The notes beneath the pieces were generated by a model. It ran no database searches. It was not told the origin of the DNA and worked only from the letters and a program-made list of their open reading frames with translations. Positions 1 to 64,000 of a DNA stretch of 64,000 bases are shown here, piece after piece. The translations under genes were made by a program, and so were the position numbers. Positions within the stretch are counted from its first letter, which is position 1, and every line of letters starts with the position of its first letter. Origin of the DNA: a virus; the IMG/VR virus record IMGVR_UViG_3300042565_001021, positions 1 to 64,000 of that record. One strand, given 5' to 3'.

Positions 1-681
1 TTAGTTGCCACTGTGCCCTTTCATCGTGCTCAGTATAGCATAGAACTCGTTTCGCAACACTGGATCGTCATGGAATGCGCCAAGCATAATACTTGTAGTC
101 ATATCGCTTTCGTGCTCACGAACTCCGCGATGTGTCATACAGTGGTGCGTTGCTTTAACAACCACTGCGATATGCTCGGTCTTTGCATACGCTTTCAGCG
201 AGTCAGCAATCTGCGAAGTCATCTCTTCTTGAATCTGTGGACGTTCAGCAATGTGTTGAATGAGCCTGTTAAATTTGCTTAGGCCAATTACTTCCTTGTC
301 AGGCACGATACCGACCCACGCATTGCCTACAATGTTTTGTAGATGGTGAGCGCAAGTAGAGCGGATAGATATAGGACCGCTTGTGTAAAGGCTCTTGTAT
401 CCCATGTTAGGAAATGCGGTGATCTTTGGTGCTGCATGGTATCGACCTCCGAACACTTCCTTGATGTACATCTTTGCAACACGACGAGCAGTTTCGTTTG
501 TGTTGTGGTCGTTAGCAGTATCGATAACTAAGCTTTCTAGTACCTCTTGCATTTTTTCTTCTACTTCTGCTTGTAGCATCGGCAGTTCTCCGTCTAGGAT
601 ATAATCGGAGATGTTATCGTTGCTGTGGTAACGAGTACCCGAATCTTCTAGACGCTTTTTGATTGTTTTTGAAATGGACAT
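1..681 (-). CDS. folE: GTP cyclohydrolase I (FolE)
   Basis: The 226-residue protein has the FolE catalytic core. Cys110, His112/His113 (TCAHHLQ) and Cys181 (HHCMTHRG) match the zinc ligands of the bacterial enzyme, and IGLSKFNRL and RPQIQEEMT are standard family motifs. FolE converts GTP to dihydroneopterin triphosphate, the first step of both folate and 7-deazaguanine (preQ0) synthesis. Because a TGT/DpdA-like gene lies 4 kb away, a role in 7-deazaguanine DNA or tRNA modification is plausible but inferred. The stop is at the very edge of the window. A sigma70-like promoter (703-731) and a late-type box (713-720) lie just upstream, and TAGGAAA serves as ribosome binding site. Confidence 0.95.
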   Translation of the reverse strand: MSISKTIKKRLEDSGTRYHSNDNISDYILDGELPMLQAEVEEKMQEVLESLVIDTANDHNTNETARRVAKMYIKEVFGGRYHAAPKITAFPNMGYKSLYTSGPISIRSTCAHHLQNIVGNAWVGIVPDKEVIGLSKFNRLIQHIAERPQIQEEMTSQIADSLKAYAKTEHIAVVVKATHHCMTHRGVREHESDMTTSIMLGAFHDDPVLRNEFYAILSTMKGHSGN

Positions 682-702
682 GAAATTTCCTAATAGTAAA
701 TA

Positions 703-731
703 AGTGTAACTGTATTTAGATCTTAAGTCAA
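703..731 (-). promoter_or_regulatory. sigma70-like promoter of folE
   Basis: Minus strand TTGACT (726-731), 17-bp spacer, TACACT (703-708), 22 bases before the folE ATG. It overlaps the end of the upstream gene. A late-type box TCTAAATA (713-720) sits inside the spacer, so folE may be expressed both early and late. Confidence 0.5.
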
Positions 732-732
732 G

Positions 733-1800
733 TTATTTGAAATTGTTAACCAAACCGTCTGCGCTAAAGTAATGGGTTGTTAGAGCCTCGGCTTGCTGCT
801 CTAATAACTTCTTCCTTGTGTCAAAGTTCTCGATATGGTCCATGATTGTTTTAACGATCTCTGCTCGATGTTCCATATATAGATCCCAATCTTTTGTCCA
901 TTCGCTTGGATATTTGAACGCTTTAAAATACATTTCTTTGTAAGAAAGACGATCCGGAACCATCGGTATAGCTCCGACTAGTGCACCTTCGTAACAACCA
1001 ATGCCTAGAGTTTCTTGTAAGGAAGCCGAGAACACAATCTTGGCCTCACCTAATAGCTTGTGATATTCGTCCTTAGTGAGTTGCTTGTCTTGGCAAACAA
1101 CAAATTCGTATTGAGGTAGCAGTTTGGCTAAGTCGCGGAAGATCTCAACTTGCTTTTCTGGAGCAATGCGATGCGGGAATAGTATTAGATTGCTCTTTTC
1201 TATGTTCTTGTATGGAACAAGGACGTCTGACATATATTCCATCGGCCATCCTGTGCGAACAATCTTTTTATCATCGATATATCGAGTAGCGAAACTTCCA
1301 TTGGTGTTCAGTAAGTTCCAAGTAAAGATTTCGATATGGAAGTCGGTGGCAAAGTAGTTGTAGTCAACAGCGTGGAAAAAGGATTTCTCAGCATTCCTGA
1401 CCCAAGGCGCATGACCAATTAGCCGGCCAAGGAAGTCAGCGGGGTCGTAACTACCGGCATGCCACAATGCATGAATCTTTACAGGGATGCCGAGCAGCTC
1501 GCTCATATACTTCAGGTTGATAATACCAGGATGCCAAGCATCTGTGAAAAGAAAATGATCGCCTGCCTGTATCTTGTTATCGCAAAACAAGCGGCTAATC
1601 TTTTCTACCTGCACAGCCTTGTAAACATTAGTGCCACCGAAGTTCAAGAACGCACCCGGTGAAGTAGCAGGCGGAATGTCGGTCGGTCCTTCAATGACGG
1701 TAACTTCGTGTCCAGCTTTACGCAGCAACTCTGGAACATGAATTTTCCATTGTCCGGTGTATCTTGTAGGTACAGATTCTAGATCGACAATGTAAATCAT
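733..1800 (-). CDS. GT-B fold glycosyltransferase (GT4-like)
   Basis: 355 residues. The C-terminal half carries the nucleotide-sugar binding pattern of GT4/GT1-type enzymes: FPHRIAPEKQ followed by QETLGIGCYEGALVGAIPMV, with the E-x7-E spacing typical of retaining GT4 enzymes. The N-terminal half is a Rossmann-like domain with FTDAWHPG and ALWHAGSYDP. T4-like phages use glycosyltransferases on modified DNA bases and on virion proteins; the substrate here cannot be read from sequence. The start ATG overlaps the end of the preceding gene by 4 bases, so the two are translated together. Confidence 0.8.
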   Translation of the reverse strand: MIYIVDLESVPTRYTGQWKIHVPELLRKAGHEVTVIEGPTDIPPATSPGAFLNFGGTNVYKAVQVEKISRLFCDNKIQAGDHFLFTDAWHPGIINLKYMSELLGIPVKIHALWHAGSYDPADFLGRLIGHAPWVRNAEKSFFHAVDYNYFATDFHIEIFTWNLLNTNGSFATRYIDDKKIVRTGWPMEYMSDVLVPYKNIEKSNLILFPHRIAPEKQVEIFRDLAKLLPQYEFVVCQDKQLTKDEYHKLLGEAKIVFSASLQETLGIGCYEGALVGAIPMVPDRLSYKEMYFKAFKYPSEWTKDWDLYMEHRAEIVKTIMDHIENFDTRKKLLEQQAEALTTHYFSADGLVNNFK

Positions 1801-2048
1801 AGCTGCTCCAATGTTCTTACTGGTCGAGTAATTGTTTCTGTAGTTTCGACGATAGTTAGGTTATTCTTAGCCCACTTCCATTGCGCTCGCATCTCAGATT
1901 CTAATGCTTTAGTTAGGCCAACACCCATATGGCTTCTATACTGCCACAGGCGATCGATCTCTAAGATCATCTCGCCCCATTCGGTCCCGTCAAGCTCTGC
2001 AAATTCTATTAGCTGGGTGTAGTCTTCTTTACTCATTGATGTCATCAT
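1797..2048 (-). CDS. hypothetical protein
   Basis: About 83 residues, unrecognised, acidic N-terminus and charged C-terminus, no membrane segment. I chose the ATG at 2048 (a second ATG follows at once) because it overlaps the upstream TGA as ATGA, the usual coupling in this operon; a TTG 12 bases further upstream is less likely. It overlaps the glycosyltransferase start by 4 bases. Confidence 0.7.
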   Translation of the reverse strand: MMTSMSKEDYTQLIEFAELDGTEWGEMILEIDRLWQYRSHMGVGLTKALESEMRAQWKWAKNNLTIVETTETITRPVRTLEQL

Positions 2049-2518
2049 GGCGCTATCCAATTCAGATCAAGTGGCTCTACTACATACCGGTCGAAGTGTA
2101 AATCTTTGAAGTATTCAAGTAGAGTATCATTAGGTAATTCTCTTGTGTAATCGTAACTCAGTGTAATGTGTGGAAGGTAGCTTGGCCAATCGTGCGTTGC
2201 TCCGTGATTCTCTTTAATCTCGTTGTGTAGATCGTGGAGCTCTAGGCTTGCTAACTTTACTACAAGACACATGGAACCGTCTGCGTTAGGAAGAACAGCA
2301 AACTCAGATCCATGTGCCTTAAGCGGAAGCTTTACTGGTAAGTCTTTAATCTCTGCGCATTCTTTTCTGCTGTAGATGACTGTTACATGAAGGTCACGGA
2401 CGCTAGTCGAGTTCTCAATGTTTAGCATCCCTGTGATCGCTGCAATGCGAGTTTTAGTGTTGTCACACGGTATCATCTTTGCGTAAGTACCAATACGCCG
2501 TTCAACGTCGGGTTTCAT
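2045..2518 (-). CDS. 2H phosphoesterase, Acb1 (T4 gp57B)-like anti-CBASS candidate
   Basis: 157 residues with the two HxT motifs of the 2H phosphoesterase superfamily: LHVTVIYSRK (His44-Thr46) and YLPHITLSYD (His117-Thr119). Size, motif spacing and the flanking IYSRK and PHITLSYD words resemble T4 gp57B/Acb1, which cleaves cyclic oligonucleotide signals and blocks CBASS defence. Other 2H enzymes act on RNA 2',5' or cyclic phosphate ends, so substrate is uncertain. The stop overlaps the next gene as ATGA; the start follows directly on the upstream gene's end. Confidence 0.8.
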   Translation of the reverse strand: MKPDVERRIGTYAKMIPCDNTKTRIAAITGMLNIENSTSVRDLHVTVIYSRKECAEIKDLPVKLPLKAHGSEFAVLPNADGSMCLVVKLASLELHDLHNEIKENHGATHDWPSYLPHITLSYDYTRELPNDTLLEYFKDLHFDRYVVEPLDLNWIAP

Positions 2519-2730
2519 TACTTCTTATTATGTACAGGCCTGTTTTTACTCTTCAGAAACTTTTGCCACAACGGGCTAGAGTTCTTGTACAAGTCCGCCT
2601 CATTGAAAGCTACTTGCGGATACTGTAAGCGTACCCAATCACGATACTCCTCAAGGTCATTGTAAATCTGCGTAACCTCAGGTTTCATACGAAGGTACTT
2701 CACATTGTACTTCTCGACTGTTACAGCCAT
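2518..2730 (-). CDS. small conserved phage protein
   Basis: 70 residues, with YNDLEEYRDWVRL and FNEADLYKNSSP. This pattern recurs in small unnamed proteins of T4-like phages; function unknown. The ribosome binding site TAGGAG lies 8 bases before the ATG. An HNH endonuclease gene has been inserted just upstream, between this gene and the one at 3509. Confidence 0.75.
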   Translation of the reverse strand: MAVTVEKYNVKYLRMKPEVTQIYNDLEEYRDWVRLQYPQVAFNEADLYKNSSPLWQKFLKSKNRPVHNKK

Positions 2731-2774
2731 TTTGTTGCTCCTAGTGCTAGTTAAAGTTAAATTTTGATAAACTG

Positions 2775-2782
2775 GATAAATA
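2775..2782 (+). promoter_or_regulatory. late-type promoter box for HNH endonuclease
   Basis: GATAAATA, one mismatch to the T4 late core TATAAATA, 22 bases upstream of the endonuclease ATG on the plus strand, giving the inserted gene its own promoter. Confidence 0.55.
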
Positions 2783-2804
2783 ATGATAGCGATATGGAAC
2801 TTCT

Positions 2805-3530
2805 ATGCCACTAATACTTATACCTACAACTAATGATACTTGTTTTTATTGCGGAAAGCAAGCCTTTTTTGTGTCTGTGAACACCAAAACTAAACGATGT
2901 ACCGAAAAGGTAAATCAATGTCCGGGAGTAATTTCTAAGATGAAACAATCTCGAACCTCTAACGGGTTTGATATAAAAGCTCATATGAAAAATATGAGCA
3001 TCCGAGGAAACGAAAAGTTAAAAGAACTACATACCGACGAAGATTGGGTTAAAAATAAAGGTAATAAAATATCTGCCAAGGTAAAGGAAAGGGGCGGTCA
3101 TTCTGGAATCAACAATCCAATGTATAACAAAAAACATAAAAATTCAACAATACAAAAGTTGGCATTAGCTGCTAATAACAGAAATCCGCAATGCTATATT
3201 CAAGCCACAAATACTAAAATTCTCAATGGTAATGCTGTCTCTAAGGAATTAAAGTCTGATTGGGAATTATATGAAGAACAAGTTGATAATATCACTAGAA
3301 TTAGTTGGATAAAACATAAAAATTTAATAAATCCTTACAAGCTCCCTAGGGGCAAGCAATATGAGCTTGATCATAAATTTAGTAAATATGAAGGATTTAT
3401 AAATAAAGTTCCTCCAGAGATAATAGGGCATTATGCTAATCTTGAAGTAGTCCCAAAGCAATTAAATAGATCAAAGAGTAGCAACTCTTCTATCAGTTTA
3501 ACTGAGCTTTATGAAAGAATAAACTCGTAA
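2805..3530 (+). CDS. free-standing HNH homing endonuclease
   Basis: 241 residues on the strand opposite to its neighbours. The N-terminus has a zinc-ribbon-like CFYCGK plus two further Cys around residues 31-39. The C-terminal HNH core is ELDHKFSKYEGF followed by PPEIIGHYANLEVVP and N-R-S-K, the arrangement of phage MobE/HNH-type enzymes. A Lys/Asn-rich linker joins the two parts. The A+T-rich base composition differs from adjacent genes, consistent with transfer. Such enzymes cut related phage genomes and are copied into the break. The 3' end overlaps the convergent gene by 22 bases. Confidence 0.9.
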   Translation: MPLILIPTTNDTCFYCGKQAFFVSVNTKTKRCTEKVNQCPGVISKMKQSRTSNGFDIKAHMKNMSIRGNEKLKELHTDEDWVKNKGNKISAKVKERGGHSGINNPMYNKKHKNSTIQKLALAANNRNPQCYIQATNTKILNGNAVSKELKSDWELYEEQVDNITRISWIKHKNLINPYKLPRGKQYELDHKFSKYEGFINKVPPEIIGHYANLEVVPKQLNRSKSSNSSISLTELYERINS

Positions 3531-3958
3531 TGTGCTCCATTTTCTCCATCTTCACTTATGTCAATTATTACATTACGGTCAGGGTATTTAATTGCTATTT
3601 GAAGGTATAAGTCCTCGGTCATCATCTCGCAACTTTTATTGTTTAGTTTTAGAACTCCTTCATTGGCATATAATGATTCCAGCCAGCGTTTGAATTGTAT
3701 AAATTCAATCGAACGGTCGTTGTGCTTAACTTCGATGTGTACTTTAAAGTGAAAGGTATGTCTGTGAGGTGAAGCAAGAAAACTCACGTCATATTGGTCA
3801 CCGGTGGCGAGAGTGGGGTCGGTTGCTGCTGCTGGATAGGCGTGGATGCCTTCTTTGCGAAAGGTGGCCCAGATGTATCGTGCTGCGCGATTCATGTTGT
3901 TCATTGCGCGATCACGCCTTGCCGCTACTACGTTTAGTTCAGTGATGTTATCGTTCAT
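3509..3958 (-). CDS. hypothetical protein
   Basis: 149 residues, unrecognised. It is a soluble alpha/beta-looking protein with a His-rich stretch near residue 65 (SPHRHTFHFKVH). The 3' end overlaps the HNH gene by 22 bases on the other strand. The start overlaps the stop of the upstream gene by 4 bases, so it belongs to the minus-strand operon. Confidence 0.7.
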   Translation of the reverse strand: MNDNITELNVVAARRDRAMNNMNRAARYIWATFRKEGIHAYPAAATDPTLATGDQYDVSFLASPHRHTFHFKVHIEVKHNDRSIEFIQFKRWLESLYANEGVLKLNNKSCEMMTEDLYLQIAIKYPDRNVIIDISEDGENGAHYEFILS

Positions 3959-4494
3959 TTTAGCATCTTATCTTCGTTGTATTTGTCCCATGAAGTAAAA
4001 CTGTCGATGTCCATAAGTTTGTCTAACCTGTGACACCAGACCCCCGGATTCGTAGCATCGAATCCTTTGTCGTCGATCTTTATAGTTGTATTATAGTTGA
4101 GAAGTTTGATGTAGGGCAACTTAATTGAAATCATTGGGATGAATCGACGCTGTTCGGTTAGCCCGCCTTCAAGCAAGTTTTCAACTTGTTTGACATCTAA
4201 GTCAAGCGTTACCCAATACCCGTGGTCTAACCAAATGTCAATCATGTCTTCCCAAGTGCGCCAGTCGTCAGCTGTAACAGGATTAAAAGATTGGTTGGCT
4301 CCGAAGTAAATATGCCGAATTGGATGAGCAATAGAATCGCCTTCTTCTATCGATTGTCTGATCTGTTCTTCGGCCTGGAGCCCCACGACAAATAATGTGC
4401 CCATCCCTTTAGCCGGCGAATGTTCAACTTCAATGCCAGTAAAAAATGCTGCTTGAACTTGCTTGTTTGGCGCGTTAGCGTAATCTCTTTTCAT
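3955..4494 (-). CDS. conserved phage protein of unknown function
   Basis: 179 residues. The pattern AAFFTGIEVEHSPAKGMGTLF followed by IYFGANQSFNP recalls unnamed proteins of T4-like cyanophages. No catalytic motif is recognised. Both ends overlap neighbours by 4 bases, placing it in the operon that also carries the TGT/DpdA-like gene. Confidence 0.7.
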   Translation of the reverse strand: MKRDYANAPNKQVQAAFFTGIEVEHSPAKGMGTLFVVGLQAEEQIRQSIEEGDSIAHPIRHIYFGANQSFNPVTADDWRTWEDMIDIWLDHGYWVTLDLDVKQVENLLEGGLTEQRRFIPMISIKLPYIKLLNYNTTIKIDDKGFDATNPGVWCHRLDKLMDIDSFTSWDKYNEDKMLK

Positions 4495-4670
4495 TTTGCT
4501 TTCTCTCCTAAAGATTTAAGTTCGATTATAAGGTCTTTAGCGAATAGCTTTTTCTTCTTAAGCTCAGTAATAGTTAAATCGTCTGCGTTGCGTTTTTCTG
4601 CTGCGGTTAGTTCTTTTTCGAGTTCGGCATGAACTTCCATTAAATGGTCAATCCTACGTTCATACGACAT
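4491..4670 (-). CDS. YdcH/DUF465-like small helical protein
   Basis: 59 residues. RIDHLMEVHAELEKEL then DDLTITELKKKKLFAKDLI is the two-helix signature of the YdcH/DUF465 family, short coiled-coil proteins of unknown role common in proteobacteria and phages. I chose ATG 4670 because GAGGAGTAA places a strong ribosome binding site 5 bases upstream, overlapping the stop of the preceding gene; a TTG at 4685 would lie inside that gene. Confidence 0.75.
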   Translation of the reverse strand: MSYERRIDHLMEVHAELEKELTAAEKRNADDLTITELKKKKLFAKDLIIELKSLGEKAK

Positions 4671-4674
4671 GCTG

Positions 4675-6261
4675 TTACTCCTCAAACAGTGATGGGTTAA
4701 GTATTGGTTTCGTTGGTTCTGCTTTTACTTTGACTACCTTCTCTATGCCTAACATACCTTCAAACTCAAACGTTTCGTGGAAGAACGTGTCTGGATTGAT
4801 AAGGTCGTCTCCTTTGTTACCACGTGTTCCAATGATGCGAGCAAAGTATTTCTTGTAGTGCTCGATTAATGCTAATGCTTTACCTTTGTCGCTCGTTGCG
4901 AAGATGGCATCAATGACTTCGGCGAAGTAATGTAACTCGTATTGCCTAAATCTCTTGCCTTCCATGTAAGACGCATTCATCATCTCTGGGCGTTCGCCGT
5001 TACTGTATCGACGATTAGCTTCCTGCACCGCTTCGATATGACGATGAACGTTGTGTCCCATCAGGATAGCATAGCTGAAACTATCCCAACTGGTGCGTCC
5101 TTCTTTCCCTATCTTATTTAGGTCGCCGGGTCCATAGATACAAATATCTTTGATCGTGCAGCGTTCGCTGACTGGACTTTCTTCGAAAACAGGGAAGATG
5201 CCATCTTGTAATACTGCGTCACGGAAGCGTCGCGTGTCCGTTGAATACTTTTTGTCATCGACGCTTGGTGCCATTCTGTATGTCCATTTGTCATTGTGCG
5301 TGTATTCGTTTGCGACATAGACTTGACCGTTAGCAGTAGCTAAGAATGGACTAGCGCAGTCAAAGCTCACTGTAAAGTTTTCGTTGTGATACTTGCGTAC
5401 CGCATTTTGGATGTCAGTGAGCAACACCGCCCATTCTAGCTTACTGGTTCCTAGGAAGTGCATCCAATCGTGTTTGCCTTTCTCAAGTAATCCGTCGTGC
5501 CGTAGAGCTACTAGCCTTCGAAGGATTAGCTCAACGTCGCACATATTCTGTCCTCCCATCGACCAACCTTCAAATGGTTGTTCGTATTGCTTAGGATCGC
5601 AGTATTTCTTCATCCTGTCATACCAATCGTCTGCCTGTGCGTGTGTCTCGCCTTGTAGAACATTTAGGAATTTACAGTTCCCGTTACGATTGCGCATAAA
5701 GAATTCGTTGTTGATGTCTGTTGCTGCTACCGCTTCAGCGTAAGTGCTTACACCTGTTGCTGCTGCGCCTGCTGGGCTGCGGGCGACCCAGGCCGGAATA
5801 TCAAGGATCATTCCGTAGTCCATGTATGCGTCCATCCAGCTCAATACTTGCGCACGTTTTAACGATGCCTTAGGGCAGTTGATATTTTTCCAATCGCCTT
5901 CCCACACGCCTTTACCGATCTGGAATCCTCCGGAGTCGCCTACTACGAACGAGTATTTGCGATCACGATTGCGAACCATGTCTTCTTTCGGTGCCACTTT
6001 GTTAACATCGAGCTCGGCGTGTCCTGCCGAATACAAAGCCCACTTGTAAGGGAAGTATGCTTCTTCTTTGTTCAGCCAGTTCAGACCTTCTACTCCTGTT
6101 TCAAAGTCAGCAGGTACGCGAGCAGGATCAACGTAGTTTGGATCGAATCGTTGCTTACCTACGTAAGTCGCATAGAACCCACTAAGGGCCGGCAGGAAGA
6201 CAGCCCATCGGCTGCGCCCGTCTGCTCCTACCTGCTTAGATGTTAAGTCATCTCTTAGCAT
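4675..6261 (-). CDS. dpdA: TGT/DpdA-like 7-deazaguanine transglycosylase
   Basis: 528 residues. GDSGGFQIG (Asp109 onward) matches the DSGGFQ signature of tRNA-guanine transglycosylase, followed by VLQGETHAQ (about residue 202), GWSMGG (about 232) and [10 protein letters not shown], in the family's order. A region with two Cys ([10 protein letters not shown]) and GHNVHRH may correspond to the zinc site, but the usual CxCxxC is not intact. Long, divergent TGT homologues in phages are DpdA proteins, which put 7-deazaguanines into phage DNA. folE upstream supports this. No QueC/D/E-type genes are in the window. Substrate (DNA or tRNA) is inferred. Confidence 0.75.
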
Positions 6262-6949
6262 TTTTCTTCTCTTCCCAAATTCGTTTCCTTGCCTCTGACA
6301 TTTTTTTCTTTGTCTCTTCAGACATTATTCTTCCTTTAAGTTTAGCACTAATTTTTGCTTTTTGCTCTTCAGTATTCGCTTTACCTTTATGTGACTCACT
6401 TAGTTTAGCACGATGTTCGTCAGTAAATATACGGCCTTTGAGTGATTCAGCATATCGTTTCACTGCTTCGTTGTTCTCTTTAGTTTTACCGGTATTCCAC
6501 GGAACATTACCTTTACCAGCTTCACTTAGCTTTTTTTTATGTTCTTCGGTTTTCGGCTTTCCCTTAGCAGCAGCAGACACTTTTTCTCCATGATTCTTTT
6601 TGATTCCCTTATTTGCTTTACTAATCTTATTTCTACCTTTTTCAGTTAGGAAAGACCCGATTTCTTTATCCTTGTTCCACGGAATAGCACCGCTACATCC
6701 ATCACCTCCGTCTGTTTGGTTACGAAGAATGCCTGTACCTAAATCTTTTCTTCCCCACCAACGAATCAGTCTGCGTTCAAGAGCAAGAGCTCCTATTTCA
6801 GTTAAGTTCGATTCTAGAATTACTATTCGGCGCCGGTCTTTAGGAACAACAACAGAGTGATTGTTTGTGTAAGCACGATTTCCTTGTCCTTTGCCGATGT
6901 AGTAAGGCGTTAGCTCAGAGGTCCGTAAGTAAGCATAAATGTAAAACAT
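6248..6949 (-). CDS. GIY-YIG homing endonuclease with NUMOD3 repeats
   Basis: 233 residues. The N-terminal GIY-YIG domain reads [39 protein letters not shown] and the QTDGGDG end motif. The C-terminal half holds about six NUMOD3-like DNA-binding repeats of the form K-G-K-x4-E-x3-K-x-S-x-A. Unlike the other insertions it lies on the same strand as its neighbours, and its 3' end overlaps the dpdA start by 14 bases. A late box GATAAATA lies 20 bases upstream of the ATG, with AGGAG as ribosome binding site. Confidence 0.92.
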
Positions 6950-6968
6950 AGTAGTCTCCTATATACTT

Positions 6969-6976
6969 TATTTATC
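6969..6976 (-). promoter_or_regulatory. late-type promoter box for GIY-YIG gene
   Basis: GATAAATA on the minus strand. AGTAG before the box and CTACT just before the ATG could form a 5-bp stem looping out box and ribosome binding site; this is weak compared with the hairpins at 18.2 and 60.7 kb. Confidence 0.5.
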
Positions 6977-7002
6977 TCTACTTGCGTTATCTGCTTATTA
7001 TG

Positions 7003-7221
7003 TCATACTATACGACCTATACCTTTGTAAAATAATTCACGCATTAATCTTTCCACGTCGTGGCCTTGGTTCAACAAGTAAGCAGTATGAAGCTTCTCAA
7101 TGACTTCAACGACATCGCCAGAGACTTGCACGTTTCGATTTTCGAGCACTTCAAGTAAGTCATCTGTGTCGAAGTCATTGAGATCGACATCTACATCAAC
7201 TTCGGTGGTAATAGTTGGCAT
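7003..7221 (-). CDS. small acidic hypothetical protein
   Basis: 72 residues with a very acidic N-terminus (DVDVDLNDFDTDDL) followed by helices. No family recognised. It starts immediately after the sliding clamp stop codon and is probably co-translated with gp45. Confidence 0.7.
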   Translation of the reverse strand: MPTITTEVDVDVDLNDFDTDDLLEVLENRNVQVSGDVVEVIEKLHTAYLLNQGHDVERLMRELFYKGIGRIV

Positions 7222-7956
7222 TTATTTCTGCTGTGCAGGCATTGTGTAGGTGTAAAGTGCTAAGCCGCTATCGACTGTGATCTGAGCAGCGCCTTCATCG
7301 CTAATGCGGAAGACCTTGTCGCCTGCTAAGTTCAGGATGCCCATTACTTCAGTGATAGGCCAGTGGAAACCTTTGGCGACTGTTCCGGTCACACTGTCGG
7401 CGAATACAAAGTCGCCTGCGTGTGAGCTATGGTCACCAAACATAAACTTCAGTGAGCCTTTTTCAGTCTTAGCGATGAAAGTCTTTTCTTCGCTGTTAGC
7501 ACTTGCCATGAACTTCAGCCGCTGAATGTTCTGAACTGTAGGCTCAAACTCAACGTTCCACTTTACGCCTTTAAACTTTAGCTGCTTCAGTTGCTCGTTA
7601 ATAAGAGCGGAGCTCATAAAGCGGTAGTCGTTCTTAAAGTCGCCTGCCTTGTTTTCAAAGTGCAGGCCAGCAAGTTCTTCTACTTCACCGACCTTCTTTT
7701 TAGTGACAGTGATTTTAGAATCTGCTGCGTATTCTGGAATGTTCAGAATAACGTTAAGCTTGTCTAAGTTAGGCATACCAAACTGCCCAATAAACATTGG
7801 CCAAGGGTTATGCGTCTTTGCTTGTAGAATAACGCTGCGGTCTTCGGACAAAGCATCGATTGCTGTCTCGCTCTCGGTGCCAGTAACCTTCACCAGATTA
7901 ATTCCTCCGAGGCTAAATGTATGTTGAACGATATCTTTTAAAAACGAGTATGGCAT
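7222..7956 (-). CDS. 45: DNA polymerase sliding clamp (gp45-like)
   Basis: 244 residues, close to T4 gp45 (228). Recognised from overall pattern and position beside the polymerase: alternating beta strands with FMFGDHSSHAGDFVF and a C-terminal beta-rich end, as expected of the PCNA-like trimeric ring that tethers gp43 and, in T4, activates late transcription with gp55 and gp33. The ATG has GAGGAG 7 bases upstream. A late-type box CCTAAATA lies at 7993-8000. Confidence 0.85.
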   Translation of the reverse strand: MPYSFLKDIVQHTFSLGGINLVKVTGTESETAIDALSEDRSVILQAKTHNPWPMFIGQFGMPNLDKLNVILNIPEYAADSKITVTKKKVGEVEELAGLHFENKAGDFKNDYRFMSSALINEQLKQLKFKGVKWNVEFEPTVQNIQRLKFMASANSEEKTFIAKTEKGSLKFMFGDHSSHAGDFVFADSVTGTVAKGFHWPITEVMGILNLAGDKVFRISDEGAAQITVDSGLALYTYTMPAQQK

Positions 7957-7992
7957 GTGAAACTCCTCTAATATGTGTTATGATAGCAAATG

Positions 7993-8000
7993 TATTTAGG
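7993..8000 (-). promoter_or_regulatory. late-type promoter box upstream of gp45 gene
   Basis: CCTAAATA on the minus strand, 36 bases before the clamp ATG and separated from it by a normal leader with GAGGAG. Confidence 0.4.
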
Positions 8001-8022
8001 TAAACGCAACCTGTTTGAACAA

Positions 8023-10779
8023 TTAATCAAACGAAAATAATGAATCGAACGACGATTTGACTTGAGTATTGTTGGTAATATCCCAATTCAAAACTCCGAG
8101 TAAGTTTTCGAATTTCTTAGCGATAGTATCTTCCATTTCACTACTATCGAACGGTAAATCCTTAAACCAATCTGGAATATGAAGAACGTCTGTTGGATAA
8201 GCAACCGAAGTGTATCCCATCGGATTTGGGCGAAGCTTACAGACGATGACTTTCATTCCATCAACTATCTTCATGCTGTAATTGTCGCCATTCATTCGGC
8301 GTAAGATATTCCAATTCATTGCTGCTCTGACGTGTCCGGGCAAGTTCGACTTACCTTCGCGCTCTTCTGTTTCTGTGTAGTTCGTCAAGTTGTTTACACG
8401 TTTCGGAGAACCTTTTTCCCAAGCTGGGACTTCAGCAAAGAACCGCTTAAACTCTTTAATTTTCTCAATGATCTGTTCCTTTGGCACATCGAGAAGAACG
8501 TCTTGTAAAATAACGCTTAGGAATTCCTGAACGACCTTCGGGGTGTCGCTGCGTCGTAGATCAAGTCCAGTAGCCTTTACTTTACCTAACCCTTCAATAA
8601 CACCTTTCTTCTTTGCTGTTTCGTGATCATAGTGATCAAGTCGTGTACCTTCTTGCTCATATACTAGAATAGCATAACGCTTCTTAGTAACAAACAATCC
8701 ACTGAGAGCAACAGTTTCTCGGCCGCCTTTAATCAGCGTACCGCGCTCTGATGGGCAATGGCATTCCCTCTCCATCATTGCTGGGAAGCTTTCGTTTACT
8801 TGTTCAGCAATGCTGTCGTATAGTTGGATGGCTATCTCTTTGTTCCATTCCATTTTCTTTGCTTTGACATCATCTTTAACCATTGGCCAAGCAGAGAAGT
8901 AAGCAGAGTCAGTATCACCGTACACAATAGCTTCGCCGTTGTATTCGTATTTGCCCGTTAAGCATTCGTTAATGAATGCGTCCATGTGTCTCGCAATGAT
9001 ACGACCAGTTAACGTAGTAGATTGACCTAAGCGATGATCGTGGAATCTACAACCTGGGTTAAGCAATGCTCCGTACAAACTGTTTAGGTTAATCTTCTTA
9101 ACAAGCTGTCGCTTATCCCAGAACGCAATTTCTTCTTTATCAGTTGCTGCTTTCTTTTTAGCTTGTAGTTCTTTTCGTTCAGCGTACCAAGTTGCTAGTA
9201 GCGTAGGTATAATACCTTCTGTCTCGTATTGGAAGATCGTACCGTTTGCGCTCAGGACCCACTTCTGACCACCTTCGAAGATGATACGCCATACTTCGTC
9301 TGCTGTGTGAGCAGTAGATACCCCATCTTCTTCCCAGTCAATAATGATCTCGGTACCTTTCTCCATGTTCATAACTGCGGTGTACTCTAAACTACCGAAC
9401 AGTCCTTCCCACGCGCCAGCAAACGACGCACCTTTAATCGTTTTCTTACCTACCTTCTTATCGGCCATTTTCTCAGAAATGTATCTATCAGTCATTACTG
9501 GACGAAGCTGACCGACAATAGTTTCTGGACCCATGTTCAGGGCACGAATACACGAAGGGTACAGAGAGTTAATGTCGATTGCTCCGATGTATTTGTGCAT
9601 TCCTTTTCTCGGATAAGCAACATACGCACCGGCTGCCTTTTCTGTTAGGTCCTCTTCTTTATCCTCGTCGTCTTCGTTGTGGAATGTGCGTTCCTTGCGC
9701 GACGGAACAATAAGCCCTTGCTTATGAGCAGCATTGATGATTGCCTGGTCGGTGACCGCAACCGCTCCCATAGTTGTCTGTAGCAATACTGTGTTATCGT
9801 GCGCTAGTTCGTTTGTCAGGTCCAGGAATTTTAGCTTCTTGTCAAGCTTCGCTAGTAGTATAACGTCCTGTCTGTTATAGTCTAAGAACTTGTAGTAGTC
9901 TTGGTTATACAGTTGATCCAGTGATCCCTCGTAGGACACCTTTCTCTCACCTAGCTCGTACTCACCAATAGCATCCAGCGAATAGCTGTGACGCTCTTCG
10001 TAAGTGTACTTGCGATACAGTTGCATGTAGTCAAGGTGTACGCGGCCAATTAGATCAAATGTAGTGCTCTTAGCACCGTACCGTTCGAACTCTCGCTGCT
10101 TAGGAAGCTGACCCCACAAACACATACGACGCAGGTCATCTTTAGCTAAGGTACGAATGATTCGCCCTACAATGTAGGGTATGTCGTACCCTTCGCTGTT
10201 CCAACCTGTTAAAATATCTGCGTCGTCGATGAGAGTTAAGAAAGAGTCAAGCATGTCAGCTTCTCTTTCAAACACATAAGTATCGTCGAACTTATTTGCT
10301 ATCACTTCAGCAGCTTCTAAAGACAACGATTTCGGTGGAACAGATAAAGTAACTAACTTATCTAGCCAGTCAAAGTAAATCGTGATAGCAGTGATTTTGT
10401 TGAATGGGTTATCTGTCGGAGCGTATCCACCTTGCTCTATGTCAAAGTCTGCCTCGATGTCGATAAATGCTGTGTGTAGCTTAGGAGACTTTGCTCCCAT
10501 GTAGTTAGTTTCTAAGCATCGAAAGACTACGTTACAGTCATTTTCCCACAGCCGCTTTCCACTGTGGATACGCATCTCTTTCCTAAACTCTTTATTGGAA
10601 CGAGATGTGAATCTGCTTACTGGTGTGCGGTAGATTGTTTGATGCTTACCTTTTGGGTCATCGAAATAAAAAATATATTCCGCCGGGAAATCTCTGAATA
10701 CTCGATTCCCATCTTTGTCGCGTTCTACTACGTGAATGCGATCTTTCTCTCGGTCGTGCCGTGCGTCGACGTAACTCAA
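8023..10779 (-). CDS. 43: family B replicative DNA polymerase (gp43-like)
   Basis: 918 residues with all expected motifs. Exonuclease I is FIDIEADFD (Asp107/Glu109), exonuclease II GWNSEGYDIPYI, exonuclease III YNRQDVILLAKL. Polymerase A is DINSLYPS (about 402), B KKINLNSLYG (about 566), C YGDTDSAYF (about 620). The C-terminus FDSLFSFD is a likely clamp-binding peptide. It replicates phage DNA with gp45 and gp44. The start codon is TTG: AGGAG lies 7 bases upstream and no better start precedes it. A short hairpin with an 8-base loop lies just upstream of the ribosome binding site. Confidence 0.97.
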   Translation of the reverse strand: MSYVDARHDREKDRIHVVERDKDGNRVFRDFPAEYIFYFDDPKGKHQTIYRTPVSRFTSRSNKEFRKEMRIHSGKRLWENDCNVVFRCLETNYMGAKSPKLHTAFIDIEADFDIEQGGYAPTDNPFNKITAITIYFDWLDKLVTLSVPPKSLSLEAAEVIANKFDDTYVFEREADMLDSFLTLIDDADILTGWNSEGYDIPYIVGRIIRTLAKDDLRRMCLWGQLPKQREFERYGAKSTTFDLIGRVHLDYMQLYRKYTYEERHSYSLDAIGEYELGERKVSYEGSLDQLYNQDYYKFLDYNRQDVILLAKLDKKLKFLDLTNELAHDNTVLLQTTMGAVAVTDQAIINAAHKQGLIVPSRKERTFHNEDDEDKEEDLTEKAAGAYVAYPRKGMHKYIGAIDINSLYPSCIRALNMGPETIVGQLRPVMTDRYISEKMADKKVGKKTIKGASFAGAWEGLFGSLEYTAVMNMEKGTEIIIDWEEDGVSTAHTADEVWRIIFEGGQKWVLSANGTIFQYETEGIIPTLLATWYAERKELQAKKKAATDKEEIAFWDKRQLVKKINLNSLYGALLNPGCRFHDHRLGQSTTLTGRIIARHMDAFINECLTGKYEYNGEAIVYGDTDSAYFSAWPMVKDDVKAKKMEWNKEIAIQLYDSIAEQVNESFPAMMERECHCPSERGTLIKGGRETVALSGLFVTKKRYAILVYEQEGTRLDHYDHETAKKKGVIEGLGKVKATGLDLRRSDTPKVVQEFLSVILQDVLLDVPKEQIIEKIKEFKRFFAEVPAWEKGSPKRVNNLTNYTETEEREGKSNLPGHVRAAMNWNILRRMNGDNYSMKIVDGMKVIVCKLRPNPMGYTSVAYPTDVLHIPDWFKDLPFDSSEMEDTIAKKFENLLGVLNWDITNNTQVKSSFDSLFSFD

Positions 10780-10795
10780 ATTGATACTCCTATTA

Positions 10796-10811
10796 TCCGC
10801 TTGTGGCCGGA
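10796..10811 (-). promoter_or_regulatory. candidate translational operator of the polymerase gene
   Basis: On the minus strand TCCG, an 8-base loop GCCACAAG and CGGA form a hairpin ending 4 bases before the AGGAG of the polymerase gene. T4 gp43 represses its own mRNA by binding a hairpin with an 8-base loop at this place. The loop sequence differs from T4 and the stem is only 4 bp. Confidence 0.3.
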
Positions 10812-10844
10812 ATCACCGTGATTTAAGTGCTGCTAGATTATTTC

Positions 10845-11105
10845 CTAGAGAGTACGCCCAACAGTTTCAAGAAGATCAGCAACTGTTTCGTGGTCTTCGT
10901 TCATTTCGGTGAACCTGGACTTTTGGGCAACCTTTACGGCTTTCTTCAGTAAGGCCGGTTTTATCTCTAGCTCTTCTGCTACTGCTTTGATTGTATCCGA
11001 AAGGCCTTCAGACAAGTCTTCTACTTCTTGGAGCACCGCTATGCTTTCGGTGAATAGCTGTGTCAGTTTCGCTTTCTGTTCCGGTGTAAACATCCTAGTA
11101 ACCAT
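10845..11105 (-). CDS. DsbA-like double-stranded DNA-binding protein
   Basis: 86 residues, all helical. The pattern LQEVEDLSEGLSDTIKAVAE followed by IKPALLKKAVKVA and LLETVGR matches what I know of T4-like DsbA (a small protein that binds dsDNA near late promoters). Match is by eye only. ATG 11105 has AGGAG upstream; an internal ATG (MFTPEQ, residue 5) is an alternative. A sigma70-like promoter lies at 11129-11158. Confidence 0.6.
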   Translation of the reverse strand: MVTRMFTPEQKAKLTQLFTESIAVLQEVEDLSEGLSDTIKAVAEELEIKPALLKKAVKVAQKSRFTEMNEDHETVADLLETVGRTL

Positions 11106-11128
11106 ACAATGAATCTCCTATTTAAATT

Positions 11129-11158
11129 ATTATAACGTAATATTATTTGTTAAATCAA
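11129..11158 (-). promoter_or_regulatory. sigma70-like promoter for DsbA-like gene
   Basis: Minus strand TTGATT (11153-11158), 18-bp spacer, perfect TATAAT (11129-11134), with AGGAG downstream before the ATG. Confidence 0.55.
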
Positions 11159-11167
11159 CCCGTTTGG

Positions 11168-11175
11168 TATAAATA
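11168..11175 (+). promoter_or_regulatory. late promoter box of GIY-YIG gene
   Basis: Exact T4 late core TATAAATA on the plus strand, 5 bases before the leader hairpin at 11181-11211. Confidence 0.65.
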
Positions 11176-11180
11176 ATAGT

Positions 11181-11211
11181 GCGGTTCGCTGGTTTCGTCG
11201 ACCCTAACCGC
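11181..11211 (+). promoter_or_regulatory. homing-endonuclease leader hairpin, copy A
   Basis: GCGGTT (11181-11186) pairs perfectly with AACCGC (11206-11211). Next to the left arm is CGC then GG, and CCCT precedes the right arm; TCTA follows it. The layout equals that of the leaders at 46313-46342 and 47397-47426 although the arm sequences differ, so pairing is conserved while sequence is not. It lies between the late box and the endonuclease start. Confidence 0.6.
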
Positions 11212-11235
11212 TCTATCGCTAACTGGAGCAACAGC

Positions 11236-11907
11236 ATGAGTATTTATAGTCATATCGCGCCACCCACTGGATTTTATGTATACGCATATATTCGGATTAA
11301 AGATTCTAAAACAGCAAAAGCAGGCACACCTTACTACATTGGTAAAGGTAAGCAATCAAGGGCAATCGCAAAACATTCTTTTACAGTTCCGGAATGCTCG
11401 AGAATAATTATCTTAGAAGAAAACCTAACCGAAATCGGTGCTTTAGCAATTGAGAGGCGCCTTATTAGATTATGGGGCCGTAAAGATTTAGGAACCGGTA
11501 TTTTGTTGAATATGACTGACGGCGGCGACGGTGCCGAGGGGCAACTGTGTTCAGATTCGAAGAGAGCTGCTCTTTCGAAAAAGTTAACCGGGTTATCAAA
11601 AACTACCGACGCATATAAGAAAATACTATCTGACGAAATCAAGAATGGTAAGCGACCCACATTTACTACTGCCGGATATAAATTCACGGATGAACAATGT
11701 TCTAATATATCAAAAGGAAGAAAAGGGCAACCTGCGAACAACAAAGGGGTATCGCCGACAAAAGTAACCTGCTTACACTGTAAGAAAGAAGTAGATGTCC
11801 GCAACTATTCGCGATGGCATTTTAATAACTGTAAGAAGGGTGTCCGATTCGAACAAGCAGGCAGCGAATCTACTTATTCAGGTTCGGATCGACCTACGCC
11901 ACCGTAG
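11236..11907 (+). CDS. GIY-YIG homing endonuclease with C-terminal zinc finger
   Basis: 223 residues on the strand opposite its neighbours. GIY-YIG core: [38 protein letters not shown] and MTDGGDG. A linker follows, then a C-terminal treble-clef-like finger with CLHCKKE and HFNNCKKG (CxxC...HxxxxC), a DNA-recognition add-on known in phage homing enzymes. I chose ATG 11236 (TGGAGC upstream); the in-frame GTG at 11179 lies inside the leader hairpin. Inserted between the DsbA-like gene and the structural block, convergent with the next gene. Confidence 0.92.
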
Positions 11908-11931
11908 CCATAACGGTCCCGGTTACGTTCT

Positions 11932-13149
11932 TTATCGTCGGCCACCAAGGTCGGTGACCGGTTCCTTTAACCATTCTATGCGGTTCTTTATTTTAGCAGC
12001 AAGTGCTGGATCTTTATCGACTACTTGTTCGTATCGTTGTTCTAACTTAGCAATCTTCTCGTTAGTTATTTGATCCATTTTATGATAAGCACCACCTAAC
12101 CCACCAACAGTGCCAACAGCAATTGCAGTAGCAGCTATATTTTGTTTCCATCCTTCTTTAATCTCGTCTTCAGTAAACACTGGTGGATTTTGCTTGGTCT
12201 GTATCTTACGTTTCAGTGCTTCACGACCTTTAACACGATCCCACATGCCGCGGACTTTACCTTTAGCAATCTCACCTTTTACTTCGTCTGGTTGAGTTCG
12301 AAGATCGCGCAGTCTCTTTGCTTGTAGATTTGCTACTGTTAGGTCGTCGATCTCGCGAACAATCTTCTCTCCGTTATCATCATACTCTCTGTGTATTGAA
12401 GTTAAGTCTTTTAAACGGGAATCCCATGGAGCAAACACTTCGTTTGGTTGTACAGCAATCATATCACCTGCTGCCCAGTTCCTTAGCTTGCCACCGTTTA
12501 GTTTAATGTGACACAGTCCGGTCTCACCAATGCGCTTAAACAGTCCATACGATACATTATCTGGATGATCGTTAGCAACAATTGCTACCTGCTGACCTAC
12601 GAGTTTCTCTACACCTTTGTTGAATATGCTTCCTTGCTTGTTAGGGATGCTCTTAGTCATTGAGGCTTCTGGCACCGGAATACCTTTGTCATACCCTTCT
12701 ACATAGTATGCGTCGTATACCTTAAACCCTTGCTTCTTGTAATGTTCAACTGCTTTCTTGAGTGCGTCAACTTCGTCGCCTTTAACACGGATGAACTTTT
12801 GAATTTCCTCGTTTCTTTCTGACACTGCTACGGCGTTAGGATTAGATATCGTAACAGAGATGCGATGATAGGCTGTGTTAGATTCGTTTATAGCAGTTCC
12901 TTCATTCTCGATCTCTTCTGTAAACCCCTTTAAGGCCATTGTAGCTTTAATCTTTTCAAACGGCAAAGTAACAGGAATACGCTTCTTCTCTTGCCCTACT
13001 TCCATCTCGAAAGCGTTTTCTCCAGGACCCGTCTTCCATAGGTAGATCTTAGATGCCATGCCAGTTGGTTTATCTAGTGTAGGACCTTTGCGGAAAATAG
13101 CAATTAGCTTGCCTTCGCTTTCTTGTAAAAAGAGTTCAGTGACAAACAT
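11932..13149 (-). CDS. putative internal virion protein
   Basis: 405 residues, function unknown. The N-terminus MFVTELFLQE ends in a hydrophobic-x-Glu site and resembles T4 capsid-targeting peptides, which the gp21 protease cuts after such a Glu. The middle is mixed alpha/beta; the C-terminal third is basic, then has a short hydrophobic Ala/Gly stretch (AATAIAVGTVGGLGGAY). Last gene of a long minus-strand block of virion proteins. RBS AAGGA lies 11 bases upstream of the ATG. Confidence 0.65.
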   Translation of the reverse strand: MFVTELFLQESEGKLIAIFRKGPTLDKPTGMASKIYLWKTGPGENAFEMEVGQEKKRIPVTLPFEKIKATMALKGFTEEIENEGTAINESNTAYHRISVTISNPNAVAVSERNEEIQKFIRVKGDEVDALKKAVEHYKKQGFKVYDAYYVEGYDKGIPVPEASMTKSIPNKQGSIFNKGVEKLVGQQVAIVANDHPDNVSYGLFKRIGETGLCHIKLNGGKLRNWAAGDMIAVQPNEVFAPWDSRLKDLTSIHREYDDNGEKIVREIDDLTVANLQAKRLRDLRTQPDEVKGEIAKGKVRGMWDRVKGREALKRKIQTKQNPPVFTEDEIKEGWKQNIAATAIAVGTVGGLGGAYHKMDQITNEKIAKLEQRYEQVVDKDPALAAKIKNRIEWLKEPVTDLGGRR

Positions 13150-13151
13150 GC

Positions 13152-13514
13152 TTATTTTTCCTTGTTAATAAGATTCAGTGATTTTTCATCTTCTCGACGA
13201 GCGTCTCGGATACGACGAACGTATCGATCATGTAATGCTTGCTCCATCGGCTCAAGCCTGCCGCCTTGTGCTTGTTTCTTAGCGTCGAGCTTAAATAGCT
13301 CGTCTTCAGTTTGTTCTATGCGCAACTGTCTGACATTGTATTCCATTGACTGCTGCATCCTGGCTACGTCAGCAGCTGAGGCATAGTGACTGTCGATTGC
13401 CCAGATGCTACCCAGGATAGCAACCACCGCGGAAACTACTGACCCGACCGTTTTTAAGCTAATTGTCACATGCTTAGATTCTAATGCTGTTGCTGGTTCT
13501 TGTTCGTCTGCCAT
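13152..13514 (-). CDS. membrane-anchored coiled-coil protein
   Basis: 120 residues. One membrane segment at about residues 24-42 (TVGSVVSAVVAILGSIWAI) is followed by a charged helix rich in Glu, Arg and Gln likely to form a coiled coil. Function unknown. The 2-3 base gaps to both neighbours indicate one operon. Confidence 0.7.
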   Translation of the reverse strand: MADEQEPATALESKHVTISLKTVGSVVSAVVAILGSIWAIDSHYASAADVARMQQSMEYNVRQLRIEQTEDELFKLDAKKQAQGGRLEPMEQALHDRYVRRIRDARREDEKSLNLINKEK

Positions 13515-13515
13515 A

Positions 13516-14658
13516 TTATGCCTTTGCTATAGTCTGTTTTAGAGCATTAAATGCTGCCGGCTGCATCGAACTCTTTAGCCCAGTTACCATGTCAGGTACT
13601 GATGCCTTAGCTGCCATCGGTGATCCTGGAGGTGCTGGCGGTTGCTGTGGTTGCGTTTGTGCTGCTGGTTGTTGTCCTGGCTGTACAGGTTGTCCTGGTT
13701 GAGCTTGAGCAGGTTGTCCGGGAGTAGGAACGACCTGGTTAATCGGAGCCTCTTTAAGAGACTTGTTAGCCATTGCCTTCTTAGTTTCTCTTAGCTTGCC
13801 CTGCATGTCCTCTAGCTTCCTGCGCAATGCTTCTGCTTTTGATCTCTTAGACTGAGGGGCACTTTCGTCTGTAAGCGGCTTTGCGCCTTGTGCTTTTACG
13901 ATTGATTCCCAGGACGGAGTTTCTTCTTGCTGAGGTTTAGTTGCCGGCTTTCTAACTGGTGGTCGTGAGCGCTCGGTCGGGACATCTTTGCTTGCTCCAC
14001 GGAATTCGTCGTGGCCGGCCTTCGCTTCGTTCATTGCTTCGTAATCTTTATTGTCGACATACATGTCGGAATCACGATCGTAATACTTGCCTTCTCTTGC
14101 GTCGTAATACAGCACCTTGCCGCTCTTTGTGCGGAACGGTCCTTCTAACCCTTGGTCAGACATATCAGTGTAGCGTTCTCTGTCAATGCTTGGCACTGTG
14201 CCGCGGGCATTGATACGATCCCATAGTGCTCTATTCTCACCCTTGGCTTCTTCAACTGGTTTTTCAACGACCGGTCCCGGTGTCACTGGGGTTTCGATAA
14301 CACGAACTTTTACCCCAGTTGTCTGAACTGTTGGAGCTGCTGCTGGCTTTGTTTTAGTAGAAGTGACATCAAACTCTACCATTGGTTTAAACTCGATGGA
14401 CTCAGTTAGTGGAACAAAGAACTTACCATCTACAACCACTTCAAGTTTTGCTTCAAATGTTCCGGCTGGTAAGATACCTTTTAGCTTCGGAATCGTAGCA
14501 GTAATCGTACCGTTGTTCTCAACGCATTTACAGATAATCCCGTAAGTTGGCCCTTCAATAATGAAGCGGATCTCGGACGTTGATTCTGTAGTGCCGTGCA
14601 CTTCGATACCAAAGTCCATCTCAGTTGCTTCATTTAATTCTAATTGTGCTAAAATCAT
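13516..14658 (-). CDS. putative virion protein with Pro/Gln-rich C-terminus
   Basis: 380 residues. The first 110 residues form a beta-rich domain (MILAQLELNE..., GILPAGTFEAKLEVVVDGKF) reminiscent of unnamed head proteins of T4-like cyanophages. The middle is charged and disordered; around residues 315-350 is a Pro/Gln/Ala-rich tract. LNE near the N-terminus could be a prohead-protease site. It overlaps the upstream gene by 4 bases. Confidence 0.65.
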   Translation of the reverse strand: MILAQLELNEATEMDFGIEVHGTTESTSEIRFIIEGPTYGIICKCVENNGTITATIPKLKGILPAGTFEAKLEVVVDGKFFVPLTESIEFKPMVEFDVTSTKTKPAAAPTVQTTGVKVRVIETPVTPGPVVEKPVEEAKGENRALWDRINARGTVPSIDRERYTDMSDQGLEGPFRTKSGKVLYYDAREGKYYDRDSDMYVDNKDYEAMNEAKAGHDEFRGASKDVPTERSRPPVRKPATKPQQEETPSWESIVKAQGAKPLTDESAPQSKRSKAEALRRKLEDMQGKLRETKKAMANKSLKEAPINQVVPTPGQPAQAQPGQPVQPGQQPAAQTQPQQPPAPPGSPMAAKASVPDMVTGLKSSMQPAAFNALKQTIAKA

Positions 14659-15020
14659 AGCTTTTTACCCTTAACAAAGATATTTTTAATATTTATGCCT
14701 AATTGCTGAATCTTAATAGAGACTGTATCTACCAGTCTTATAGCACCCGTAAACCAGGCTGTGATAGCTGGTATTTGATCAGCAAAGAATTTAGATGTTC
14801 TGTATTCTGACTCCCATACTTTATCGTCTTTCTTAATGCGGACGATAATAACATGGTCCATCCCTGTGTAAGGATAGAGTTTGCCAACTCCGGAGCCACC
14901 ACCTCCGCCACCACTGGAAGGAGGGATAACAATTACGTCAAAGCTGTATCCGCATGTAGCCATGCTGAACGTAGTCCATCCCGGACCTACACCCTCAGTG
15001 GCTAACTGAAAGTGATCCAT
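14655..15020 (-). CDS. small virion-associated protein (hypothetical)
   Basis: 121 residues, beta-rich, with a run of six Gly after PPSS at about residues 36-41 acting as a flexible linker. No family recognised. The ATG overlaps the last base of the upstream stop and its own stop overlaps the next gene, so it is translated together with the 828-residue protein upstream. Confidence 0.65.
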   Translation of the reverse strand: MDHFQLATEGVGPGWTTFSMATCGYSFDVIVIPPSSGGGGGGSGVGKLYPYTGMDHVIIVRIKKDDKVWESEYRTSKFFADQIPAITAWFTGAIRLVDTVSIKIQQLGINIKNIFVKGKKL

Positions 15021-17506
15021 TATACCCTCGTAACTACTGTGCTATTTGCGTCAGAAACAATAGTTTGGCTAATAGTTCCTGCGGTCCTTGCTGTCTTAGT
15101 AACAGTTAGTGGCTTCGTTGGGTCTAAACCAAGGAGCTCGTACATTTCGAGTATCATTGTCTCTTGCGTTGAAGACAATGTCTCAATTTGATCAACTGTA
15201 GTTTGGATATCAAGTATTGTAGCACCTGCTGTTCCTGGGCCATAGGTAGATAGGTCAGCAGTCCACGGGTCGCCAGCGTTACCAGCACCGTTCAACTTTG
15301 CACCCATTGTTAGAGCAGTATTGTGGTCAGCTGAGGATTTGTCCCACACTGCATCAGCAATGTCTGCAGCAGTAATGATATCAATTGCTGTTATGGCGCA
15401 GGAATCAATATGTAGATCGTGGGAGTTGTGATATGTTGTTACGTTATGAACAAGACGTATTTTAACTTCGTTATTATTTGACCGATCGACATGCTGTTCA
15501 TAATAGCTGTGACTAAACTCTGTGTCTAGTGTAGTACTGATCATAAAATCTTCATGCAATAGTTCCCACGCTGCAGATTCTACGTTCCATACCCACAACT
15601 CTATGTAATGGCTAGTACCCTTTCCGTCGTACCGTCCAAATAACGTAAATACTCCCGCCCTCTGTGCTGCTGATGCTAAGTTGAAAACAAACTCAACTGT
15701 TAAACCAGTGACGTTATCTTCGTCAATCACCCAGTGATTATTATCTCGGATTGTGGTGTCTGCTATTGTGCCAGAAGTTAGAGTACCGTATATTATAGAT
15801 CCACTGACGTAAGGTATTGTCGACGTCGCCGTTGCTGCATGTATGTCGGAATGTGTAGCTAACTCTTCACCGAAGGTTCCTTGTGTTGTGTAGTCAACCA
15901 GCTGGGCATACCACACTGCATCGGCAATCTCGGTTGACGTCAATGATGAAGATTCCAACAACGTCCTAAAGTTTATAGCTACGACTTGGTTGTTTGATAT
16001 GTTGCCACCAGTAGATTCGGTAAGAGCCACATTTATCGTTACATATCCGACGTTGTTAACTGTACTGCCCACAACCCACTTCTGCATGGTTCCTGAATCG
16101 TCCTTGTCTTGGATCATTATTTTTGTTCCAGCGACAATCGTGCCTACATGAGCACTAATATCGAGCCCAGTGTTCGTGCTGTGATCTAGGTATATCTGAG
16201 TTGCACTTGCCTGAGTTGCATTATTCCAACGAACTCTTCCTGCACCCGGGTCGGAGTCGGTAGTGATATTGCTAGCTTTATATTCTAGCAGAGTCGATGC
16301 ACTTACCGAAGTGTCAGTTAATGTTCGTGAAGTCGCACTCCATATTGCATCTACTGTAACAGCAAAGCCATCTGCATCAACCTCTGTACCTAGCGAATTG
16401 TTAACCAATGTGCCAAATCCTGTTACTGTAATTTTACCTGTAGTGCATGTTGAATCAACCGTAACAGTTCCACCATTCATATGAATCCACATTTGACCTG
16501 ACGTGGTAGGGTGGTTTTGGTTGATGATCTTAATTCTACCGTTGAATCCATCTAACGTGATGTTCAACCGTGCACCATTACGATCGATGATAGCCGTTGC
16601 CTCGTCAGAGTAGCATTCTTTGAAGTAAGAGGCGTGTCCGGAAGACACGCTTGAGGTCTGCTTAATCGTGTATCCACGGGAGGTACCATCTAATAAGCCG
16701 CATTGTTTGTAGATACAGTGGGCGTTTTCAAGACCGTCAATGATACAATCGTGATACTGCGATTCTCCGCCTTGATATCCCGTTATCTTGCAATGTGTCC
16801 ACTGAGAATTTGTAGTGATACACCCTTGCATTAACGTGACCGTAGTACGGAACACGTTTAAAGTAGCGCCATCGCCTTCGAACCTAAGATTAGTGACATC
16901 GTCTGTTGCCCCGATAGTAATGTTGCTCTTCAGATAAAACAAATCCAGACCACGCTGTGCAGCAATGAACTTTGCGTCTACTAATGTCTTAACTGGCTTT
17001 TGAAGAGTACCAGTTGGGTATACTGTCCCATCAGTTCCGTTCGCTGTGTCAATATACACCTTACCGTTGTAAGATGCCTGTTCCAATTCTCGAGTTTGAA
17101 TAAGACCAGCTGAGTTAGCAGATCTAACAGATACTTGGTTAACAATAACTCGGTCAGCGATGTTTGTGTTAGCGCCGACGATGTTAACAGCGTATTGGCC
17201 GTCTTCGAACGTTACTGTGTAATCATTGATGAGCTCTATAACCCGTGCCAGAGTAACACCACCGACCGTTGTAGGTGGATAATTGTTGTGCGTGTTTGGA
17301 AACACCATTGCTTCGGGCTCATCTTCAAAGCTTTTTAGAGCAAGCCTGAAGGTGTTTGCGTCGAGTTCACGGACTTCGACCGGAGATGTCTGAATTAAAG
17401 TCATCTCAGTTCTCGGAATGATGATATTCCGATTTGGCCAATCCATAGTTATGCCAACCTGTACGTACTTGGTGTTAGCATACCCCGATGCGAAATAATT
17501 AGCCAT
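15020..17506 (-). CDS. right-handed beta-helix tail or baseplate protein
   Basis: 828 residues. From about residue 150 (YIDTANGTDGTVYPTGTLQK, a typical start of pectate-lyase-like phage appendages) to about 360 there are short repeated turns of the kind THCKITGYQGGESQYHDCII, the parallel beta-helix pattern of tail spikes and fibres. C-terminal half is beta-rich with repeated IADAVW words (AEIADAVWYA, AADIADAVWDK). Likely a host-contact or decorating virion protein; no lyase residues identified. Confidence 0.7.
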   Translation of the reverse strand: MANYFASGYANTKYVQVGITMDWPNRNIIIPRTEMTLIQTSPVEVRELDANTFRLALKSFEDEPEAMVFPNTHNNYPPTTVGGVTLARVIELINDYTVTFEDGQYAVNIVGANTNIADRVIVNQVSVRSANSAGLIQTRELEQASYNGKVYIDTANGTDGTVYPTGTLQKPVKTLVDAKFIAAQRGLDLFYLKSNITIGATDDVTNLRFEGDGATLNVFRTTVTLMQGCITTNSQWTHCKITGYQGGESQYHDCIIDGLENAHCIYKQCGLLDGTSRGYTIKQTSSVSSGHASYFKECYSDEATAIIDRNGARLNITLDGFNGRIKIINQNHPTTSGQMWIHMNGGTVTVDSTCTTGKITVTGFGTLVNNSLGTEVDADGFAVTVDAIWSATSRTLTDTSVSASTLLEYKASNITTDSDPGAGRVRWNNATQASATQIYLDHSTNTGLDISAHVGTIVAGTKIMIQDKDDSGTMQKWVVGSTVNNVGYVTINVALTESTGGNISNNQVVAINFRTLLESSSLTSTEIADAVWYAQLVDYTTQGTFGEELATHSDIHAATATSTIPYVSGSIIYGTLTSGTIADTTIRDNNHWVIDEDNVTGLTVEFVFNLASAAQRAGVFTLFGRYDGKGTSHYIELWVWNVESAAWELLHEDFMISTTLDTEFSHSYYEQHVDRSNNNEVKIRLVHNVTTYHNSHDLHIDSCAITAIDIITAADIADAVWDKSSADHNTALTMGAKLNGAGNAGDPWTADLSTYGPGTAGATILDIQTTVDQIETLSSTQETMILEMYELLGLDPTKPLTVTKTARTAGTISQTIVSDANSTVVTRV

Positions 17507-17512
17507 TAACGG

Positions 17513-18214
17513 TTAGGCCCAGAAGCTAGGTGCGCGGTTCTTAGTAGGAGCTCCGGTACTCTGGTAGTGTATGTCGACCATGTGAATAAACGGGTCAGGT
17601 ACTAGCCCGCCACTAACTGTTATGTCGTTAGAGTCAAGGAATAAACGACACTGAATCAAACCATCAACCTCTAAGTCTGTTGTATTAAGAAGAACACCTG
17701 ATCCACCCGGAGTAGAAGCTAGTCCTTCAGCGATCATATGCTGGTATTGGGTAGTGCTTGCGTTTTGAGAAACAGACACTGTAATAGGTGCTGGGAAAGC
17801 AGCCTGGTCGTGTCCTCTAGCATACATTAACTCAAACCCCCACGTTGTTGATCCACCGGTTACCAATGTACCTGTGTGTGACCAGTGAACGTGTATGTAT
17901 AAATTTGTTCCCATAGCGTAATCATGCGGCATATGGAAATCAACGCGCGCGCATTCCCCTTCGACAACTTGAACCGCGTGTATTCCGCCACGATATACTT
18001 GCCGGCTTCCTTAACCAGCCAGTCCGTAGATTTGAAGAGCACCTGTTAAATCGTGCCACCCAAATGTTTCTGATCCATTTGGCCCAATTTTAAGCCCCTT
18101 ACCCTGGGTCTTTGGAACCATTAGGTTAACACCATCACGGAGGTCCGTGAAGTTCGTGTCCATTTCAGCGTGGGTTAGTTCTGATCCCTTAACATTTCGT
18201 AGTGTGATAGTCAT
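17513..18214 (-). pseudogene. tail-fibre-like gene interrupted by an in-frame TAA
   Basis: One reading frame of 234 codons runs through this interval with a single TAA at 18011-18013. The first 67 residues (MTITLRNVKGSELTHAEMDT, then NFTDLRDGVN) are a common fibre/neck N-terminus. After the stop the same frame continues GSRQVYRGGIHAVQ, FHMPHDYAMG and on to FWA. Protein sense on both sides of the stop and the unchanged frame show a single ancestral gene. The downstream ATG at 17932 has no ribosome binding site. The stop lies in TAAGGAAG, itself RBS-like. It may be a true nonsense mutation, readthrough or a sequence error. Confidence 0.75.
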
Positions 18215-18219
18215 ACGTA

Positions 18220-18253
18220 TTCCTATGAGTGTAGCTAGTATTTATCATAGGAA
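18220..18253 (-). promoter_or_regulatory. late promoter inside an RBS-sequestering hairpin
   Basis: On the minus strand TTCCTATGA and TCATAGGAA are perfect 9-bp arms around a 16-base loop. The late box GATAAATA (18239-18246) begins at the edge of the left arm. The right arm contains the ribosome binding site TAGGAA, 5 bases before the ATG at 18214. Read-through RNA would hide the RBS; RNA started at the late box would lack the left arm. Confidence 0.65.
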
Positions 18254-18266
18254 AAATTACTACGAA

Positions 18267-18494
18267 CTATTGTGTAGGGCCATGTCCCATACTCATCACC
18301 TTCATAACCATTACAGTCTGTTTAAGCGCAGCTAATTCGGCAGCTAACATAGCGACCTGACCTTGTAATCCGTGAATCTTATCCACGTTTACTTGCTGTT
18401 CAGCTTGGATCACTTTCAATTGTCCTACTAACGCAGCGACATTCTTCGTGTTTACGTGTAGCTGTGTTAGCTTATCGTTTTCCATTTCGCTCAT
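18267..18494 (-). CDS. small coiled-coil protein
   Basis: 75 residues with heptad-like repeats of hydrophobic residues over almost the whole length (LVGQLKVIQAEQQ ... LQGQVAMLAAELAALKQTV). Probably oligomeric; function unknown. It starts 4 bases after the upstream fibre-like gene and the late hairpin promoter of the next gene lies downstream. Confidence 0.7.
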   Translation of the reverse strand: MSEMENDKLTQLHVNTKNVAALVGQLKVIQAEQQVNVDKIHGLQGQVAMLAAELAALKQTVMVMKVMSMGHGPTQ

Positions 18495-18497
18495 AGT

Positions 18498-20318
18498 TTA
18501 TTCATCCGGAATTAGTTGTACAGTTGTTGAGAATCCGAGAGTAGAGCTAACAGATCCTGATATGTTTGAAGTCTTGTAATACGGTGATCCTGAACTTTTT
18601 CTTGCCCATCCAGTGACTGGTTGTGCTGACGCAAATACTCGAGACATAGTAATGTCCCCGGTTACATTAGTCAGACCACTTAATACCACAAAGGTAGATT
18701 TTATCGTTCCTGTTGGATTAGAACCAGGGGCGGACGGCAACGTGTAAGTGTATGTGTTTGTTCCTGTGTTAGTAATCGAGAACACTCCGTTATTTTGATA
18801 ATGACTTGCTCCTTTAATCAATACCTTATCGTTTGTTGCTAGTCCGTGCGAGGTATGTGTAACAGTTGCAGTAGTGCCTGAGTTTGTTATCGTTACTGTT
18901 ACGTTATACGGGAATGGTCCTCCGGTGTCAGCAGCAAGCAGAACATTAGCATTCTCGATTGCTGTGCCGGCTATGGTGGTTACTTTAACGGAAGCTGAAA
19001 CTAATCCAGCAATAACAGTCACAGTCGCCCCGGCGGTTCGTACGCTTGGAACAGTACCACCTGTAATGGTCAAATTCATGGACCCGGTCGCAATATTTAC
19101 ATACACAGCCTCATTACCCGTGCTACCGTTTCCAGCAGCATATCCTGACCAGGTGTTATTAGTCAGGGTCATGTCGGCAGCGGTACCTGTGATCTCTAAC
19201 CCATGTCCCGTGCCACCACTGGTGAATGTTGACCCTGTGACCAAAGCTGCTCCAGCTGGTGATGCAGCTATGACAGCAGATGCAGCAGAATTAGCATTGA
19301 TGACACAGTTGGTTAGAGTTGCTCCTTGCAGGGTTATAGCCCCGGTTTGTCTCCAGGTGCACCCCGTGGCTGTTACGTTGGCGTTGAGAGTGGATATACC
19401 AATCTTAGAGAATGAGCACGATGTTAAGTTTCCGTCTGTGCTGCTATTGTTGAACACTAGTCTACCTGGATTGTTTGTTCCGATAGCTTCGACAGTAACG
19501 TTAGTCCAGTTTACCACGGTCGATGCATGATCAGCTATTAACTGAGTAAAGTCAGTCAGGGAATGTGGGGTATCTACTAGAAGGATTATTTTATTAGAGT
19601 CATCGAAGTGACACTGTGTGGCCGTCCCTGCATTATTCTGCCCCATCACAAATCTACCCTGTAATTCATATACAGGTCCACCCAGTGCCGTAAATATACC
19701 CCACCGAGCCGAAATAGCATCGTTTGCTGAAGCCGCTCCAGCGAATGTTGCTGGGGATGCAATCTCCCCTGCGGTTATATACATTCCTGTACCGTGTCTT
19801 ATTGCATCTACGCCAAGGTTTACTGATTTAACAGTACCAGTAATGTTTGCTGTGGCACCAAAGTATTGAGGATTTGCGCCAGGCGAACCTGTCAGGGTCC
19901 GATACGGTGCCGAAGCGTTTGAAGTTGTTACGTACCGAATCGGATAACATTTACCTACTCGCCCAGTGGCGCCGTAGGTCTCAGATCCTTCTACGTGGAA
20001 CTTGTTGTATGCGGTTGTTGATGTGCCTAATACTATTCCTAGGCCACGGTTAGCTAGTGTATTCGTTAATCCAGGTGTAGCTAAGAACACCCATACGAAA
20101 AAGTGTGTGTTAGTACCTGGAGTAATGGTTGAACCAAAGTTGTAAACTTGCCCCTTTTCCGCATCAGATACTTGTTTATCAACGCAGTTGGTTCCTTGCA
20201 TACGGAAGTCATTACCAATGCCCAGACCAGATGTGCCACCACCCAGTGCCGACCAACCAGTAACACTCTCAGCCAGAGTTATATCTGTCAAGTCTTCCGT
20301 GTATGATGGTACTGCCAT
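18498..20318 (-). CDS. tail fibre / virion structural protein
   Basis: 606 residues, rich in Thr, Ala, Gly and Asn. The central part (about residues 240-420) repeats short strands such as GNLTSCSFSKIGISTLNANV and TNCVINANSAASA, a beta-helix pattern. A following module (VTVTITNSGTTATVTHTSHG, DKVLIKGASHY) resembles Ig-like or ubiquitous phage fibre modules. No enzymatic residues seen. Short spacing on both sides indicates the same late operon. Confidence 0.7.
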   Translation of the reverse strand: MAVPSYTEDLTDITLAESVTGWSALGGGTSGLGIGNDFRMQGTNCVDKQVSDAEKGQVYNFGSTITPGTNTHFFVWVFLATPGLTNTLANRGLGIVLGTSTTAYNKFHVEGSETYGATGRVGKCYPIRYVTTSNASAPYRTLTGSPGANPQYFGATANITGTVKSVNLGVDAIRHGTGMYITAGEIASPATFAGAASANDAISARWGIFTALGGPVYELQGRFVMGQNNAGTATQCHFDDSNKIILLVDTPHSLTDFTQLIADHASTVVNWTNVTVEAIGTNNPGRLVFNNSSTDGNLTSCSFSKIGISTLNANVTATGCTWRQTGAITLQGATLTNCVINANSAASAVIAASPAGAALVTGSTFTSGGTGHGLEITGTAADMTLTNNTWSGYAAGNGSTGNEAVYVNIATGSMNLTITGGTVPSVRTAGATVTVIAGLVSASVKVTTIAGTAIENANVLLAADTGGPFPYNVTVTITNSGTTATVTHTSHGLATNDKVLIKGASHYQNNGVFSITNTGTNTYTYTLPSAPGSNPTGTIKSTFVVLSGLTNVTGDITMSRVFASAQPVTGWARKSSGSPYYKTSNISGSVSSTLGFSTTVQLIPDE

Positions 20319-20321
20319 TTA

Positions 20322-20660
20322 TTACGTCACCTTTGTGCTCAGACCCTGGTCCTTCGTAATGAGGGCTGCGATAGCAGTTTCAATGCTCTTAAACGCCATA
20401 ATCAACGTTGGGTCTCCGGCTGCGTATTCTTTCATTGCCATAGTTAAAAAGTCGTCTATCTCAATCTCTATTTCTTCAGGACGATAATGTCGCTTGTTGT
20501 CTGCGTCTACACCGAATAAACGATAAACGATCATAATATGATAGTTTGGCGACAGTAAGTGATTTTCCTGAAGAGGCTGAGTAATATTTAGCCTGACTAA
20601 ATGTACTTTCTTATATTCAAGTACCGGAACAGCCGCTGCGTTAGTAACTTCAATTCCCAC
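20322..20660 (-). CDS. hypothetical virion-associated protein
   Basis: 112 residues, mixed alpha/beta, no recognised domain. The start is GTG, chosen for AGGAG 7 bases upstream. The gene lies directly downstream of a strong terminator hairpin, so either terminator read-through or an unseen promoter must serve it. Confidence 0.65.
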   Translation of the reverse strand: MGIEVTNAAAVPVLEYKKVHLVRLNITQPLQENHLLSPNYHIMIVYRLFGVDADNKRHYRPEEIEIEIDDFLTMAMKEYAAGDPTLIMAFKSIETAIAALITKDQGLSTKVT

Positions 20661-20675
20661 GTAGGTTCTCCTAAA

Positions 20676-20703
20676 ATAAGGGAGAGGAAATCCTCTCCCT
20701 TAT
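20676..20703 (-). terminator. intrinsic terminator after 20711-23134
   Basis: Perfect 12-bp stem ATAAGGGAGAGG / CCTCTCCCTTAT with a 4-base loop, followed on the minus strand by TTTTA. It begins 8 bases after the stop codon of the upstream structural gene. Confidence 0.85.
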
Positions 20704-20710
20704 AGTCGTA

Positions 20711-23134
20711 TTACGCATCTGGCGTTCTAATAGCAGCAGACGAACCTGGGAACGACGCTGGTGATTCGAACGTCTTGATAGCGTCAGTGTAGCTGTTTCC
20801 TGACGTACCACCGAATCTAACGCGAGCGTACAATGCTCTTGGTGTCGAATAAACTGCGGAGTACGTAGCTGAGACTGATTCGCCTTCTACAAGAACTCCG
20901 TTACCTGCCGATGCGTTGTTAACGTTAAACGCGGTAGACGTAATAGTAAATCGCGTTTTACCGGCCGTCGGTGTACCTGCTGTAACAGCAGAGTACGCTA
21001 CACGGATCCAGACACCTAGATCATTTTCAATCTGTAGGAATCCAGTTGTCGGAGTAGCGAACGCTGTAGTAATATCTACGGCAGTAGTTGTAGCACTTGT
21101 CAATGACGAATTCAACACGTACGGCTGAGTTACAGTACCGACTAGTTCATCAAGATAAGCGATAAACAAATTATTACCGGCAGTAGCATTCACTGTTCCA
21201 AAGTCTTCGTTGCCGTCAGTGGTATCGACAGTAAACGTTGTCTTACCTGCAGGAGAATTTAATGCTCTTGCGGTATAGTGAAGTCTTCTGTAGTTACCTA
21301 AGTTATCAGCAACTCGAATATAACCAGAACTTGGAGTATCGCCTGCGGCAATAGCATTGGCTACCACTGATACGACGTTGTTGGTTGATAAAGTCACATC
21401 TAATGCGAACTGGTTCAGCTGAATTGTGTTGCTCGATTCTGGACCAACGATAACATAGTCGAGACCAGCAGCAAGACCAGTTACAGAGAATGTTCTGTTG
21501 TCTGGTGGAGTAATCTGGGTGTTAGTTAAGTCGAACACCTTGTCAGTAGCCGCTAAGTCTGTAGCTTCAAGTCCGAGACCGTAAGCACCAATAAGAGCTG
21601 AGCCAGTTGATACACCACAGAACGGGAAGGATAACGCACGTTCAGTTACAGTTACGTTAACAGCACAAGTAGCACCAGAAGTTCCGCCGGTTATTGTCTG
21701 CCCATCCGTTGGAGCAACACCAGTTAATAACTGGATCCATATCTTAGTTGCTGCGTTAACATCATTGACAGCAAGCATCTGACCAGTACCGCCGGACCAG
21801 CTAACTGCTTCGAACGGGCTAAAGTCTGTTACGCTTGGAGTATCTACGTTGATTTCATGAGTGATACCACGGAACAGTTCACCGTTTAGTCCGTACAATG
21901 TTTCGCTTGTTCCTTGTCTCGACACCCACTTCATTCTTTCATAGAATTGGTTAATGGTGTAGGTAGACTTATCCCACTTCGAGTAGTAGTATTCATCTGT
22001 TAGGTTATTATCAACGTCGATAGCATTGTACCCTTCGACAGTATTTGTGATACCAGTGTAGCCCGCAATAGTAGCTATCGCAGTAGCATTGTTCAAGTCA
22101 TTAGCATACGATAGAGCCATAACGTTGTTACCACGCGATGTTCCGTTAATTTTGAACTCTGAATATGTTTTGCCCCAAACGCGAGTCTGTCCAAGCAAAC
22201 GTCGTCCGTCTATGTCCGTTGTTGTTCTAACTTTTTGCATGAAACGGTGTGAGATACCGTTTCCAGAATCTGGGTTTATCCCCTTGTAGCGGTTATAGTA
22301 AATCGGTTCACTGCCTGCTGTTGCACTAGCAAGTACAGGAGTAACTGTTAAAGCGTTTGTAGCAATTGAGACGACCGTGTAATTCGTAGTGTGACTTGCA
22401 GTAGTAATACGAAGTTGGCCGCCAACGTGGAATAGTGTTCCGTTTGATACGTTAAGGACAGCTTGCGACGCAGCATTAACACCGCTAACTGTTGCTGCGC
22501 TAAGTGTCTTTGGATATTCATTCCAGAAGTCAGAAGCAATAACTGCTGCATTCTGAACAATTTGTAAGTCCATGCCTGCACCAGCAATGACGACCAATCC
22601 GTCCCAGATATCTGTACCGCCACCCTGGATGATTGATCCGTCATACAAATGCTCGGACGCTGTCTGATCAATGTTAAAGCTGTTGATAAGCGTAACGATG
22701 TTATCAGTTGATCGTTCTGATGGAGTTCTGTCAGTGATGTCTAGATAATCGTTAGAGCTTGCTGAACTCAGTGCTGCAGACGCGTTGTCTGCTAAGTCAG
22801 ATAGCCAACGGTGAAAAGAAATGACAGTGTGATATCCAGACGCTTGTCCTGTTACGGCTGTTGCAGCCGCAACAGTCTGTGAGTTGTTTACCGTGTAAGT
22901 ACCCGCTCCGCCGTCACCTGTACCGATAGCAGTAATCTTTGTTCCTGCTGTTATACCGGTTCCAGTAATCATCTGGCCAACGCCAAAAGATCCTGAACCA
23001 GATCCTGAAATTGTTAGTGTAGTTGTAGCAATTTCGCAAGTCCAGCCACCGGACGTAGCACCAACACCGTGGTCGGATCCTACGTATCTGATGTCGCCTG
23101 CTGATGTTACGGTGAAGTCGTCTAAAATAGCCAT
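20711..23134 (-). CDS. large virion structural protein (fibre-like)
   Basis: 807 residues, rich in Thr, Ala and Ser, with no membrane segment. An N-terminal module ([20 protein letters not shown], then [20 protein letters not shown]) resembles a repeat used in phage virion proteins, and a tandem pair near the C-terminus ([19 protein letters not shown] and [19 protein letters not shown]) shows internal duplication of about 95 residues. First gene of a late unit: tandem late boxes at 23163-23178, AAGGAG before the ATG, and a strong terminator directly after the stop, suggesting high expression. Confidence 0.75.
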
Positions 23135-23162
23135 CTAAATCTCCTTGTTTGAGCTCTTACTC

Positions 23163-23178
23163 TATTTATCTATTTATT
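23163..23178 (-). promoter_or_regulatory. tandem late promoter boxes
   Basis: On the minus strand AATAAATA is directly followed by GATAAATA. The nearer box lies about 29 bases before the ATG of the 807-residue structural gene. Confidence 0.65.
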
Positions 23179-23214
23179 GAATATTGTCGTCTAATACTAA
23201 GTAAACTGGCATGC

Positions 23215-24903
23215 TCACGGGCTAACCTTCTTTTTGTTTTTCTTGTTCCATGCTTGTCGTGCCATTTGATCGCGATGCGGAGAGTTAGGGGTAATACCAG
23301 TTAGCTTTTCGTAATAGGCAGAAATTTTAGCCCATTCGTCGTCGTTTGCTTTGGCTTGTTCTTTTGGCGGGCCCTTGACTTCATACATTTCCTTGCCGTC
23401 TTTTTTAACAGTCTTTGGATCTTTTGGTGCCTCTTTATCAAGCCCTGTCTTCTTCTTGTAATCGGACATTTGCTTTGCTTTTACTGCTTTTTCGTTCCAC
23501 GGAGTATCAGCAAACGGGTCTTTGCCTTTGCTTTCGCCTACTTGTGTTGCATCAGCCGCTTTCTTTTCTGCCCGTTTCTTTTGACGCCACTTATCGTTAG
23601 CAATCATTTTCTTTAATTTACGGGCATCTTCTTCTCTTTCTTTCTTAGCCTGAGCAGCAAGTCTTTCTTTCTTTGTTGGGAGAGCCATAAACTTATCGTA
23701 TGCGTTTTGTATAAATCCTTCGTTAGCGAAGTCACGCGGGTTACCTGTTGCAGCAGCATCTTTGAATGGTTTCTCTACTTTTTTAGTCTTACGTTGCCAT
23801 ACGCTATAATCTTTTCCTGATTGCTCGCCTGCTTGTTTTAGTTCCCATCCAAGTCCCTTAGGACGTTGACCGTTCGGTGCTTTGGTTTGCTCAGCAGCAC
23901 CTTTGCCGCCTTCTTTACGCCACTTAGCTAGTTCAGACAGGTTATTAGGATCAACCACCTTAGGTGCTTTTACTTTCTTCTTGTCTGCTGTTGGCTTTTG
24001 ATTCTTCTTCGGATAGATCTTATCGTCGGAGTATTTCTCGTTGCTTACATAGTCTTCGTATGCTTTAGTTAATGCTTCGATCAAGGCATCTTCGGTGTCG
24101 TAGTCTTTGCTGTTAAACTGTGGCATTGGCTTGTTCAAGTCGGCAACTCGTTGATCTTTTGGTGATAGCTGGTCTTGCTGACCCATCTTAGCTAATTCTC
24201 GTGTTGCTGCTAATCGTCTTGCTGCAGGTGATAGACCAGGCACTTGAAACACGCTTTGTGGTTTATCGTCTGGTGTAGCCATGTCAAGAGCGACATCAGG
24301 TGCTTCTTCGAGACCATCTTCAGTTTGAAACTTGGATTCCGACGATGTTAGTGTGTCGGCATATCGGCGAGCAGCACGGTCATCGCGACCATTGCGTAGG
24401 GCTCGTTGGTAATGTTGTTGCCAAACTCCGCGCTGTTCTCGATTCTCACGGTCCGGCAATCTAGCTTTAGCAGTAGCTTGGTTCAACTCTGTTGCTGGGC
24501 TTTCGCCGATAGCATTTTGTCCGTCGTATACGCCAGTTTTTGTTTGCCCTTTTGAATTCATAAGCTGATACTTAAAGGTCCCTGGTTCATCGCCTGGGCC
24601 AATTCCAGACAGCTTGTAGTCTGGGAAGGTCTGACTAACGTATGAAAAAAGCTGATTATAAGCTTCGTCGCTCATAAACTCACCGTCAGAAAGATCATCG
24701 TTTTCCGACTCACCAACTAGCTTATCCTTAAACGGATGTTCGCCCTCGGCACTCTCGCGCTTGTAAGGCTTGCCAAGGAATTTACCGGAACCCTTAGGAG
24801 CTTTAACTCCCTGGTCTACTTGGTCGCCAGGCTTTTGTTCTGGCTCTCCTGCGAAGTCTATTGCTTCGATCAGTTTCTTCATGTTGTCTTTATGGTTGTT
24901 CAT
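23215..24903 (-). CDS. putative internal head protein, Lys/Glu/Gln-rich
   Basis: 562 residues of low-complexity, highly charged sequence with many Lys-, Glu-, Asp- and Gln-rich stretches; mostly disordered. I chose ATG 24903 because it overlaps the upstream TGA as ATGA. The N-terminus (NMKKLIEAIDFAG) carries LIE followed by Ala, matching the gp21-type cleavage consensus, and further candidate sites (VGE-S, IGE-S) occur inside. Likely packaged in the capsid, but no function can be given. Confidence 0.65.
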   Translation of the reverse strand: MNNHKDNMKKLIEAIDFAGEPEQKPGDQVDQGVKAPKGSGKFLGKPYKRESAEGEHPFKDKLVGESENDDLSDGEFMSDEAYNQLFSYVSQTFPDYKLSGIGPGDEPGTFKYQLMNSKGQTKTGVYDGQNAIGESPATELNQATAKARLPDRENREQRGVWQQHYQRALRNGRDDRAARRYADTLTSSESKFQTEDGLEEAPDVALDMATPDDKPQSVFQVPGLSPAARRLAATRELAKMGQQDQLSPKDQRVADLNKPMPQFNSKDYDTEDALIEALTKAYEDYVSNEKYSDDKIYPKKNQKPTADKKKVKAPKVVDPNNLSELAKWRKEGGKGAAEQTKAPNGQRPKGLGWELKQAGEQSGKDYSVWQRKTKKVEKPFKDAAATGNPRDFANEGFIQNAYDKFMALPTKKERLAAQAKKEREEDARKLKKMIANDKWRQKKRAEKKAADATQVGESKGKDPFADTPWNEKAVKAKQMSDYKKKTGLDKEAPKDPKTVKKDGKEMYEVKGPPKEQAKANDDEWAKISAYYEKLTGITPNSPHRDQMARQAWNKKNKKKVSP

Positions 24904-27368
24904 CGTGTTGGTTTCCAAGGGTTTGGTCTAGGTGTTACGTTGCCTGCTTTATCTATATCGTAGAACGGTGAATTGTCACTTACACGTGAAAAATTGTGAC
25001 CTTGTTTCTTCATAATTTCTACGTCATACAATTGGTCAGCTTGTGTATCATCCCAATATTGTGCTAAGGCGCCATAGAAGTCAGTCTTATCGAACTTCCT
25101 AAATGCTCTGTTAACAATGTCCATATCTAGCCCGCGTTTTTCTAACCACGGATACAAATGGTCACCTGGGTCACCGTCTGGGAAAGAATTACCAATGGCG
25201 TCTTGTGCTTTTTGGTAGATAGCGTCAAGTGTATATCCTTTGTATTTCTTAGGAGGTGGTTTGTATCCAGGAGCTAACTTAGCTGCGGCTTTAGCTGCAC
25301 GAGCTGCTCTTTGCTGTTCTTTACGCTGATAGATTGCTTCTTTTTCCTTAGCAATCGCATCTGCGTTAGCTGGGTGGTTAGGGTTTAGCTTTCCGCCAGC
25401 TAAGGTCCTAGGAATGATCTTTGGCTTTAGCTCGTTAAGCTGCGATTCTGCCATTCCAATGCCTTCGCCGATTTTGCTCTTCTTCTTCTTCACTTTAGTT
25501 TCCTTTACACGCTTCTGTGGTTGAGCAAACAAGTTACCTGCTGGACCTGAAGCAATAGCACCGGCACACGATGCGCCGCCGGAAGCGTCTTCGCCAAAGG
25601 TCTGGCGGTACGAGTTCTTACCCATACCATACTTGTTGCCGATAACTTGATGACCTTCGCCAGCTAGCAGCAAGTCGTACATCATTTTAATGATAGCTAG
25701 TCTGCTATTTTTTTGCTCAAGGTTGCGACTAAACCAACTTACTTTTTCTGGTTTCATCTGGTGTTGGCTAGAAGTTGATATTAGCTCCATGCAACGTGCT
25801 TTCAGCGTAGGAACATCAGTTATCTTCTCTAATGCTTTAATGTCTTCTGGGGAAAAGTTGCTTTCCGGGCGAGGATCAGCACCGGCTTCCGACATCTTAG
25901 ACTTGTTAAAGTCTCGTGTTGCCTGATTGAAGCGTGACTTAGGTTTAGCACTTGCTTTTACCAGCTGATCGAAGTGCACGAACCATCCGCGACCTTGCTT
26001 GTCGCCAATCCAGCACTTCTTACGCTCTGGATCACATTGTGACACAGTAAAGATCTCGTTGCCCGGCTCGTCTGAGTATTCGTCCTTTAATCTGACACGA
26101 GCACCGTCGCTAAACGAGACAGATCTTTCTCTCGTTTCTTCTTTAACCGACCGCCCTAATGTTTTTGCCCAGGCCGCTGTTATTCTATCATTGGTTAGGT
26201 CGTCTTGTTGCCACTTACGAGAATTTGGCTCTGACGCAATTTCCGGACGATGTTGCATCAGACCGTAATCGTATGGCTTGCCTTCTTTGCGACCAGGTTT
26301 TGTTTTGTGATACTCAGCGTCTAGATCGTTAGATTCGTCCATGCCCGGAGTCTTCTTAGAGATTAGCACATTCTTTTGACGGACCTCTTTTGTTTCTCCG
26401 CTGTCTAGCTTGATCCACACCATTGTGATGAACGGGACCATTTGGCTAAATGTGTGTTCGCGGCACAGACGGATTACTTCACCTACTTCGTTTGTTCCTT
26501 TAATCTTAGCACGACGAGCAATCCACGGATGGTTAGCAATCTCGCCCGACTTAACTTCGTCTAATGTTTCTTCCTCGTTAAACACGTTACCGTATTCGTC
26601 TGGCTGACGCTTTTGATGATTGCCGTACTCGTCATCGTCAAATGGGTTACTTGCTGCCTTCATTCTGTCTAGGTTAGCCTTACGAGTTGCTGCCGCTTGT
26701 GACGCCGGAATCTCACGCATGTTGCCTGCGTTATCGTAAACCCAACGTCCACCTTCCTCTCCTAGATGTGCTTTGTTCCATGCCTTTTGTGTCCTGCCTG
26801 CCGCTCGTTCGTGACGACCAGACGCAGTATTAGGTTCGCCGTGCGCATCTTCTATGTCTTTATGTGACTGTGCTAAATCATCGTGCTTGGCTAGCTGAAT
26901 AGCTGTTCTGGCATTGCCTAGAACATTACTACGCACAAACCTTCTAGCCTTGTCAAACATGCCTGCTTCAGTTAGTTTAACTGTAATTGCCTCTAACAGC
27001 TCCTTGTCACCCTTTGCTACAGCTTCCATGTAGATAGTGTTTAGGTCAAGGATCCTTTGCTCGAACGCAGGTGTTCCTGGAGATAGTCTGCCTTGCTTTG
27101 CTGACTCTAAGTCACGGGTTCCAAGTACCTCAGCATCCCAACGATCGCAAAACTTTTCCATTTGGGCAGCATTCTTAAATGTCTTTGTCCATGGCTTACG
27201 CTCTAGTCCACGAATACCGTGTGCTTCAAACGGTGAATCACCTTTAGCTTCGGATACCTTCTTAGTGCCGCACAGCTTACACTCTCCATTAGAGCCTGTA
27301 GAAGTATTAGTCTGACACTTTGGGCACTTCTCGTTTACGCCTTCGTTTAAAATTTCAGTTGGTTTCAT
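24900..27368 (-). CDS. putative internal head protein with N-terminal zinc ribbon
   Basis: 822 residues. The start MKPTEILNEG fits a capsid-targeting peptide with cleavage after LNE. It is followed by a CPKCQ...CKLCG zinc ribbon (about residues 15-36). The rest is charged and repetitive, including a Gly/Ala patch DASGGASCAGAIASGPAGNL typical of such proteins in T4-like cyanophages, an SH3-like stretch (GARVRLKDEYSDEPGNEIF) and a Lys-rich tail. A late box lies at 27387-27394. Confidence 0.65.
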   Translation of the reverse strand: MKPTEILNEGVNEKCPKCQTNTSTGSNGECKLCGTKKVSEAKGDSPFEAHGIRGLERKPWTKTFKNAAQMEKFCDRWDAEVLGTRDLESAKQGRLSPGTPAFEQRILDLNTIYMEAVAKGDKELLEAITVKLTEAGMFDKARRFVRSNVLGNARTAIQLAKHDDLAQSHKDIEDAHGEPNTASGRHERAAGRTQKAWNKAHLGEEGGRWVYDNAGNMREIPASQAAATRKANLDRMKAASNPFDDDEYGNHQKRQPDEYGNVFNEEETLDEVKSGEIANHPWIARRAKIKGTNEVGEVIRLCREHTFSQMVPFITMVWIKLDSGETKEVRQKNVLISKKTPGMDESNDLDAEYHKTKPGRKEGKPYDYGLMQHRPEIASEPNSRKWQQDDLTNDRITAAWAKTLGRSVKEETRERSVSFSDGARVRLKDEYSDEPGNEIFTVSQCDPERKKCWIGDKQGRGWFVHFDQLVKASAKPKSRFNQATRDFNKSKMSEAGADPRPESNFSPEDIKALEKITDVPTLKARCMELISTSSQHQMKPEKVSWFSRNLEQKNSRLAIIKMMYDLLLAGEGHQVIGNKYGMGKNSYRQTFGEDASGGASCAGAIASGPAGNLFAQPQKRVKETKVKKKKSKIGEGIGMAESQLNELKPKIIPRTLAGGKLNPNHPANADAIAKEKEAIYQRKEQQRAARAAKAAAKLAPGYKPPPKKYKGYTLDAIYQKAQDAIGNSFPDGDPGDHLYPWLEKRGLDMDIVNRAFRKFDKTDFYGALAQYWDDTQADQLYDVEIMKKQGHNFSRVSDNSPFYDIDKAGNVTPRPNPWKPTR

Positions 27369-27385
27369 GGTGGTTTCCGTTTATA

Positions 27386-27748
27386 CTATTTATGCTTCTG
27401 AATAACTACGATGGTCGGAGTGTCAGACTTACGAATATGGTCGGCTCTTACTACAGTATTAATATAAGCTAGCTGAACTTCGGGTGCCCCAAATGATGTA
27501 AACTTACATCCAAGTTCAATGCCTTGCACGTCATCTCTTACGTAAAACTGCGGGAAATGGATCATCTGCTTTAGTTCTGGTTTGAAGTTTTTTAGGCGGT
27601 TAATAATCCTAAGGATGTCATTCCATTTAACATTTCGATCAGGCAATGCTGCTTGTGTTGATACATGAGGCGACACACCATAGGTCATCCCGTTTCCGAT
27701 TACTCCTTTAAGGATAAATGCCTCAACTAGGAATTCCTTAGATAACAT
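27386..27748 (-). CDS. small putative internal virion protein
   Basis: 120 residues. ATG 27748 overlaps the upstream stop (TAATG). The N-terminus MLSKEFLVEAF contains LVE-Ala, a candidate prohead-protease site, and shares its first six residues with the gene directly upstream. The remainder is alpha/beta with no recognised domain. Confidence 0.65.
   Translation of the reverse strand: MLSKEFLVEAFILKGVIGNGMTYGVSPHVSTQAALPDRNVKWNDILRIINRLKNFKPELKQMIHFPQFYVRDDVQGIELGCKFTSFGAPEVQLAYINTVVRADHIRKSDTPTIVVIQKHK
27387..27394 (-). promoter_or_regulatory. late-type promoter box for 24900-27368
   Basis: CATAAATA on the minus strand in context GCATAAATAGTA, 18 bases before the ATG. The same context recurs at 31368-31375, and the box overlaps the 3' end of the upstream gene. 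Confidence 0.6.
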
Positions 27749-28209
27749 TATTTTATTTCCCGTCGAATAATAGTCCAATCACTAAACTTCAAGTTGAGTA
27801 AAGTCTCAAACTGAGTCGCTTCTCCTACCTGCTGAAACATAAACGTAGATCTAAGCAAATCACCGTTAAGTGATTCTCCTTCGGGGTATTGTTTTATTTT
27901 TCCATTTATTTCAAAGTAGGCATAAGAATTTTCAATTTGCATTAGTTTATACGGTTGAGTAAATGCTGCAACTGATAAAATGTGAGATGGCATCATTGAA
28001 ATCACTGACAAAAACACATAAGATTTACCTATGACGGGTTCGTCGGTTTTGTGCAGCAATAAAAAAGCCTGTAGGTTTTTATAGTCAGTTAACTCTTCGA
28101 ATAGCTCTGGGGTCTTTAATATTTCTTGTCGTAAATCTTCTTCTTGCTGTTCCCACAAGTTAACCACTTCATATTCAAAGGGTCCCGACGTAAATTCTTT
28201 AGATAGCAT
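27748..28209 (-). CDS. hypothetical protein sharing the MLSKEF start
   Basis: 153 residues, beginning MLSKEFTSGPFEYEV. Its first six residues equal those of the following gene, suggesting a shared or duplicated targeting peptide, but no cleavage-type Glu follows in the same place. The rest is mixed and unrecognised. The start lies 11 bases inside the end of the nucleotidyltransferase-like gene. Confidence 0.65.
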   Translation of the reverse strand: MLSKEFTSGPFEYEVVNLWEQQEEDLRQEILKTPELFEELTDYKNLQAFLLLHKTDEPVIGKSYVFLSVISMMPSHILSVAAFTQPYKLMQIENSYAYFEINGKIKQYPEGESLNGDLLRSTFMFQQVGEATQFETLLNLKFSDWTIIRREIK

Positions 28210-29779
28210 TGCGACGCACCGTCCTCATTGCCTTATCTACGCTTTCAGTAATCTCTGCCCTAGCAACATCTACGAACGGCTGTAGCTTCTTCATATACTC
28301 AGCTACGGCTCGCATATTGCCTTCTCTGGCATACTTTAGCATCTCTGCTGTTAGCCCTGCTACTTCCTTCTTTACCTGCTCTGGGGTCATTTCTCCAAAG
28401 CCAGGAACGATGGTTTCATCTAGTCCGTTTCCTTCGCTGCTGTCTATAGCTTGTAGCTGTTGCTTCATCTTAACTGCTGCTTTAGCAAGTGAGCTGATCT
28501 TAGGATCTGGGTTGTCTAAGTTTTGTTCGCTAACACCTTCGTTAATCTTAGATTCCTCGACCGTAGCTAACTTGTCGTAGTAGCCTGGATCTTCTTTGAT
28601 ATGGTCTAAGGCGATCTCAGTAGCAACTTTTTCATCGGAAGTATGTTCTTGCTCAACAGCAATTCCTTTTCGCAATTGTTCGATGATTTGTTTAACAGGA
28701 AGCTTATGTAAGTTAGCTAGTTCCATCGGTGACAGTGTAGGAACGTCTAATACATTCTCAGAAAAAACCCGCTGGGAGTTAGCAATCGACGCTTTGTCTC
28801 GAGCACGTAGTTCTATTTCACCCTGTAGCTTCCTAATATTTAATTTGATTGCGTCTAAGCTATTGTAGTCACGACGATCAAACGCTTTCTTTAGTTGCTG
28901 CTTTAGGCGAGCCATCTCTTGCGAGTTTGTTTCTTCAGTAAACACATTGTCTCCGGTTGACGTGCGACCCTTCTTCATCAATGTAGTTCCTGGTTGCGGT
29001 GCCTTCGGCGCAAATATCGGGCGCACTTCCCAATCTTGGTCTTTTGCTGTGCTTGCTAGTCCTCCGTATTCTCCTTTAGGCATAGTTAACCTACGAACGC
29101 CTTTCTTGTCGAATCCTGCGTAATGTGAAGGATTTGGGTCTATTGCTACTTCGGTGACTGTACTTTCTAACCGAGCCTTCATTATGTTGAATACATTATT
29201 GTCAAACTTACCAAACAAGTCGGTTACAATTTTACGCTGAGTTGCTAAGTCTGCTCCGGCGAATTGCGCACGGATCTCAGACGCGCTTCTAGCTGGCTTA
29301 CCTAGCACTGTAAAATCAAATGTAGGGACAGTCATCATGTAACCGTGCTTGTCCAATGTTTCACAGCTCTGTAGGTTTGTGAATTTTTGGAAGTAGCTTG
29401 GGCTACCGTCCTTCTTTGGCTTAAACTGAAAGCGAGGATCTTCCGCCATATCCTTTTCGCTAACCGCAAACAGTAATATGGTGCTCTTTGCGTCGAACTG
29501 TGCTACGAGCCCAGGCGCTCTGTATGGTTGTGAATCCAGTATAACTCTGTCAGTATCGACGCCAGTTAAGGCCCACATCTTCGCTTTTTCAACAAAATTG
29601 AACGGTGATTTAGGCATTTCTACCTTGTCGCTTGTAACGATGTAAACGTTGTCTTTGCCAAACTTCTGACAGAGGTGGTTATAAACTTGCGAATGCCCTT
29701 TGTGCGGTGGCTGAAATCTCCCCGGAAGTATTACTTTCACTTGTTTTTGCGTTCCTTCAAAGAGATCGTACACGAACAT
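28199..29779 (-). CDS. NMN adenylyltransferase-like protein, probably packaged
   Basis: 526 residues. The N-terminal domain (about 15-195) has the nucleotidyltransferase signature GRFQPPHKGHSQVY with the HxGH motif (H-K-G-H) and a later SASEIRAQF corresponding to the second ATP-binding motif of NadM/NMNAT enzymes, which make NAD from NMN and ATP. The C-terminal 300 residues are charged, helical and virion-like. The start MFVYDLFEG resembles a capsid-targeting peptide (cut after FE). ATG 29779 is chosen for TAGGAA 6 bases upstream. A late box lies at 29801-29808. Confidence 0.75.
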   Translation of the reverse strand: MFVYDLFEGTQKQVKVILPGRFQPPHKGHSQVYNHLCQKFGKDNVYIVTSDKVEMPKSPFNFVEKAKMWALTGVDTDRVILDSQPYRAPGLVAQFDAKSTILLFAVSEKDMAEDPRFQFKPKKDGSPSYFQKFTNLQSCETLDKHGYMMTVPTFDFTVLGKPARSASEIRAQFAGADLATQRKIVTDLFGKFDNNVFNIMKARLESTVTEVAIDPNPSHYAGFDKKGVRRLTMPKGEYGGLASTAKDQDWEVRPIFAPKAPQPGTTLMKKGRTSTGDNVFTEETNSQEMARLKQQLKKAFDRRDYNSLDAIKLNIRKLQGEIELRARDKASIANSQRVFSENVLDVPTLSPMELANLHKLPVKQIIEQLRKGIAVEQEHTSDEKVATEIALDHIKEDPGYYDKLATVEESKINEGVSEQNLDNPDPKISSLAKAAVKMKQQLQAIDSSEGNGLDETIVPGFGEMTPEQVKKEVAGLTAEMLKYAREGNMRAVAEYMKKLQPFVDVARAEITESVDKAMRTVRRNAI

Positions 29780-29800
29780 ATGGTTTCCTAACAATATTAG

Positions 29801-29808
29801 TATTTATG
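29801..29808 (-). promoter_or_regulatory. late-type promoter box for 28199-29779
   Basis: CATAAATA in GCATAAATACTAA, 21 bases before the ATG, directly downstream of the strong hairpin at 29817-29842. Confidence 0.6.
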
Positions 29809-29816
29809 CGATCGTG

Positions 29817-29842
29817 ACAATGCCCGACGAATCGGGCATTGT
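29817..29842 (-). terminator. strong UUCG-loop hairpin after the tRNA-like gene
   Basis: Perfect 11-bp stem ACAATGCCCGA / TCGGGCATTGT; on the minus strand the loop is TTCG, the very stable tetraloop frequent at T4 transcript ends. No U-run follows, so it may be a processing or stability element as much as a terminator. Confidence 0.6.
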
Positions 29843-29880
29843 GTTGTATTACAGGCCTTTAGCTTCAAGCATTGCTGCTC

Positions 29881-29952
29881 GCTGCTCGGCGGGAATCGAA
29901 CCCGCTGCCTTGAGTTTTAGAAGCTCTTGCTCGACCAATCAGCTTCGAGCGC
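29881..29952 (-). tRNA. tRNA-like RNA, possibly degenerate (CUA or UCU anticodon)
   Basis: The T arm is perfect (GCGGG, TTCGATT, CCCGC). A D-arm-like GCTG...GAGC with GG in its loop and acceptor 3' strand CGAGCAG follow in tRNA order, total 72 bases. With standard arm lengths the anticodon loop TTCTAAA gives CUA (reads UAG); shifting by one gives UCU (Arg). Faults: only 3 pairs in the anticodon stem, U8 is A, and two acceptor pairs fail because the 5' strand reads CTG-CG-CTCG; without the extra CG it would pair perfectly. No CCA is encoded. It has its own promoter and a downstream hairpin. Confidence 0.55.
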
Positions 29953-29963
29953 AGTATGTGTAT

Positions 29964-29992
29964 ATAGTAGCACCTTTATTCGTCGTTGTCAA
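29964..29992 (-). promoter_or_regulatory. sigma70-like promoter of the tRNA-like gene
   Basis: Consensus TTGACA (29987-29992), 17-bp spacer, TACTAT (29964-29969), 11 bases before the tRNA-like sequence. The -35 box overlaps the stop of the upstream gene. Confidence 0.65.
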
Positions 29993-30804
29993 CCAGTTTG
30001 GGAAGAAACTTGCGGGCCCGAAATCAAGCTCAAATCCCCTTGAAATTCATGGGTTCCCGAATGATTTAAAAGCACCCTCGAGTCACACCATATATCATAT
30101 CCTAAGGCCGAAGCACGTCTACAGAATGCCCAGTCTTCACTCAAGTAGTGGCCTTTTTCGTCTATATATGGATCAAAGATAGCATACATGTGAGGTTCAT
30201 ATTCTTTACCTAGCCCAACATCATCTACATATTTTGATTTTGGATGTGCTTCGATGAGCTTCTCGTACACGTCTCGTTTAAACATAAGGAACCCAGTGGC
30301 TGCTGTATCAACTGTAAATAGTGGTCCATGTAACTTCGTCTGTGGCTTCAGATTAATGTTGTATTGTATTGGGTATGCCTTCTTGGGATAGGCTCCGGAG
30401 ATGATATCTTTGTCAGCTGCCATCATTTGAAAGATAGAGTTCGAGTCAAACCTAATGTCGGCGTCGATAAACATGTAATGAGTAGCAGCCGAGTTTGCCC
30501 TCATCTTTGCCATTAAATTGTTGCGGCCCCTAGGGATCAATGACTCGTTGCTCATTGTATCCATCGACCAGTTTAACCCGACCTGCCTTGCTAGTAGAGT
30601 GAATTTTATGATGCTAGTCATCGTAGATTCGAGAACTAGTCCTCCGTAGCAAGGTATTGATATGTGTAGGTGTGCCTTAGTAAAATCGTACGGAACGCCC
30701 TCTGCGGGAGGAGATTCTTTAGCTTGCTGTTCTTGTATTGCTTTAATCTCTCTGACTAAGTCAGTATGAGTCTTTTCGGTTGCGTTAATTTTATGATCAG
30801 CCAC
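29989..30804 (-). CDS. GT-A type glycosyltransferase-like protein
   Basis: 271 residues. After a charged N-terminal helix the domain shows ISIPCYGG, LIPRGRNNLMAKM, a DxD-type metal site in FIDADIRFD, and LSEDWAFCRRASALGYDIW near the C-terminus, a pattern of family-2-like glycosyltransferases. It probably transfers sugar to a phage product; the acceptor is unknown. The start is GTG with AAAGG upstream. It lies among virion genes, so a virion glycoprotein is possible. Confidence 0.7.
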   Translation of the reverse strand: MADHKINATEKTHTDLVREIKAIQEQQAKESPPAEGVPYDFTKAHLHISIPCYGGLVLESTMTSIIKFTLLARQVGLNWSMDTMSNESLIPRGRNNLMAKMRANSAATHYMFIDADIRFDSNSIFQMMAADKDIISGAYPKKAYPIQYNINLKPQTKLHGPLFTVDTAATGFLMFKRDVYEKLIEAHPKSKYVDDVGLGKEYEPHMYAIFDPYIDEKGHYLSEDWAFCRRASALGYDIWCDSRVLLNHSGTHEFQGDLSLISGPQVSSQTG

Positions 30805-30815
30805 GAATGAACCTT

Positions 30816-31181
30816 TTAGTTGTGTGTTAGTAATACTCTGTTTATTTCGCCAGCTGTAAAGTCTGTCACTTTAGAGCGGATCCATACATGCTGACCAGCA
30901 AAGTTTTCTACTACTGCTCCGTCAGTTACTGGAGTAATTGCGTCACCGTACGATGTGATATCGTACCAGTCATCCTCAGTCGGAGTAGTTGCTAACGACC
31001 CTTGAATTACAACGGTGCCGACGAAGTTGTTTACTGTAGTGAATTGAACAGTATGTAACGGGCTAGTTTGCCCATGGTAACCGCATCCTTTAGCTTTTTC
31101 ACTGAGAAGAGGTAAGATGACGCTAATTCCAACATCGGAAACATTTACAGAGTCAATCAATACAGTTGATTGATTTGCCAT
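30816..31181 (-). CDS. small beta-rich virion-like protein
   Basis: 121 residues, beta-rich (VQFTTVNNFVGTVVIQGSLA, FAGQHVWIRSKVTDF), resembling a jelly-roll or Ig-like decoration domain, though no family is identified. The ATG overlaps the stop of a 56-residue upstream gene by one base, indicating coupled translation. Confidence 0.65.
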   Translation of the reverse strand: MANQSTVLIDSVNVSDVGISVILPLLSEKAKGCGYHGQTSPLHTVQFTTVNNFVGTVVIQGSLATTPTEDDWYDITSYGDAITPVTDGAVVENFAGQHVWIRSKVTDFTAGEINRVLLTHN

Positions 31182-31351
31182 TACTCTGGTTCCCTGTGAC
31201 CTTCAACAACTACTCCTTCGCCTACTAGTTCGGCGGCTACAGTTTCTAGAGTGGAAATCAATTCGCTATCAATGATAGTAGATGTTTTTGTGTCATCTTT
31301 AACCAACCTGCTTAATGTAATTATAATCTTTTCTTCAACTAGCTTTGCCAT
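31181..31351 (-). CDS. small hypothetical protein (56 residues)
   Basis: A short gene encoding MAKLVEEKIIITLSRLVKDD... to EGHREPE. ATG 31351 has AAGGAG 5 bases upstream and late box CATAAATA at 31368-31375; the stop overlaps the next ATG (TAATG). These signals make it convincing despite its size. No function recognised. Confidence 0.75.
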   Translation of the reverse strand: MAKLVEEKIIITLSRLVKDDTKTSTIIDSELISTLETVAAELVGEGVVVEGHREPE

Positions 31352-31367
31352 AAAAGCTCCTTTTTAC

Positions 31368-31375
31368 TATTTATG
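31368..31375 (-). promoter_or_regulatory. late-type promoter box for 31181-31351
   Basis: CATAAATA in GCATAAATAGTA, 16 bases before the ATG. Confidence 0.6.
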
Positions 31376-32111
31376 CTGCTAACTCTAGCTTGTTAACTTT
31401 ATGAACAAAGGACGGGCAAACCATAGCCAGGAAAGTAAGCAAAGAAGAATCGTCGACGTAGTAATACCCTTCGAGCCAGGCGTTGCCGCTGTTGTTTAGT
31501 CTTGATCGCAGCCCGTCGGTAAAGTGGAAACCATTCGGGTAGTTTTTAACATAGTTAGTGATTTGCTGCTTTACCTCAGGAGTGTATCTTTTGCTTTTAA
31601 TAGTGACCTTGAACTTATGCTTAGGAGGAGTCTTAGAGTAGATCGTTCCTTCGTTAAGGGAAGCAAGAGTGGATAAGTCGGCGGGCTGCTCTATTCCTTT
31701 AAACAAAGTTCTGCTAAAAGAATTTGATCTCAATAGCTCTTTAATCGGATCTGCTGAGACTGAGAATATCCTAACTCTGTTACCTTCAATGCGAAGTCGC
31801 GTGTTTTCTGCGCTTGCAGCAATCCGTAGAGCAACAATAACGTCTGCCATATCTTCAGCGTAGTCGCCGCCGGCCGTCTTCGGTTCTAACGTGTGATAGT
31901 TAAATCGATATTGTCTTTCTTTTTCGCGCAAGATATCGTCCCTTATCGACTTAATGTAATACGGTCGATTGAATCGAACATGACGCACAAAGTGCGCCAG
32001 CGGCACTTCAAAGTCTGCCCGAAAGAAATACTTGCCGAAATACAACTTCGGAGTCGTAGTTACCTTATCAATCGAGAGCCATTCTTCCCATTGTTCTTTG
32101 CTGAAATCCAT
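31371..32111 (-). CDS. conserved hypothetical protein
   Basis: 246 residues, soluble, mixed alpha/beta, basic in the middle (KFKVTIKSKRYTP). The opening FSKEQWEEWLSIDKVTTTPK and the LEGYYYVDD stretch recall unnamed proteins of T4-like phages. It lies directly downstream of the Clp-like gene and is probably co-transcribed with it. Function unknown. Confidence 0.65.
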   Translation of the reverse strand: MDFSKEQWEEWLSIDKVTTTPKLYFGKYFFRADFEVPLAHFVRHVRFNRPYYIKSIRDDILREKERQYRFNYHTLEPKTAGGDYAEDMADVIVALRIAASAENTRLRIEGNRVRIFSVSADPIKELLRSNSFSRTLFKGIEQPADLSTLASLNEGTIYSKTPPKHKFKVTIKSKRYTPEVKQQITNYVKNYPNGFHFTDGLRSRLNNSGNAWLEGYYYVDDSSLLTFLAMVCPSFVHKVNKLELAA

Positions 32112-32123
32112 TGGTGTTCTTTC

Positions 32124-34418
32124 TTAAGTGATTTGAATAAATCCGTCTTTATCTACCATCGGGTGAACATTACCAGTCATTGGCAACATCTCAGTAACGT
32201 CGAACGTTACTTCTCCATTGACGAAGTCAATAGCAATGCTCGATCCGTTAGGCACCTTGTCGAACAGAATCTTCTTGGACAGCGGCACTTTAATAATAGA
32301 ATTGATCTTACGCGACATTGGTCGTGCACCCATCTTAGAATCGAATCCCTCTGCTGCTAAGTGATCAATGATTGCGTCCGACAGCGTAAGCTTGATGTGC
32401 TTATCAGCAAGTAGCTCGTTCACCTCATGCATGAACTTAACAACTACCTTACGAACACTATCAGGACCAAGATTATTAAACTTACAGATACCATCCAACC
32501 GGTTGCGGAATTCTGGCTTAAAAAACTCTTTAATCGCTTTGTCGTCCTCTCCACTTCGTTGTAGGTCTCGTCCAAAGCCAATAGCGTTCTTCTCATTCTC
32601 GGATGCTCCTAAGTTAGAGGTCATAATAACCATTACGTTCCTTGCGTCAGCTTTCTTGCCGTTGCTTGCTGTAATAGTTCCTTCATCCATTAGTGCGAGC
32701 AGGATGTTAGTAACGTCTGGGTGAGCCTTTTCGATCTCATCAAACAGCAGGATGGAGTTCGGGTTCTTCTCGATCTCGCTAATAAGCAGACCGCCGCCGA
32801 GGCTGCCATCTTCGTAGCCAACGTAGCCCGGAGGAGCGCCGATCAGCTTTGCTACGCTGTGACGTTCTTGGTACTCCGACATATCGAAGCGCAGTAGCTT
32901 CATAGTTAGGTTAGCAGCAAGCAACTTAGCAAGCTCAGTCTTACCAGTTCCCGTTGGGCCTGTAAACAAGAAGCTACCCATTGGCTTGTTAATAGACTTT
33001 AACCCTGCGCGAGCGACATAAATCTTCTCAAGGATCTCATCAACTGCTGCGTCCTGTCCGAACAAGTGCTCTTTAATGTTGGACTCTAGGTCAGATAGTG
33101 AGCTAGCAACATGATCAGCACCGATTTGATCAGCTGGGATCTTAGTCAGCTTACTAATAACGTCGATGATGTTTGCTCGCGTAATCGTAAATGTACCACC
33201 GCGAATACGTTGTTTAGCGCAAGCTGTGTCAATAAGGTCAATGGCCTTATCTGGAAGCTTCTTGTCGGTCTGATAGCGAACACTTAGCTCAACTGCTGCA
33301 TCAATGGCTGCTTCGCTAATCGTTCCTTTGTGGAACTTCTCAAAGTGGCTACGCAGACCACGCAGAATGTCTTTAGCGACATCAACGGTAGGTTCAGTAA
33401 CCGTCATACGATAGAAACGGCGCATTAGGGCGCGATCCTTCTCAAACGACGTGGTGTATTCTTCCCATGTAGTAGAAGCGATGACTTTGATGTTGCCTTT
33501 GCTAAGAGCAGGCTTAATCATGTTAGCGAAATCTACCGAGGATCCGCTGCTACCTGCTCCGGCGCCGCGCATTTGGTGTGCCTCATCAATGAACAGGATG
33601 GTCTTGCCCTTGCTGTCAAGTGCCTTAAGAACATCCTTTAGCTTTTCTTCAAACTCGCCACGATACTTACTACCAGCAAGTAGCGATCCAATGTCTAGGT
33701 TATACACGACGTAGTCGAGCAAGTATTCTGGAACGTTGGCGTCGATAATTTGTAAAGCAAGACCTTCGGCAATAGCTGTCTTACCAACACCGGGGTCACC
33801 TACGAGCAACACGTTGCTCTTGTTGCGCTTGGCAAGAACTTCAGTGATTTCTTCCAGTTCTGCTTCGCGTCCGATAATTGGGTCAATCTTTCCTTCGGAA
33901 GCCTTTTCGTTAAGATTAGTACAATACTCTTCCAGGATGGAATCGGCTCGGGCTGCGGTCGCTTCCTTGTTGCCTTTTGCGTCGTTGTAATGCTTCTGGT
34001 AGAAACTAATTAGATCCCTGCGGTCAAGACCATACTTCGAATAAACGTATTGAGCATAACTGTTGCTCTCGCTTGCCAAGCTGATGAAAACATCGAGTAC
34101 CTGCATAGTGGAACGGCCGCTAAACAATACTTGAGTAAAGGCGCGGTTAAACACACGTTCCAGTGAGTGCGTCTTTTTCGGTACCGAATAATCCGGATCC
34201 TTACTAATCAAGTAATGCTGCAAGCTAAGGTAGTTTGTTAGATCCTGTTGGAGAGCAACAACATCTGCGCCAAAGTTCGCTAGCAGTTGATTGAATGGCT
34301 TGTAGCTAACTAATGCCAATGCCAGGTGTTCGAGAGTCACGTATTCATGATTCTGTACTTTTGCATTTGCAGTTGAATTTGCGACAATGACTTCAATTTC
34401 GGGGTTGGTCTGGATCAT
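32124..34418 (-). CDS. ClpA-like AAA+ unfoldase
   Basis: 764 residues, the size of ClpA (758) and shorter than ClpB. The Clp N-terminal repeat domain covers about 1-145. D1 has Walker A GDPGVGKTAIA and Walker B ILFIDEAHQ; D2 has GPTGTGKTELA and ILLFDEIEKAH. There is no ClpB middle domain. In D2, NAIGFGRD follows NLGASENEK at the place where ClpA carries its ClpP-binding IGL loop, so the tripeptide IGF is present and docking on host ClpP is plausible. It is downstream of dnaJ and has an extra late-type box at 34441-34448. Confidence 0.93.
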   Translation of the reverse strand: MIQTNPEIEVIVANSTANAKVQNHEYVTLEHLALALVSYKPFNQLLANFGADVVALQQDLTNYLSLQHYLISKDPDYSVPKKTHSLERVFNRAFTQVLFSGRSTMQVLDVFISLASESNSYAQYVYSKYGLDRRDLISFYQKHYNDAKGNKEATAARADSILEEYCTNLNEKASEGKIDPIIGREAELEEITEVLAKRNKSNVLLVGDPGVGKTAIAEGLALQIIDANVPEYLLDYVVYNLDIGSLLAGSKYRGEFEEKLKDVLKALDSKGKTILFIDEAHQMRGAGAGSSGSSVDFANMIKPALSKGNIKVIASTTWEEYTTSFEKDRALMRRFYRMTVTEPTVDVAKDILRGLRSHFEKFHKGTISEAAIDAAVELSVRYQTDKKLPDKAIDLIDTACAKQRIRGGTFTITRANIIDVISKLTKIPADQIGADHVASSLSDLESNIKEHLFGQDAAVDEILEKIYVARAGLKSINKPMGSFLFTGPTGTGKTELAKLLAANLTMKLLRFDMSEYQERHSVAKLIGAPPGYVGYEDGSLGGGLLISEIEKNPNSILLFDEIEKAHPDVTNILLALMDEGTITASNGKKADARNVMVIMTSNLGASENEKNAIGFGRDLQRSGEDDKAIKEFFKPEFRNRLDGICKFNNLGPDSVRKVVVKFMHEVNELLADKHIKLTLSDAIIDHLAAEGFDSKMGARPMSRKINSIIKVPLSKKILFDKVPNGSSIAIDFVNGEVTFDVTEMLPMTGNVHPMVDKDGFIQIT

Positions 34419-34440
34419 AATGTCTCCGGGGTTATTAAAA

Positions 34441-34448
34441 TATTTATG
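34441..34448 (-). promoter_or_regulatory. late-type promoter box before clpA-like gene
   Basis: CATAAATA on the minus strand, 22 bases before the ATG, overlapping the end of dnaJ. It would give the unfoldase a late transcript beside the early dnaJ promoter. Confidence 0.5.
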
Positions 34449-35343
34449 GCTGAACTACGTTAGCGTTAACTATCTCTTTAATCTTTTCTAGTTCAGCGTC
34501 TGTTAGGTGCTGCAGAACGTGAACATCGGCTATGGCAATAAGCCTTCCTCTGCCTGGCTCGTTAGTTGAATACAATCCTTGGTTCGATAATCCAAACTTT
34601 GTACCATACTGCGTCCCGGGCGGAATTGTAAGCTTCAAAACTGTTCCATCCAGGCCACGTATTTCTTTCTCACATCCTACTATAGCTTCTAAACAATTTA
34701 CAGTAATCTGGGTCACTAAGTCAATTCCGTACTGCTCAAAGTTTGGATGTGGCCTAAAATGGAATTGGACAAACAGGTCTGCCCTAGGAGCGTCTTTAAC
34801 TGAATGGTCTCCAAGACCGGGATATCTGACAGTTGTGCCGTTTGTTACCCCTCGCGGAATCTTAATCTCGAGGTTCTCTTTCTCGTTCCCAGGCAATGTA
34901 ATGTTTATCGTCTTTGTTTGTTCTTTAAGATTATCGACTAAGTCGAGTTCCATCGAGATTCGAACATCTCGATTCGTCGGTTTCTTATTTTGGTGCTGTT
35001 GTTTAAACTGCGAGAAAGGATCACCACCAGCGCCATTACCTCCGAAGTTGAAACTGAAGCCGAACTGCTTCCTAAGTAGGTCAGCAATATCATCTTCGTT
35101 CATTTGCCTACTTCTGCCGCCTCCGAACCCAGAGTGTCTTGGACCGTATTCTAGCTCTTGGTCATACTCGGCTCGTTTCTGGTCATCAGATAGAATCTGA
35201 TAAGCGGTGTTAATCTCTTGGAACTTAGCAGTATCGCCACCTTTGTCCGGGTGGGTGGTACTTGCCTTTTTCTTATAAGCCTTCTTAATGTCGTGGCTTG
35301 TGGCAGTCTTATCAACTCCCAGAGCTTCGTAATGATTAGTCAT
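34444..35343 (-). CDS. DnaJ/CbpA-type co-chaperone
   Basis: 299 residues, like CbpA (306). J domain 1-70 with HPD at 31-33 (THPDKGGD), a Gly-rich linker (GFGGG), and C-terminal substrate domains with IPRGVTNGTTVRYPGLGD, LTIPPGTQYGTKFGLSNQG and GRGRLI. No zinc-finger repeats, hence CbpA type. It would deliver substrates to host DnaK. It leads an operon with the ClpA-like gene under a sigma70-like promoter; the ATG lies only 8 bases from the -10 box and has no ribosome binding site. Confidence 0.95.
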   Translation of the reverse strand: MTNHYEALGVDKTATSHDIKKAYKKKASTTHPDKGGDTAKFQEINTAYQILSDDQKRAEYDQELEYGPRHSGFGGGRSRQMNEDDIADLLRKQFGFSFNFGGNGAGGDPFSQFKQQHQNKKPTNRDVRISMELDLVDNLKEQTKTINITLPGNEKENLEIKIPRGVTNGTTVRYPGLGDHSVKDAPRADLFVQFHFRPHPNFEQYGIDLVTQITVNCLEAIVGCEKEIRGLDGTVLKLTIPPGTQYGTKFGLSNQGLYSTNEPGRGRLIAIADVHVLQHLTDAELEKIKEIVNANVVQP

Positions 35344-35351
35344 ATGTGATA

Positions 35352-35380
35352 ATTATGCGCTAATTACGCACATAAGTCAA
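35352..35380 (-). promoter_or_regulatory. sigma70-like promoter of dnaJ-clpA, with dyad
   Basis: TTGACT (35375-35380), 17-bp spacer, CATAAT (35352-35357). The spacer contains a near-palindrome around TAATTA (TGCG-TAATTA-GCGCA), a possible operator. The predicted start of transcription falls at the dnaJ ATG, suggesting a leaderless mRNA. Confidence 0.55.
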
Positions 35381-35389
35381 ATATTTTGG

Positions 35390-35815
35390 TTAGACCTTAA
35401 CACCTGGAATATTTGGTAAATCTGGTACTTTTGGAATTGCAGGGATAACAGGAGCAGAAGCTCCGTTTTGCGGTAACTTTTCTTCTCTAGGGTTATGCGT
35501 AGTTGGTCCTTGCGTTACCAGTTTGACTACTACTGGAGCAATCCAGGCAGCAGCATATAGACCGAAATACCCTTCGGTCATCTTACCTATTAACGTAAGC
35601 TCGACCATCATCCAACTAGTTAATGAAAACGCACCCATCATGACAACCGCGGCTTTAGACACATGCCCGTTCTCCATTAGTAGGTCGAGAACGTTAAAGT
35701 CATTATCTGGTCGACGGTGTAAGCTAATGCCAGCAACGACAATCAGCACAACAAAAATACTTAAGGCAATTACCATGCCGTTGGTCTGAGTGAAAAGAGA
35801 AAGAAAGTTTTCCAT
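35390..35815 (-). CDS. candidate holin (three membrane segments)
   Basis: 141 residues. Membrane segments at about 13-31 (GMVIALSIFVVLIVVAGIS), 53-75 (AAVVMMGAFSLTSWMMVELTL) and 84-100, then a Pro-rich soluble tail (APVIPAIPKVPDLPNIPG). It is the last gene of a cassette with both spanins and the endolysin, which makes a holin role likely although the sequence itself is not diagnostic. Confidence 0.6.
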   Translation of the reverse strand: MENFLSLFTQTNGMVIALSIFVVLIVVAGISLHRRPDNDFNVLDLLMENGHVSKAAVVMMGAFSLTSWMMVELTLIGKMTEGYFGLYAAAWIAPVVVKLVTQGPTTHNPREEKLPQNGASAPVIPAIPKVPDLPNIPGVKV

Positions 35816-36105
35816 TACTTAAATACTTTCTTCTGCTCAGTTACCCAATTTTGCCAACTAAAAATAGTTTCACGGTAGACGTTACATTGCGTATAGTTGT
35901 CAGTGATTACCTTAGAGACTGTAGTAAATGGTATCCCGCTATCTGTCTTATCTGTTAAACTAATTTCTGTGGGCCACTGCCCAACTGTTTTCAGTTCAAC
36001 CGGCTTTTCCATTAACTTAGCTGGCGGCTCAGGAAACTTCATTGGTTCTACGCTTGCGCAAGATACTGTTAAGAACGGTATTGCTAAGATTAGAAATAAT
36101 TTCAT
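35815..36105 (-). CDS. outer-membrane spanin lipoprotein (Rz1-like)
   Basis: 96 residues. The signal peptide MKLFLILAIPFLTVSC ends in a lipobox (TVSC, Cys16), followed by a Pro-rich stretch (KFPEPPAKLMEKP). Outer spanins are lipoproteins that pair with an inner-membrane spanin to fuse the membranes at lysis. Its ATG overlaps the stop of the inner spanin gene by 4 bases (ATGA), the usual arrangement of separate, overlapping spanin genes. Confidence 0.8.
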   Translation of the reverse strand: MKLFLILAIPFLTVSCASVEPMKFPEPPAKLMEKPVELKTVGQWPTEISLTDKTDSGIPFTTVSKVITDNYTQCNVYRETIFSWQNWVTEQKKVFK

Positions 36106-36461
36106 GGCTTTTCTCCTACTGGAACACCTTTAACTGCGCGGTCGTGTATAACAACAAAGTTTTTAGGAATAACACATCCATCGTTGCTGAGATACCGATC
36201 AACGTATTCTGTAATTGTGTCGCCCTTTTGTGTTACTGTTTTAACGCGGTCGATGTATTTGACTACTTCTTTAATCGTAACCTCTTTTGACGCAGCTTCA
36301 AGCTTTACGATTAGGGCTGCTGTTTCTGCCTTTTCTAAATCCCACTTAGCTTGAACGTCGTGGCGACCTTTAAAGTAAGCAGAGCCGAGAATGCCGGCAA
36401 TGATGGCAACTATTATAATTTGCTTCCAAGGGAGCGAAGCTAGCATTGTGACAGGTATCAT
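36102..36461 (-). CDS. inner-membrane spanin (Rz-like)
   Basis: 119 residues. One N-terminal membrane anchor (IIIVAIIAGILGSAYF, about 14-29) is followed by a long charged periplasmic helix (VQAKWDLEKAETAALIVKLE) as in Rz proteins. It lies between the endolysin and the outer spanin gene, 2 bases after the endolysin stop. Confidence 0.8.
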   Translation of the reverse strand: MIPVTMLASLPWKQIIIVAIIAGILGSAYFKGRHDVQAKWDLEKAETAALIVKLEAASKEVTIKEVVKYIDRVKTVTQKGDTITEYVDRYLSNDGCVIPKNFVVIHDRAVKGVPVGEKP

Positions 36462-36463
36462 GA

Positions 36464-37093
36464 TTATCCTTTCAGTATGTCGATTGCTCGTTCATACCGT
36501 GCTATTCTGGAGCTCAATCCATGAGTTCCACCGTTAATACGCTTTGTAATAAGCGTTATGTTTTGCGCGCCAGCTATTTCATTTAGGTTGTTGGTTGTCC
36601 AGAACCAACAAGCTGACTCAACCGCGCCTTCTGGAGTAAGTAGATAGTCAGGATCTTCTAAAAGACGTAGATCATCGAACTTAGCATTGCTAAATGCAAC
36701 GTAGTTGTTCTTACCTGTGATTTGAATAATGCCGCGTCCGCGATACTTCCATCCGTCACCGCTTGCTTCGTTGCCGTTGCCCATCCTGTCAGCGTACACC
36801 TTGTTAGCAATCTTCTCAGGTTTGCGATGATAACCTTGTGCTGTTTCTTCTGTGAAACGTTTCGGCCAAGTTTTAACCAGACCAGCGGCACTATAGTTTA
36901 GGTTTTCGGTTAGACGAGTAAAGTCTGCTGACTCATGTCCCATTTGCGCTAAGAACGCAGAAACCCTTGGTAAGGTATTAATTTGGTAATTCAGAAGTAT
37001 TACATTAAGAGCGACGAACCAGGCTTCGGGAGTCTTGTTAGTTGGAATTGTCTTAGCAAGCTTCTCTATAGTAAAGTCGAAGTCGAAGCTCAT
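36464..37093 (-). CDS. GH19 chitinase-like endolysin
   Basis: 209 residues with the glycoside hydrolase 19 pattern: FLAQMGHESADFTRLTENLN containing catalytic Glu after GH, and KYRGRGIIQITGKNNY, the substrate-cleft motif. Phage GH19 enzymes cut peptidoglycan. There is no signal peptide, so export would need the holin encoded two genes downstream. It heads the lysis cassette. Confidence 0.93.
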   Translation of the reverse strand: MSFDFDFTIEKLAKTIPTNKTPEAWFVALNVILLNYQINTLPRVSAFLAQMGHESADFTRLTENLNYSAAGLVKTWPKRFTEETAQGYHRKPEKIANKVYADRMGNGNEASGDGWKYRGRGIIQITGKNNYVAFSNAKFDDLRLLEDPDYLLTPEGAVESACWFWTTNNLNEIAGAQNITLITKRINGGTHGLSSRIARYERAIDILKG

Positions 37094-37095
37094 TT

Positions 37096-37671
37096 TTACC
37101 GGATCCCTGCTGCTACCTGTATATCAATCAAGTCGCGGCTTGTTTTAGCCGCCGGCTTAACTTTAACTCCAGATATTGCTCTTAGGTGGTTTAGCTCGAT
37201 GCTTTCTTCTAAGCTCTCGCCTGTTTTTATTTCGTACTCAGCCGACGAATTGATAATCTTCTTAAACAAGTTCTCTTCGGTAACTGGAAGACGATCAGCA
37301 CCCTTATAGTAAGTAAATGACCAGTCTTCTAACTCTTGCTCAGTGAGATTCATCATATCAACTAGCATCGTGTAAATGTTTTTAGCTGCGTTTGTTTTAC
37401 GCTGAAGTTCAATGAAGACCATGTAATTACCGTCAGATGTTTCACCGCTACTTACGTCTGCGTCTAGCACCCAGTCATAGCTCTTTTCAATAAAGTTAAC
37501 TAGATCGTCGGCTGGCTCTTTACCTAGCACAGTAAAGCCTACAACAACAATGTCTTTATCCTCGCCCATTTTACTGCGGAACTCGTCAATGGACATGATT
37601 GGATTCACTACCCTTGCTAGGTCTCCGTATTCAACTCCCTCTGAGACTAACTTAGAACTGTTGCTGCGCAT
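37096..37671 (-). CDS. conserved T4-like phage protein
   Basis: 191 residues, alpha/beta, unrecognised function. I chose ATG 37671 (MRSNSSKLVSEGVEYGDLAR); the frame stays open to 37854 but that part lies over the preceding gene and has no protein-like sequence. It overlaps the upstream gene by 20 bases. Similar unnamed proteins occur next to structural genes in T4-like cyanophages. Confidence 0.7.
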   Translation of the reverse strand: MRSNSSKLVSEGVEYGDLARVVNPIMSIDEFRSKMGEDKDIVVVGFTVLGKEPADDLVNFIEKSYDWVLDADVSSGETSDGNYMVFIELQRKTNAAKNIYTMLVDMMNLTEQELEDWSFTYYKGADRLPVTEENLFKKIINSSAEYEIKTGESLEESIELNHLRAISGVKVKPAAKTSRDLIDIQVAAGIR

Positions 37672-38248
37672 TTGGTGGCCCTCCCATCTGTTGTTGTGCT
37701 GGATCCATTGGTGCTCCACCCATATTACCTGCCATTGGGTCCATTCCCTGATCTTGCGTTTCGCTCTGATCGGCTTCCTCTTCGTAAGCCTCCTCGACAT
37801 CATCGATATCAAGCTTCTCATTTTCAACTTCAATGGATCCTTGATGGATCTCATTGATAAGCTTCTTGGGCATAGTAATAGTCACTAGCCAAATTGGCAC
37901 TGTTTTAGTTTTGGCCATCTTAGTGCCTGGGCGGAAGTCGTCTTCGGACTTTGGCTTTACTGGATACTCGAGCTCGTCTTTCTTGTATAGCACTTCGCAG
38001 TTGTAGTTTAGCAACTGCTCTCCGCCCCTTGGGTCAGGCATTTTAGAATGAGGCCACATAAAAGTACAAGTCACGAAGTATTTCTCGTACTCTGGGCCAG
38101 CGACTAGTTCACCTAGTTTCCAGTTACGGAAAGCGTACACATCTAGCTCGTCGATCACGCGTTCAAAGTTCAATAGAGTATCCAAAGCTGAATCGCTTAG
38201 GTAAATCTCTTTTACGTTTTCAAGGGCACTTTTAATACTCTGTGGCAT
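37652..38248 (-). CDS. conserved phage protein with acidic, Met/Gln-rich tail
   Basis: 198 residues. The N-terminal domain is alpha/beta (MPQSIKSALENVKEIYLSDS); from about residue 150 the chain is acidic and then rich in Met, Pro, Gly and Gln (QDQGMDPMAGNMGGAPMD), probably disordered. Likely virion-associated by analogy with T4-like cyanophages; function unknown. A late-type box lies at 38275-38282. Confidence 0.65.
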   Translation of the reverse strand: MPQSIKSALENVKEIYLSDSALDTLLNFERVIDELDVYAFRNWKLGELVAGPEYEKYFVTCTFMWPHSKMPDPRGGEQLLNYNCEVLYKKDELEYPVKPKSEDDFRPGTKMAKTKTVPIWLVTITMPKKLINEIHQGSIEVENEKLDIDDVEEAYEEEADQSETQDQGMDPMAGNMGGAPMDPAQQQMGGPPNAQQQF

Positions 38249-38273
38249 AATAGTTAATCTATCCAGTTATCTA

Positions 38274-39317
38274 TTATTTAGCCTTTTTAGCGATGTTTTC
38301 TTTGTAGAAAGCCTCTTGATTAAAGACAGTCGAGTTCCACACTACCAGGTTCTTTAACGCTTTTTTAGTAGTTAAGTCCTCTAGCTTACGCAATGCTATG
38401 CTTACGTCGTTTCCAATGAGCCACAGGTATTTCCCAGTTTCCTTCTCGATCGCAGCAACAGATTCGGGATCAGTTAGCATTTTAGTCAGGGCTTGTCGTA
38501 ATGCCTTTGTGTTAGGGTTGTTCTTGCTTACCCAAAGACTCTTTTGGAGTACGTCTCGGTAATGCTTAACAAGAAGATACATCTCATAAAACTCGCCGGA
38601 CGGATAAACTCCCCACTTTGCTTTGAACACTTCTTCGAACACTGGATAGCTATCAGCAACGACTTTACCTGTCTTTAAATTCAGCACACCAGCAGAGTAC
38701 CATAGCACAAACTCTGGCTTCATGTAATGCTTCATGTACGTCGCCGGTGTTTCGCGAGTTACGTTTAGCTCGCCGCGCAGGTAAGCTAATCCTCTTTCGT
38801 TGCCTTTCATACCTTTAACATACTTGACTTTTTCGTTGTAGCATTTCTTGTACTCTTCTATTCTTGCTTTAGGTCCGCACGCCATCATTGTAATGGATAG
38901 CATGTCAGGATTCGTACCAGACGAATAAGCAAACTTTACCCCGTCGAACGGATTTGAGTCCTTACGGTGCCCGACGACGATAGTCAGATTCTGTAGGCCA
39001 ATGGGATCGTAATCTCTGTATTCGTAATCAACCTGGTGGATAAGGTAAGATTCGCCGTTTCCGCCGTGCCCTAGCATAATTGTCTTTGAGTCTTTTTGTA
39101 GTTCATTGTGAAACTTGTTAAACCCTGGGATATCGTTTGCTCCGGGGATGTGCACTAGTACTATCTTCTCGCCTAGTGCTTTCTCTAGTTCCTTTGCTAT
39201 AATGCTTCCCCATACACTTGTTCCTTGTCCTGGACTTTGCGGGATGATTAGCTTATAATCTGCTACTGCGAACGCGCTTAGTAATGCCAGTGCTAGTGCT
39301 AAAATATACTTTTTCAT
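38274..39317 (-). CDS. tctC: TctC/Bug-family periplasmic solute-binding protein
   Basis: 347 residues. Signal peptide MKKYILALALALLSAFAVAD (cleavage near residue 19). The mature part begins YKLIIPQSPGQGTSVWGSII followed by LGEKIVLVHIPGANDIPGFN, close to the TctC opening (VPxxPGGxxD... VVxNxPGAGG). It would bind a carboxylate in the periplasm for the TctA channel encoded two genes upstream. AGGAG precedes the ATG. Bug/TctC proteins are very numerous in Betaproteobacteria, so a host origin is likely. Confidence 0.8.
   Translation of the reverse strand: MKKYILALALALLSAFAVADYKLIIPQSPGQGTSVWGSIIAKELEKALGEKIVLVHIPGANDIPGFNKFHNELQKDSKTIMLGHGGNGESYLIHQVDYEYRDYDPIGLQNLTIVVGHRKDSNPFDGVKFAYSSGTNPDMLSITMMACGPKARIEEYKKCYNEKVKYVKGMKGNERGLAYLRGELNVTRETPATYMKHYMKPEFVLWYSAGVLNLKTGKVVADSYPVFEEVFKAKWGVYPSGEFYEMYLLVKHYRDVLQKSLWVSKNNPNTKALRQALTKMLTDPESVAAIEKETGKYLWLIGNDVSIALRKLEDLTTKKALKNLVVWNSTVFNQEAFYKENIAKKAK
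38275..38282 (-). promoter_or_regulatory. late-type promoter box for 37652-38248
   Basis: GCTAAATA on the minus strand, 26 bases before the ATG, overlapping the end of the tctC-like gene. Confidence 0.45.
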
Positions 39318-39328
39318 TTCCTCTCCTT

Positions 39329-40213
39329 TTAATTATACGTTGCTAGTACTCTTTCAGCCTTTGTTGTAATTGTGTTTTTTGCTGCCAATGGGTCATGCTG
39401 CACGTCCACTAGCTGTGCAGCATGCCAGGCCTCTAAGTTTCTAGTTGCATACTCGGTCTGTTCAACTGATAGCGGTCCTATTGCTGCTTCTAAAGTTTCT
39501 AAGAAGCGATCAGTGATTCCAAAACGCAAAGCTGAGTACGGTAGCTCTATAGCGTCTGAGATGTACGTGCTTGCCTTTGCTTCAAAGTATTCAGTTGTGT
39601 GCCACGAATAGTTCAGCATGGAATACAACATTAAAGTTTTTACATCAGCGTTGTCTGTATCTTGTAAGAATGTCAATAACTCAGTAGCTTTTGCAGGCGG
39701 CACAAGAGTAACTAAATGGTCTGCACACATTTGCCTTCGGCTTAATATTATGTTCTGATCGTAGGCCACTCTGTTTGTACAATTTGTAAGCACGTACTTA
39801 GAGAATCCATTTATCTTACATACAATCGAATCGACCGGAGTACAAGTAATGTCAATGATCTTAGCTGTCGGAAATATTTCGCGGTATACTGGGATATTAT
39901 GGTAATCGTGTGAAATTTCTACCACCGGAGTCAGGTCCCTTGCACGGGGATCTACTGATTTTGTAGTCTCTTCCAACATACATGCCCTTAGGTCTGCTGC
40001 CGTTGGGCTCGCATACTTTTGCCCCAATGGGGCACTTATCCAGAGCCCCGTATGAATCAATATTCCTTGAGAATTAGCTTCTCCATGCAAATCTAAGGGT
40101 ACATCAGCATAGTTTGCATCGAGTAACTTTTGTAACAGACTCCCTACAAATCTTCCGCCGGCTCCATGACGATACATAACAATGTAATACTGCCTATCAA
40201 AAACACTAGACAT
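39329..40213 (-). CDS. P-loop/sulfotransferase-like protein
   Basis: 294 residues. The N-terminus YYIVMYRHGAGGRFVGSLLQ places a Gly-rich turn after a beta strand as in sulfotransferase-like P-loop proteins, but the GKS/T signature is missing, so the call is tentative. It overlaps the tctA stop by 8 bases, hence co-translated within the transporter operon. Confidence 0.5.
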   Translation of the reverse strand: MSSVFDRQYYIVMYRHGAGGRFVGSLLQKLLDANYADVPLDLHGEANSQGILIHTGLWISAPLGQKYASPTAADLRACMLEETTKSVDPRARDLTPVVEISHDYHNIPVYREIFPTAKIIDITCTPVDSIVCKINGFSKYVLTNCTNRVAYDQNIILSRRQMCADHLVTLVPPAKATELLTFLQDTDNADVKTLMLYSMLNYSWHTTEYFEAKASTYISDAIELPYSALRFGITDRFLETLEAAIGPLSVEQTEYATRNLEAWHAAQLVDVQHDPLAAKNTITTKAERVLATYN

Positions 40214-41654
40214 ACTTTACTTCTCCCTGGTGATAAAATAGCCCGTACACTAGTGCACAGACAGTTACTAATATAGTTATCCCGCTTATGGGCCTGGTTA
40301 GAATATCAGTTAGTCCATACAGAGAGGAGTATTGAATGAAGCTGTTCTCTATCCTGTGTGCCAGAACAAACCCAATGATAAACGCTGCCCTGCTTAGTTT
40401 TAGATATCGCATCCCTATGCCAGCTGCGCAACAGATAGCAAACATAACGTAGTCTTCCCAGTATCCAGTGTATTGAACGCACGACCAGAGTATCAGAGCA
40501 AACAAGATCCAAAAGTAATACTTAAACGGAATCAGCGTGATCAGCGTAGCCCAGCGGATAAAGAACATAGCAATAACAAATGTCAGACCTAATGCCCACA
40601 AGTAGGAGCCAAACAGCACATCAAAGAACTTTGTGTCGTTTAGCAATGATGGCGTCCCTAACTCTAAGCCTACCATTACAAACAAGCTCATAATGATTGC
40701 CTCGAACGGCGCAGCAGGGATTCCAAATAAGACCGTAGGAACATACGCTGTTGCCTTCTGTGCGTTGTTAGCACCTTCGCAGCCTATTACACCTTTAACA
40801 TTACCTGTGCCGAACGGTATCTTTTCGTGTTTGTTAAATGCCACGGTCTGTCCATACGACAGCCAATCAACTATGTTGCCGCCCACTCCGGGAAGCATTC
40901 CGAATACCCCACCAACTGCTCCACCGCGTAACCCGTCCCATCTGTGTATCCAGCTGTCTATAAACCCTTGCCGGATCTGTCCCCAAATGTGCCTTGACTT
41001 TATCTTCAGGAATTCTATCTTTACACGGTACGACTCTAACAGCTCCGGAATGGCTAAGATTCCGGCTAGAACTGGCATGATTTGAACGCCGTCTCGGAGG
41101 TAATACCAGCCAAAAGTAAACCGTTCTGCTCCACTTTCGTTCTGCCCTATTAACCCGACTAATATGCCAATCCCTAGCGCAATAATACCTCTGAACCAAT
41201 ATTCGCTGTTAACAAACACGACACACACCATTGCCAGAATAAGCAGGGCTAAGATCTCTGGGATTGCTATGTGTAACACAGCTTGTCCGTAGAATGGAAG
41301 GAACGCAAAGACTAACACTCCCCATAGCAGCCCGTTAACAGTAGAGGTAGTTATTGCTGCGCTCAGCGCTCTTGCGCCTTCTCCGCGTTTAGCCATTGGA
41401 AACCCGTCTACCATAGTAGCGGCTGATCCGGAGGCCCCGGGTATGTTCATCATTATGCTTGAGAACGAGTCTCCAATTGTGACAGACACAACAATTGCCG
41501 TCGTGAATATAACAAGTAGGTAAGGGTCTGCTCTGAATACATCAATGAAGCTGTAAATCGTAAGCAGAGCTGTAGCAGCACCAGCGACAGGTATGATACC
41601 AAAAAGGAAGCCGTACAGCGTTCCACCTAGTAAGGCAAGTAAGTATTCTATCAT
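40206..41654 (-). CDS. tctA: TctA-family tricarboxylate transporter, large subunit
   Basis: 482 residues, about 10-12 membrane segments. Both TctA half-signatures are present: NIPGASGSAATMVDGFPMAK with RGEGARAL, and GMLPGVGGNIVDW followed by FGTGNVKGVIGCEGANNAQK and VPTVLFGIP. In bacteria TctA with TctB and periplasmic TctC takes up citrate or related carboxylates using an ion gradient. TctB (small, 4 membrane segments) is not encoded next to it. Overlaps of 4 and 8 bases with its neighbours show a tight operon. Confidence 0.9.
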   Translation of the reverse strand: MIEYLLALLGGTLYGFLFGIIPVAGAATALLTIYSFIDVFRADPYLLVIFTTAIVVSVTIGDSFSSIMMNIPGASGSAATMVDGFPMAKRGEGARALSAAITTSTVNGLLWGVLVFAFLPFYGQAVLHIAIPEILALLILAMVCVVFVNSEYWFRGIIALGIGILVGLIGQNESGAERFTFGWYYLRDGVQIMPVLAGILAIPELLESYRVKIEFLKIKSRHIWGQIRQGFIDSWIHRWDGLRGGAVGGVFGMLPGVGGNIVDWLSYGQTVAFNKHEKIPFGTGNVKGVIGCEGANNAQKATAYVPTVLFGIPAAPFEAIIMSLFVMVGLELGTPSLLNDTKFFDVLFGSYLWALGLTFVIAMFFIRWATLITLIPFKYYFWILFALILWSCVQYTGYWEDYVMFAICCAAGIGMRYLKLSRAAFIIGFVLAHRIENSFIQYSSLYGLTDILTRPISGITILVTVCALVYGLFYHQGEVKYV

Positions 41655-42253
41655 TTAATGAGGGTGATTAGGATATCGGGCTTCTGTAACGAAACTTCAA
41701 CCTTGGCTCCAATTTCTTTCTCTATCCACTCTGAACTATAGTGCGACCAAGTTGCGTTACGCTTATGCGCAAATTCTAGTATCTTTTGATTTTGTTTAGT
41801 AATCTCGCATAACATACCGGCGCTATCCTTGTAAGCAGAATAGTTAGGGTAGGTTATATTAAACCCGCCGGCTTCGTGCCACCAGGCATAGCTAGCCATG
41901 TCATGACGATATACAAGTATAATCCAATCGTCCGGAAAAATTTTTTCAATGACATCAAATCGGTATGGCCAGTCGTGACTCTTAAGCAATTTAGTGCCGC
42001 CCTTAGTTGCCCAAGGAAGATCGAGATACTGATGTAGGAAGGTAACATTAAACTTCTCTAATGCAGAGTCATATTCCATTCCTCGACCAAAGTACACACC
42101 TTTGTGCCCTTTAAAAGATTTAATGTCGTAGTTGCGACCTTCTATTCTATCGCTTGTGTTAAATCCTAGGATCTGTTCTATGTCTTGTGCTATTGCTGAC
42201 CAATGTGAACCGGGCACACCAGTAAAGAAGATTTTGTCAGGTAATGTAATCAT
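41651..42253 (-). CDS. P-loop/sulfotransferase-like protein
   Basis: 200 residues. IFFTGVPGSHWSAIAQDIEQ has the position and spacing of a nucleotide- or PAPS-binding loop, and KLLKSHDWPYRFDVIEKIFP with IILVYRHDMASYAWWHEAGG follows the layout of sulfotransferase-like proteins (R-D/H after a strand). Similar unnamed proteins with FTGVPGS exist in cyanophages. First gene of the tctA/tctC operon. A late box CTAAATAC lies only 3 bases before its ATG. Confidence 0.55.
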   Translation of the reverse strand: MITLPDKIFFTGVPGSHWSAIAQDIEQILGFNTSDRIEGRNYDIKSFKGHKGVYFGRGMEYDSALEKFNVTFLHQYLDLPWATKGGTKLLKSHDWPYRFDVIEKIFPDDWIILVYRHDMASYAWWHEAGGFNITYPNYSAYKDSAGMLCEITKQNQKILEFAHKRNATWSHYSSEWIEKEIGAKVEVSLQKPDILITLIK

Positions 42254-42256
42254 ACA

Positions 42257-42264
42257 GTATTTAG
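42257..42264 (-). promoter_or_regulatory. late box 3 bases before the ATG of 41651-42253
   Basis: CTAAATAC, then TGT, then ATG. No room for a ribosome binding site. It faces the plus-strand box at 42271-42278, giving a divergent promoter pair. Confidence 0.5.
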
Positions 42265-42270
42265 TGTTCA

Positions 42271-42278
42271 GATAAATA
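42271..42278 (+). promoter_or_regulatory. late box next to the ATG of 42283-42804
   Basis: GATAAATA, then CACT, then ATG at 42283; no ribosome binding site. Expected transcription start falls at the ATG. Confidence 0.5.
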
Positions 42279-42282
42279 CACT

Positions 42283-42804
42283 ATGAAAAACCAACTATTC
42301 CTCAATGAGTACTTCGCAACTGAATGGAAACCAGATATAGAAAAATACAAATACTCGGGGTTATCGTTAATTGACCAGATACAGCCAGACGAGTGGGTTC
42401 TTGATGTAGGATGTGGCTATAATCCTTTTAAAGGAAAGATTAAGAACCTTGTCGGCATTGATCCGGCAAATCAAAACGCCGACGTAATAACAACCATTGA
42501 AGGTTACAAGACTGACAAAAGATTCGACGTAGCTTTCTGTTTAGGTAGCATTAACTTTGGCGACTCTGGCGAGATCTATCAACAAATAAAGAAGGTTACT
42601 TCTTTATTAACCTCTAAGGGTCGAATCTACTGGCGGTGTAACCCAGGACGGCAAGATCACGGAACAGAAGGGTGTACGAAAATACAATTCTTCAATTGGA
42701 CCACGACGTGGCACTATTACTTTGCTGCTGCGTCAGGGTTTACTGTTGTCGAGGTAAAAGAGGACTCAGGTAATCGTTTATACGCTGAGTGGATTTTAAA
42801 ATAA
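42283..42804 (+). CDS. class I SAM-dependent methyltransferase-like protein
   Basis: 173 residues. Motif I VLDVGCGYNPFKG, motif II-like VGIDPANQN and FDVAFCLGSINFGD followed by LLTSKGRIYWRCNPG match the Rossmann methyltransferase fold. The substrate is unknown; the size and lack of a DNA-target motif (no DPPY) suggest a small molecule, sugar or protein. First gene of the only plus-strand block of non-endonuclease genes. Leaderless by appearance. Confidence 0.75.
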   Translation: MKNQLFLNEYFATEWKPDIEKYKYSGLSLIDQIQPDEWVLDVGCGYNPFKGKIKNLVGIDPANQNADVITTIEGYKTDKRFDVAFCLGSINFGDSGEIYQQIKKVTSLLTSKGRIYWRCNPGRQDHGTEGCTKIQFFNWTTTWHYYFAAASGFTVVEVKEDSGNRLYAEWILK

Positions 42805-42887
42805 CTCGCCAAGTCTTTTATTTAGTGTTCGATCCAAATTTATAGTATGTGTGGTTTGCTTTTGTGTAATTGGCCTTAAATATTTTT

Positions 42888-42904
42888 GTAGGTGCAATGC
42901 CTAC
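42888..42904 (+). promoter_or_regulatory. small leader hairpin before phoH
   Basis: GTAGG, loop TGCAATG, CCTAC, lying between a late-type TTAAATAT and the AAGGAG of the phoH-like gene. Possibly a 5' stabilising element. Confidence 0.35.
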
Positions 42905-42925
42905 TAACTTTAAGGAGTAACTACA

Positions 42926-43711
42926 TTGTCTAAGCGTAAAAGTAACACACGCCGTTCATACTATGACATCGAAGAAACCAACAAGCAACCATTTTACAAA
43001 GGAGTAAAAGCAAACGCAGCAGGCAGCAATGTATTACCGTTTAACACATACGCAACACACCACAAGACTACGGTAACACTATTACCGAAAAGCGATAAGC
43101 AGGCAGAGTATATCAAACTCTTGCTAAACAAATCAAAGACAATCATCTTTGCTACTGGCCCAGCAGGCACAGGCAAAACCATGCTGGCTGTTACCGCAGC
43201 CATTAAAGCATTTAAACATGGCGAGTGCGACAAAATCGTTATTACACGCCCAGCAGTTGAAGTAGATGAAGAGAAACATGGCTTCCTACCAGGAACCTTA
43301 AACGAAAAGATGGCACCGTGGGTCAGACCAATTATTGATGTAATGAAGGATTACTTTACACCTAAAGATATCCAGCTAATGATCGAGGATGAAACCATTG
43401 AAGTTTCACCACTGGCATTTATGCGTGGTCGAACTTTTAAGAACAGTTGGATCATTGCGGACGAGATGCAAAACGCTACCCCAGGGCAGCTAAAGATGCT
43501 ACTAACCAGGATAGGAGAAGATAGTAGAATCATAGTAACGGGAGATACGCAGCAAACAGACAGGAAAGGGGCATCTAACGGTTTAGTAGATTTCCAGAAG
43601 AGGACTAGCGGGGCTACTTTATCGTTTATTAGCGGGGTCGAATTTTCAGGAGAAGATATACAAAGGCACCCAGCAGTAGAGGAAATCCTTAGAATATACG
43701 GAGATCTGTAG
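42926..43711 (+). CDS. phoH: PhoH-like ATPase
   Basis: 261 residues. Walker A ATGPAGTGKTMLA (about residue 76), KIVITRPAVEVDEEKHGFLP, Walker B IIADEMQNATPGQLKMLLTR and VTGDTQQTDRKG are diagnostic for PhoH. PhoH genes are frequent in marine and freshwater T4-like phages; the role is debated (phosphate stress, RNA-linked ATPase). The start codon is TTG, with AAGGAG 9 bases upstream and no ATG alternative near. Confidence 0.95.
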   Translation: MSKRKSNTRRSYYDIEETNKQPFYKGVKANAAGSNVLPFNTYATHHKTTVTLLPKSDKQAEYIKLLLNKSKTIIFATGPAGTGKTMLAVTAAIKAFKHGECDKIVITRPAVEVDEEKHGFLPGTLNEKMAPWVRPIIDVMKDYFTPKDIQLMIEDETIEVSPLAFMRGRTFKNSWIIADEMQNATPGQLKMLLTRIGEDSRIIVTGDTQQTDRKGASNGLVDFQKRTSGATLSFISGVEFSGEDIQRHPAVEEILRIYGDL

Positions 43712-43736
43712 TCATACTTTAAAAGTTAAGGTTGGG

Positions 43737-43744
43737 CTAAATAC
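43737..43744 (+). promoter_or_regulatory. late box 3 bases before the ATG of 43748-44233
   Basis: CTAAATAC, then GGT, then ATG, the same spacing as at 42257-42264 on the other strand. Confidence 0.5.
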
Positions 43745-43747
43745 GGT

Positions 43748-44233
43748 ATGGATGTTTTTGGCCCAACTCACTTCTTCACTACATTAGCTCTAATGTATAA
43801 AAACCTGCGATTTATTTTGACCAGGGGTAATACTATTGTCGCTAGATTCTTGCTCTACTTGAGCGCGATTATTTGGTCAGTGGATACCTTGTTTCTCCCG
43901 TCAAGGCATTGGATGATGTTACATGAGTTAATTCGTATCTCACCTAATTTATTAAATGATATAGTGGTTTGGTTCTTACCTCTAGCAGCACTAATTTACG
44001 GAGTTTCTTCGATGATTGTATTGTTAGCAAAAGTTAAGATTCCTTACTTAACAGTAGCTAGCTCATTGACCGGCGCACTAATATGGACCATTGGATTGTC
44101 CTTAGACATTGCAGTTACTTCAGTATTATCCGGGTTCCCGAACAACTTTACAGAAATAGAAGCCACAACAATTACAGCAACACTTCTAGCTTGGTGGTTA
44201 TTAGCTAGGGACTTACTTAAGGTATCGAGATGA
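43748..44233 (+). CDS. four-helix integral membrane protein
   Basis: 161 residues with four hydrophobic segments at about 31-50, 70-95, 100-120 and 130-155 (FLLYLSAIIWSVDTLFL, IVVWFLPLAALIYGVSSMIV). No family recognised. It is followed with 4-base overlap by two further membrane-anchored genes, so the three likely work together. Size and topology resemble TctB, but no TctB signature is visible. Confidence 0.65.
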   Translation: MDVFGPTHFFTTLALMYKNLRFILTRGNTIVARFLLYLSAIIWSVDTLFLPSRHWMMLHELIRISPNLLNDIVVWFLPLAALIYGVSSMIVLLAKVKIPYLTVASSLTGALIWTIGLSLDIAVTSVLSGFPNNFTEIEATTITATLLAWWLLARDLLKVSR

Positions 44234-44703
44234 GTGAATCAGACTTAGCCAATCAATTAATCTCTTGGGCGATCGGAATCCCGTCGGTGGGTGTAGTTAT
44301 CGCTTACGGAATCTCAATGATTCGTCGACGTGTTTCGTCTGATTCTAAATCATTGAACGAAGATAAGTCCTATAACGATATGCTAGAAACATATCGCAGA
44401 GAGCGAGACGAGATTAAAACTGACCGAGATAGAATTATTGCTCGCATGTCTCTCATCGAACGCGAAAGAAATGAAGCAGTTGGGAAGGTAGGAAAACTAA
44501 CGGCAGAAGTTGAGTTCTTATCGACTCAAGTTACAGAGCTAAAGGTGCTAGTTGAGAAACTTAGCGTTACCTTAGACTTAGCAAGAGCAGAAATGCAAAA
44601 GTTTGCTGTAGAAAATGCTAAACTTGCTGCTCACGTGTCGTATCTGGAAGAGGTCATTGACCGTAACGAACAGAGACAAAAAGGAAACCACAATGGCGAG
44701 TAG
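44230..44703 (+). CDS. membrane-anchored coiled-coil protein
   Basis: 157 residues. A membrane segment near residues 13-28 (ISWAIGIPSVGVVIAYGISM) precedes RRR and a long charged helix (residues 50-155) with heptad pattern (LTAEVEFLSTQVTELKVLVE). By the positive-inside rule the coiled coil should be cytoplasmic. ATGA overlap with the upstream gene. Function unknown. Confidence 0.7.
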   Translation: MSESDLANQLISWAIGIPSVGVVIAYGISMIRRRVSSDSKSLNEDKSYNDMLETYRRERDEIKTDRDRIIARMSLIERERNEAVGKVGKLTAEVEFLSTQVTELKVLVEKLSVTLDLARAEMQKFAVENAKLAAHVSYLEEVIDRNEQRQKGNHNGE

Positions 44704-45049
44704 AGCCACTAAACCTAACTTAGAAGCCAACGACGAGATGCTTAAAACTTTGTCTGAGACACGATCAGCGATTAGTAAAATCGAAGGAACGGCCTCTAAC
44801 ATCAACAAGATCGCACATGAGGTGACTATGCCTACTGAGGTCAGAGTTCGGCGCGACCCTAGCGAACTTTCTAACAGGTTTATTACAGGGATATTAGTAG
44901 TGCTAGTGGCAGTGATGGGAATGTTTGGCGTGCTGTTTTTCCATATCACTAGTCAAACCAGTAAGGATATTCAGCAGCTAGAATACCGCGTGTTGGTGTT
45001 AGAAAGTAAGACCGGTATTAAACAGCCTTTAAATAATTCAGTGAAGTGA
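44693..45049 (+). CDS. small membrane protein
   Basis: 118 residues, N-terminal soluble helix, one membrane segment at about 63-85 (FITGILVVLVAVMGMFGVLFF) and a short C-terminal tail. ATG 44693 has AAGGAA upstream and overlaps the previous gene by 11 bases. Its 3' end overlaps the convergent minus-strand gene by 32 bases. Confidence 0.7.
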   Translation: MASRATKPNLEANDEMLKTLSETRSAISKIEGTASNINKIAHEVTMPTEVRVRRDPSELSNRFITGILVVLVAVMGMFGVLFFHITSQTSKDIQQLEYRVLVLESKTGIKQPLNNSVK

Positions 45050-45713
45050 CTATCGCGTTGTTGTGCCAATGGTCGGGACCAGACTTCTTAATCTTCCCAG
45101 TGTAAGTGCCGTCGTCGCACAGTTCTTCGTGCTTAGTTAAGAACGAAACAAGGTTACCGAATTCGTCCTTGCCGAACGCAGAGTAGCAGTCAAACGATGC
45201 CACATAACGCTTCTCAATCAGCGTAAATTCCACAGTTACCTTATTGCCGTCGGCACCAAGCGACTGGCTGGTGTACATACACTCAGTCGTCTTTTCGTCG
45301 ATTGCTTCCCTGACCTTAGCGGAAGCATACACGTTAGGAGCATAAACCAGGATGCCAAGTTTGAACTCAGGCAGTTCTTCCTGTTCGAGCTCCTTGGCCA
45401 TGTCGGATATGAAGTTGCCAACTTTTTTACCGGCTAACAGGCTCAAAGTAACTTGGGACTGAATATGCTGAATGACTTCCGCCGCGTGTTCGCGATCAGC
45501 GTCAGTTATCTTTTTGTTGACAAGGGCGTCAAGGGCGATGCGCTTGTTGGACTTGACCTCGGGCGTTGCCGGAATCGTGACGCCGTCGAAATCCTTCCAC
45601 TCCGGGCGGGCGGGCTGATCTTCGCGAACAATCTCGTTGCCTTTAATGCGATAAGCATAACAGGCAGCAGCTACCATTTCGGCGGTATTGCGTTTTGGAG
45701 TATTGGTTTTCAT
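45018..45713 (-). CDS. conserved hypothetical protein
   Basis: 231 residues, soluble, with an acidic middle (AKELEQEELPEF). No domain recognised. The 3' end overlaps the plus-strand membrane gene. Downstream of the early-type gene 45726-45956, with which it is probably co-transcribed from the promoter at 45990-46017. An early function is therefore inferred. Confidence 0.65.
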   Translation of the reverse strand: MKTNTPKRNTAEMVAAACYAYRIKGNEIVREDQPARPEWKDFDGVTIPATPEVKSNKRIALDALVNKKITDADREHAAEVIQHIQSQVTLSLLAGKKVGNFISDMAKELEQEELPEFKLGILVYAPNVYASAKVREAIDEKTTECMYTSQSLGADGNKVTVEFTLIEKRYVASFDCYSAFGKDEFGNLVSFLTKHEELCDDGTYTGKIKKSGPDHWHNNAIVTSLNYLKAV

Positions 45714-45725
45714 TTTAACCTCAGC

Positions 45726-45956
45726 TTAGGCAAACGGAACAAAGTCGTACAAGAACTCAACGCGCCGCGTGGGCTCGTGGGTTACGATGTTGGAAAGCTT
45801 GATGTCGCAGAGCACGATCATTCGGAGCACGTTCAGCAGTCCTTTTGCGGTGTCCTCGGACACATCATCGACGCACAGGGTGCCGTCATAAAAGTAAGCT
45901 TCGACGCCCGGGAGTTCCTTGCGAACTGCGTTTAGCACTTTAGTCTCGAATCCCAT
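45726..45956 (-). CDS. small hypothetical protein, probably early
   Basis: 76 residues, alpha/beta (GFETKVLNAVRKELPGVEAY), unrecognised. Preceded by a clear sigma70-like promoter and a 30-base leader with only a weak ribosome binding site. Likely early expression, host-directed role possible but unproven. Confidence 0.65.
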   Translation of the reverse strand: MGFETKVLNAVRKELPGVEAYFYDGTLCVDDVSEDTAKGLLNVLRMIVLCDIKLSNIVTHEPTRRVEFLYDFVPFA

Positions 45957-45989
45957 TTTGTTTAGTCCGTAGCGTTATTCAATAAAGCT

Positions 45990-46017
45990 ATTATACGCTC
46001 TTTTACGGAAAAGTCAA
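45990..46017 (-). promoter_or_regulatory. sigma70-like early promoter
   Basis: TTGACT (46012-46017), 16-bp spacer, perfect TATAAT (45990-45995), in front of 45726-45956. Confidence 0.65.
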
Positions 46018-46047
46018 CCAAAATCTTAGGCTTTGTAAGTCATTGAT

Positions 46048-46287
46048 TTACTTACGGTTCTGACGCATTAGGTTTGTGAGAAGATCTAGCCTGTACTCGG
46101 TCGTTCTTAGCTTGTTGCGCAGGCTCGTGATTTCAGCCTGCTGCTGCTGGAGCGTTATCTGCTGCTGCTCCTGCTGTTCCTTCGTCAAGCGTAGGTCCTT
46201 CACTTGGCCCAAGAGGGTCGGTGGTGGCGGAAGATTCGGATCCCGAATTCTTTTTGTTTTCTCAGCATACATTTTTTTGTAGTTCAT
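46048..46287 (-). CDS. small Gln-rich coiled-coil protein
   Basis: 79 residues. A Pro run (NLPPPPTLLG) is followed by a Gln-rich helix (EQQEQQQITLQQQQAEITSL) and a leucine heptad pattern, hence an oligomeric coiled coil. Function unknown. A late box GATAAATA lies 5 bases before the ATG with no clear ribosome binding site. Confidence 0.65.
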   Translation of the reverse strand: MNYKKMYAEKTKRIRDPNLPPPPTLLGQVKDLRLTKEQQEQQQITLQQQQAEITSLRNKLRTTEYRLDLLTNLMRQNRK

Positions 46288-46292
46288 ATTTG

Positions 46293-46309
46293 TATTTATC
46301 GGATAAATA
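46293..46309. promoter_or_regulatory. back-to-back divergent late promoters (palindrome)
   Basis: TATTTATC-G-GATAAATA is a perfect dyad: one late box for the minus-strand gene 46048-46287 and one for the plus-strand GIY-YIG gene, separated by a single base. Confidence 0.65.
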
Positions 46310-46312
46310 AGT

Positions 46313-46342
46313 GTAGTCCACGGAGCGACAACTCCCGACTAC
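46313..46342 (+). promoter_or_regulatory. homing-endonuclease leader hairpin, copy B
   Basis: GTAGTC (46313-46318) pairs with GACTAC (46337-46342), and inside it GGAG (46322-46325) pairs with CTCC (46332-46335). It lies 3 bases after the late box and is followed by TCTAACAT...AAAGGG. Same design as 47397-47426 with a compensatory change in the stem. Confidence 0.65.
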
Positions 46343-46367
46343 TCTAACATTAAAGGGCAATGTCAGC

Positions 46368-47027
46368 ATGTATATTTATTACGTTTACGCGTACCTCCGA
46401 AGTAAAGACTCAGCAACCGCTAAGGCCGGAACACCTTATTACATTGGTAAAGGCAAAGATGCCCGAATTGATAAACTACACGGGAAAGTTCCGGTACCAA
46501 AAGACAAAAAGAATCGAGTTGTTCTCGAAAGACACTTATCTGAAATTGGCGCCTTTGCCATTGAGCGTCGACTAGTAAGATGGTTTGGTCGTAAGGACTT
46601 AGGAACAGGAATACTATTAAATCAAACAGATGGCGGAGAAGGTTCTGCAGGTAGAATAATGCCAGAATCTGAACGGAAAAATAGATCAGCTCGCAATAAA
46701 GGAAAACCCGGAAGAATCTGGACTGAGGCTGAAAGACTAAACAAATCAACTCAGATGAAAGGTAGATTGCGAACAGCCGAGCAAAGGAAAGTAACATCTG
46801 AGTCATTGAAAGGTAAAGCAAAGCCGCCACGATCCGCCGAGCATAGCGCGAATCTTTCGAGGTCATTGGCAGGTAGGATTAGGAAACCGCTAACTCAAGA
46901 ACATATCGCAAATATCTCAGCCGGAAAAATAGGCAAAACTAAAGGGAAACCGTGGAGCCAAGCAAGAAGAGATGCTCACATTAAACGGTTGGCGCTTCGG
47001 GCTCAGTTGGTGTCGTCTCGGGCGTAG
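46368..47027 (+). CDS. GIY-YIG homing endonuclease with NUMOD3 repeats
   Basis: 219 residues. [38 protein letters not shown] and QTDGGEG form the GIY-YIG core; the C-terminal part has NUMOD3-like repeats ([43 protein letters not shown]). Opposite strand to neighbours. Another ATG 8 bases upstream (46360), nearer to the AAAGGG ribosome binding site, is out of frame. The 3' end overlaps the convergent gene by 47 bases. Clearly related to the GIY-YIG genes at 6248 and 11236. Confidence 0.92.
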
Positions 47028-47370
47028 GATTTTCTTGAACTGGTTCATCTTTTTCCTTTGTCTCTACGCTTAGACCAAACATCTGAAACCGTTGATTCAA
47101 CTCATCCTTGTTGTTGCTGTAGAAGTAGTTAAACAGTTCCTCAAAGGTTTTGTCGTTCTGGAAACTGTTTCGTTCAACTCGCCCCTGACTAATATTTAGC
47201 ACAATTCGAGCCGAAAGGAAGTCTTTGTTCTTCAGCCCGTAAGTGACAAGAAGTTCTTCATCCCACTTAATGTTGCCGGGATTCTTCATGTATCCTGGTT
47301 GAGCAGTGGCATGCTTCTTGCGTGGGTGAGCTGAGTATTTTGCTACGAGGTAAACGTCTTTAGTTTTCAT
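46981..47370 (-). CDS. conserved phage protein with Pro/Glu/Thr-rich tail
   Basis: 129 residues. A basic N-terminus ([20 protein letters not shown]) leads into an alpha/beta domain, ending in a disordered Pro/Glu/Thr tail. Found, as far as I can recall, as an unnamed protein in T4-like cyanophages. Flanked on both sides by homing-endonuclease insertions. Function unknown. Confidence 0.65.
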
Positions 47371-47383
47371 CTTGTTCCTTTGA

Positions 47384-47391
47384 GATAAATA
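47384..47391 (+). promoter_or_regulatory. late promoter box of HNH gene
   Basis: GATAAATA on the plus strand, 5 bases before the leader hairpin at 47397-47426. Confidence 0.6.
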
Positions 47392-47396
47392 ATTGT

Positions 47397-47426
47397 GTAG
47401 TTCGCGGACCCTCCAATCCCAACTAC
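47397..47426 (+). promoter_or_regulatory. homing-endonuclease leader hairpin, copy C
   Basis: GTAGTT (47397-47402) pairs with AACTAC (47421-47426); GGA and TCC pair inside. Compared with copy B the last stem pair is T-A instead of C-G, a compensatory change. TCTAACAT and an AAAAGG ribosome binding site follow as in copy B. Confidence 0.65.
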
Positions 47427-47443
47427 TCTAACATAAAAGGACT

Positions 47444-48228
47444 ATGTCAGCAATGTATTTAACAAACAAATATACTAAGTGGTATAATAACATCATATTA
47501 ACCGCCAAAGCAAGAAGCTTGCTCAAAATTGGTTATTCTGAGAAACATCATATAATACCTAAATCGCTGGGTGGAAACAACAGTAAAGATAACATTGTTG
47601 CTTTAACCGCAAGAGAACACTATGTTTGCCATTTACTTTTACCTAAGATGACCACCGGTAAGGATAGAAATAAAATGGCCTACGCTCTCTCCACCGTATG
47701 CTAAGTGGAAATAGCGATAGGTATCTTCCTAAATCAAAAATATACGAACTTGTTCGTAAATCTATTAAGTCAATGCTTCTCGGTCGTGTTTTCACTAAAG
47801 ACACTCTACAGAAAATGAGTCTGGCAAAGAAAGGAAAACCTAAACCAGATGACATAGCAGCTCGGCTCCGTGTTGCTCGAAAAGGAATGACTAATAGTCA
47901 AGCACATAGAGACAAGTGTTCGTATGCGCTGAGCGGTAGAACCTTCTCAGATACAGCTAAAAAGAATATGAGCTTAAACCACGCAGATGTGGCAGGAAGT
48001 GGCAACCCAAGAGCAAGAGTATGGTTAGTAACAGACCCCAATGGAAAAGAAACTGTATTAAACGGTAACATGGGACAATTTTGCCAAGAAAATAACTTAC
48101 CTGTTTCAGTAATGAGATCAATTGGCCGCGGAAATCGGCCCCCTAAGAGTGGAAGATGCGTTGGTTGGGGTGTATCTCTTATTTCCGACGAATCCGACAT
48201 AATTCTATTAAGGTCGCGGACAGGTTAA
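47444..48228 (+). pseudogene. HNH homing endonuclease, frameshifted
   Basis: The first 86 codons encode an HNH domain (EKHHIIPKSLGGNNSKDNIV, LTAREHYVCHLLL) and stop at 47701-47703 after MAYALSTVC. The expected continuation MAYALHRMLSGNSDRYLPKS is in another frame that runs to 48228. It has NUMOD-type words (SLAKKGKPKPDD, LNGNMGQFCQENNLP, GRCVGWGVSL). The shift sits at a CTCTCT repeat (about 47676-47683) that is 2 bases longer than the protein requires. Likely a decaying endonuclease; recoding or a read error is possible. The 3' end overlaps the gp44 gene by 50 bases. Confidence 0.85.
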
Positions 48229-49111
48229 TCTCTGGGTCAGCGCAAAGCGAATGATTTACTAACCCTTGCCTGATAATAATGATTGCGTCATCTTGTTCTT
48301 CTTCACTGTCTCCCCATAAAGAGAGATTATTATAAGTCCAGGCAAAGATCTCATCAACGTCCTCTGGGTTAGCACTTCCGCAAATAAGAGCCCTTGCGTC
48401 TTTAATCTTGCCTTTCTTAAACAGATCAACTGCGTCAATGCGCCAGTCTAATATAGACTTGTCAGCAGCAGACGGCATTAACAGCTTTCCTGTAGTTGAA
48501 TGCTGTTGAACCGAGTTCAAGCATTTGCGCAGGTCTGGGTAAGTGCCTTTAACGTAAGAGTCTAAGGTGTCAAGGTCGAACTCCACACCTTCAGTTACTA
48601 GAACAGTTGCTACGCGGGCAGTGAATTCTGTATGATCAGTTTGCGCAAAGTGAAAACCTTGACAACGGCTGTGAAGCGGAGGTGTTATCTTGTTAGGGTG
48701 GTTAGTTGTCAAGATAAATCTAACGCACTGGCTGTATTCTTCCATGGTGGCTTTCATTGCGTCTTGGCCTTGAGGAGATATACGATCTGCTTCGTCTAAC
48801 AGGACTACCTTCATGTCCCCGAACGGCATGGTCTGGCAAAAAGGGTGTACTTTCTCACGGATAAATCCGATACCGTTCTCGCGTGACGCATTGACGTATA
48901 GAACATCGTAGTCATCAATCTCTAATTGATGAACTAACAACTTCGCAAGCGTTGTCTTTCCAATACCTGCGCTACCACTAAACAGCAGGTTTGGTATTGT
49001 CTTTGTCTTAATCCAGGCCTCTACCTGATGCCTTTGAGTTTCGTCTTTGAAGACGTAGGAAGAGACTTCTTTCGGACGGTATTTTTCTGTCCAAAGTTCA
49101 TTAATCGCCAT
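48179..49111 (-). CDS. 44: clamp-loader ATPase subunit (gp44-like)
   Basis: 310 residues (T4 gp44: 319). WTEKYRPKEVSSYVF opening, Walker A GSAGIGKT (46-53), Walker B VVLLDEADR, sensor 1 FILTTNH and arginine-finger motif PLHSRCQGF. It loads the gp45 clamp, in T4 together with gp62, which is not recognised here. A TATAAT box lies upstream (around 49144) with a weak -35. Its 3' end overlaps the HNH pseudogene. Confidence 0.95.
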   Translation of the reverse strand: MAINELWTEKYRPKEVSSYVFKDETQRHQVEAWIKTKTIPNLLFSGSAGIGKTTLAKLLVHQLEIDDYDVLYVNASRENGIGFIREKVHPFCQTMPFGDMKVVLLDEADRISPQGQDAMKATMEEYSQCVRFILTTNHPNKITPPLHSRCQGFHFAQTDHTEFTARVATVLVTEGVEFDLDTLDSYVKGTYPDLRKCLNSVQQHSTTGKLLMPSAADKSILDWRIDAVDLFKKGKIKDARALICGSANPEDVDEIFAWTYNNLSLWGDSEEEQDDAIIIIRQGLVNHSLCADPEINLSATLIELCRIRRK

Positions 49112-49175
49112 TTGCTACCTTTCTAAAGTATAGCTAATTATAGTGGTTCAGTCAGGTAAAGAGCAAGTCGTTTGA

Positions 49176-49562
49176 TTAATACCGCGGAGCACCGTTCATC
49201 TGTTCGTTAGTAAGCGGGATGCCCATGTTTTCGTCTAGTATTTCTTCGTCCGAAATAGCTAGGATATCGTCAGTATCAACACGGCGAACTGTATGCTTGC
49301 CATCAGCATCCTTAATATCGACACCTCGTGTCCAGCGTCCATGAGATACAAGGACCCATTGGCCGACTCTAATGTGTTTCTGGTCTGGACCGACAGAATA
49401 AACTCGTCCCCAACGAGGATGAACCCCGTGCAGTTGTTTGTCATCGCTTGGTATAAACAAGCCTGTTGAAGTGACGCGCTCTTTAAACTGCATGTCTGCT
49501 ACAATAACTCCGTCGAACAACGGGGTTAAGGACTTTAATTCAATCGGATCGTATGCGCTCAT
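49176..49562 (-). CDS. 31: GroES-like co-chaperonin (gp31-type)
   Basis: 128 residues. A GroES-like beta barrel: LTPLFDGVIVADM, mobile-loop position VTSTGLFIPSDDKQLHGVHP, RWGRVYSVGPDQKHIRVGQW and VLVSHG, near the spacing of GroES and T4 gp31 (111). In T4, gp31 replaces GroES so that GroEL can fold the capsid protein. The overlap with the upstream gene (TAAATG) shows coupling. Confidence 0.75.
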   Translation of the reverse strand: MSAYDPIELKSLTPLFDGVIVADMQFKERVTSTGLFIPSDDKQLHGVHPRWGRVYSVGPDQKHIRVGQWVLVSHGRWTRGVDIKDADGKHTVRRVDTDDILAISDEEILDENMGIPLTNEQMNGAPRY

Positions 49563-49753
49563 TTAATGTTTTCTTTCTCTAGGATAGTTAAAGTTACTGC
49601 TTTCCGTATCTTCTTAGCTGATACATGTTCTGGTTCTTGCCATGGTTTAAGAATAGGCAAGAACCCTTGTTTCTTTCGTTCTTTCTCAGCCCTGGCTTGG
49701 TAAATTCTACTAGCCTCTTTAATAGTAACCATCATCGGATACTTTTTGCTCAT
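49559..49753 (-). CDS. small basic hypothetical protein
   Basis: 64 residues, very basic and helical (RIYQARAEKERKKQ), unrecognised. Overlaps of 4 bases on both sides place it in the co-chaperonin operon. Confidence 0.65.
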   Translation of the reverse strand: MSKKYPMMVTIKEASRIYQARAEKERKKQGFLPILKPWQEPEHVSAKKIRKAVTLTILEKENIK

Positions 49754-50112
49754 TTTTTAGATTTCGATACTGTGCTTGCTAATGTGCCACGCATTGGCTT
49801 TGCTGTTGGCTTTGGTGCTACTACGGCCTCTTGTGGTTCTTCAAAGTCAGACTCGTCAAGCCCAGATTTTGCGCTAATAGGTGCGTCTGCTTGCGCTGTG
49901 TGCTTAGGCGGATCCATTGCGGTCGGAGTCTTCAGAGCGTAATACTCTTTCATTATCTGATCTTTAGTTTTCACTACTTTGCCGCCGCGGCCGAGCTCGT
50001 CGCCCCTAGCATTTACTTTCATGTTACCGATAGCAATCGCTGTGTCATTTTTAAGGAATAGTTTTTCAACGTCGACTACTTTCCCCATCGCTGTTCTGTG
50101 AATCTTTGGCAT
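49750..50112 (-). CDS. conserved T4-like phage protein
   Basis: 120 residues. VNARGDELGRGGKVVKTKDQ with IMKEYYAL is a block I associate with an unnamed conserved protein of T4-like cyanophages; the C-terminus is Pro/Ala/Lys-rich. Probably late: an exact TATAAATA lies at 50136-50143, and CAGGAG precedes the ATG. Confidence 0.7.
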   Translation of the reverse strand: MPKIHRTAMGKVVDVEKLFLKNDTAIAIGNMKVNARGDELGRGGKVVKTKDQIMKEYYALKTPTAMDPPKHTAQADAPISAKSGLDESDFEEPQEAVVAPKPTAKPMRGTLASTVSKSKK

Positions 50113-50129
50113 TGTGTTGTTCTCCTGTT

Positions 50130-50152
50130 GTTAAGTATTTATAGGACTTAAC
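50130..50152 (-). promoter_or_regulatory. late promoter TATAAATA within a 7-bp inverted repeat
   Basis: On the minus strand GTTAAGT and ACTTAAC are perfect arms around CCTATAAAT; the exact late core is at 50136-50143. Here the ribosome binding site lies outside the repeat, so it may act at DNA level or be chance. Confidence 0.55.
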
Positions 50153-50157
50153 ATGGG

Positions 50158-50670
50158 TTATTTTAAAAACTCTTCGATAGGGAGATCAAAAAATAGAGAA
50201 TTTATGCGGTGTACGCCTATGAGGTAAAGGACATAAGACGCAGTTGAACTACCGCGACCAACTCCCCACACTATTCCATTTTTACGAAAGGTATCAACCA
50301 GATATTTCATAAAACGCAGAATATCAAATGCGTCACGGTCTTGGAACATTAGCAGCTCTTTACCGACCCGTTGTAGTTCTTCGTCGGTCTTACATTCACG
50401 CAATACCCAATTGGCTATGTCTAGTGTTTTGTATTCGTCCGGCATCAACCAATTGCCTTGGTTTTGTTTGTCAAAGTCTTCGACTGAAATCTCTAGTGTC
50501 TTGTATTTTTCTAACTTCGGGAGATCGACAAACAGAGCCTTGATGCTGTTATTAAAGTCCTCTGGGTCGTCGACCCTGATATTGCTCAAGTCAAGCAAAG
50601 GATCTGCGTATAACATATCGCATATCTCTTCTGAGCTTGCGTGAGGAGTTCCGTATTTGTCTATTTGCAC
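50158..50670 (-). CDS. stand-alone DnaE (Pol III alpha)-like fragment
   Basis: 170 residues. The C-terminal third (DAFDILRFMKYLVDTFRKNG, then VWGVGRGSSTASYVLYLIGV and FFDLPIEEFLK) matches the finger/palm border of bacterial DnaE, where GPGRGSAAGSLVAYxLGI binds the incoming nucleotide. The catalytic Asp residues of the palm and the PHP domain are absent, so it is not a polymerase by itself. The start is GTG, overlapping the previous gene by 10 bases. Confidence 0.7.
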   Translation of the reverse strand: MQIDKYGTPHASSEEICDMLYADPLLDLSNIRVDDPEDFNNSIKALFVDLPKLEKYKTLEISVEDFDKQNQGNWLMPDEYKTLDIANWVLRECKTDEELQRVGKELLMFQDRDAFDILRFMKYLVDTFRKNGIVWGVGRGSSTASYVLYLIGVHRINSLFFDLPIEEFLK

Positions 50671-50924
50671 TTGCTTTCCTCTATCTTCATAATTGCTACC
50701 ATGTTAGCGATTATTTCGTCGTCGATTGCTCTCTGAATTTCAACAGCAATTCGCGCACTCATTTCGGCCTCAAACTTTTCCTGCTCTGTTCGGTTGTCAA
50801 CTGGAGCCTGTAAAGCTTCCCAAGTTGCCTTCTTGCTTACTCGTTTCTTTTTAGGTTTAGGACATTGCGGCATTTCCACAATGTAATCTGTCAGCCATTT
50901 GGCCATTAGTTTTCGATCAGTCAT
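50661..50924 (-). CDS. small helical hypothetical protein
   Basis: 87 residues; basic middle (CPKPKKKRVSKKATWEALQA), then a helical Glu-rich C-terminus. I chose ATG 50924 (MTDRKLMAKWL), overlapping the upstream TGA region by 8 bases; the frame is open to 50999 but that part duplicates the upstream gene in another frame. Confidence 0.65.
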   Translation of the reverse strand: MTDRKLMAKWLTDYIVEMPQCPKPKKKRVSKKATWEALQAPVDNRTEQEKFEAEMSARIAVEIQRAIDDEIIANMVAIMKIEESKCK

Positions 50925-51096
50925 CTTTTTTCTTAGCTGTGTAACAGCGGTCAAAATAGGCTTCGTCTGCCCGTTCTGCTGCTGCCCGTATCTTCTCACG
51001 GATCAATCTACCAAGTTCACCTTCGTTATAACGCCGTCGCAACTCTTCTGCGCTAGTGTTTAATGTTTTCCACATCTCTTCTTGCTCAGGTGTCAT
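50917..51096 (-). CDS. small protein, paralogue of 51086-51268
   Basis: 59 residues beginning MTPEQEEMWKTLNTSAEEL, helical and charged. It shares the MTPEQ..xW start and length with the next upstream gene, indicating a tandem duplication. It overlaps both neighbours (8 and 11 bases). Function unknown. Confidence 0.7.
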   Translation of the reverse strand: MTPEQEEMWKTLNTSAEELRRRYNEGELGRLIREKIRAAAERADEAYFDRCYTAKKKDD

Positions 51097-51268
51097 CTTT
51101 GCTAGCTCTGTCTAATAACTCTTTTCCGATCGAATCTCTAAGAGAATCTCTAAGTACCCGCAAGTTTTTTCTGATTGTAGCCTGAAACCTTTCTTCGGCA
51201 ATCTCAGCAGCAATTTCCTCGTTAGTTTTCTTTAGTAAATCCCACACCTTTTGTTGCTCAGGTGTCAT
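51086..51268 (-). CDS. small protein, paralogue of 50917-51096
   Basis: 60 residues beginning MTPEQQKVWDLLKKTNEEIA, helical with many Arg and Glu. Tandem relative of the following gene. It starts 1 base after the stop of the upstream gene. Confidence 0.7.
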   Translation of the reverse strand: MTPEQQKVWDLLKKTNEEIAAEIAEERFQATIRKNLRVLRDSLRDSIGKELLDRASKDDT

Positions 51269-51269
51269 C

Positions 51270-51509
51270 TTAATTAATGTCGATGATGTTCTTAAACTCT
51301 GCCGATTTTTCGACCATCTCAGCTATCTTTATGTCGTTGCGCCTAGTTAGTTCGGCATGGTAATCTCTCTGAAACATTTGGAGTTGATTAATAGCATCTC
51401 CCATTCCGAGCCTATAAGCTTGGCTAATCCTCTTAGCGATTTCACCTATCTTCGTCTGGAGCTCGTCGTCCGTTAGTTTGGTTAAATCCTGTATCAATGG
51501 GTGAGTCAT
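51270..51509 (-). CDS. small conserved phage protein
   Basis: 79 residues. TKLTDDELQTKIGEIAKRIS, AYRLGMGDAINQLQMFQRDY is a pattern of short unnamed proteins in T4-like phages (two helices with Met/Gln-rich core). The ATG has AAAGGA upstream, lying inside the end of the previous gene (68-base overlap). Confidence 0.7.
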   Translation of the reverse strand: MTHPLIQDLTKLTDDELQTKIGEIAKRISQAYRLGMGDAINQLQMFQRDYHAELTRRNDIKIAEMVEKSAEFKNIIDIN

Positions 51510-51858
51510 GATTAAGTCCTTTAATTAGCACAGCTGGTCGGTTTGAAGTAAACCATTTGAACCACTTCTTCGGATCAATTCCAGTTTGAAGACCGTGCAC
51601 TGTACAGTTATTTACTCTCTGCCAGGTGCCATGCTCGGTAAATTGACACGGGCGACGGTTCATGTCGTAGTCAAACTTAACTGTACCTTCCCACTCAATA
51701 CCTTTCTTACCGTCTTCGATAAACAGATAATCTCCGTCTGCTAAGATATTTAGTGAAGCATATCCAGCAGCTGAGTTATCAAAAACTGCCCATACGATCC
51801 CTTCTGTGTGCTGTTCAGAAAATGCTTCTAAGGTGCCTATAATTCGAATTGGTATCAT
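51442..51858 (-). CDS. hypothetical protein
   Basis: 138 residues, beta-rich (GDYLFIEDGKKGIEWEGTVK), unrecognised. ATGA-type overlap with the upstream gene; the unusually long 68-base overlap with the following gene suggests its C-terminus has been extended by loss of an earlier stop, or that both ends are real. Confidence 0.6.
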   Translation of the reverse strand: MIPIRIIGTLEAFSEQHTEGIVWAVFDNSAAGYASLNILADGDYLFIEDGKKGIEWEGTVKFDYDMNRRPCQFTEHGTWQRVNNCTVHGLQTGIDPKKWFKWFTSNRPAVLIKGLNHDSPIDTGFNQTNGRRAPDEDR

Positions 51859-52319
51859 GGTTTCTTTGGCGGCGAAAGGTAAGTTGTATTTTTTTCGCTT
51901 GTTAACTTATTTAACTCAATCCAGGACTTTGTCTCTTCTAAATCTAACCCTTCCCACAGCACTTCTGTCGTCTTAGTTTCTTTTGCTAACGACGCTCCTT
52001 CGAGGAATTTCAGATGCGCAGCCATAGCTTCGTCTTTATCTGCGAACCAAGTGTTATCGACTCGTTTCCAATTTTTATCGATGTATGTTTCTGTGTAGTA
52101 ATAAGTCTTTGCGGCGCCGTTAATAGGTTCTACGGTGTAGGCAACAAATCGAGTATTAGATTTATTGTGCTTAACGATGGCCGTCGTCTCTCGCTTTTTT
52201 ACTTGTGGGAGTGTAGTAGAAACTACTCCTTCAGCAGGCGGAAACACTAAGGTAATCGATACCTTAGCTTTCCACAGATCGCGTAACTTTTTAGATATCG
52301 CCTTGAGCACGGTTTTCAC
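51855..52319 (-). CDS. hypothetical protein
   Basis: 154 residues; basic N-terminal helix (KAISKKLRDLWKAKVS), then a beta-rich domain (KTYYYTETYIDKNWKRV). No family recognised. It overlaps the end of mazG by 29 bases. Confidence 0.6.
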   Translation of the reverse strand: MKTVLKAISKKLRDLWKAKVSITLVFPPAEGVVSTTLPQVKKRETTAIVKHNKSNTRFVAYTVEPINGAAKTYYYTETYIDKNWKRVDNTWFADKDEAMAAHLKFLEGASLAKETKTTEVLWEGLDLEETKSWIELNKLTSEKNTTYLSPPKKP

Positions 52320-52698
52320 TTGCGTCTACGCTGAACTTACCGCCTGGATAACGAGACTCAAGCTTAGTTACATTGTCGGCAATGATTTGGTTTGGATCAA
52401 GATTAAGAGCGCGACATGCGTTAGTCCAATACCAAATTACATCACCTAATTCTTTTGCACAATGGGCGCGGGTTTCTTCAGTAAAGGGTTTGCCGTGAAA
52501 CAGGATTTTCTTAAAGATTTCCGAAAACTCACCAGCTTCACCAGACATACCCATTGCCGCTGTAAGGGCAAGAGAGATGTTTAGATTGCCATCCAAGTCA
52601 ATTTGGTAAATGCGTTGGGTAAAATCAGTTGCGCTTTCCGAATCGCGGCTGGTGATAGCTTTAACAAATTCGGTGTATTTTTGTAGATCAATCTGCAT
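52291..52698 (-). CDS. mazG: MazG-like nucleotide pyrophosphohydrolase
   Basis: 135 residues. MGMSGEAGEFSEIFKKILFH contains the ExxE metal motif, and CAKELGDVIWYWTNACRALN the second ExxD, as in MazG/phage MazG. The enzyme removes pyrophosphate from NTPs; in phages it may act on (d)NTP pools. It has a near-consensus sigma70 promoter (52723-52751) embedded in an inverted repeat that can hide its ribosome binding site in longer transcripts. Confidence 0.88.
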   Translation of the reverse strand: MQIDLQKYTEFVKAITSRDSESATDFTQRIYQIDLDGNLNISLALTAAMGMSGEAGEFSEIFKKILFHGKPFTEETRAHCAKELGDVIWYWTNACRALNLDPNQIIADNVTKLESRYPGGKFSVDASENRAQGDI

Positions 52699-52702
52699 AA
52701 CA

Positions 52703-52746
52703 TCTCCTGATTAAGTTCTACCATTATAGCAGAACGAACCAGGAGA
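52703..52746 (-). promoter_or_regulatory. RBS-sequestering hairpin around the mazG early promoter
   Basis: Outer arms TCTCCTG and CAGGAGA (7 bp, 52740-52746 with 52703-52709) and inner arms GTTCT and AGAAC (5 bp, 52731-52735 with 52715-52719). The downstream outer arm is the mazG ribosome binding site. The promoter -10 lies in the loop, so promoter-initiated RNA lacks both upstream arms whereas read-through RNA has them. Confidence 0.65.
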
Positions 52747-52751
52747 GTCAA
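52723..52751 (-). promoter_or_regulatory. sigma70-like promoter of mazG
   Basis: TTGACT (52746-52751), 17-bp spacer, perfect TATAAT (52723-52728). Confidence 0.7.
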
Positions 52752-52760
52752 ACATTATGG

Positions 52761-53711
52761 TTAGCCAAATGTGGCACCGTTGTTACCAACGCAGAACCAT
52801 TTTGAACCAACGTACCTTAAGGTACATGCCTCACCAACTGCGTCTAACGTAATGGTACCAGAACCACCCCAGCCTGGGTTAGTAACCGTGATAACATACG
52901 CATCGGTCGGTCCCGAGTTTGCTAACATCATGAATTCGTGTAACTGGCCTTCCCTTGATCCTGCTGCAAATGTAGCAGTGCTTGGTCCTGCTGCCAATGA
53001 AATATGTGAGCTTGTAACTGCTACGTTACCAACACCTGGACTAGTTAATGTCTGTGCTGGTCCGACCCATACGTTAGCGGTTAGACCAGATACATCAGTT
53101 TGTAGAGTCGTTACATCGGCCGCGATAGCAACTTCTTCTGGGCTCTGTACGCCTGTTGGACCAACTAGTAACTTAACTGTAACTGCTAATCCTGCGTTAG
53201 CCGAACTGAACTCAAACAGGTAGTTACCTGCCACTGGTGGAGTAAAGACCTGTCCAGTAACTCCGGGAATCTGTCCTAAGCCAAAGACAACTTCAGCAGG
53301 GAAAGTTAGCGTTTCAGTGATAAGCATTCCTGTAAACAATACCTGAATCGTCGAATACTGTCCAGAAGCTGGCCAATTAGCGTAAGATAGAGTTAAGTTT
53401 TCAGTTACTTCTTTAGTCTGATAATCACCGAGTGAATAGTCAATTGCTAGAGTAGCACCTGCACCGGTTGTGTAGTTGTGTACTTTTTCAGTTGCACCCC
53501 ATAACTTAGGATTCTTTAGGGTCGTAGTAGCTAGGTTGTTTTCTGCTCCAATAGTAACTGCGCTACTTTGAAGAGCAGTAATCTCACTTTCAGCAACTTG
53601 CAGGTTAGACCTGATGTTAGTGAAGTTGTCACGGAATCCTTGGCTATCGTTGTCCTGTCCGGCAATTGGATAGGCTACGTTGATATTTGCTGGGTAAATA
53701 TTGCTTGCCAT
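52761..53711 (-). CDS. tail fibre / virion structural protein
   Basis: 316 residues. The N-terminus (INVAYPIAGQDNDSQGFRDN, FTNIRSNL) carries the FRDNFTNI word shared in form with the other fibre genes here. The rest is beta-rich, Thr/Ala/Gly-rich, ending GEACTLRYVGSKWFCVGNNG, typical of T4-like cyanophage fibre ends. Two tandem late boxes (53740-53755) lie upstream. Confidence 0.72.
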   Translation of the reverse strand: MASNIYPANINVAYPIAGQDNDSQGFRDNFTNIRSNLQVAESEITALQSSAVTIGAENNLATTTLKNPKLWGATEKVHNYTTGAGATLAIDYSLGDYQTKEVTENLTLSYANWPASGQYSTIQVLFTGMLITETLTFPAEVVFGLGQIPGVTGQVFTPPVAGNYLFEFSSANAGLAVTVKLLVGPTGVQSPEEVAIAADVTTLQTDVSGLTANVWVGPAQTLTSPGVGNVAVTSSHISLAAGPSTATFAAGSREGQLHEFMMLANSGPTDAYVITVTNPGWGGSGTITLDAVGEACTLRYVGSKWFCVGNNGATFG

Positions 53712-53739
53712 GTAAAATGTCCTTATTAAGTGTATTACT

Positions 53740-53755
53740 TATTTATCTATTTATC
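53740..53755 (-). promoter_or_regulatory. tandem late promoter boxes
   Basis: GATAAATAGATAAATA on the minus strand: two adjacent copies of the late box, the nearer one 28 bases before the ATG of 52761-53711. Confidence 0.65.
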
Positions 53756-56700
53756 AGTTGTAGATATTAGTTTTCGGGAATTTCAAGTAAACATCCAACG
53801 ATTCTGGCGGTAGGTACATATCCCTGTTATTGTAGAACCTAGTTCCACCACAGTCGAATCTAGTAGTATCGCCTGCTATCTTGTTTTCAGTTGTTAGAAT
53901 TGTATAAGTAGGTACTGTATTTCCTGGTTGCGTAATCGGGTTATAGTAAATCTTAGAGTTACCGTAGCTGCGACCACCTGTACCAACAAGAACGTGCTGA
54001 TTAATCTCAACTTCTTTAACAAATACCAAGGTGACTAGTTTGTCTTCGTAGTTGTCGGCATCTCCTAGCACTATTTGCCATATTCCAGCTCTTTGATTTA
54101 CTTCGTTGTTTAGTAGCTTGTCTAAGAACCCCGGAATTACCGTTGATGGAGCATACGGTTCGCTGCCCCAAGGGTCAGAACCATACGGGGCAGATTCTAG
54201 GTTCCATCCATCGTTTGGACTATTGTACTCTCTCGGAGAGACAGATAAGTTAAATCCTGACGAATCGAAATTGTTAGTGTCATAGGCATCTTTAACGTAT
54301 CCTGCAAAACCGTCGCTGTACTTTTCTTGTTTAGCAAAGACTACAAGTTGCCCGTCTTTAATATTAACTGAGCCGTCTAATCCTCCGGCAATTGTTATGT
54401 AATGGATTGTTCTACCGTTTACTTCGTCGAATGGTATAGTTACCGCAAAGTCTACATTACCAGCGTATGGGTTTTGTTCAGTGTTCGGCGGCAATCTATC
54501 AAACGTAGTTTCAGCCGAATCGATAAACTTCTTCTCGCCTATGTCATAGAACTTACTTAACGTGTGATCAAGTTGGTACCTATCTGCGACGAAGTCGATG
54601 TTATTAAACGATATATTGTTTTGCTTTAACCTGTACGCAATTAATTTGCTTGCGCCCGGCACAGTATATGCAAGGATAACGCCTCGAGTAAATCCTAATA
54701 CTCGGCTGTCTTCTTGAGGGTTAATCATCCACTGTGGTAGAGCACCTTTGTTATTGTACCCTACTGCTCCTACTTCTGTCTTCATATTATCTAGGCTGTT
54801 TGGGTGAACAACAGTAAATGGTGGAACATTGTACGGACTTTTAACTTCGGCAGTTCTATCTATGTAGGAAGCAACAGATTTACCGTTCTCTGTTAACTCG
54901 TCTAGTACTTCGACGTACACGATCTCATACTTAACGTTAAAATTAGCATCTGTTGCAATTGCAGTTTTTATGTTCCCTAAGTTGACTTGCTTGTTGTAAT
55001 GGTTATTTTCCATCTCGGCAATGTACGACGCTGCTAAGTTAGGTTCTAGCCCGGCAGCAAACAAGAATTTGATACTAGTTGCTTTTCCAAACCAAGGATC
55101 ACCAGCTCGGTATATTAACTGATCTGGAAAAATATCAGTATCAGCTACAGTCGATAAGAATGTCTCTCTCTGATCTCTGCTTGGTAGTGCTTTTAAGTAA
55201 ATATTTTCGTAAGGATGAATGTTATAGTTCTTAACTCTGATAGTAAACGTCTTATCGTCTGACACAGTTTCATTCGACACTACCGTTGGGTCTGTATCGT
55301 CAGACGCAGTAACAGTGAATGTGTAAACATTGTCAAAGAACAGAGTATTCTTATCAAAGGTTGTTGTTCTACTATCCATTGAAAAATGGTCAAATGAAAC
55401 TCTACCTACTAACAAACCGTTTGGTAATAGCGTTAGTCCTTGTGGCAACTTGCTCTTTACAACTGGAGTGTAATCAATGACTGTCTGGTCAGCTTCGATC
55501 CCTACAGGATTTGGTGTGCCTTCTGCTATCCTGTAATTAAGTGTCTTTCCTTTTCTTGACACAGCAACAATGGATACTTCGCTTATGTCGCCGTTTGTTA
55601 TTAATCCTAAGTCAGACGGAGTTGACCAATCAATCGTATTGTTTCTATCGCCTAGTACAGTTAGCGTGAATGTTACATACTGGCTTCTCGCATCTTCTAC
55701 GTCATTGACTTCAGTCCAACAGTATACCTGAAACGTATAAGTTTTAACTTCCTCAGTTTGAGCGCCTAGCGATCCGGTTATCCAGCCTGTTGTTTCGTCG
55801 ATTGTTACTCCAGGAGGTAATGTAAAGTCAATTTGGTCGAAAGCATCCTGGTCGAAAGCCGACGTTGGTATTCCTGGATGCTCTACAGTAGGCTCTTGGT
55901 CAAACCAAGCCGCATTTTCTGTCAGAATTCCCCAGTGTAACGTATCTCCGTCGAGGTCTCGTCCTTCAACCTTAAAGGCAAAGTTACTTAACTGACGTTG
56001 CTCTGGTAGTTCTTGCGGACGAGTAATAACATAAGGAGCGTGTTGTTCGTCGGTATCAACAGTAATAGTGTTATTGTCGATTGTTAGTTCAGTATTGTCA
56101 ATTGACAAAGTGTCTTTAGCCTGTACAGTTAGTGTGTACCTAGACAGATCAAACCTAGCTCCGTCAAAGACCTGGATCTCAAATCTGTACGTTCTAGTCT
56201 GCGGTCTTGCTGTAGGTTGATCCCACAGTGGTCCATCCCATAGCCCATTGCCCCAACGTAAGATTGCTACTTCTTCGTCGAGGTAAACTGGTTCTAAGTA
56301 CCCGAATAGTCTTCCTTCTTCAGTTAGTTCTACCCCAGGAGGTAGTTCTCCGTCGACTAGCTTCCATTCTAATCCGGCGACTGAGTTCTGGTCAGTTGCT
56401 TCTAGTTGTAGGTCGAAGAAGTATCCGTCGTACCAAGTGCCTAACGACACATTCTTAGGAATAATTTGCGGAATAGAGATAGAATTTGTAACAATACTAA
56501 ATGTTCTATCGTTAATCTGACCGCGCCCGTTTGTAATTCGAACTGTGAACGTCTGTAAGTATTCCTGTTGATCTACAGATGCTTCTTCAACTGACGCCAC
56601 GCCTTGTATCAATCCAGTTCTAGTCAGTCCGAGGCCATCAGTTAAATTACCGGCTATTACGGTGTAAGTGAGAGGCAACCCTTGTGTGTCATACGCGTCA

Positions 56701-56777
56701 AGTTGAAACTCGAAGTATTCTTCTTCAGCGATACTAGCAATTTGCCCCTTAGGAGTGATCCACTTAATTTCTGACAT
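53754..56777 (-). CDS. large virion protein with cadherin/Ig-like domains
   Basis: 1007 residues. Repeated beta-sandwich modules in the first 560 residues, each with a calcium-binding-like or turn pattern: YFEFQLDAYDTQGLPLTYTV, FDLQLEATDQNSVAGLEWKL, FAFKVEGRDLDGDTLHWGIL, FTVTASDDTDPTV; these resemble cadherin/He_PIG repeats. Interleaved GLTRTGLIQGV, GVELTEEGRLFGYL, GVTIDETTGWITGSL mark the repeat ends. C-terminal 400 residues are different and unrecognised. The stop/start overlap (one base) with the upstream fibre suggests both belong to the same tail structure. Confidence 0.72.
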   Translation of the reverse strand: MSEIKWITPKGQIASIAEEEYFEFQLDAYDTQGLPLTYTVIAGNLTDGLGLTRTGLIQGVASVEEASVDQQEYLQTFTVRITNGRGQINDRTFSIVTNSISIPQIIPKNVSLGTWYDGYFFDLQLEATDQNSVAGLEWKLVDGELPPGVELTEEGRLFGYLEPVYLDEEVAILRWGNGLWDGPLWDQPTARPQTRTYRFEIQVFDGARFDLSRYTLTVQAKDTLSIDNTELTIDNNTITVDTDEQHAPYVITRPQELPEQRQLSNFAFKVEGRDLDGDTLHWGILTENAAWFDQEPTVEHPGIPTSAFDQDAFDQIDFTLPPGVTIDETTGWITGSLGAQTEEVKTYTFQVYCWTEVNDVEDARSQYVTFTLTVLGDRNNTIDWSTPSDLGLITNGDISEVSIVAVSRKGKTLNYRIAEGTPNPVGIEADQTVIDYTPVVKSKLPQGLTLLPNGLLVGRVSFDHFSMDSRTTTFDKNTLFFDNVYTFTVTASDDTDPTVVSNETVSDDKTFTIRVKNYNIHPYENIYLKALPSRDQRETFLSTVADTDIFPDQLIYRAGDPWFGKATSIKFLFAAGLEPNLAASYIAEMENNHYNKQVNLGNIKTAIATDANFNVKYEIVYVEVLDELTENGKSVASYIDRTAEVKSPYNVPPFTVVHPNSLDNMKTEVGAVGYNNKGALPQWMINPQEDSRVLGFTRGVILAYTVPGASKLIAYRLKQNNISFNNIDFVADRYQLDHTLSKFYDIGEKKFIDSAETTFDRLPPNTEQNPYAGNVDFAVTIPFDEVNGRTIHYITIAGGLDGSVNIKDGQLVVFAKQEKYSDGFAGYVKDAYDTNNFDSSGFNLSVSPREYNSPNDGWNLESAPYGSDPWGSEPYAPSTVIPGFLDKLLNNEVNQRAGIWQIVLGDADNYEDKLVTLVFVKEVEINQHVLVGTGGRSYGNSKIYYNPITQPGNTVPTYTILTTENKIAGDTTRFDCGGTRFYNNRDMYLPPESLDVYLKFPKTNIYN

Positions 56778-59389
56778 TAGAGTATAACTGCGTTAATAAC
56801 CTTCGTGCCTACAGCCAGGTTTTCTTCTAACGACTTAGCAAAAATGGCCACCCCGTAAGATGCTTCCCTACCTACGCTTTCGGCGTGCCCCGACATCGAG
56901 CTAGTCACTAATAAGTCTCCTTTCTTAACAGGGCCATATACTTTAACAGGCACCTTTCCGCGCAAAGCTACAGCCACTGAATTGGGTGCGTCTTTGTTCA
57001 TCAAGTAAGCAGGATCAGTTGAAACAGCCCCGGCGACTGAGATATCGGCTTTGTAACTAGTAACTGTTACCTCTTTAGAACCGCCAAATATTAGAACTGT
57101 GCCTGGTTCATACTGTTGGTCCGATTCGTATTTTTCTGCTAAGTCAGCGTACTGCGCACTAGTAGCGATAACTGTTAGCACCCCGGTGCTAGGCACAAAC
57201 GACATCTTAGAACTTGACACCTTCTGCCCCTGGTTACCGGACGCAGTTGATACCCAGGTTGGGTACACCGGTGTCGCTGTTGCTACATCATCAGTGATTG
57301 CTGTGTTTGTTGCGTTCGTTGCAGTAGTTGCGCTTGTTGCACTACCGGCAGTAGTTGCAGTATTAGCATTTCCGTACAGTGCGCCAGTGAAGATAAGAGA
57401 AGTTAAGTTTCCGGTGCTCGGGTTATAAGTAAACCCAGAATCTGTCCTAGGCTCTGTGTTTCCGGTTGTAACGTTGCCGAAGAATGGATAGTTAGTTGCA
57501 TTTGTAGAGTTGTCGGCAATTGCTGTAACTTTAATCGCTACGTTAGCTAAGTCAACGAATCCACCCGCTGATGTAGTTTGGAATGTTCCGTCTGGGAATT
57601 TAAGTCCTTTACCAGTGGTTGATATTTGAACGTTACCAGTTGACACTGTAAGGGCAGCAGAAGTAAATGTTCCTGAGTTGTTTATTGTTGTTGAATAAAC
57701 TGTACCGAATCGACCCGAGCTGGTACCAATATCGCCAGCAGCACTAGAAAGGAGTGTTCCACCGACCGTAACGTTGCCCGACACTAACGCCGAGGTTAAT
57801 GTGCCAAGTGAAGTAATTGCTGGTTGCGCCGCAGTTAACACGTTACCAGTTATGTTTCCTGTTACATGCCCAACGAATCTGGTAGCTGTAATATTCCCCG
57901 ACAACGGATTGTAAGTAAATCCTGTGTCGGTCCTTGGAGAAGCGTTTCCTGTTGCTATGTTTGAGAACAAAGGATAGTTTGTAGCATCTGTGCTGTCGTC
58001 AGCAGTTAACGCAACTGTTCCCGAAGCCCCTGTAATGTTTCCAGTGATAGGTGCTGTAACTGTTAGTCCCGATAAGGTTCCGACTGATGTAATACTCGTC
58101 TGTGCGGCTCCTGTTACCGTTGCTGCTGATCCCGATATATTACCTGTGATAGTTGCGGTAACAGTTAATCCAGATAATGTTCCGACCGATGTAATATTTG
58201 GTTGCGCATTAGTTGTTAATGTTCCACCTAAGCTAGCTGCCGAGAAGCTTCCTGCTGTTAAGGTTCCAGTAACATCGCAGTTTCCAGTGGTAGCAATGTT
58301 TGCTGCATGTATGTTGCCACCTACACCTAGTCCACTGACACCAGAAAGTATTACTGTTCCTGTTGATGTGCTGGTACTAGCTGTATTAGCGTTAAATGTC
58401 GTGGCGTTTGGAACTGCGCCGCCAGTAAAGTTAGCATCAACAGTTGAAACTTGAACACCATTTATCCGCAGCGTTGTTCCTGCTGGACCAGTAATATTAA
58501 TGTTACCAGTAGAAACATCCACGTTGCCACCAGTAACTTGTAGGTTAGCAAGAGTGCCAAGGCTTGTGATGTTAGCTTGTCGAGCAGTAACTAAGTTACC
58601 TGTCATGCTTACTATGTTAGATGTTGTTCCTGTAATCGCATTAAACGCACTAGTCCCAGTAGACGACACGTTAGCTTCTACTGTGTCAAATAATGCAGTA
58701 CCTAAGGTACCTGAGAACTGCTCAACGTTGCCTCCGTCTTCTGGCACCTGAGTTGCTCTTGGAATGAAGACTAGCTTCTGACTTGAATTGTCAAATCCGA
58801 AGAATCCTTTTCGCTCTTGCGAGTCGTACCAGTAAAACTCAATACCTCTATCGTTTCCGTCGTTACTTGAGAGCGATGCCCCCGGTGTGCTGCTTAGTTC
58901 AATCGTAGGATGCTGGATTATTAATTCAGATCGTGTAACAGAGGTGACGTTTCCGTTGACTAGTAGGTTACCGGAGATCTCTACGTCTTTACTTACTGTT
59001 AGGTTACCTGTTATTCCTGTTGAATTACCACCAAAGATAGCGTCGCCATAAGTTAGTGTCGTACCAGTTACAGTCAGGTTGCCTATTAATGCAGTAGTAC
59101 TAGTAACGTTTCCAGTTAGTTTGCCAAGGATGTTTCCGTTGACTTGTAAGTTTCCTGTTACCGTTGTTGTAGTGGCAGTAAGCGAAGTAATGTTTGCTAC
59201 GTTAGCATCAAGAGTCTCGGTGTTAAGAAGTTCAACGTTAGCTTCTGTAAACTCGGGAGTCTGTGATAAAAACTCGTGGATTGCGGTTACGTTGTTGTTC
59301 GTTATTACAAATGCCGCTCGTAAGCTGTCGCCTGTTCCGTCGTTTGGTGATAGACCTGTATTAACTAGTGAAGTAGAGAGTATTGTCAT
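56777..59389 (-). CDS. long tail fibre protein
   Basis: 870 residues. N-terminus GLSPNDGTGDSLRAAFVITN is the attachment-type motif also seen in the collagen-like protein. The shaft has degenerate repeats of about 40 residues built on SITSVGTLSGLTV followed by TGNI. The C-terminal domain (about residues 755-870: YADLAEKYESD, PGTVLIFGGSKEV, RGKVPVKVYGPVKKGDLLV) is a known end domain of T4-like cyanophage fibres. Its late box TATAAATA ends 8 bases before the ATG with no clear ribosome binding site. Confidence 0.82.
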   Translation of the reverse strand: MTILSTSLVNTGLSPNDGTGDSLRAAFVITNNNVTAIHEFLSQTPEFTEANVELLNTETLDANVANITSLTATTTTVTGNLQVNGNILGKLTGNVTSTTALIGNLTVTGTTLTYGDAIFGGNSTGITGNLTVSKDVEISGNLLVNGNVTSVTRSELIIQHPTIELSSTPGASLSSNDGNDRGIEFYWYDSQERKGFFGFDNSSQKLVFIPRATQVPEDGGNVEQFSGTLGTALFDTVEANVSSTGTSAFNAITGTTSNIVSMTGNLVTARQANITSLGTLANLQVTGGNVDVSTGNINITGPAGTTLRINGVQVSTVDANFTGGAVPNATTFNANTASTSTSTGTVILSGVSGLGVGGNIHAANIATTGNCDVTGTLTAGSFSAASLGGTLTTNAQPNITSVGTLSGLTVTATITGNISGSAATVTGAAQTSITSVGTLSGLTVTAPITGNITGASGTVALTADDSTDATNYPLFSNIATGNASPRTDTGFTYNPLSGNITATRFVGHVTGNITGNVLTAAQPAITSLGTLTSALVSGNVTVGGTLLSSAAGDIGTSSGRFGTVYSTTINNSGTFTSAALTVSTGNVQISTTGKGLKFPDGTFQTTSAGGFVDLANVAIKVTAIADNSTNATNYPFFGNVTTGNTEPRTDSGFTYNPSTGNLTSLIFTGALYGNANTATTAGSATSATTATNATNTAITDDVATATPVYPTWVSTASGNQGQKVSSSKMSFVPSTGVLTVIATSAQYADLAEKYESDQQYEPGTVLIFGGSKEVTVTSYKADISVAGAVSTDPAYLMNKDAPNSVAVALRGKVPVKVYGPVKKGDLLVTSSMSGHAESVGREASYGVAIFAKSLEENLAVGTKVINAVIL

Positions 59390-59397
59390 AGTACTAC

Positions 59398-59405
59398 TAT
59401 TTATA
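59398..59405 (-). promoter_or_regulatory. late promoter of the long fibre gene
   Basis: Exact TATAAATA core; the ATG follows after 8 bases (GTAGTACT), leaving only about 2-3 transcribed bases before it. Confidence 0.65.
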
Positions 59406-59420
59406 CAAGATTGAATTATA

Positions 59421-59448
59421 AAAATAGCTGCGGTTAAGCAGCTATTTT
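59421..59448 (-). terminator. intrinsic terminator after the collagen-like gene
   Basis: Perfect 11-bp stem AAAATAGCTGC / GCAGCTATTTT with a 6-base loop and an extra T-run on the minus strand. The A-run on the other side makes it potentially bidirectional. Confidence 0.85.
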
Positions 59449-59461
59449 ACGTTAAAGCTAT

Positions 59462-60652
59462 TTACGGCCAGGTCGAAACTACGCTCAATGCAGTACGAGA
59501 CCAAATGTCTGATATTCCGTCGGTCCAGGTTGCAGTACAGTAATAAAGATAGGATGCATCTATTGCAACATCTCCGATTGTGTTGCCAGTTTGTCCTTTT
59601 GACGTAGTAGGTGCAGTTGCTACAAATCCGTCCCCTATCAGCCCAGAGTAACCAGAGACACCAGAGTAACCTGAGGTGCTCGAATAACCTGAATAGCCGC
59701 TTGTTCCTTCTATACCACTAATTCCTGAGTACCCACTTGTTCCATCAATTCCTGAATAGCCGCTTGTTCCGTCTATACCACTAATTCCTGAATAGCCGCT
59801 TGTTCCTGAATAACCAGAGATACCTGACGTACCGCTAGAGCCCGAGTACCCAGAAGTTCCGCTGACCCCCGAATACCCACTCTTTCCGCTTGTTCCTGAC
59901 GCGCCACCTAACCCTGAGTATCCAGAGATTCCGCTTGTTCCAGAGATACCCGAGTAACCGCTTCTGCCTGAGGTACCGCTCTCACCTGAGTAACCAGACG
60001 TACCACTTACTCCTGATTTCCCACTTGCGCCGCTAGACCCCGAATATCCAGAAGTTCCGCTTGTTCCAGAGATGCCTGAGTAACCGCTTCTGCCTGAGGT
60101 ACCGCTCTCACCGCTATAACCCGACCATCCGCTCTTTCCTGAGGTACCACTAATTCCTGAGTAACCTGAGGTACTTTGTCCCGAGATTCCCGAGTAACCA
60201 GAAGAACCACTTAGTCCAGATATGCCGCTGTACCCTGAGGTACCAGAATACCCGCTCTTACCAGACCATCCGCTAGTACCAGAAAGTCCTATCCCGCTAT
60301 GTCCTGAATAACCCGATACTCCTGAGTAGCCGCTTGCGCCGTCTATGCCCGAGTATCCGCTTGTACCGTCTATACCTGAATAACCACTAAGCCCGCCTGG
60401 TTGCCCGCTAACTCCTGAGTATCCACTCGGGCCTGCTACGTTGCTTGAGAACCCAGAATAGCCACTTAGACCACCAGCTTGTCCGCTAACTCCCGAAAAT
60501 CCGCTAGGGCCGACTGCGCCACTATATCCGCTAGTCCCGCCGGCGGTGTATAGTTCAGTGAAGTTTTGGTTGATTTTGTCGAACGACGCCCGTAATGGAT
60601 CGCCGCTGCCATCTGAAGGCACTGTGCCGATATTGATTGTTTGCTTTGCCAT
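59462..60652 (-). CDS. collagen-like tail fibre protein (Gly-Xaa-Ser repeats)
   Basis: 396 residues. The N-terminus INIGTVPSDGSGDPLRASFD then NQNFTELY is the shared fibre attachment motif. From about residue 40 to 335 the chain is an almost pure triplet repeat Gly-Xaa-Ser (GYSGISGTSGKSGWSG), with Tyr frequent at Xaa and Ser nearly fixed, a collagen-like layout lacking proline. The last 60 residues are a globular end (GNTIGDVAIDASYLYYCTAT). It likely forms a trimeric shaft. The start lies in a 13-bp inverted repeat with the late box in its loop. Confidence 0.85.
   Translation of the reverse strand: MAKQTINIGTVPSDGSGDPLRASFDKINQNFTELYTAGGTSGYSGAVGPSGFSGVSGQAGGLSGYSGFSSNVAGPSGYSGVSGQPGGLSGYSGIDGTSGYSGIDGASGYSGVSGYSGHSGIGLSGTSGWSGKSGYSGTSGYSGISGLSGSSGYSGISGQSTSGYSGISGTSGKSGWSGYSGESGTSGRSGYSGISGTSGTSGYSGSSGASGKSGVSGTSGYSGESGTSGRSGYSGISGTSGISGYSGLGGASGTSGKSGYSGVSGTSGYSGSSGTSGISGYSGTSGYSGISGIDGTSGYSGIDGTSGYSGISGIEGTSGYSGYSSTSGYSGVSGYSGLIGDGFVATAPTTSKGQTGNTIGDVAIDASYLYYCTATWTDGISDIWSRTALSVVSTWP
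59640..60540 (-). repeat. tandem Gly-Xaa-Ser coding repeat
   Basis: About 900 bases of 9-base-based direct repeats (codons for Gly-Xaa-Ser). Third codon positions vary between copies, but several blocks recur almost unchanged, for example around 59930-59995 and 60055-60115 (Ser-Gly-Glu-Ser-Gly-Thr-Ser-Gly-Arg...), indicating recent duplication of segments. Confidence 0.8.
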
Positions 60653-60694
60653 TCCTTAGATCCTGTTATCATGTATTTATCGGATCTAAGGAAT
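60651..60694 (-). promoter_or_regulatory. late promoter inside a 13-bp RBS-sequestering hairpin
   Basis: On the minus strand ATTCCTTAGATCC and GGATCTAAGGAAT are perfect 13-bp arms. The 18-base loop contains GATAAATA (60674-60681). The downstream arm includes the AAGGA ribosome binding site and the first bases of the ATG of the collagen-like gene. RNA reading through from upstream would fold and hide the start; RNA from the late box lacks the upstream arm. Confidence 0.75.
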
Positions 60695-60707
60695 TTATAA
60701 CTTGCTA

Positions 60708-60926
60708 CTAATTACGGTATACGATTCTACCTTTAGTCAAGTCATAAGCTGACATCTCTACAGTGACGCGATCACCAAGCAAGATGTTGATAGTGTTAGT
60801 GCGCAGCTTACCGCCTAAGTAAGCGATAATCTTGGTGTTCAAATCGTCTAGCTGAACACGGAATGTTGCGTTTGGCAACAATTCAGTGACTTCGCCCTCG
60901 AAACGGAGGGCCTCTTCCTTTGCTAT
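60708..60926 (-). CDS. infA: translation initiation factor IF-1
   Basis: 72 residues, exactly the length of E. coli IF-1. [40 protein letters not shown] and [12 protein letters not shown] match the OB-fold IF-1 over the whole chain. IF-1 blocks the ribosomal A site during initiation. There is no ATG, GTG or TTG at the start: AGGAG is followed after 7 bases by ATA-GCA-AAG-GAA, where E. coli has ATG-GCN-AAR-GAA. An ATC directly before the ATA is the only other choice. The sequence is otherwise intact. It lies upstream of the fibre genes on the same strand. Confidence 0.9.
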
Positions 60927-60959
60927 GATGTTTCTCCTTTTATTATAGTAGCAGTTTAT

Positions 60960-61270
60960 TTAGTGCTGGTTTGCGAGTATTGAAAAGACATGGTACTTTT
61001 CGTGTAGCTCGTCGTATTTCGTCTTCAGTTTAGATAATTCTTTAACTACGCTTGCATGAAATTCTGCGTCGGTCTTTCGAGGTCGTGGATTATTACGTCA
61101 TTTGCATCAAACCACTCGTCTGGGTCGTTGCGGTATTCAGACGGTATAAAGTGAACAAGCATTTCTGCGTAGTACGCTAGTCTTCTAACCCAAGGATCTT
61201 TGTGCTCTTCGCCCCAAGCAGAAAGCTCTTGAATTGATACGTGGTCAGGATGAGTAGGAAATGATTTCAT
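60960..61270 (-). pseudogene. small gene with apparent 1-base frameshift
   Basis: ATG 61270 opens MKSFPTHPDHVSIQELSAWG and runs 74 residues to a stop at 61046. From DLE (about 61077) the -1 frame continues as KTDAEFHASVVKELSKLKTK and YDELHEKYHVFSILANQH to a stop at 60960, a good coiled-coil ending with no start codon of its own. Adding one A to the GAAAG at 61074-61078 would join both into 103 residues. So either the gene has lost one base, or the short version is the true product. Function unknown. Confidence 0.6.
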
Positions 61271-61272
61271 TA

Positions 61273-61638
61273 TTACCGCCTCATTTTAGAAATAGCAACT
61301 GCTTCCTCGGATGAGAACACCGGAACCGCATTGCTCTTGTGCATCTGTCCTATCCCCAGAATTTTATCGCCTGTATAGACAGGACTGTCCTTAGCAGCAG
61401 CAACACCGACCCCGTCGCCCTTGCTTGGGATCTTTGGCGCGTCTGCTCCGCGGTAAGTAGGTTTGAACGAAAGTGGCTTCAATTTGTTTTCCTTCTTAGC
61501 TTTGGGTTTAACGTCGTACTTTGATAACAGATTTTCCCACCCTTCTTTCAGCTGGGCAGAAGTCCGCGCAGCATCAGCATTACGGAACTTCTTCTTACCT
61601 TTCTTTTTGCCGGTTGTGGTTAACCACGGGCCTTCCAT
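61273..61638 (-). CDS. small basic conserved phage protein
   Basis: 121 residues, Lys-rich (TTTGKKKGKKKFRNADAART), ending GQMHKSNAVPVFSSEEAVAI then SKMRR, an ending I associate with an unnamed phage and bacterial family. I chose ATG 61638 over the GTG 6 bases upstream. Possibly nucleic-acid binding from charge alone. Confidence 0.65.
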   Translation of the reverse strand: MEGPWLTTTGKKKGKKKFRNADAARTSAQLKEGWENLLSKYDVKPKAKKENKLKPLSFKPTYRGADAPKIPSKGDGVGVAAAKDSPVYTGDKILGIGQMHKSNAVPVFSSEEAVAISKMRR

Positions 61639-61646
61639 GTGCACGG

Positions 61647-62060
61647 TTACTTTGCTTTCTTAGCCAGTTCAGCTTCCATCTCGGCAACACCGTTCTGTAA
61701 TACTGCTGCCATGTTTAAAGTTTGCTGTTTAGTAAGCAAAGTGTAAGATTCAACCTCGACGTACCCTTTAGTGATAGCAATCCAACAAATTTTAGCAGTA
61801 GTGACCCAACGGTTAGCAGTTTCTTTCAACCACATAACAAACCAGGACTCGTCGTAAGTAATCGGAAAAGTTTCGCGCCACCAGGCAGTTTTTACCTTAG
61901 CCGAGATGTGACAGGTAATTATAGAATCGTCAGGCTCGTCAATCTCGATCATAATATCAACTTCAGCATCGCACCCACACTCACACGGGACGCGCCACCA
62001 ACGCCAGTTCTTGTATTCCTTAAGTGCCATAATGCCTTCTGCCGGTTTTTGTGCTTCCAT
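61647..62060 (-). CDS. hypothetical protein with CxCxC motif
   Basis: 137 residues. The WRWWRVPCECGCDAEVDIMI stretch has three closely spaced Cys; the middle is Trp-rich. No family recognised. The ATG overlaps the upstream stop (TAATG). An internal ATG (MALKEYK, residue 11) is an alternative start. Confidence 0.65.
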   Translation of the reverse strand: MEAQKPAEGIMALKEYKNWRWWRVPCECGCDAEVDIMIEIDEPDDSIITCHISAKVKTAWWRETFPITYDESWFVMWLKETANRWVTTAKICWIAITKGYVEVESYTLLTKQQTLNMAAVLQNGVAEMEAELAKKAK

Positions 62061-62404
62061 TAAACGGTTTCCTCTTTATCAAAAAGTGTAATTGTGCCGC
62101 CGCCTACTTGTACGACGTGGACAGTCTTTCCTTTAAATCTTTCTATTAGATCAGCCACTAACTCACGTTGACTAGTGTGCTGCGTTACAAACTTACCGGT
62201 GCGATGATTAAACACTAACTGGACCTCTTGTTCTTTATGCTTTACAGTTTCGATTCGTATAATTACATTTTCGTCGAGGACACGCTGAATGATCTCGAGC
62301 TGACGATACTTGGCATACAGCATCAAAAACTTGTACAAGCCAAGTATCGGAAGATAACAGAGCGCGCCAATAAGTAGCGCAGTAAGAATAAAGTTTAAGT
62401 CCAT
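62060..62404 (-). CDS. membrane-anchored hypothetical protein
   Basis: 114 residues. ATG 62404 is preceded by GAGGAA. An N-terminal membrane segment (NFILTALLIGALCYLPILGL) is followed by a soluble alpha/beta part. The frame is open further upstream, but that part overlaps the preceding gene and is not protein-like. Function unknown. Confidence 0.7.
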   Translation of the reverse strand: MDLNFILTALLIGALCYLPILGLYKFLMLYAKYRQLEIIQRVLDENVIIRIETVKHKEQEVQLVFNHRTGKFVTQHTSQRELVADLIERFKGKTVHVVQVGGGTITLFDKEETV

Positions 62405-63252
62405 AGTGAATTCCTCATTTTGACAAGACGGATTAGCATTTCGGTGTCTTCCTTCTCCCATTGTTCTTCCAGAGAGTCTCGTAATTCCGACAGTCGATTG
62501 TATTCTCGCTGTTCTGCCGGAGTCATTTTGCTCTTGCCAGATATTCCGAGCCACCCGGCAAAATCATGGTCTTCATCTTTATACTTAGCACTCATCTTCT
62601 CCCAGAACTGATCAAACCCGCTTGCTGACCACGGATCGCCACGCCGAGGACGAATAGTTTTCCACCATACATACAGCTCCATCTTTTCCTTAGCGGACTG
62701 CGCCTGATGTGGAGAAGCGTGCCAGTTGGGATCGTTTGGGTCTGGAATGTCAAGCGTCATTTCCCACCGTAAGTGATCAACTCCTGCCTGAGGGCAGCGC
62801 CAAGTTAATCCCCAGCGAAACCATCTGGACCTAGCATACCAAGGCACCAGATACTTAGACATATCTGCATTATCTCTCCACATAATGTGGCTGTGTGCTT
62901 CTTCGATCTCGATGAAATCAACGAAGGAATCGAAGCAGCTAAACAGCATACGCTCAGAATACTCGTGCCACTTACCTACGCTGAGAGTGGAATTCAGACG
63001 GTGAGTACCACCACGCCAGTTGCTAACAAAGTAACGGACTTCGTCGAGGTGATCGATTGTGTTCTCAGGAATCTTCTCGAGCCAGTCCGGGATAGTTTCA
63101 GTGAAGAGCCAACCGATAGGGTGAGCAGCCTTGGTTTCCTTCTTCCACTTGCTCCAGCCGTTTAACGGCAAGGCAATAGGTCGTTCAAACTTGAACACCT
63201 TTTCGCGAATCCAGTCAACTATCCTTGACCCCGAGTAATGCCTGTTAGCCAC
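62395..63252 (-). CDS. conserved hypothetical phage protein
   Basis: 285 residues, Trp-rich (WRGGTHRLNSTLSVGKWHEY, WYARSRWFRWGLTWRCPQ), with a charged helical C-terminus (LSELRDSLEEQWEKEDTEML). Resembles unnamed proteins of T4-like cyanophages. The start is GTG with AAAGGA 5 bases before it. Both a sigma70-like promoter and a late-type box (63269-63276) precede it. Confidence 0.7.
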   Translation of the reverse strand: MANRHYSGSRIVDWIREKVFKFERPIALPLNGWSKWKKETKAAHPIGWLFTETIPDWLEKIPENTIDHLDEVRYFVSNWRGGTHRLNSTLSVGKWHEYSERMLFSCFDSFVDFIEIEEAHSHIMWRDNADMSKYLVPWYARSRWFRWGLTWRCPQAGVDHLRWEMTLDIPDPNDPNWHASPHQAQSAKEKMELYVWWKTIRPRRGDPWSASGFDQFWEKMSAKYKDEDHDFAGWLGISGKSKMTPAEQREYNRLSELRDSLEEQWEKEDTEMLIRLVKMRNSLWT

Positions 63253-63280
63253 TATGTTCCTTTAAAGGTATTTATTGTTT

Positions 63281-63310
63281 ATAATACGCTCAAACTTGGT
63301 TTTTTGTCAA
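63281..63310 (-). promoter_or_regulatory. sigma70-like promoter of 62395-63252
   Basis: Consensus TTGACA (63305-63310), 18-bp spacer, TATTAT (63281-63286). A late-type AATAAATA follows at 63269-63276, so dual early and late use is possible. Confidence 0.6.
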
Positions 63311-63321
63311 CCGTTTTGGAT

Positions 63322-63702
63322 TCAGTTTAATAGCGTTGATCGGTGCTTGCGGATACGCTCGAAAACATCAACTAAGAGGTCATTTGGCGATACGTCGATT
63401 CCGTAGTTTTCGTTTATTGTGCGCACCATTACAACTTTGCCAAGGGCGTAATGCTGTTCTAGCGTTAGCTTTTCGATCTCTTCGGAATCCGGCATGCCGC
63501 ATCCTGAAAAGTCGGCTAGGCTTGACTCGTCACTGATGAAGCACTCGTCGTAGTTAATCTTAAAAATCTTCTGTAGGAACTCACGAGCGATCTCCTCGTA
63601 GTCTTCTACGTCGTCTGACGATGCGTACACGATCTTGCCTTCCGCAGCAGCCTTGCGGATCTTTGCTTCTGCGTCTTCTGGGGTGAGCTTTTTCTTTGCC
63701 AT
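63322..63702 (-). CDS. hypothetical acidic protein
   Basis: 126 residues, acidic, helical (MAKKKLTPEDAEAKIRKAAA start). ATG 63702 has GGAGGAGAGG upstream, overlapping the end of the previous gene; an upstream TTG in frame is unlikely. Function unknown. Confidence 0.65.
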   Translation of the reverse strand: MAKKKLTPEDAEAKIRKAAAEGKIVYASSDDVEDYEEIAREFLQKIFKINYDECFISDESSLADFSGCGMPDSEEIEKLTLEQHYALGKVVMVRTINENYGIDVSPNDLLVDVFERIRKHRSTLLN

Positions 63703-63703
63703 A

Positions 63704-63940
63704 TTAGTATCCTCTCCTCCGTTTAACAAATTCTTCCACGTTTTTCTGGTTTATTTGAAGCAGAGCAAAGTCATAGCCACCGCCAAATAACGTTGCTGTT
63801 TCCTTTAGGTCTCGCATCGCCCATTCCATTGCAGTGCTAGGAAACAGTCCCATGCCAACATTGGGATTAGAATCGTCGGCGTATAGATAGCCTAACGCTT
63901 TATCAGCAACCCATTGTTCCATGTCATTCAATGTTGGCAT
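63704..63940 (-). CDS. hypothetical protein
   Basis: 78 residues starting MPTLNDMEQWVADKALGYLY. I chose ATG 63940, which overlaps the upstream gene's end by 17 bases; the open frame continues to 63973. Helical, with a GGGYDFALLQ turn. Function unknown. Confidence 0.6.
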   Translation of the reverse strand: MPTLNDMEQWVADKALGYLYADDSNPNVGMGLFPSTAMEWAMRDLKETATLFGGGYDFALLQINQKNVEEFVKRRRGY

Positions 63941-64000
63941 TTGTGTATCGTTCCAGTATGTCTGCCATATCAACTTGCTTCATCGTAACATCGTCGCTGT
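63924..64000 (-). CDS. C-terminal end of a gene running out of the window
   Basis: In the -1 frame relative to the next gene, the residues SDDVTMKQVDMADILERYTN then ANIE end in TGA at 63924-63926. This is probably the end of an upstream gene truncated by the window edge; an ATG at MKQVDM could also open a tiny frame. Confidence 0.45.
   Translation of the reverse strand, partial: SDDVTMKQVDMADILERYTNANIE

Follow-up and report, generated by a model that had tools for sequence, protein, structure and literature searches.

A phage record of 155 kb carries a tight operon of four genes, which encode a P-loop-like protein, TctA (the large membrane subunit of the tripartite tricarboxylate transporters, TTT), a protein of no assigned family and a solute-binding protein (SBP) that is secreted and has the predicted TctC/Bug fold. 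We estimate at roughly one half the probability that TctA and the SBP, as a phage-native TTT-type importer devoid of TctB, provide uptake for a tailoring cassette of phages and can be exchanged for other importers.

Organization of the operon and viral nature of the record

The window, i.e., the whole stretch of DNA analyzed, consists of the first 64,000 nucleotides of the record IMGVR_UViG_3300042565_001021. The features of interest are as follows:

37096–37854, minus strand: virion structural protein, conserved flank of the slot (phrog_13138, 1.5e-27)
37652–38248, minus strand: virion structural protein, conserved flank of the slot, recurring in relatives (phrog_12928, 1.7e-33)
38274–39317, minus strand: solute-binding protein of the SBP1 family, 347 aa, predicted TctC/Bug fold, signal peptide (profile, model and Foldseek)
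39329–40213, minus strand: 294-aa protein between TctA and the SBP (no Pfam, PHROG or NCBIfam match)
40206–41654, minus strand: TctA, 482 aa (PF01970, 1.7e-83)
41651–42253, minus strand: P-loop-like, putative sulfotransferase-like protein of the ST1 family, 200 aa (family motifs, model and Foldseek)
42283–42804, plus strand: class I methyltransferase-like protein of the MT family, 173 aa, divergent from ST1 (family motifs; a relative passes Pfam)
42926–43711, plus strand: PhoH-like ATPase, conserved flank of the slot, recurring in relatives (PF02562, 2.7e-68)

The operon is transcribed from the minus strand in the order 200-aa P-loop-like ORF, TctA, 294-aa ORF, SBP. The first-pass annotation described one overlapping operon, which holds for the first three ORFs (overlaps of 4 and 8 nt), while the SBP gene follows after a gap of 11 nt. 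The methyltransferase-like gene, which belongs to the same module, had been overlooked.

The record is viral: it encodes a DNA polymerase B, a clamp loader, virion proteins, a ribonucleotide reductase and a helicase. The sequences closest to its DNA polymerase are those of Sinorhizobium and Agrobacterium jumbo phages, and the identity of 44–48% is too low for the host to be named. No tRNA genes were found for this phage, nor any Rfam RNA within 36–46 kb, and since predicted promoters and terminators were no more frequent than in shuffled sequence, they were left out as evidence.

A deep viral clade of TctA proteins lacking TctB

The TctA sequence matches PF01970 over positions 1–423 of 423 (E 1.7e-83), and its score of 281 bits lies far above the curated cut-off of 28.9. 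The full-length TctA previously annotated at exactly these coordinates was therefore confirmed, and the loss of key residues, envisaged at that time, was not observed: 46 of the 56 columns conserved in at least 85% of 30 bacterial TctAs are retained, and 10 hydrophobic segments were counted. Related TctA stretches are numerous in IMG/VR (525), and the matches in cultured phages reach only 24–30%. In the phylogeny, for which the first-pass annotation had called, the viral TctA sequences form a deep clade (support 100/100), the sister group of which consists of bacterial TctA-TctB fusion permeases (100/98). A bacterial donor was sought and rejected, the nearest copies in the genome collections being three MAG contigs nested inside the viral clade; one of these contigs, L086, labelled Pelagibacter, is probably a mis-binned phage contig in view of its gene content. 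No TctA of the viral type was detected in 284 other Omnitrophota genomes, and all that was found in 369 genomes from the class of marine bacterium B5-7 was ordinary TctA and members of the distant fusion clade.

The absence of TctB near the operon, reported in the first-pass annotation, extends much further: PF07331 matched nothing in the 30 viral records searched (all 155 kb of this record, plus 29 related ones), E. coli and the other controls being positive. TctA itself ends at the TctA domain, without any fused TctB part, and the small membrane proteins encoded near the pair (positions 12531–12884 of L001 and 43748–44233 of the window) show no TctB match. Since TctB is poorly conserved, a diverged replacement may nevertheless be present. 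The requirement for the small subunit in the related TRAP transporters (review PMC5812351) counts against a transporter lacking TctB; the viral TctA may either function without this subunit or borrow that of the host.

A solute-binding protein with a predicted TctC/Bug fold

The signal peptide of the SBP was recognized by inspection (MKKYILALALALLSAFAVA, followed by DY). The protein has no Pfam TctC (PF03401) match of its own above the cut-off, a PF03401 search of the whole record G000 gave no match, and this family was matched by only 5 of 40 relatives (best E 2e-4). The SBP1 family profile matches BugD at 4.5e-4, and in the case of the AF2 model (pLDDT 93.8), the best 17 Foldseek matches in the PDB are all TctC/Bug proteins (E 8e-11 to 6e-7). 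The earlier assignment to TctC with a signal peptide thus stands on the predicted fold, the BugD profile match and the signal peptide, and fails as regards Pfam. SBP-related stretches number 337 in IMG/VR, and cultured phages contain no close homologue.

Recurrence of the pair in viral loci

TctA and the SBP occur together, always on the same strand, in at least 90 distinct (non-redundant) viral loci; TctA precedes the SBP in 88 of 90, and the two genes overlap or lie at most 20 nt apart in 69 of 90. Their distances are correlated (r 0.64, permutation p 0.0005). These 90 loci, together with the viral hallmark genes, rule out bacterial contamination or a chimeric assembly, including the bacterial origin of the block that had been considered beforehand, and the pair is no recent acquisition from bacteria. 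Metabolic enzymes carried by phages are known, and the pair resembles a viral auxiliary metabolic gene in that it lies on a viral genome and recurs. In several related phages, a gene encoding a porin-type beta-barrel sits between TctA and the SBP. The 294-aa protein was absent from this position in the other loci examined; it shows just 21% identity with an ORF in L003, and hhalign comparisons with P-loop families were negative. Of the two P-loop-like proteins initially annotated, it is the one that could not be assigned.

Partner genes of the pair

At least one gene of the MT, ST1 or 2-oxoglutarate-oxygenase-like (OG) type is present within 3 kb of the pair in 61 of 62 loci. The pairing with sulfotransferase-like proteins, previously left unexplained, constitutes a conserved association rather than an oddity of one phage.

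ST1 is a weak candidate for a sulfotransferase. Across 43 relatives, the family keeps an invariant G-x-P-G-S..S motif, followed by invariant S-H and R residues; the window protein has no Pfam match, and in Foldseek its AF2 model (pLDDT 94.8) weakly matched sulfotransferases as well as P-loop kinases (best E 0.036; STF9 with a probability of 0.89). The only close homologue in cultured phages is in MH319720, a marine single-cell virus. In the MT family, the motifs D-x-G-C-G and G-S-x-N-F do not vary among 41 relatives, and cultured phages contain no close homologue; the window MT alone falls under the Pfam cut-off (E 0.09), and its relative in L018 passes that of Methyltransf_11 (21.8 vs. 21.2 bits). 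ST1 accompanies MT in 64 of 79 MT loci. The cassette genes of relatives also include those encoding an APS kinase (PF01583, 5e-11; linked in 13 of 58 TctA loci), a carbamoyltransferase and a SAM synthetase, the latter located upstream of MT in L364.

Importers and modifying enzymes might have become neighbours by accumulation alone, in a slot that gathers cargo. In line with this idea, some of the loci sampled belong to a single phage lineage whose flanks, PhoH and virion genes, are fixed; MT and ST1 have recombined with respect to TctA (their distances correlate with those of TctA at r 0.24 and 0.34, respectively). Moreover, MT and ST1 often occur without a recognized importer, which is lacking in 26 of 63 non-redundant MT loci; either the enzymes are independent of the importer, or an importer was missed. 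What makes mere accumulation unlikely is that the linkage is kept across many gene orders and on contigs with other flanks, that one bacterial contig carries TctA, SBP, ST1 and MT together, that the SSF importer described below has the same partners, and that the MT density falls about 50-fold, from 0.32 per kb at less than 1 kb from the pair to 0.006 per kb beyond 4.5 kb. The densities of ST1, OG and ST2 likewise fall with distance.

Exchange of importers inside the cassette

Among 79 loci retrieved via the MT gene, 21 carry TctA/SBP1, 23 carry a lone classical Bug SBP (PF03401, 1.2e-28), and none carries both. After redundancy was removed, the counts were 18, 19 and 0 (Fisher p 5e-4), the exclusivity reaching just p 0.08 in full-length MT loci alone; one of the 90 TctA loci also carries a Bug SBP. 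In L363 and L333, TctA/SBP1 and the lone Bug SBP are alternatives between common flanks. A third importer is an SSF sodium:solute symporter (PF00474, 1.2e-23), found in 48 loci (30 non-redundant), 42 of which carry MT and 45 ST2, and none TctA, SBP1 or Bug. Its nearest families are DUR3, PutP, PanF and the choline transporters, a match that does not tell the subtype. The gene order is CARB-APSK-MT-[TctA-SBP]-ST2 in L031 and L298, and CARB-APSK-MT-[SSF]-ST2-OG in L358.

Replacement of the pair by a lone Bug SBP or by an SSF symporter points to uptake, as does the porin-type beta-barrel gene. The first-pass annotation suggested that the phage supplies the channel and the specificity subunit to boost carboxylate uptake in a TTT-rich host: a TTT-type pair is indeed present, without TctB, and its role is most plausibly solute uptake; the solute may be a carboxylate and the host may be rich in TTT. 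Its other suggestion, that of a receptor mask, was put forward there alone and found no evidence. Masking of a receptor, or exclusion of superinfecting phages, by the SBP or TctA at the cell surface is the least probable reading, since TctA is predicted to be in the inner membrane and the SBP in the periplasm (based on family and signal peptide), neither being exposed outside, and since a masking protein would not be expected to be interchangeable with an SSF symporter, whereas a transporter would.

Possible role of the cassette

A recurrent importer beside a set of enzymes, with another importer at the same place, suggests that the phage imports and processes a small molecule during infection. 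A small solute, most probably an organic anion, would pass from the secreted SBP to TctA and be carried by the latter across the inner membrane; there the methyltransferase-like, sulfotransferase-like P-loop and 2-oxoglutarate-oxygenase-like proteins, and in relatives also the APS kinase, carbamoyltransferase or SAM synthetase, may act on it. We tentatively propose, at somewhat less than even odds, that the cassette as a whole performs small-molecule tailoring (methyl, sulfo, hydroxyl and sometimes carbamoyl transfer), converting an extracellular compound into a product useful for infection. Its interchangeable importer would be the TTT pair lacking TctB, a lone Bug receptor borrowing the host TctAB, or the SSF symporter.

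The pair might alternatively be a high-affinity organic-acid importer feeding the central metabolism of the host with carbon and energy, the neighbouring enzymes being unrelated. The characterized TTT proteins are mostly carboxylate importers (review PMC5812351), the bacterial relatives are operons of an SBP and a TctAB fusion, that of L105 being flanked by an ORF which resembles a PrpF-type isomerase on inspection, and a host TctAB could accept a lone Bug SBP. This proposal is rather doubtful because it accounts neither for the linkage with MT, ST or OG in 61 of 62 loci nor for the non-homologous importers at the equivalent place in the cassette.

Uptake of an NAD precursor (nicotinate or quinolinate), restoring NAD during infection or against an NAD-depleting defence, is very improbable. 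The best PDB match of the lone Bug SBP is Bug27 (5.5e-25), described in PMC11452294 as binding quinolinate, and the APS-kinase-like protein of L350 has a second domain resembling NMN adenylyltransferase. However, a ligand cannot be predicted from closeness within the Bug family, the pocket sequence of SBP1 differs, the match of the L350 protein to a nucleotidyltransferase is weak, and the operon of the window was found to contain no NAD gene.

If the tailoring cassette with an exchangeable uptake arm is real, a complete importer recurring in hundreds of viral stretches and swapped within one cassette would mean selection for the import of a specific compound. A natural TTT system lacking TctB would bear on the role of this subunit, and the ligand of the phage SBP becomes a directly testable question.

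Comparison with known systems

The tctA gene is already known as a viral gene. It is listed on viral contigs from SUP05 single cells (PMC4164917), in a list which also includes a 2OG-Fe(II) oxygenase, and a scaffold from a marine myovirus carries tricarboxylate-transport genes in the vicinity of norB/nirK (PMC8115048). The relevant passages of these two sources consist of a domain match or table entry only, and do not deal with SBP pairing, TctB absence, a separate clade, a cassette or importer exchange. Searches for phage TctC, Bug SBPs and sulfotransferase cassettes returned nothing relevant, and no description of the clade lacking TctB, of the cassette or of the importer exchange turned up in the literature searched. 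The TctC fold likewise occurs on a phage genome in the case of lone Bug/TctC proteins from uncultured Caudovirales (BFVD "PBP2_Bug_TTT", e.g., A0A6J5T247), which are about 14% identical to SBP1.

With the classical TTT (TctCBA, TC 2.A.80; Bug SBPs), the viral system shares a full-length TctA and an adjacent SBP with a signal peptide and the predicted TctC fold. It differs in the lack of TctB in 30 of 30 records, the order TctA-SBP instead of tctCBA, an SBP under the curated TctC cut-off and a TctA belonging to a separate deep clade. The closest bacterial counterparts are the gammaproteobacterial SBP and TctAB-fusion permeases of L105–L112, members of the sister clade, whose adjacent SBPs are matched by the profile of the viral SBPs (1e-28 to 5e-18). 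Their permeases (about 650–680 aa) carry a C-terminal TctB-like part, matched by PF07331 in L106 at 5e-4, under the cut-off, whereas the viral TctA has no such part.

The TctA-SBP operon

The window covers positions 1-64,000 of an IMG/VR virus record 155,045 bp in length. The phage carries a minus-strand run of four genes encoding, in this order, a 200-aa P-loop-like protein (ST1), TctA, a 294-aa protein and a secreted solute-binding protein (SBP). Successive genes are joined by a 4-nt overlap, an 8-nt overlap and an 11-nt gap, and a methyltransferase-like gene (MT) lies on the opposite strand.

Genes of the operon and its neighbor
38274-39317 (-): SBP
39329-40213 (-): 294-aa protein
40206-41654 (-): TctA
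41651-42253 (-): ST1
42283-42804 (+): MT

The first-pass annotation of TctA was confirmed unambiguously (PF01970, 281 bits, full length): 46 of the 56 residues in columns at least 85% conserved among 30 bacterial TctAs are kept, and the C-terminus of viral TctA coincides with the end of the TctA domain. The SBP also proved to be a TctC, as had been proposed, but only via the family profile and the fold. A Pfam search with the window protein alone gave no TctC match; the family profile reached BugD at 4.5e-4, and the best 17 PDB matches of the AlphaFold model (pLDDT 93.8) were all TctC/Bug proteins, including malate-bound MatC, BugD and TphC. The absence of TctB, previously noted in the vicinity of the operon, extends to the window's whole record and 29 further viral records, each of which has exactly one SBP of this family.

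Elsewhere in the window are encoded a collagen-repeat protein (59462-60652, -; PF01391, 2.6e-35), a 528-aa protein (4675-6261, -) without any Pfam match, the DSGGFQ motif of which recalls TGT/DpdA enzymes, and a ClpA/B-type AAA unfoldase (764 aa) adjoining a full DnaJ (PF00226, PF01556; 32124-35343, -).

Distribution of the pair among viruses

Pattern scans with the family alignments detected 525 TctA and 337 SBP stretches in IMG/VR. The 234 loci analyzed were reduced to 90 non-redundant ones at 95% SBP identity. The two genes are on the same strand in all 90, occur in the order TctA-SBP in 88, and overlap or are at most 20 nt apart in 69. TctA and SBP distances are correlated (r 0.64), as expected if the two genes are inherited as a pair. 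A search of 50,697 sequenced phages gave no SBP relative and distant TctA matches only. Locus L206 has two tandem TctA-SBP pairs with ST1 and 2OG-oxygenase-like (OG) genes, and the 316-kb phage record that holds locus L055 (G009) encodes a second, different TctA homologue (C1:55502-56788; E 5.8e-38).

In several phages, a beta-barrel outer-membrane gene with a signal peptide sits between TctA and SBP (L014:9433-9990, PF13609 1.1e-9; L018:9386-9976; also L168 and L286), which is to be expected if the solute must also pass the outer membrane.

Putative modifying enzymes

Profiles were made for MT, ST1, OG and a second P-loop family (ST2). OG, which has no Pfam match, was assigned by inspection, from an H-x-D, H and R pattern. 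Of the 62 loci having 3 kb on both sides, 61 contain one or more of MT, ST1 and OG, and the density of the four partners is about 20- to 50-fold lower beyond 4.5 kb than within 1 kb of the pair. The cassettes of relatives also contain carbamoyltransferase, ferritin-like and amidotransferase-like genes, and APS kinase lies within 4 kb of the pair in 13 of 58 loci.

Further genes of the cassettes
L068:5825-7309: carbamoyltransferase, cassette member
L364:4270-5364: SAM synthetase, adjoining MT
L350:11218-12030: APS kinase whose second domain resembles NMN-adenylyltransferase, cassette member

APS kinase and SAM synthetase would be sources of PAPS and SAM, in keeping with sulfo- and methyl-transfer; the sulfotransferase-like nature of ST1 is weakly indicated.

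Exchange of the importer

The strongest functional clue is the exchange of the importer within the cassette. An MT-seeded scan yielded 79 loci, in which the commonest core is the divergent ST1-MT pair found in the window. Beside this core, TctA/SBP occurs in 21 loci and a lone classical Bug SBP in 23 (e.g., L377:2205-3203, PF03401 1.2e-28), and both occur together in none. The non-redundant counts are 18, 19 and 0, with neither in 26 (Fisher p 5e-4; restricted to the 38 full-length loci, p 0.08). TctA is absent record-wide from 22 of the 23 Bug-type records, many of which are fragments. Since 1 of the 90 TctA loci also has a Bug gene, the exclusion is strong, not absolute. Both importers occupy one and the same slot, as seen in L363 (virion genes-SBP-TctA-ST1/MT-PhoH) and L333 (virion genes-Bug-ST1/MT-PhoH). 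A third importer, a phage-encoded sodium:solute symporter (SSF; L358:6515-7999, family L397-L444), replaces the TctA-SBP pair of L031 and L298 in a frame consisting of carbamoyltransferase, APS kinase, MT, the importer and ST2. Of the 48 SSF-seeded loci (30 non-redundant), 42 have MT and 45 ST2; no TctA, SBP of the window type or Bug was found in them.

The main rival explanations are a positional hot-spot and the plain feeding of the host with carboxylates. The analysis establishes the gene content, the TctA family, the SBP fold, the lack of TctB, the linkage and the exchange. The mechanism we propose is that, in the periplasm, the SBP would bind a small anionic solute, that TctA would use an ion gradient to bring it in, either unaided or together with a TctB of the host, and that the cassette enzymes might modify the imported solute or need it.

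Origin of the viral TctA

In a maximum-likelihood tree, 31 viral TctAs and three copies from MAGs form one clade (support 100/100; 1.89 changes per column on the stem). The sister group consists of permeases from gammaproteobacteria, roughly 650-680 aa long, whereas the viral TctA stops at the end of the TctA domain. The C-terminal part of one such permease gave a weak TctB match, below cut-off (PF07331, 5e-4), and the SBPs adjoining these permeases match the viral SBP profile.

The first MAG copy, on the bacterial-looking contig 39 of marine bacterium B5-7 (L311-L312), comprises TctA, SBP, ST1 and MT amid bacterial genes; nearby ORFs resemble a 2OG oxygenase and another P-loop protein. The second is a viral-type pair on an Omnitrophota contig (L313), flanked on both sides by UbiE-like methyltransferases; this type of TctA is absent from 284 other genomes of the phylum. 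The pair adjoins a B12-binding radical SAM protein. The third, labelled Pelagibacter, looks like a phage contig.

Comparison with known systems

In the open-access literature searched, no description was found of the SBP pairing, the TctB absence, the viral clade, the cassette or the importer exchange. A passage on SUP05 viral contigs names tctA as a putative auxiliary gene, a "protein domain hit only" (PMC4164917), and one on a myovirus scaffold places tricarboxylate transport near norB/nirK (PMC8115048). That TctA might work without TctB is made less probable by the related TRAP transporters, the small subunit of which is essential (PMC5812351), but there is a precedent in archaea, where TctAs are mostly stand-alone genes and TctA has been proposed to be the core transporter (PMC5898192, PMC5812351).

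Follow-up and report, generated by a model that had tools for sequence, protein, structure and literature searches.

A candidate translation switch with a nested early promoter in the leader of a viral mazG gene and of other phage genes

We found that the leader of mazG interleaves a sigma70-type promoter with a two-part inverted repeat over the SD of the gene, within 52703-52751 on the minus strand of the window (the whole stretch of 64,000 nt that was analysed, positions 1-64000 of the 155,045-bp record of an uncultured T4-like phage; most genes lie on this strand). The observation is confirmed, and the original prediction had described and placed the element correctly. We consider it probable that the leader is a cis-acting translation insulator built from an early promoter inside an SD-sequestering hairpin: RNA begun at the gene's own promoter would start past both 5′ arms, leave the SD free and be translated, whereas RNA from upstream (here the late fibre transcript) would keep the 5′ arms, and the hairpin, if it forms in vivo as we infer, would hide the mazG SD and block ribosomes. 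MazG protein would then be made early, with none coming from late read-through RNA, and the benefit would presumably be one of timing. Our computations covered the anatomy of the leader, its folding difference, the covarying conservation of its arms, the co-occurrence of promoter and hairpin, and the recurrence of the layout at other genes and in T4 (Table 1).

The promoter (TTGACT-17-TATAAT, 52751-52723) has an extended -10 and 11 of 12 matches to the sigma70-type hexamers. The outer arms form 10 pairs, one of them G-U, and the SD (AGGAG, 52708-52704) in the outer 3′ arm is followed by an ATG starting at 52698. No ATAAATA lies between the arms of the hairpin; the nested promoter is sigma70-like. 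None of the Rfam 15 models matched the leader element up to E=1. A reading of the hairpin as an intrinsic terminator or attenuator was tried and rejected (no U-run, no T6 run and no terminator-like site in the gap before mazG).

Table 1. Features of the mazG region (window coordinates) and other starts with an early promoter nested in an SD hairpin.
Feature	Location	Strand	Remarks
mazG, MazG-like nucleotide pyrophosphohydrolase, 135 aa	52291..52698	-	Pfam PF03819, E=1.9e-6; PHROG 229, E=5.7e-43
Outer 3′ arm AATCAGGAGA	52703..52712	-	contains the SD
Inner 3′ arm TGGTAGAAC	52715..52723	-	from predicted fold; pairs with GTTCTGCTA across the -10
Predicted transcription start region	52716..52719	-	inferred: 4-7 nt past the -10
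mazG promoter -10 hexamer TATAAT, TGn extension	52723..52728	-	spans the hairpin's inner stem and loop
Inner 5′ arm GTTCTGCTA	52727..52735	-	from predicted fold
Outer 5′ arm TCTCCTGGTT (anti-SD)	52737..52746	-	in promoter spacer; shares last -35 base
mazG promoter -35 hexamer TTGACT	52746..52751	-	sequence
Fibre-like structural gene directly upstream of mazG	52761..53711	-	presumed source of late read-through RNA
Tandem T4-type late-promoter-like motifs GATAAATAGATAAATA	53739..53754	-	precede the fibre gene
Small ORFs after fibre gene	L134, L081, L079		promoter-in-hairpin case
Other NTP pyrophosphohydrolases after fibre gene	L085, L073		promoter-in-hairpin case
dNMP kinase or another ORF after head-tail adaptor gene	L178, L192, L014		promoter-in-hairpin case
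Two further non-mazG cases	L211, L073		promoter-in-hairpin case
T4 regB	L223 (T4 AF158101), record 62740		early-nested start
T4 denV	L223 (T4 AF158101), record 65355		early-nested start
T4 nrdC.8	L223 (T4 AF158101), record 53885		early-nested start
T4 30.8	L224, 130253		early-nested start
T4, near ndd.4	L225, about 166749		early-nested start

The two RNAs that could carry mazG differ sharply in their predicted folds: opening the SD costs 14.3-14.8 kcal/mol in read-through RNA and 1.2-1.4 kcal/mol in RNA from the predicted start, which lacks both 5′ arms, as had been proposed from the geometry. Where other genes of the record have both an early promoter and an SD that can be recognised, opening costs 0.7-4.7 kcal/mol. 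When only the 17-nt promoter spacer was shuffled, SD opening fell to 3.8 ± 2.1 kcal/mol against the 15.4 observed, which none of 300 shuffles matched. By the score of the helix on the SD side, mazG ranks third among the 265 gene starts of the 155-kb record; among the 12 top-scoring starts, no other has a strong promoter flanked by the arms.

We collected 153 loci with a MazG relative, giving 120 distinct leaders, from viral contigs and one isolate record. A syntenic set of 28 distinct loci has an upstream gene ending 41-71 nt before mazG where the contig reaches (recognisably fibre-like in most of them) and a polymerase III alpha-like gene following mazG. The element is present in 17 of these 28, each with a spacer-shuffle P of 0.003-0.013, although the loci are related and the tests are not independent; in these 17, SD opening costs 8.5-15.5 kcal/mol, and 0.1-3.0 kcal/mol in promoter RNA where this could be computed. 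Seven of these 17 loci have upstream sites that resemble late promoters. A strong SD hairpin is absent from the remaining 11 loci, one of which (L043) has an intrinsic-terminator-like hairpin and T-run between the fibre gene and mazG, at about 3927-3991. The other 92 distinct leaders yielded none that passed the detector, and the short stretches near homologous genes in the isolates PA5oct, Atu_ph07, Phosso and 121Q contained no clear instance; L176, truncated by a contig end, resembles a weaker instance. As judged by these comparisons, the mazG-leader element is conserved in relatives.

The fibre-like gene upstream of mazG had no match of its own in family profile searches (Pfam, PHROG), and its N-terminus (SQGFRDNFTNI) is kept across the syntenic loci. 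Its late-promoter-like GATAAATA sites stand at positions 53754 and 53746. In noncoding DNA, ATAAATA occurs 23 times on the minus strand, against 3.9 expected, and this enrichment makes it very probable that the virus relies on T4-type late promoters; a search of the record for gp55 and gp33 homologues gave no match, and the same search was also silent on its controls. The 62-nt gap between the end of the fibre gene (52761) and the mazG start was scanned and holds no terminator-like site. Since late promoters stand on the fibre gene and no terminator separates it from mazG, late RNA is likely to cross from one into the other, in line with the read-through that had been predicted.

Hairpins like that of T4 lysozyme, with an ATAAATA late promoter between the arms, were also seen in the window (59462-60652, 18011-18214 and 49750-50112) and elsewhere in the record (93280-93972 and 124488-125111); in the one at 49750 the arm stops just short of the SD, and the one at record 93280 has two alternative pairings. 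A compact late-nested device, CTCCAGATAAATA followed by the pairing TATCTGGAG, stands before genes in L183, L185, L187, L192, L204, L169, L176 and others, and the late-nested class as a whole was observed 15 times in relatives against 1.5 expected. At record 114270-114296, upstream of a minus-strand gene (113917-114270), a late promoter is followed by an SD in the loop of the perfect hairpin TACTGTAAG-GAGA-CTTACAGTA. We made three further observations in the same DNA. A family of near-identical early promoters and leaders (GGTTGACY-16/17-GTATAATA...ACGGA) lies near record positions 46017, 85300, 98260, 98903, 117151 and 117620. Perfect or near-perfect sigma70 promoters stand 6-9 nt before the assigned ATG at record 144337, 73391, 71390 and 65493, which may be leaderless genes or misassigned starts. 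Plus-strand ORFs among the minus-strand genes look by eye like homing endonucleases (window 46368-47027, GIY-YIG-like; 47444-48228, HNH-like, in two overlapping frames).

The layout is not confined to mazG. When every fetched locus was searched for a promoter with at least 10 of 12 matches, an SD and a pairing spacer, 26 promoter-plus-SD starts with a strong helix emerged, against 1.55 expected, and 10 of the 26 are at genes other than mazG. We also scanned IMG/VR with the pattern TTGACTCCTN{22,38}AGGAGTTTT, which imposes neither the inner pairing nor a -10, and obtained 66 distinct elements among those fetched. Their inner positions are paired in 94/91/77/77% of cases, compared with 44/54/39/42% after permutation; the helix is extended in 59 of the 66, and a correctly spaced -10 is found in 58 of these 59, as opposed to 1 of the 7 others. 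Across instances the pairing is 9-18 bp long. Downstream genes include those for a DexA-like exonuclease (22), MazG (15) and a 60-aa membrane protein (12), and the upstream genes encode fibre-like proteins and also PRA-PH/MazG-like and Bax1-I-like proteins. In L290, the promoter-in-hairpin layout also occurs at the gene for a Mutator-family (IS256-like) transposase (element at 10472-10515), a parallel to IS10.

Applied to phage T4, the detector recovered known late-nested leaders (e.g., gene e and I-TevII). In T4 we also observed five early-nested SD hairpins, against 0.055 expected. The regB leaders of T4 and four relatives all carry one (SD opening 10-15 kcal/mol, with differing arms). Among seven denV leaders from T4-like phages, five show the arrangement clearly and another more weakly, most with arms that differ in sequence; in PS49 the hairpin is placed differently. 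Lysozyme or internal head genes precede denV in these phages, so that an early gene stands behind late ones, as mazG does behind the fibre gene; T4 regB is preceded by vs.3. The early promoter of regB is switched off after 2-3 minutes, and self-cleavage at its SD has been described with no mention of a leader hairpin (PMC3014915). In two T4 reviews (PMC3014915, PMC2988022), regB and denV are not given as hairpin-controlled; our coverage of the older T4 literature was thin, and an earlier mention is possible.

Viewed across these other genes as well, the device appears to let a gene be translated only from RNA of its own promoter, and to do so at many genes, some of which do not stand behind late ones. 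The original prediction had read the mazG leader as a switch that is on early and off for late read-through; the geometry, the folding contrast and the comparative evidence favour this at mazG, but it was too narrow in being limited to mazG and to late-to-early junctions, given that the layout also precedes genes for a DexA-like exonuclease, a dNMP kinase and small ORFs as well as T4 regB and denV. Its premise of a late gene upstream suits the fibre gene here and does not extend to all instances, some of which follow genes that are not structural, nor does every syntenic locus have the hairpin. Since the upstream gene is in some cases not clearly a late one, the description "translated only from its own promoter" is better supported, and "early on, late off" is likely what this rule means at mazG and denV. 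We lean towards a general class of own-promoter-only switches across T4-like and related large phages, with regB and denV as members, in which early genes would go untranslated once early promoters stop, even though RNA still crosses them. This class has apparently not been described so far.

A neighbouring reading, which we hold to be unlikely though worth weighing, keeps the insulation and drops the timing: the hairpin would stop translation from any upstream RNA, be it early, middle or late (because such translation is wasteful or polar, for example), and the late fibre context would be incidental. The instances behind early-type genes (e.g., PRA-PH/MazG-like ones) and the position of T4 regB after vs.3 fit it, and those behind PRA-PH/MazG-like or Bax1-I-like genes, which are not obviously late, indicate that timing is not the whole story. 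Yet a structural or lysis-related gene stands upstream both at mazG and at denV of the T4-like phages, and late-promoter-like sites are found in the window as well as in several relatives. We regard it as improbable that the element serves mainly in RNA processing or stability (for example as a site for RNase III or one related to RegB) and controls translation only secondarily. T4 RegB does cleave GGAG in the SDs of early mRNAs, its own included, and a hairpin could shield such a site (PMC3014915); the promoter RNA, however, is without the 5′ arm, and the productive mRNA can therefore gain no stability from the element.

The arms themselves bear on the remaining readings and again suggest that the mazG leader acts through RNA pairing at the SD. 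Whole-leader MAFFT alignment misaligned some arms, so we used an alignment of 16 mazG loci anchored on the predicted fold; in this alignment, whose anchoring leans towards pairing, the helix is 86.9% paired versus 72.0% when shuffled. Changes on both sides occur in 30 cells (11.3 when shuffled), and the covariation score is 0.401, compared with 0.132 for shuffled arms and 0.02-0.065 for slid partners. In 18 loci the own arms sum to -264.6 kcal/mol, while permuted arms have a mean of -182 (sd 10) and none of 20000 permutations match; exchanging arms among loci thus weakens the summed pairing by about 82 kcal/mol. With its centre on the promoter, where operators usually lie, the repeat could in principle be a DNA palindrome bound by a phage repressor, with the overlap of the SD secondary. 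A shared repressor would conserve the letters, but these vary widely among relatives while the pairing is kept; moreover, the arm shifts within the promoter spacer (in L115) and the 3′ arm always spans the SD. We therefore rule out an operator as the main reading and give it very little credence otherwise. Chance complementarity between a promoter spacer and a common SD is practically negligible: CTCCT/AGGAG alone is short, but the pairing reaches 9-18 bp with covariation, far above shuffles, and the comparative counts contradict chance.

If the own-promoter-only reading is true, phages would have modular timing control without terminators or repressors. The temporal decoupling of RNA and protein in T4 is still unexplained in general (PMC9697503), and the device would explain simply, and in a way open to test, how production of early phage proteins can end while their genes are still transcribed. 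The same layout apparently exists at regB and denV of T4, which makes the device accessible to tests in a laboratory phage.

Among known systems, the leaders of T4 genes e, soc, 49 and I-TevI are hairpin-controlled (PMC3014915), and the T4 genes under such control are all late (PMC2988022). As at mazG, the arms of an SD-sequestering hairpin flank a promoter, and, as predicted for mazG, upstream RNA is silent and promoter RNA is translated (PMC3014915, PMC2988022). The mazG leader shares with them a predicted SD-sequestering helix and a predicted nested promoter; gene e-type leaders, however, enclose a late promoter and silence early read-through, whereas the mazG promoter is of the early sigma70 type. 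The early-nested leaders of T4 regB and denV found in our scan are like mazG in both respects. On this predicted layout the mazG device is the lysozyme-type switch in reversed polarity, the mirror image that had been proposed, and with the late-nested hairpins of the same record the switch would, if this is true, work in both polarities within one genome.

The transposase of IS10 is protected from external read-through: its own promoter lies between the arms, and external RNA hides the SD. Such protection of the IS10/Tn10 transposase (and that of IS200) from external promoters by RNA structure was reportedly described by Davis et al. in 1985 and Beuzon et al. in 1999, both of which are cited in PMC2965389. 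IS10 and IS200 are transposable elements with no infection timing, whereas the product of mazG is a nucleotide pyrophosphohydrolase, and the device is found here in phage operons that follow a temporal programme, with mazG itself set in a gene order conserved among phages. In IS10, and by prediction at mazG, the gene's own promoter is nested in the hairpin and only external RNA folds; by this analogy IS10 protection appears to be the closest known mechanistic parallel, closer than the T4 lysozyme switch.
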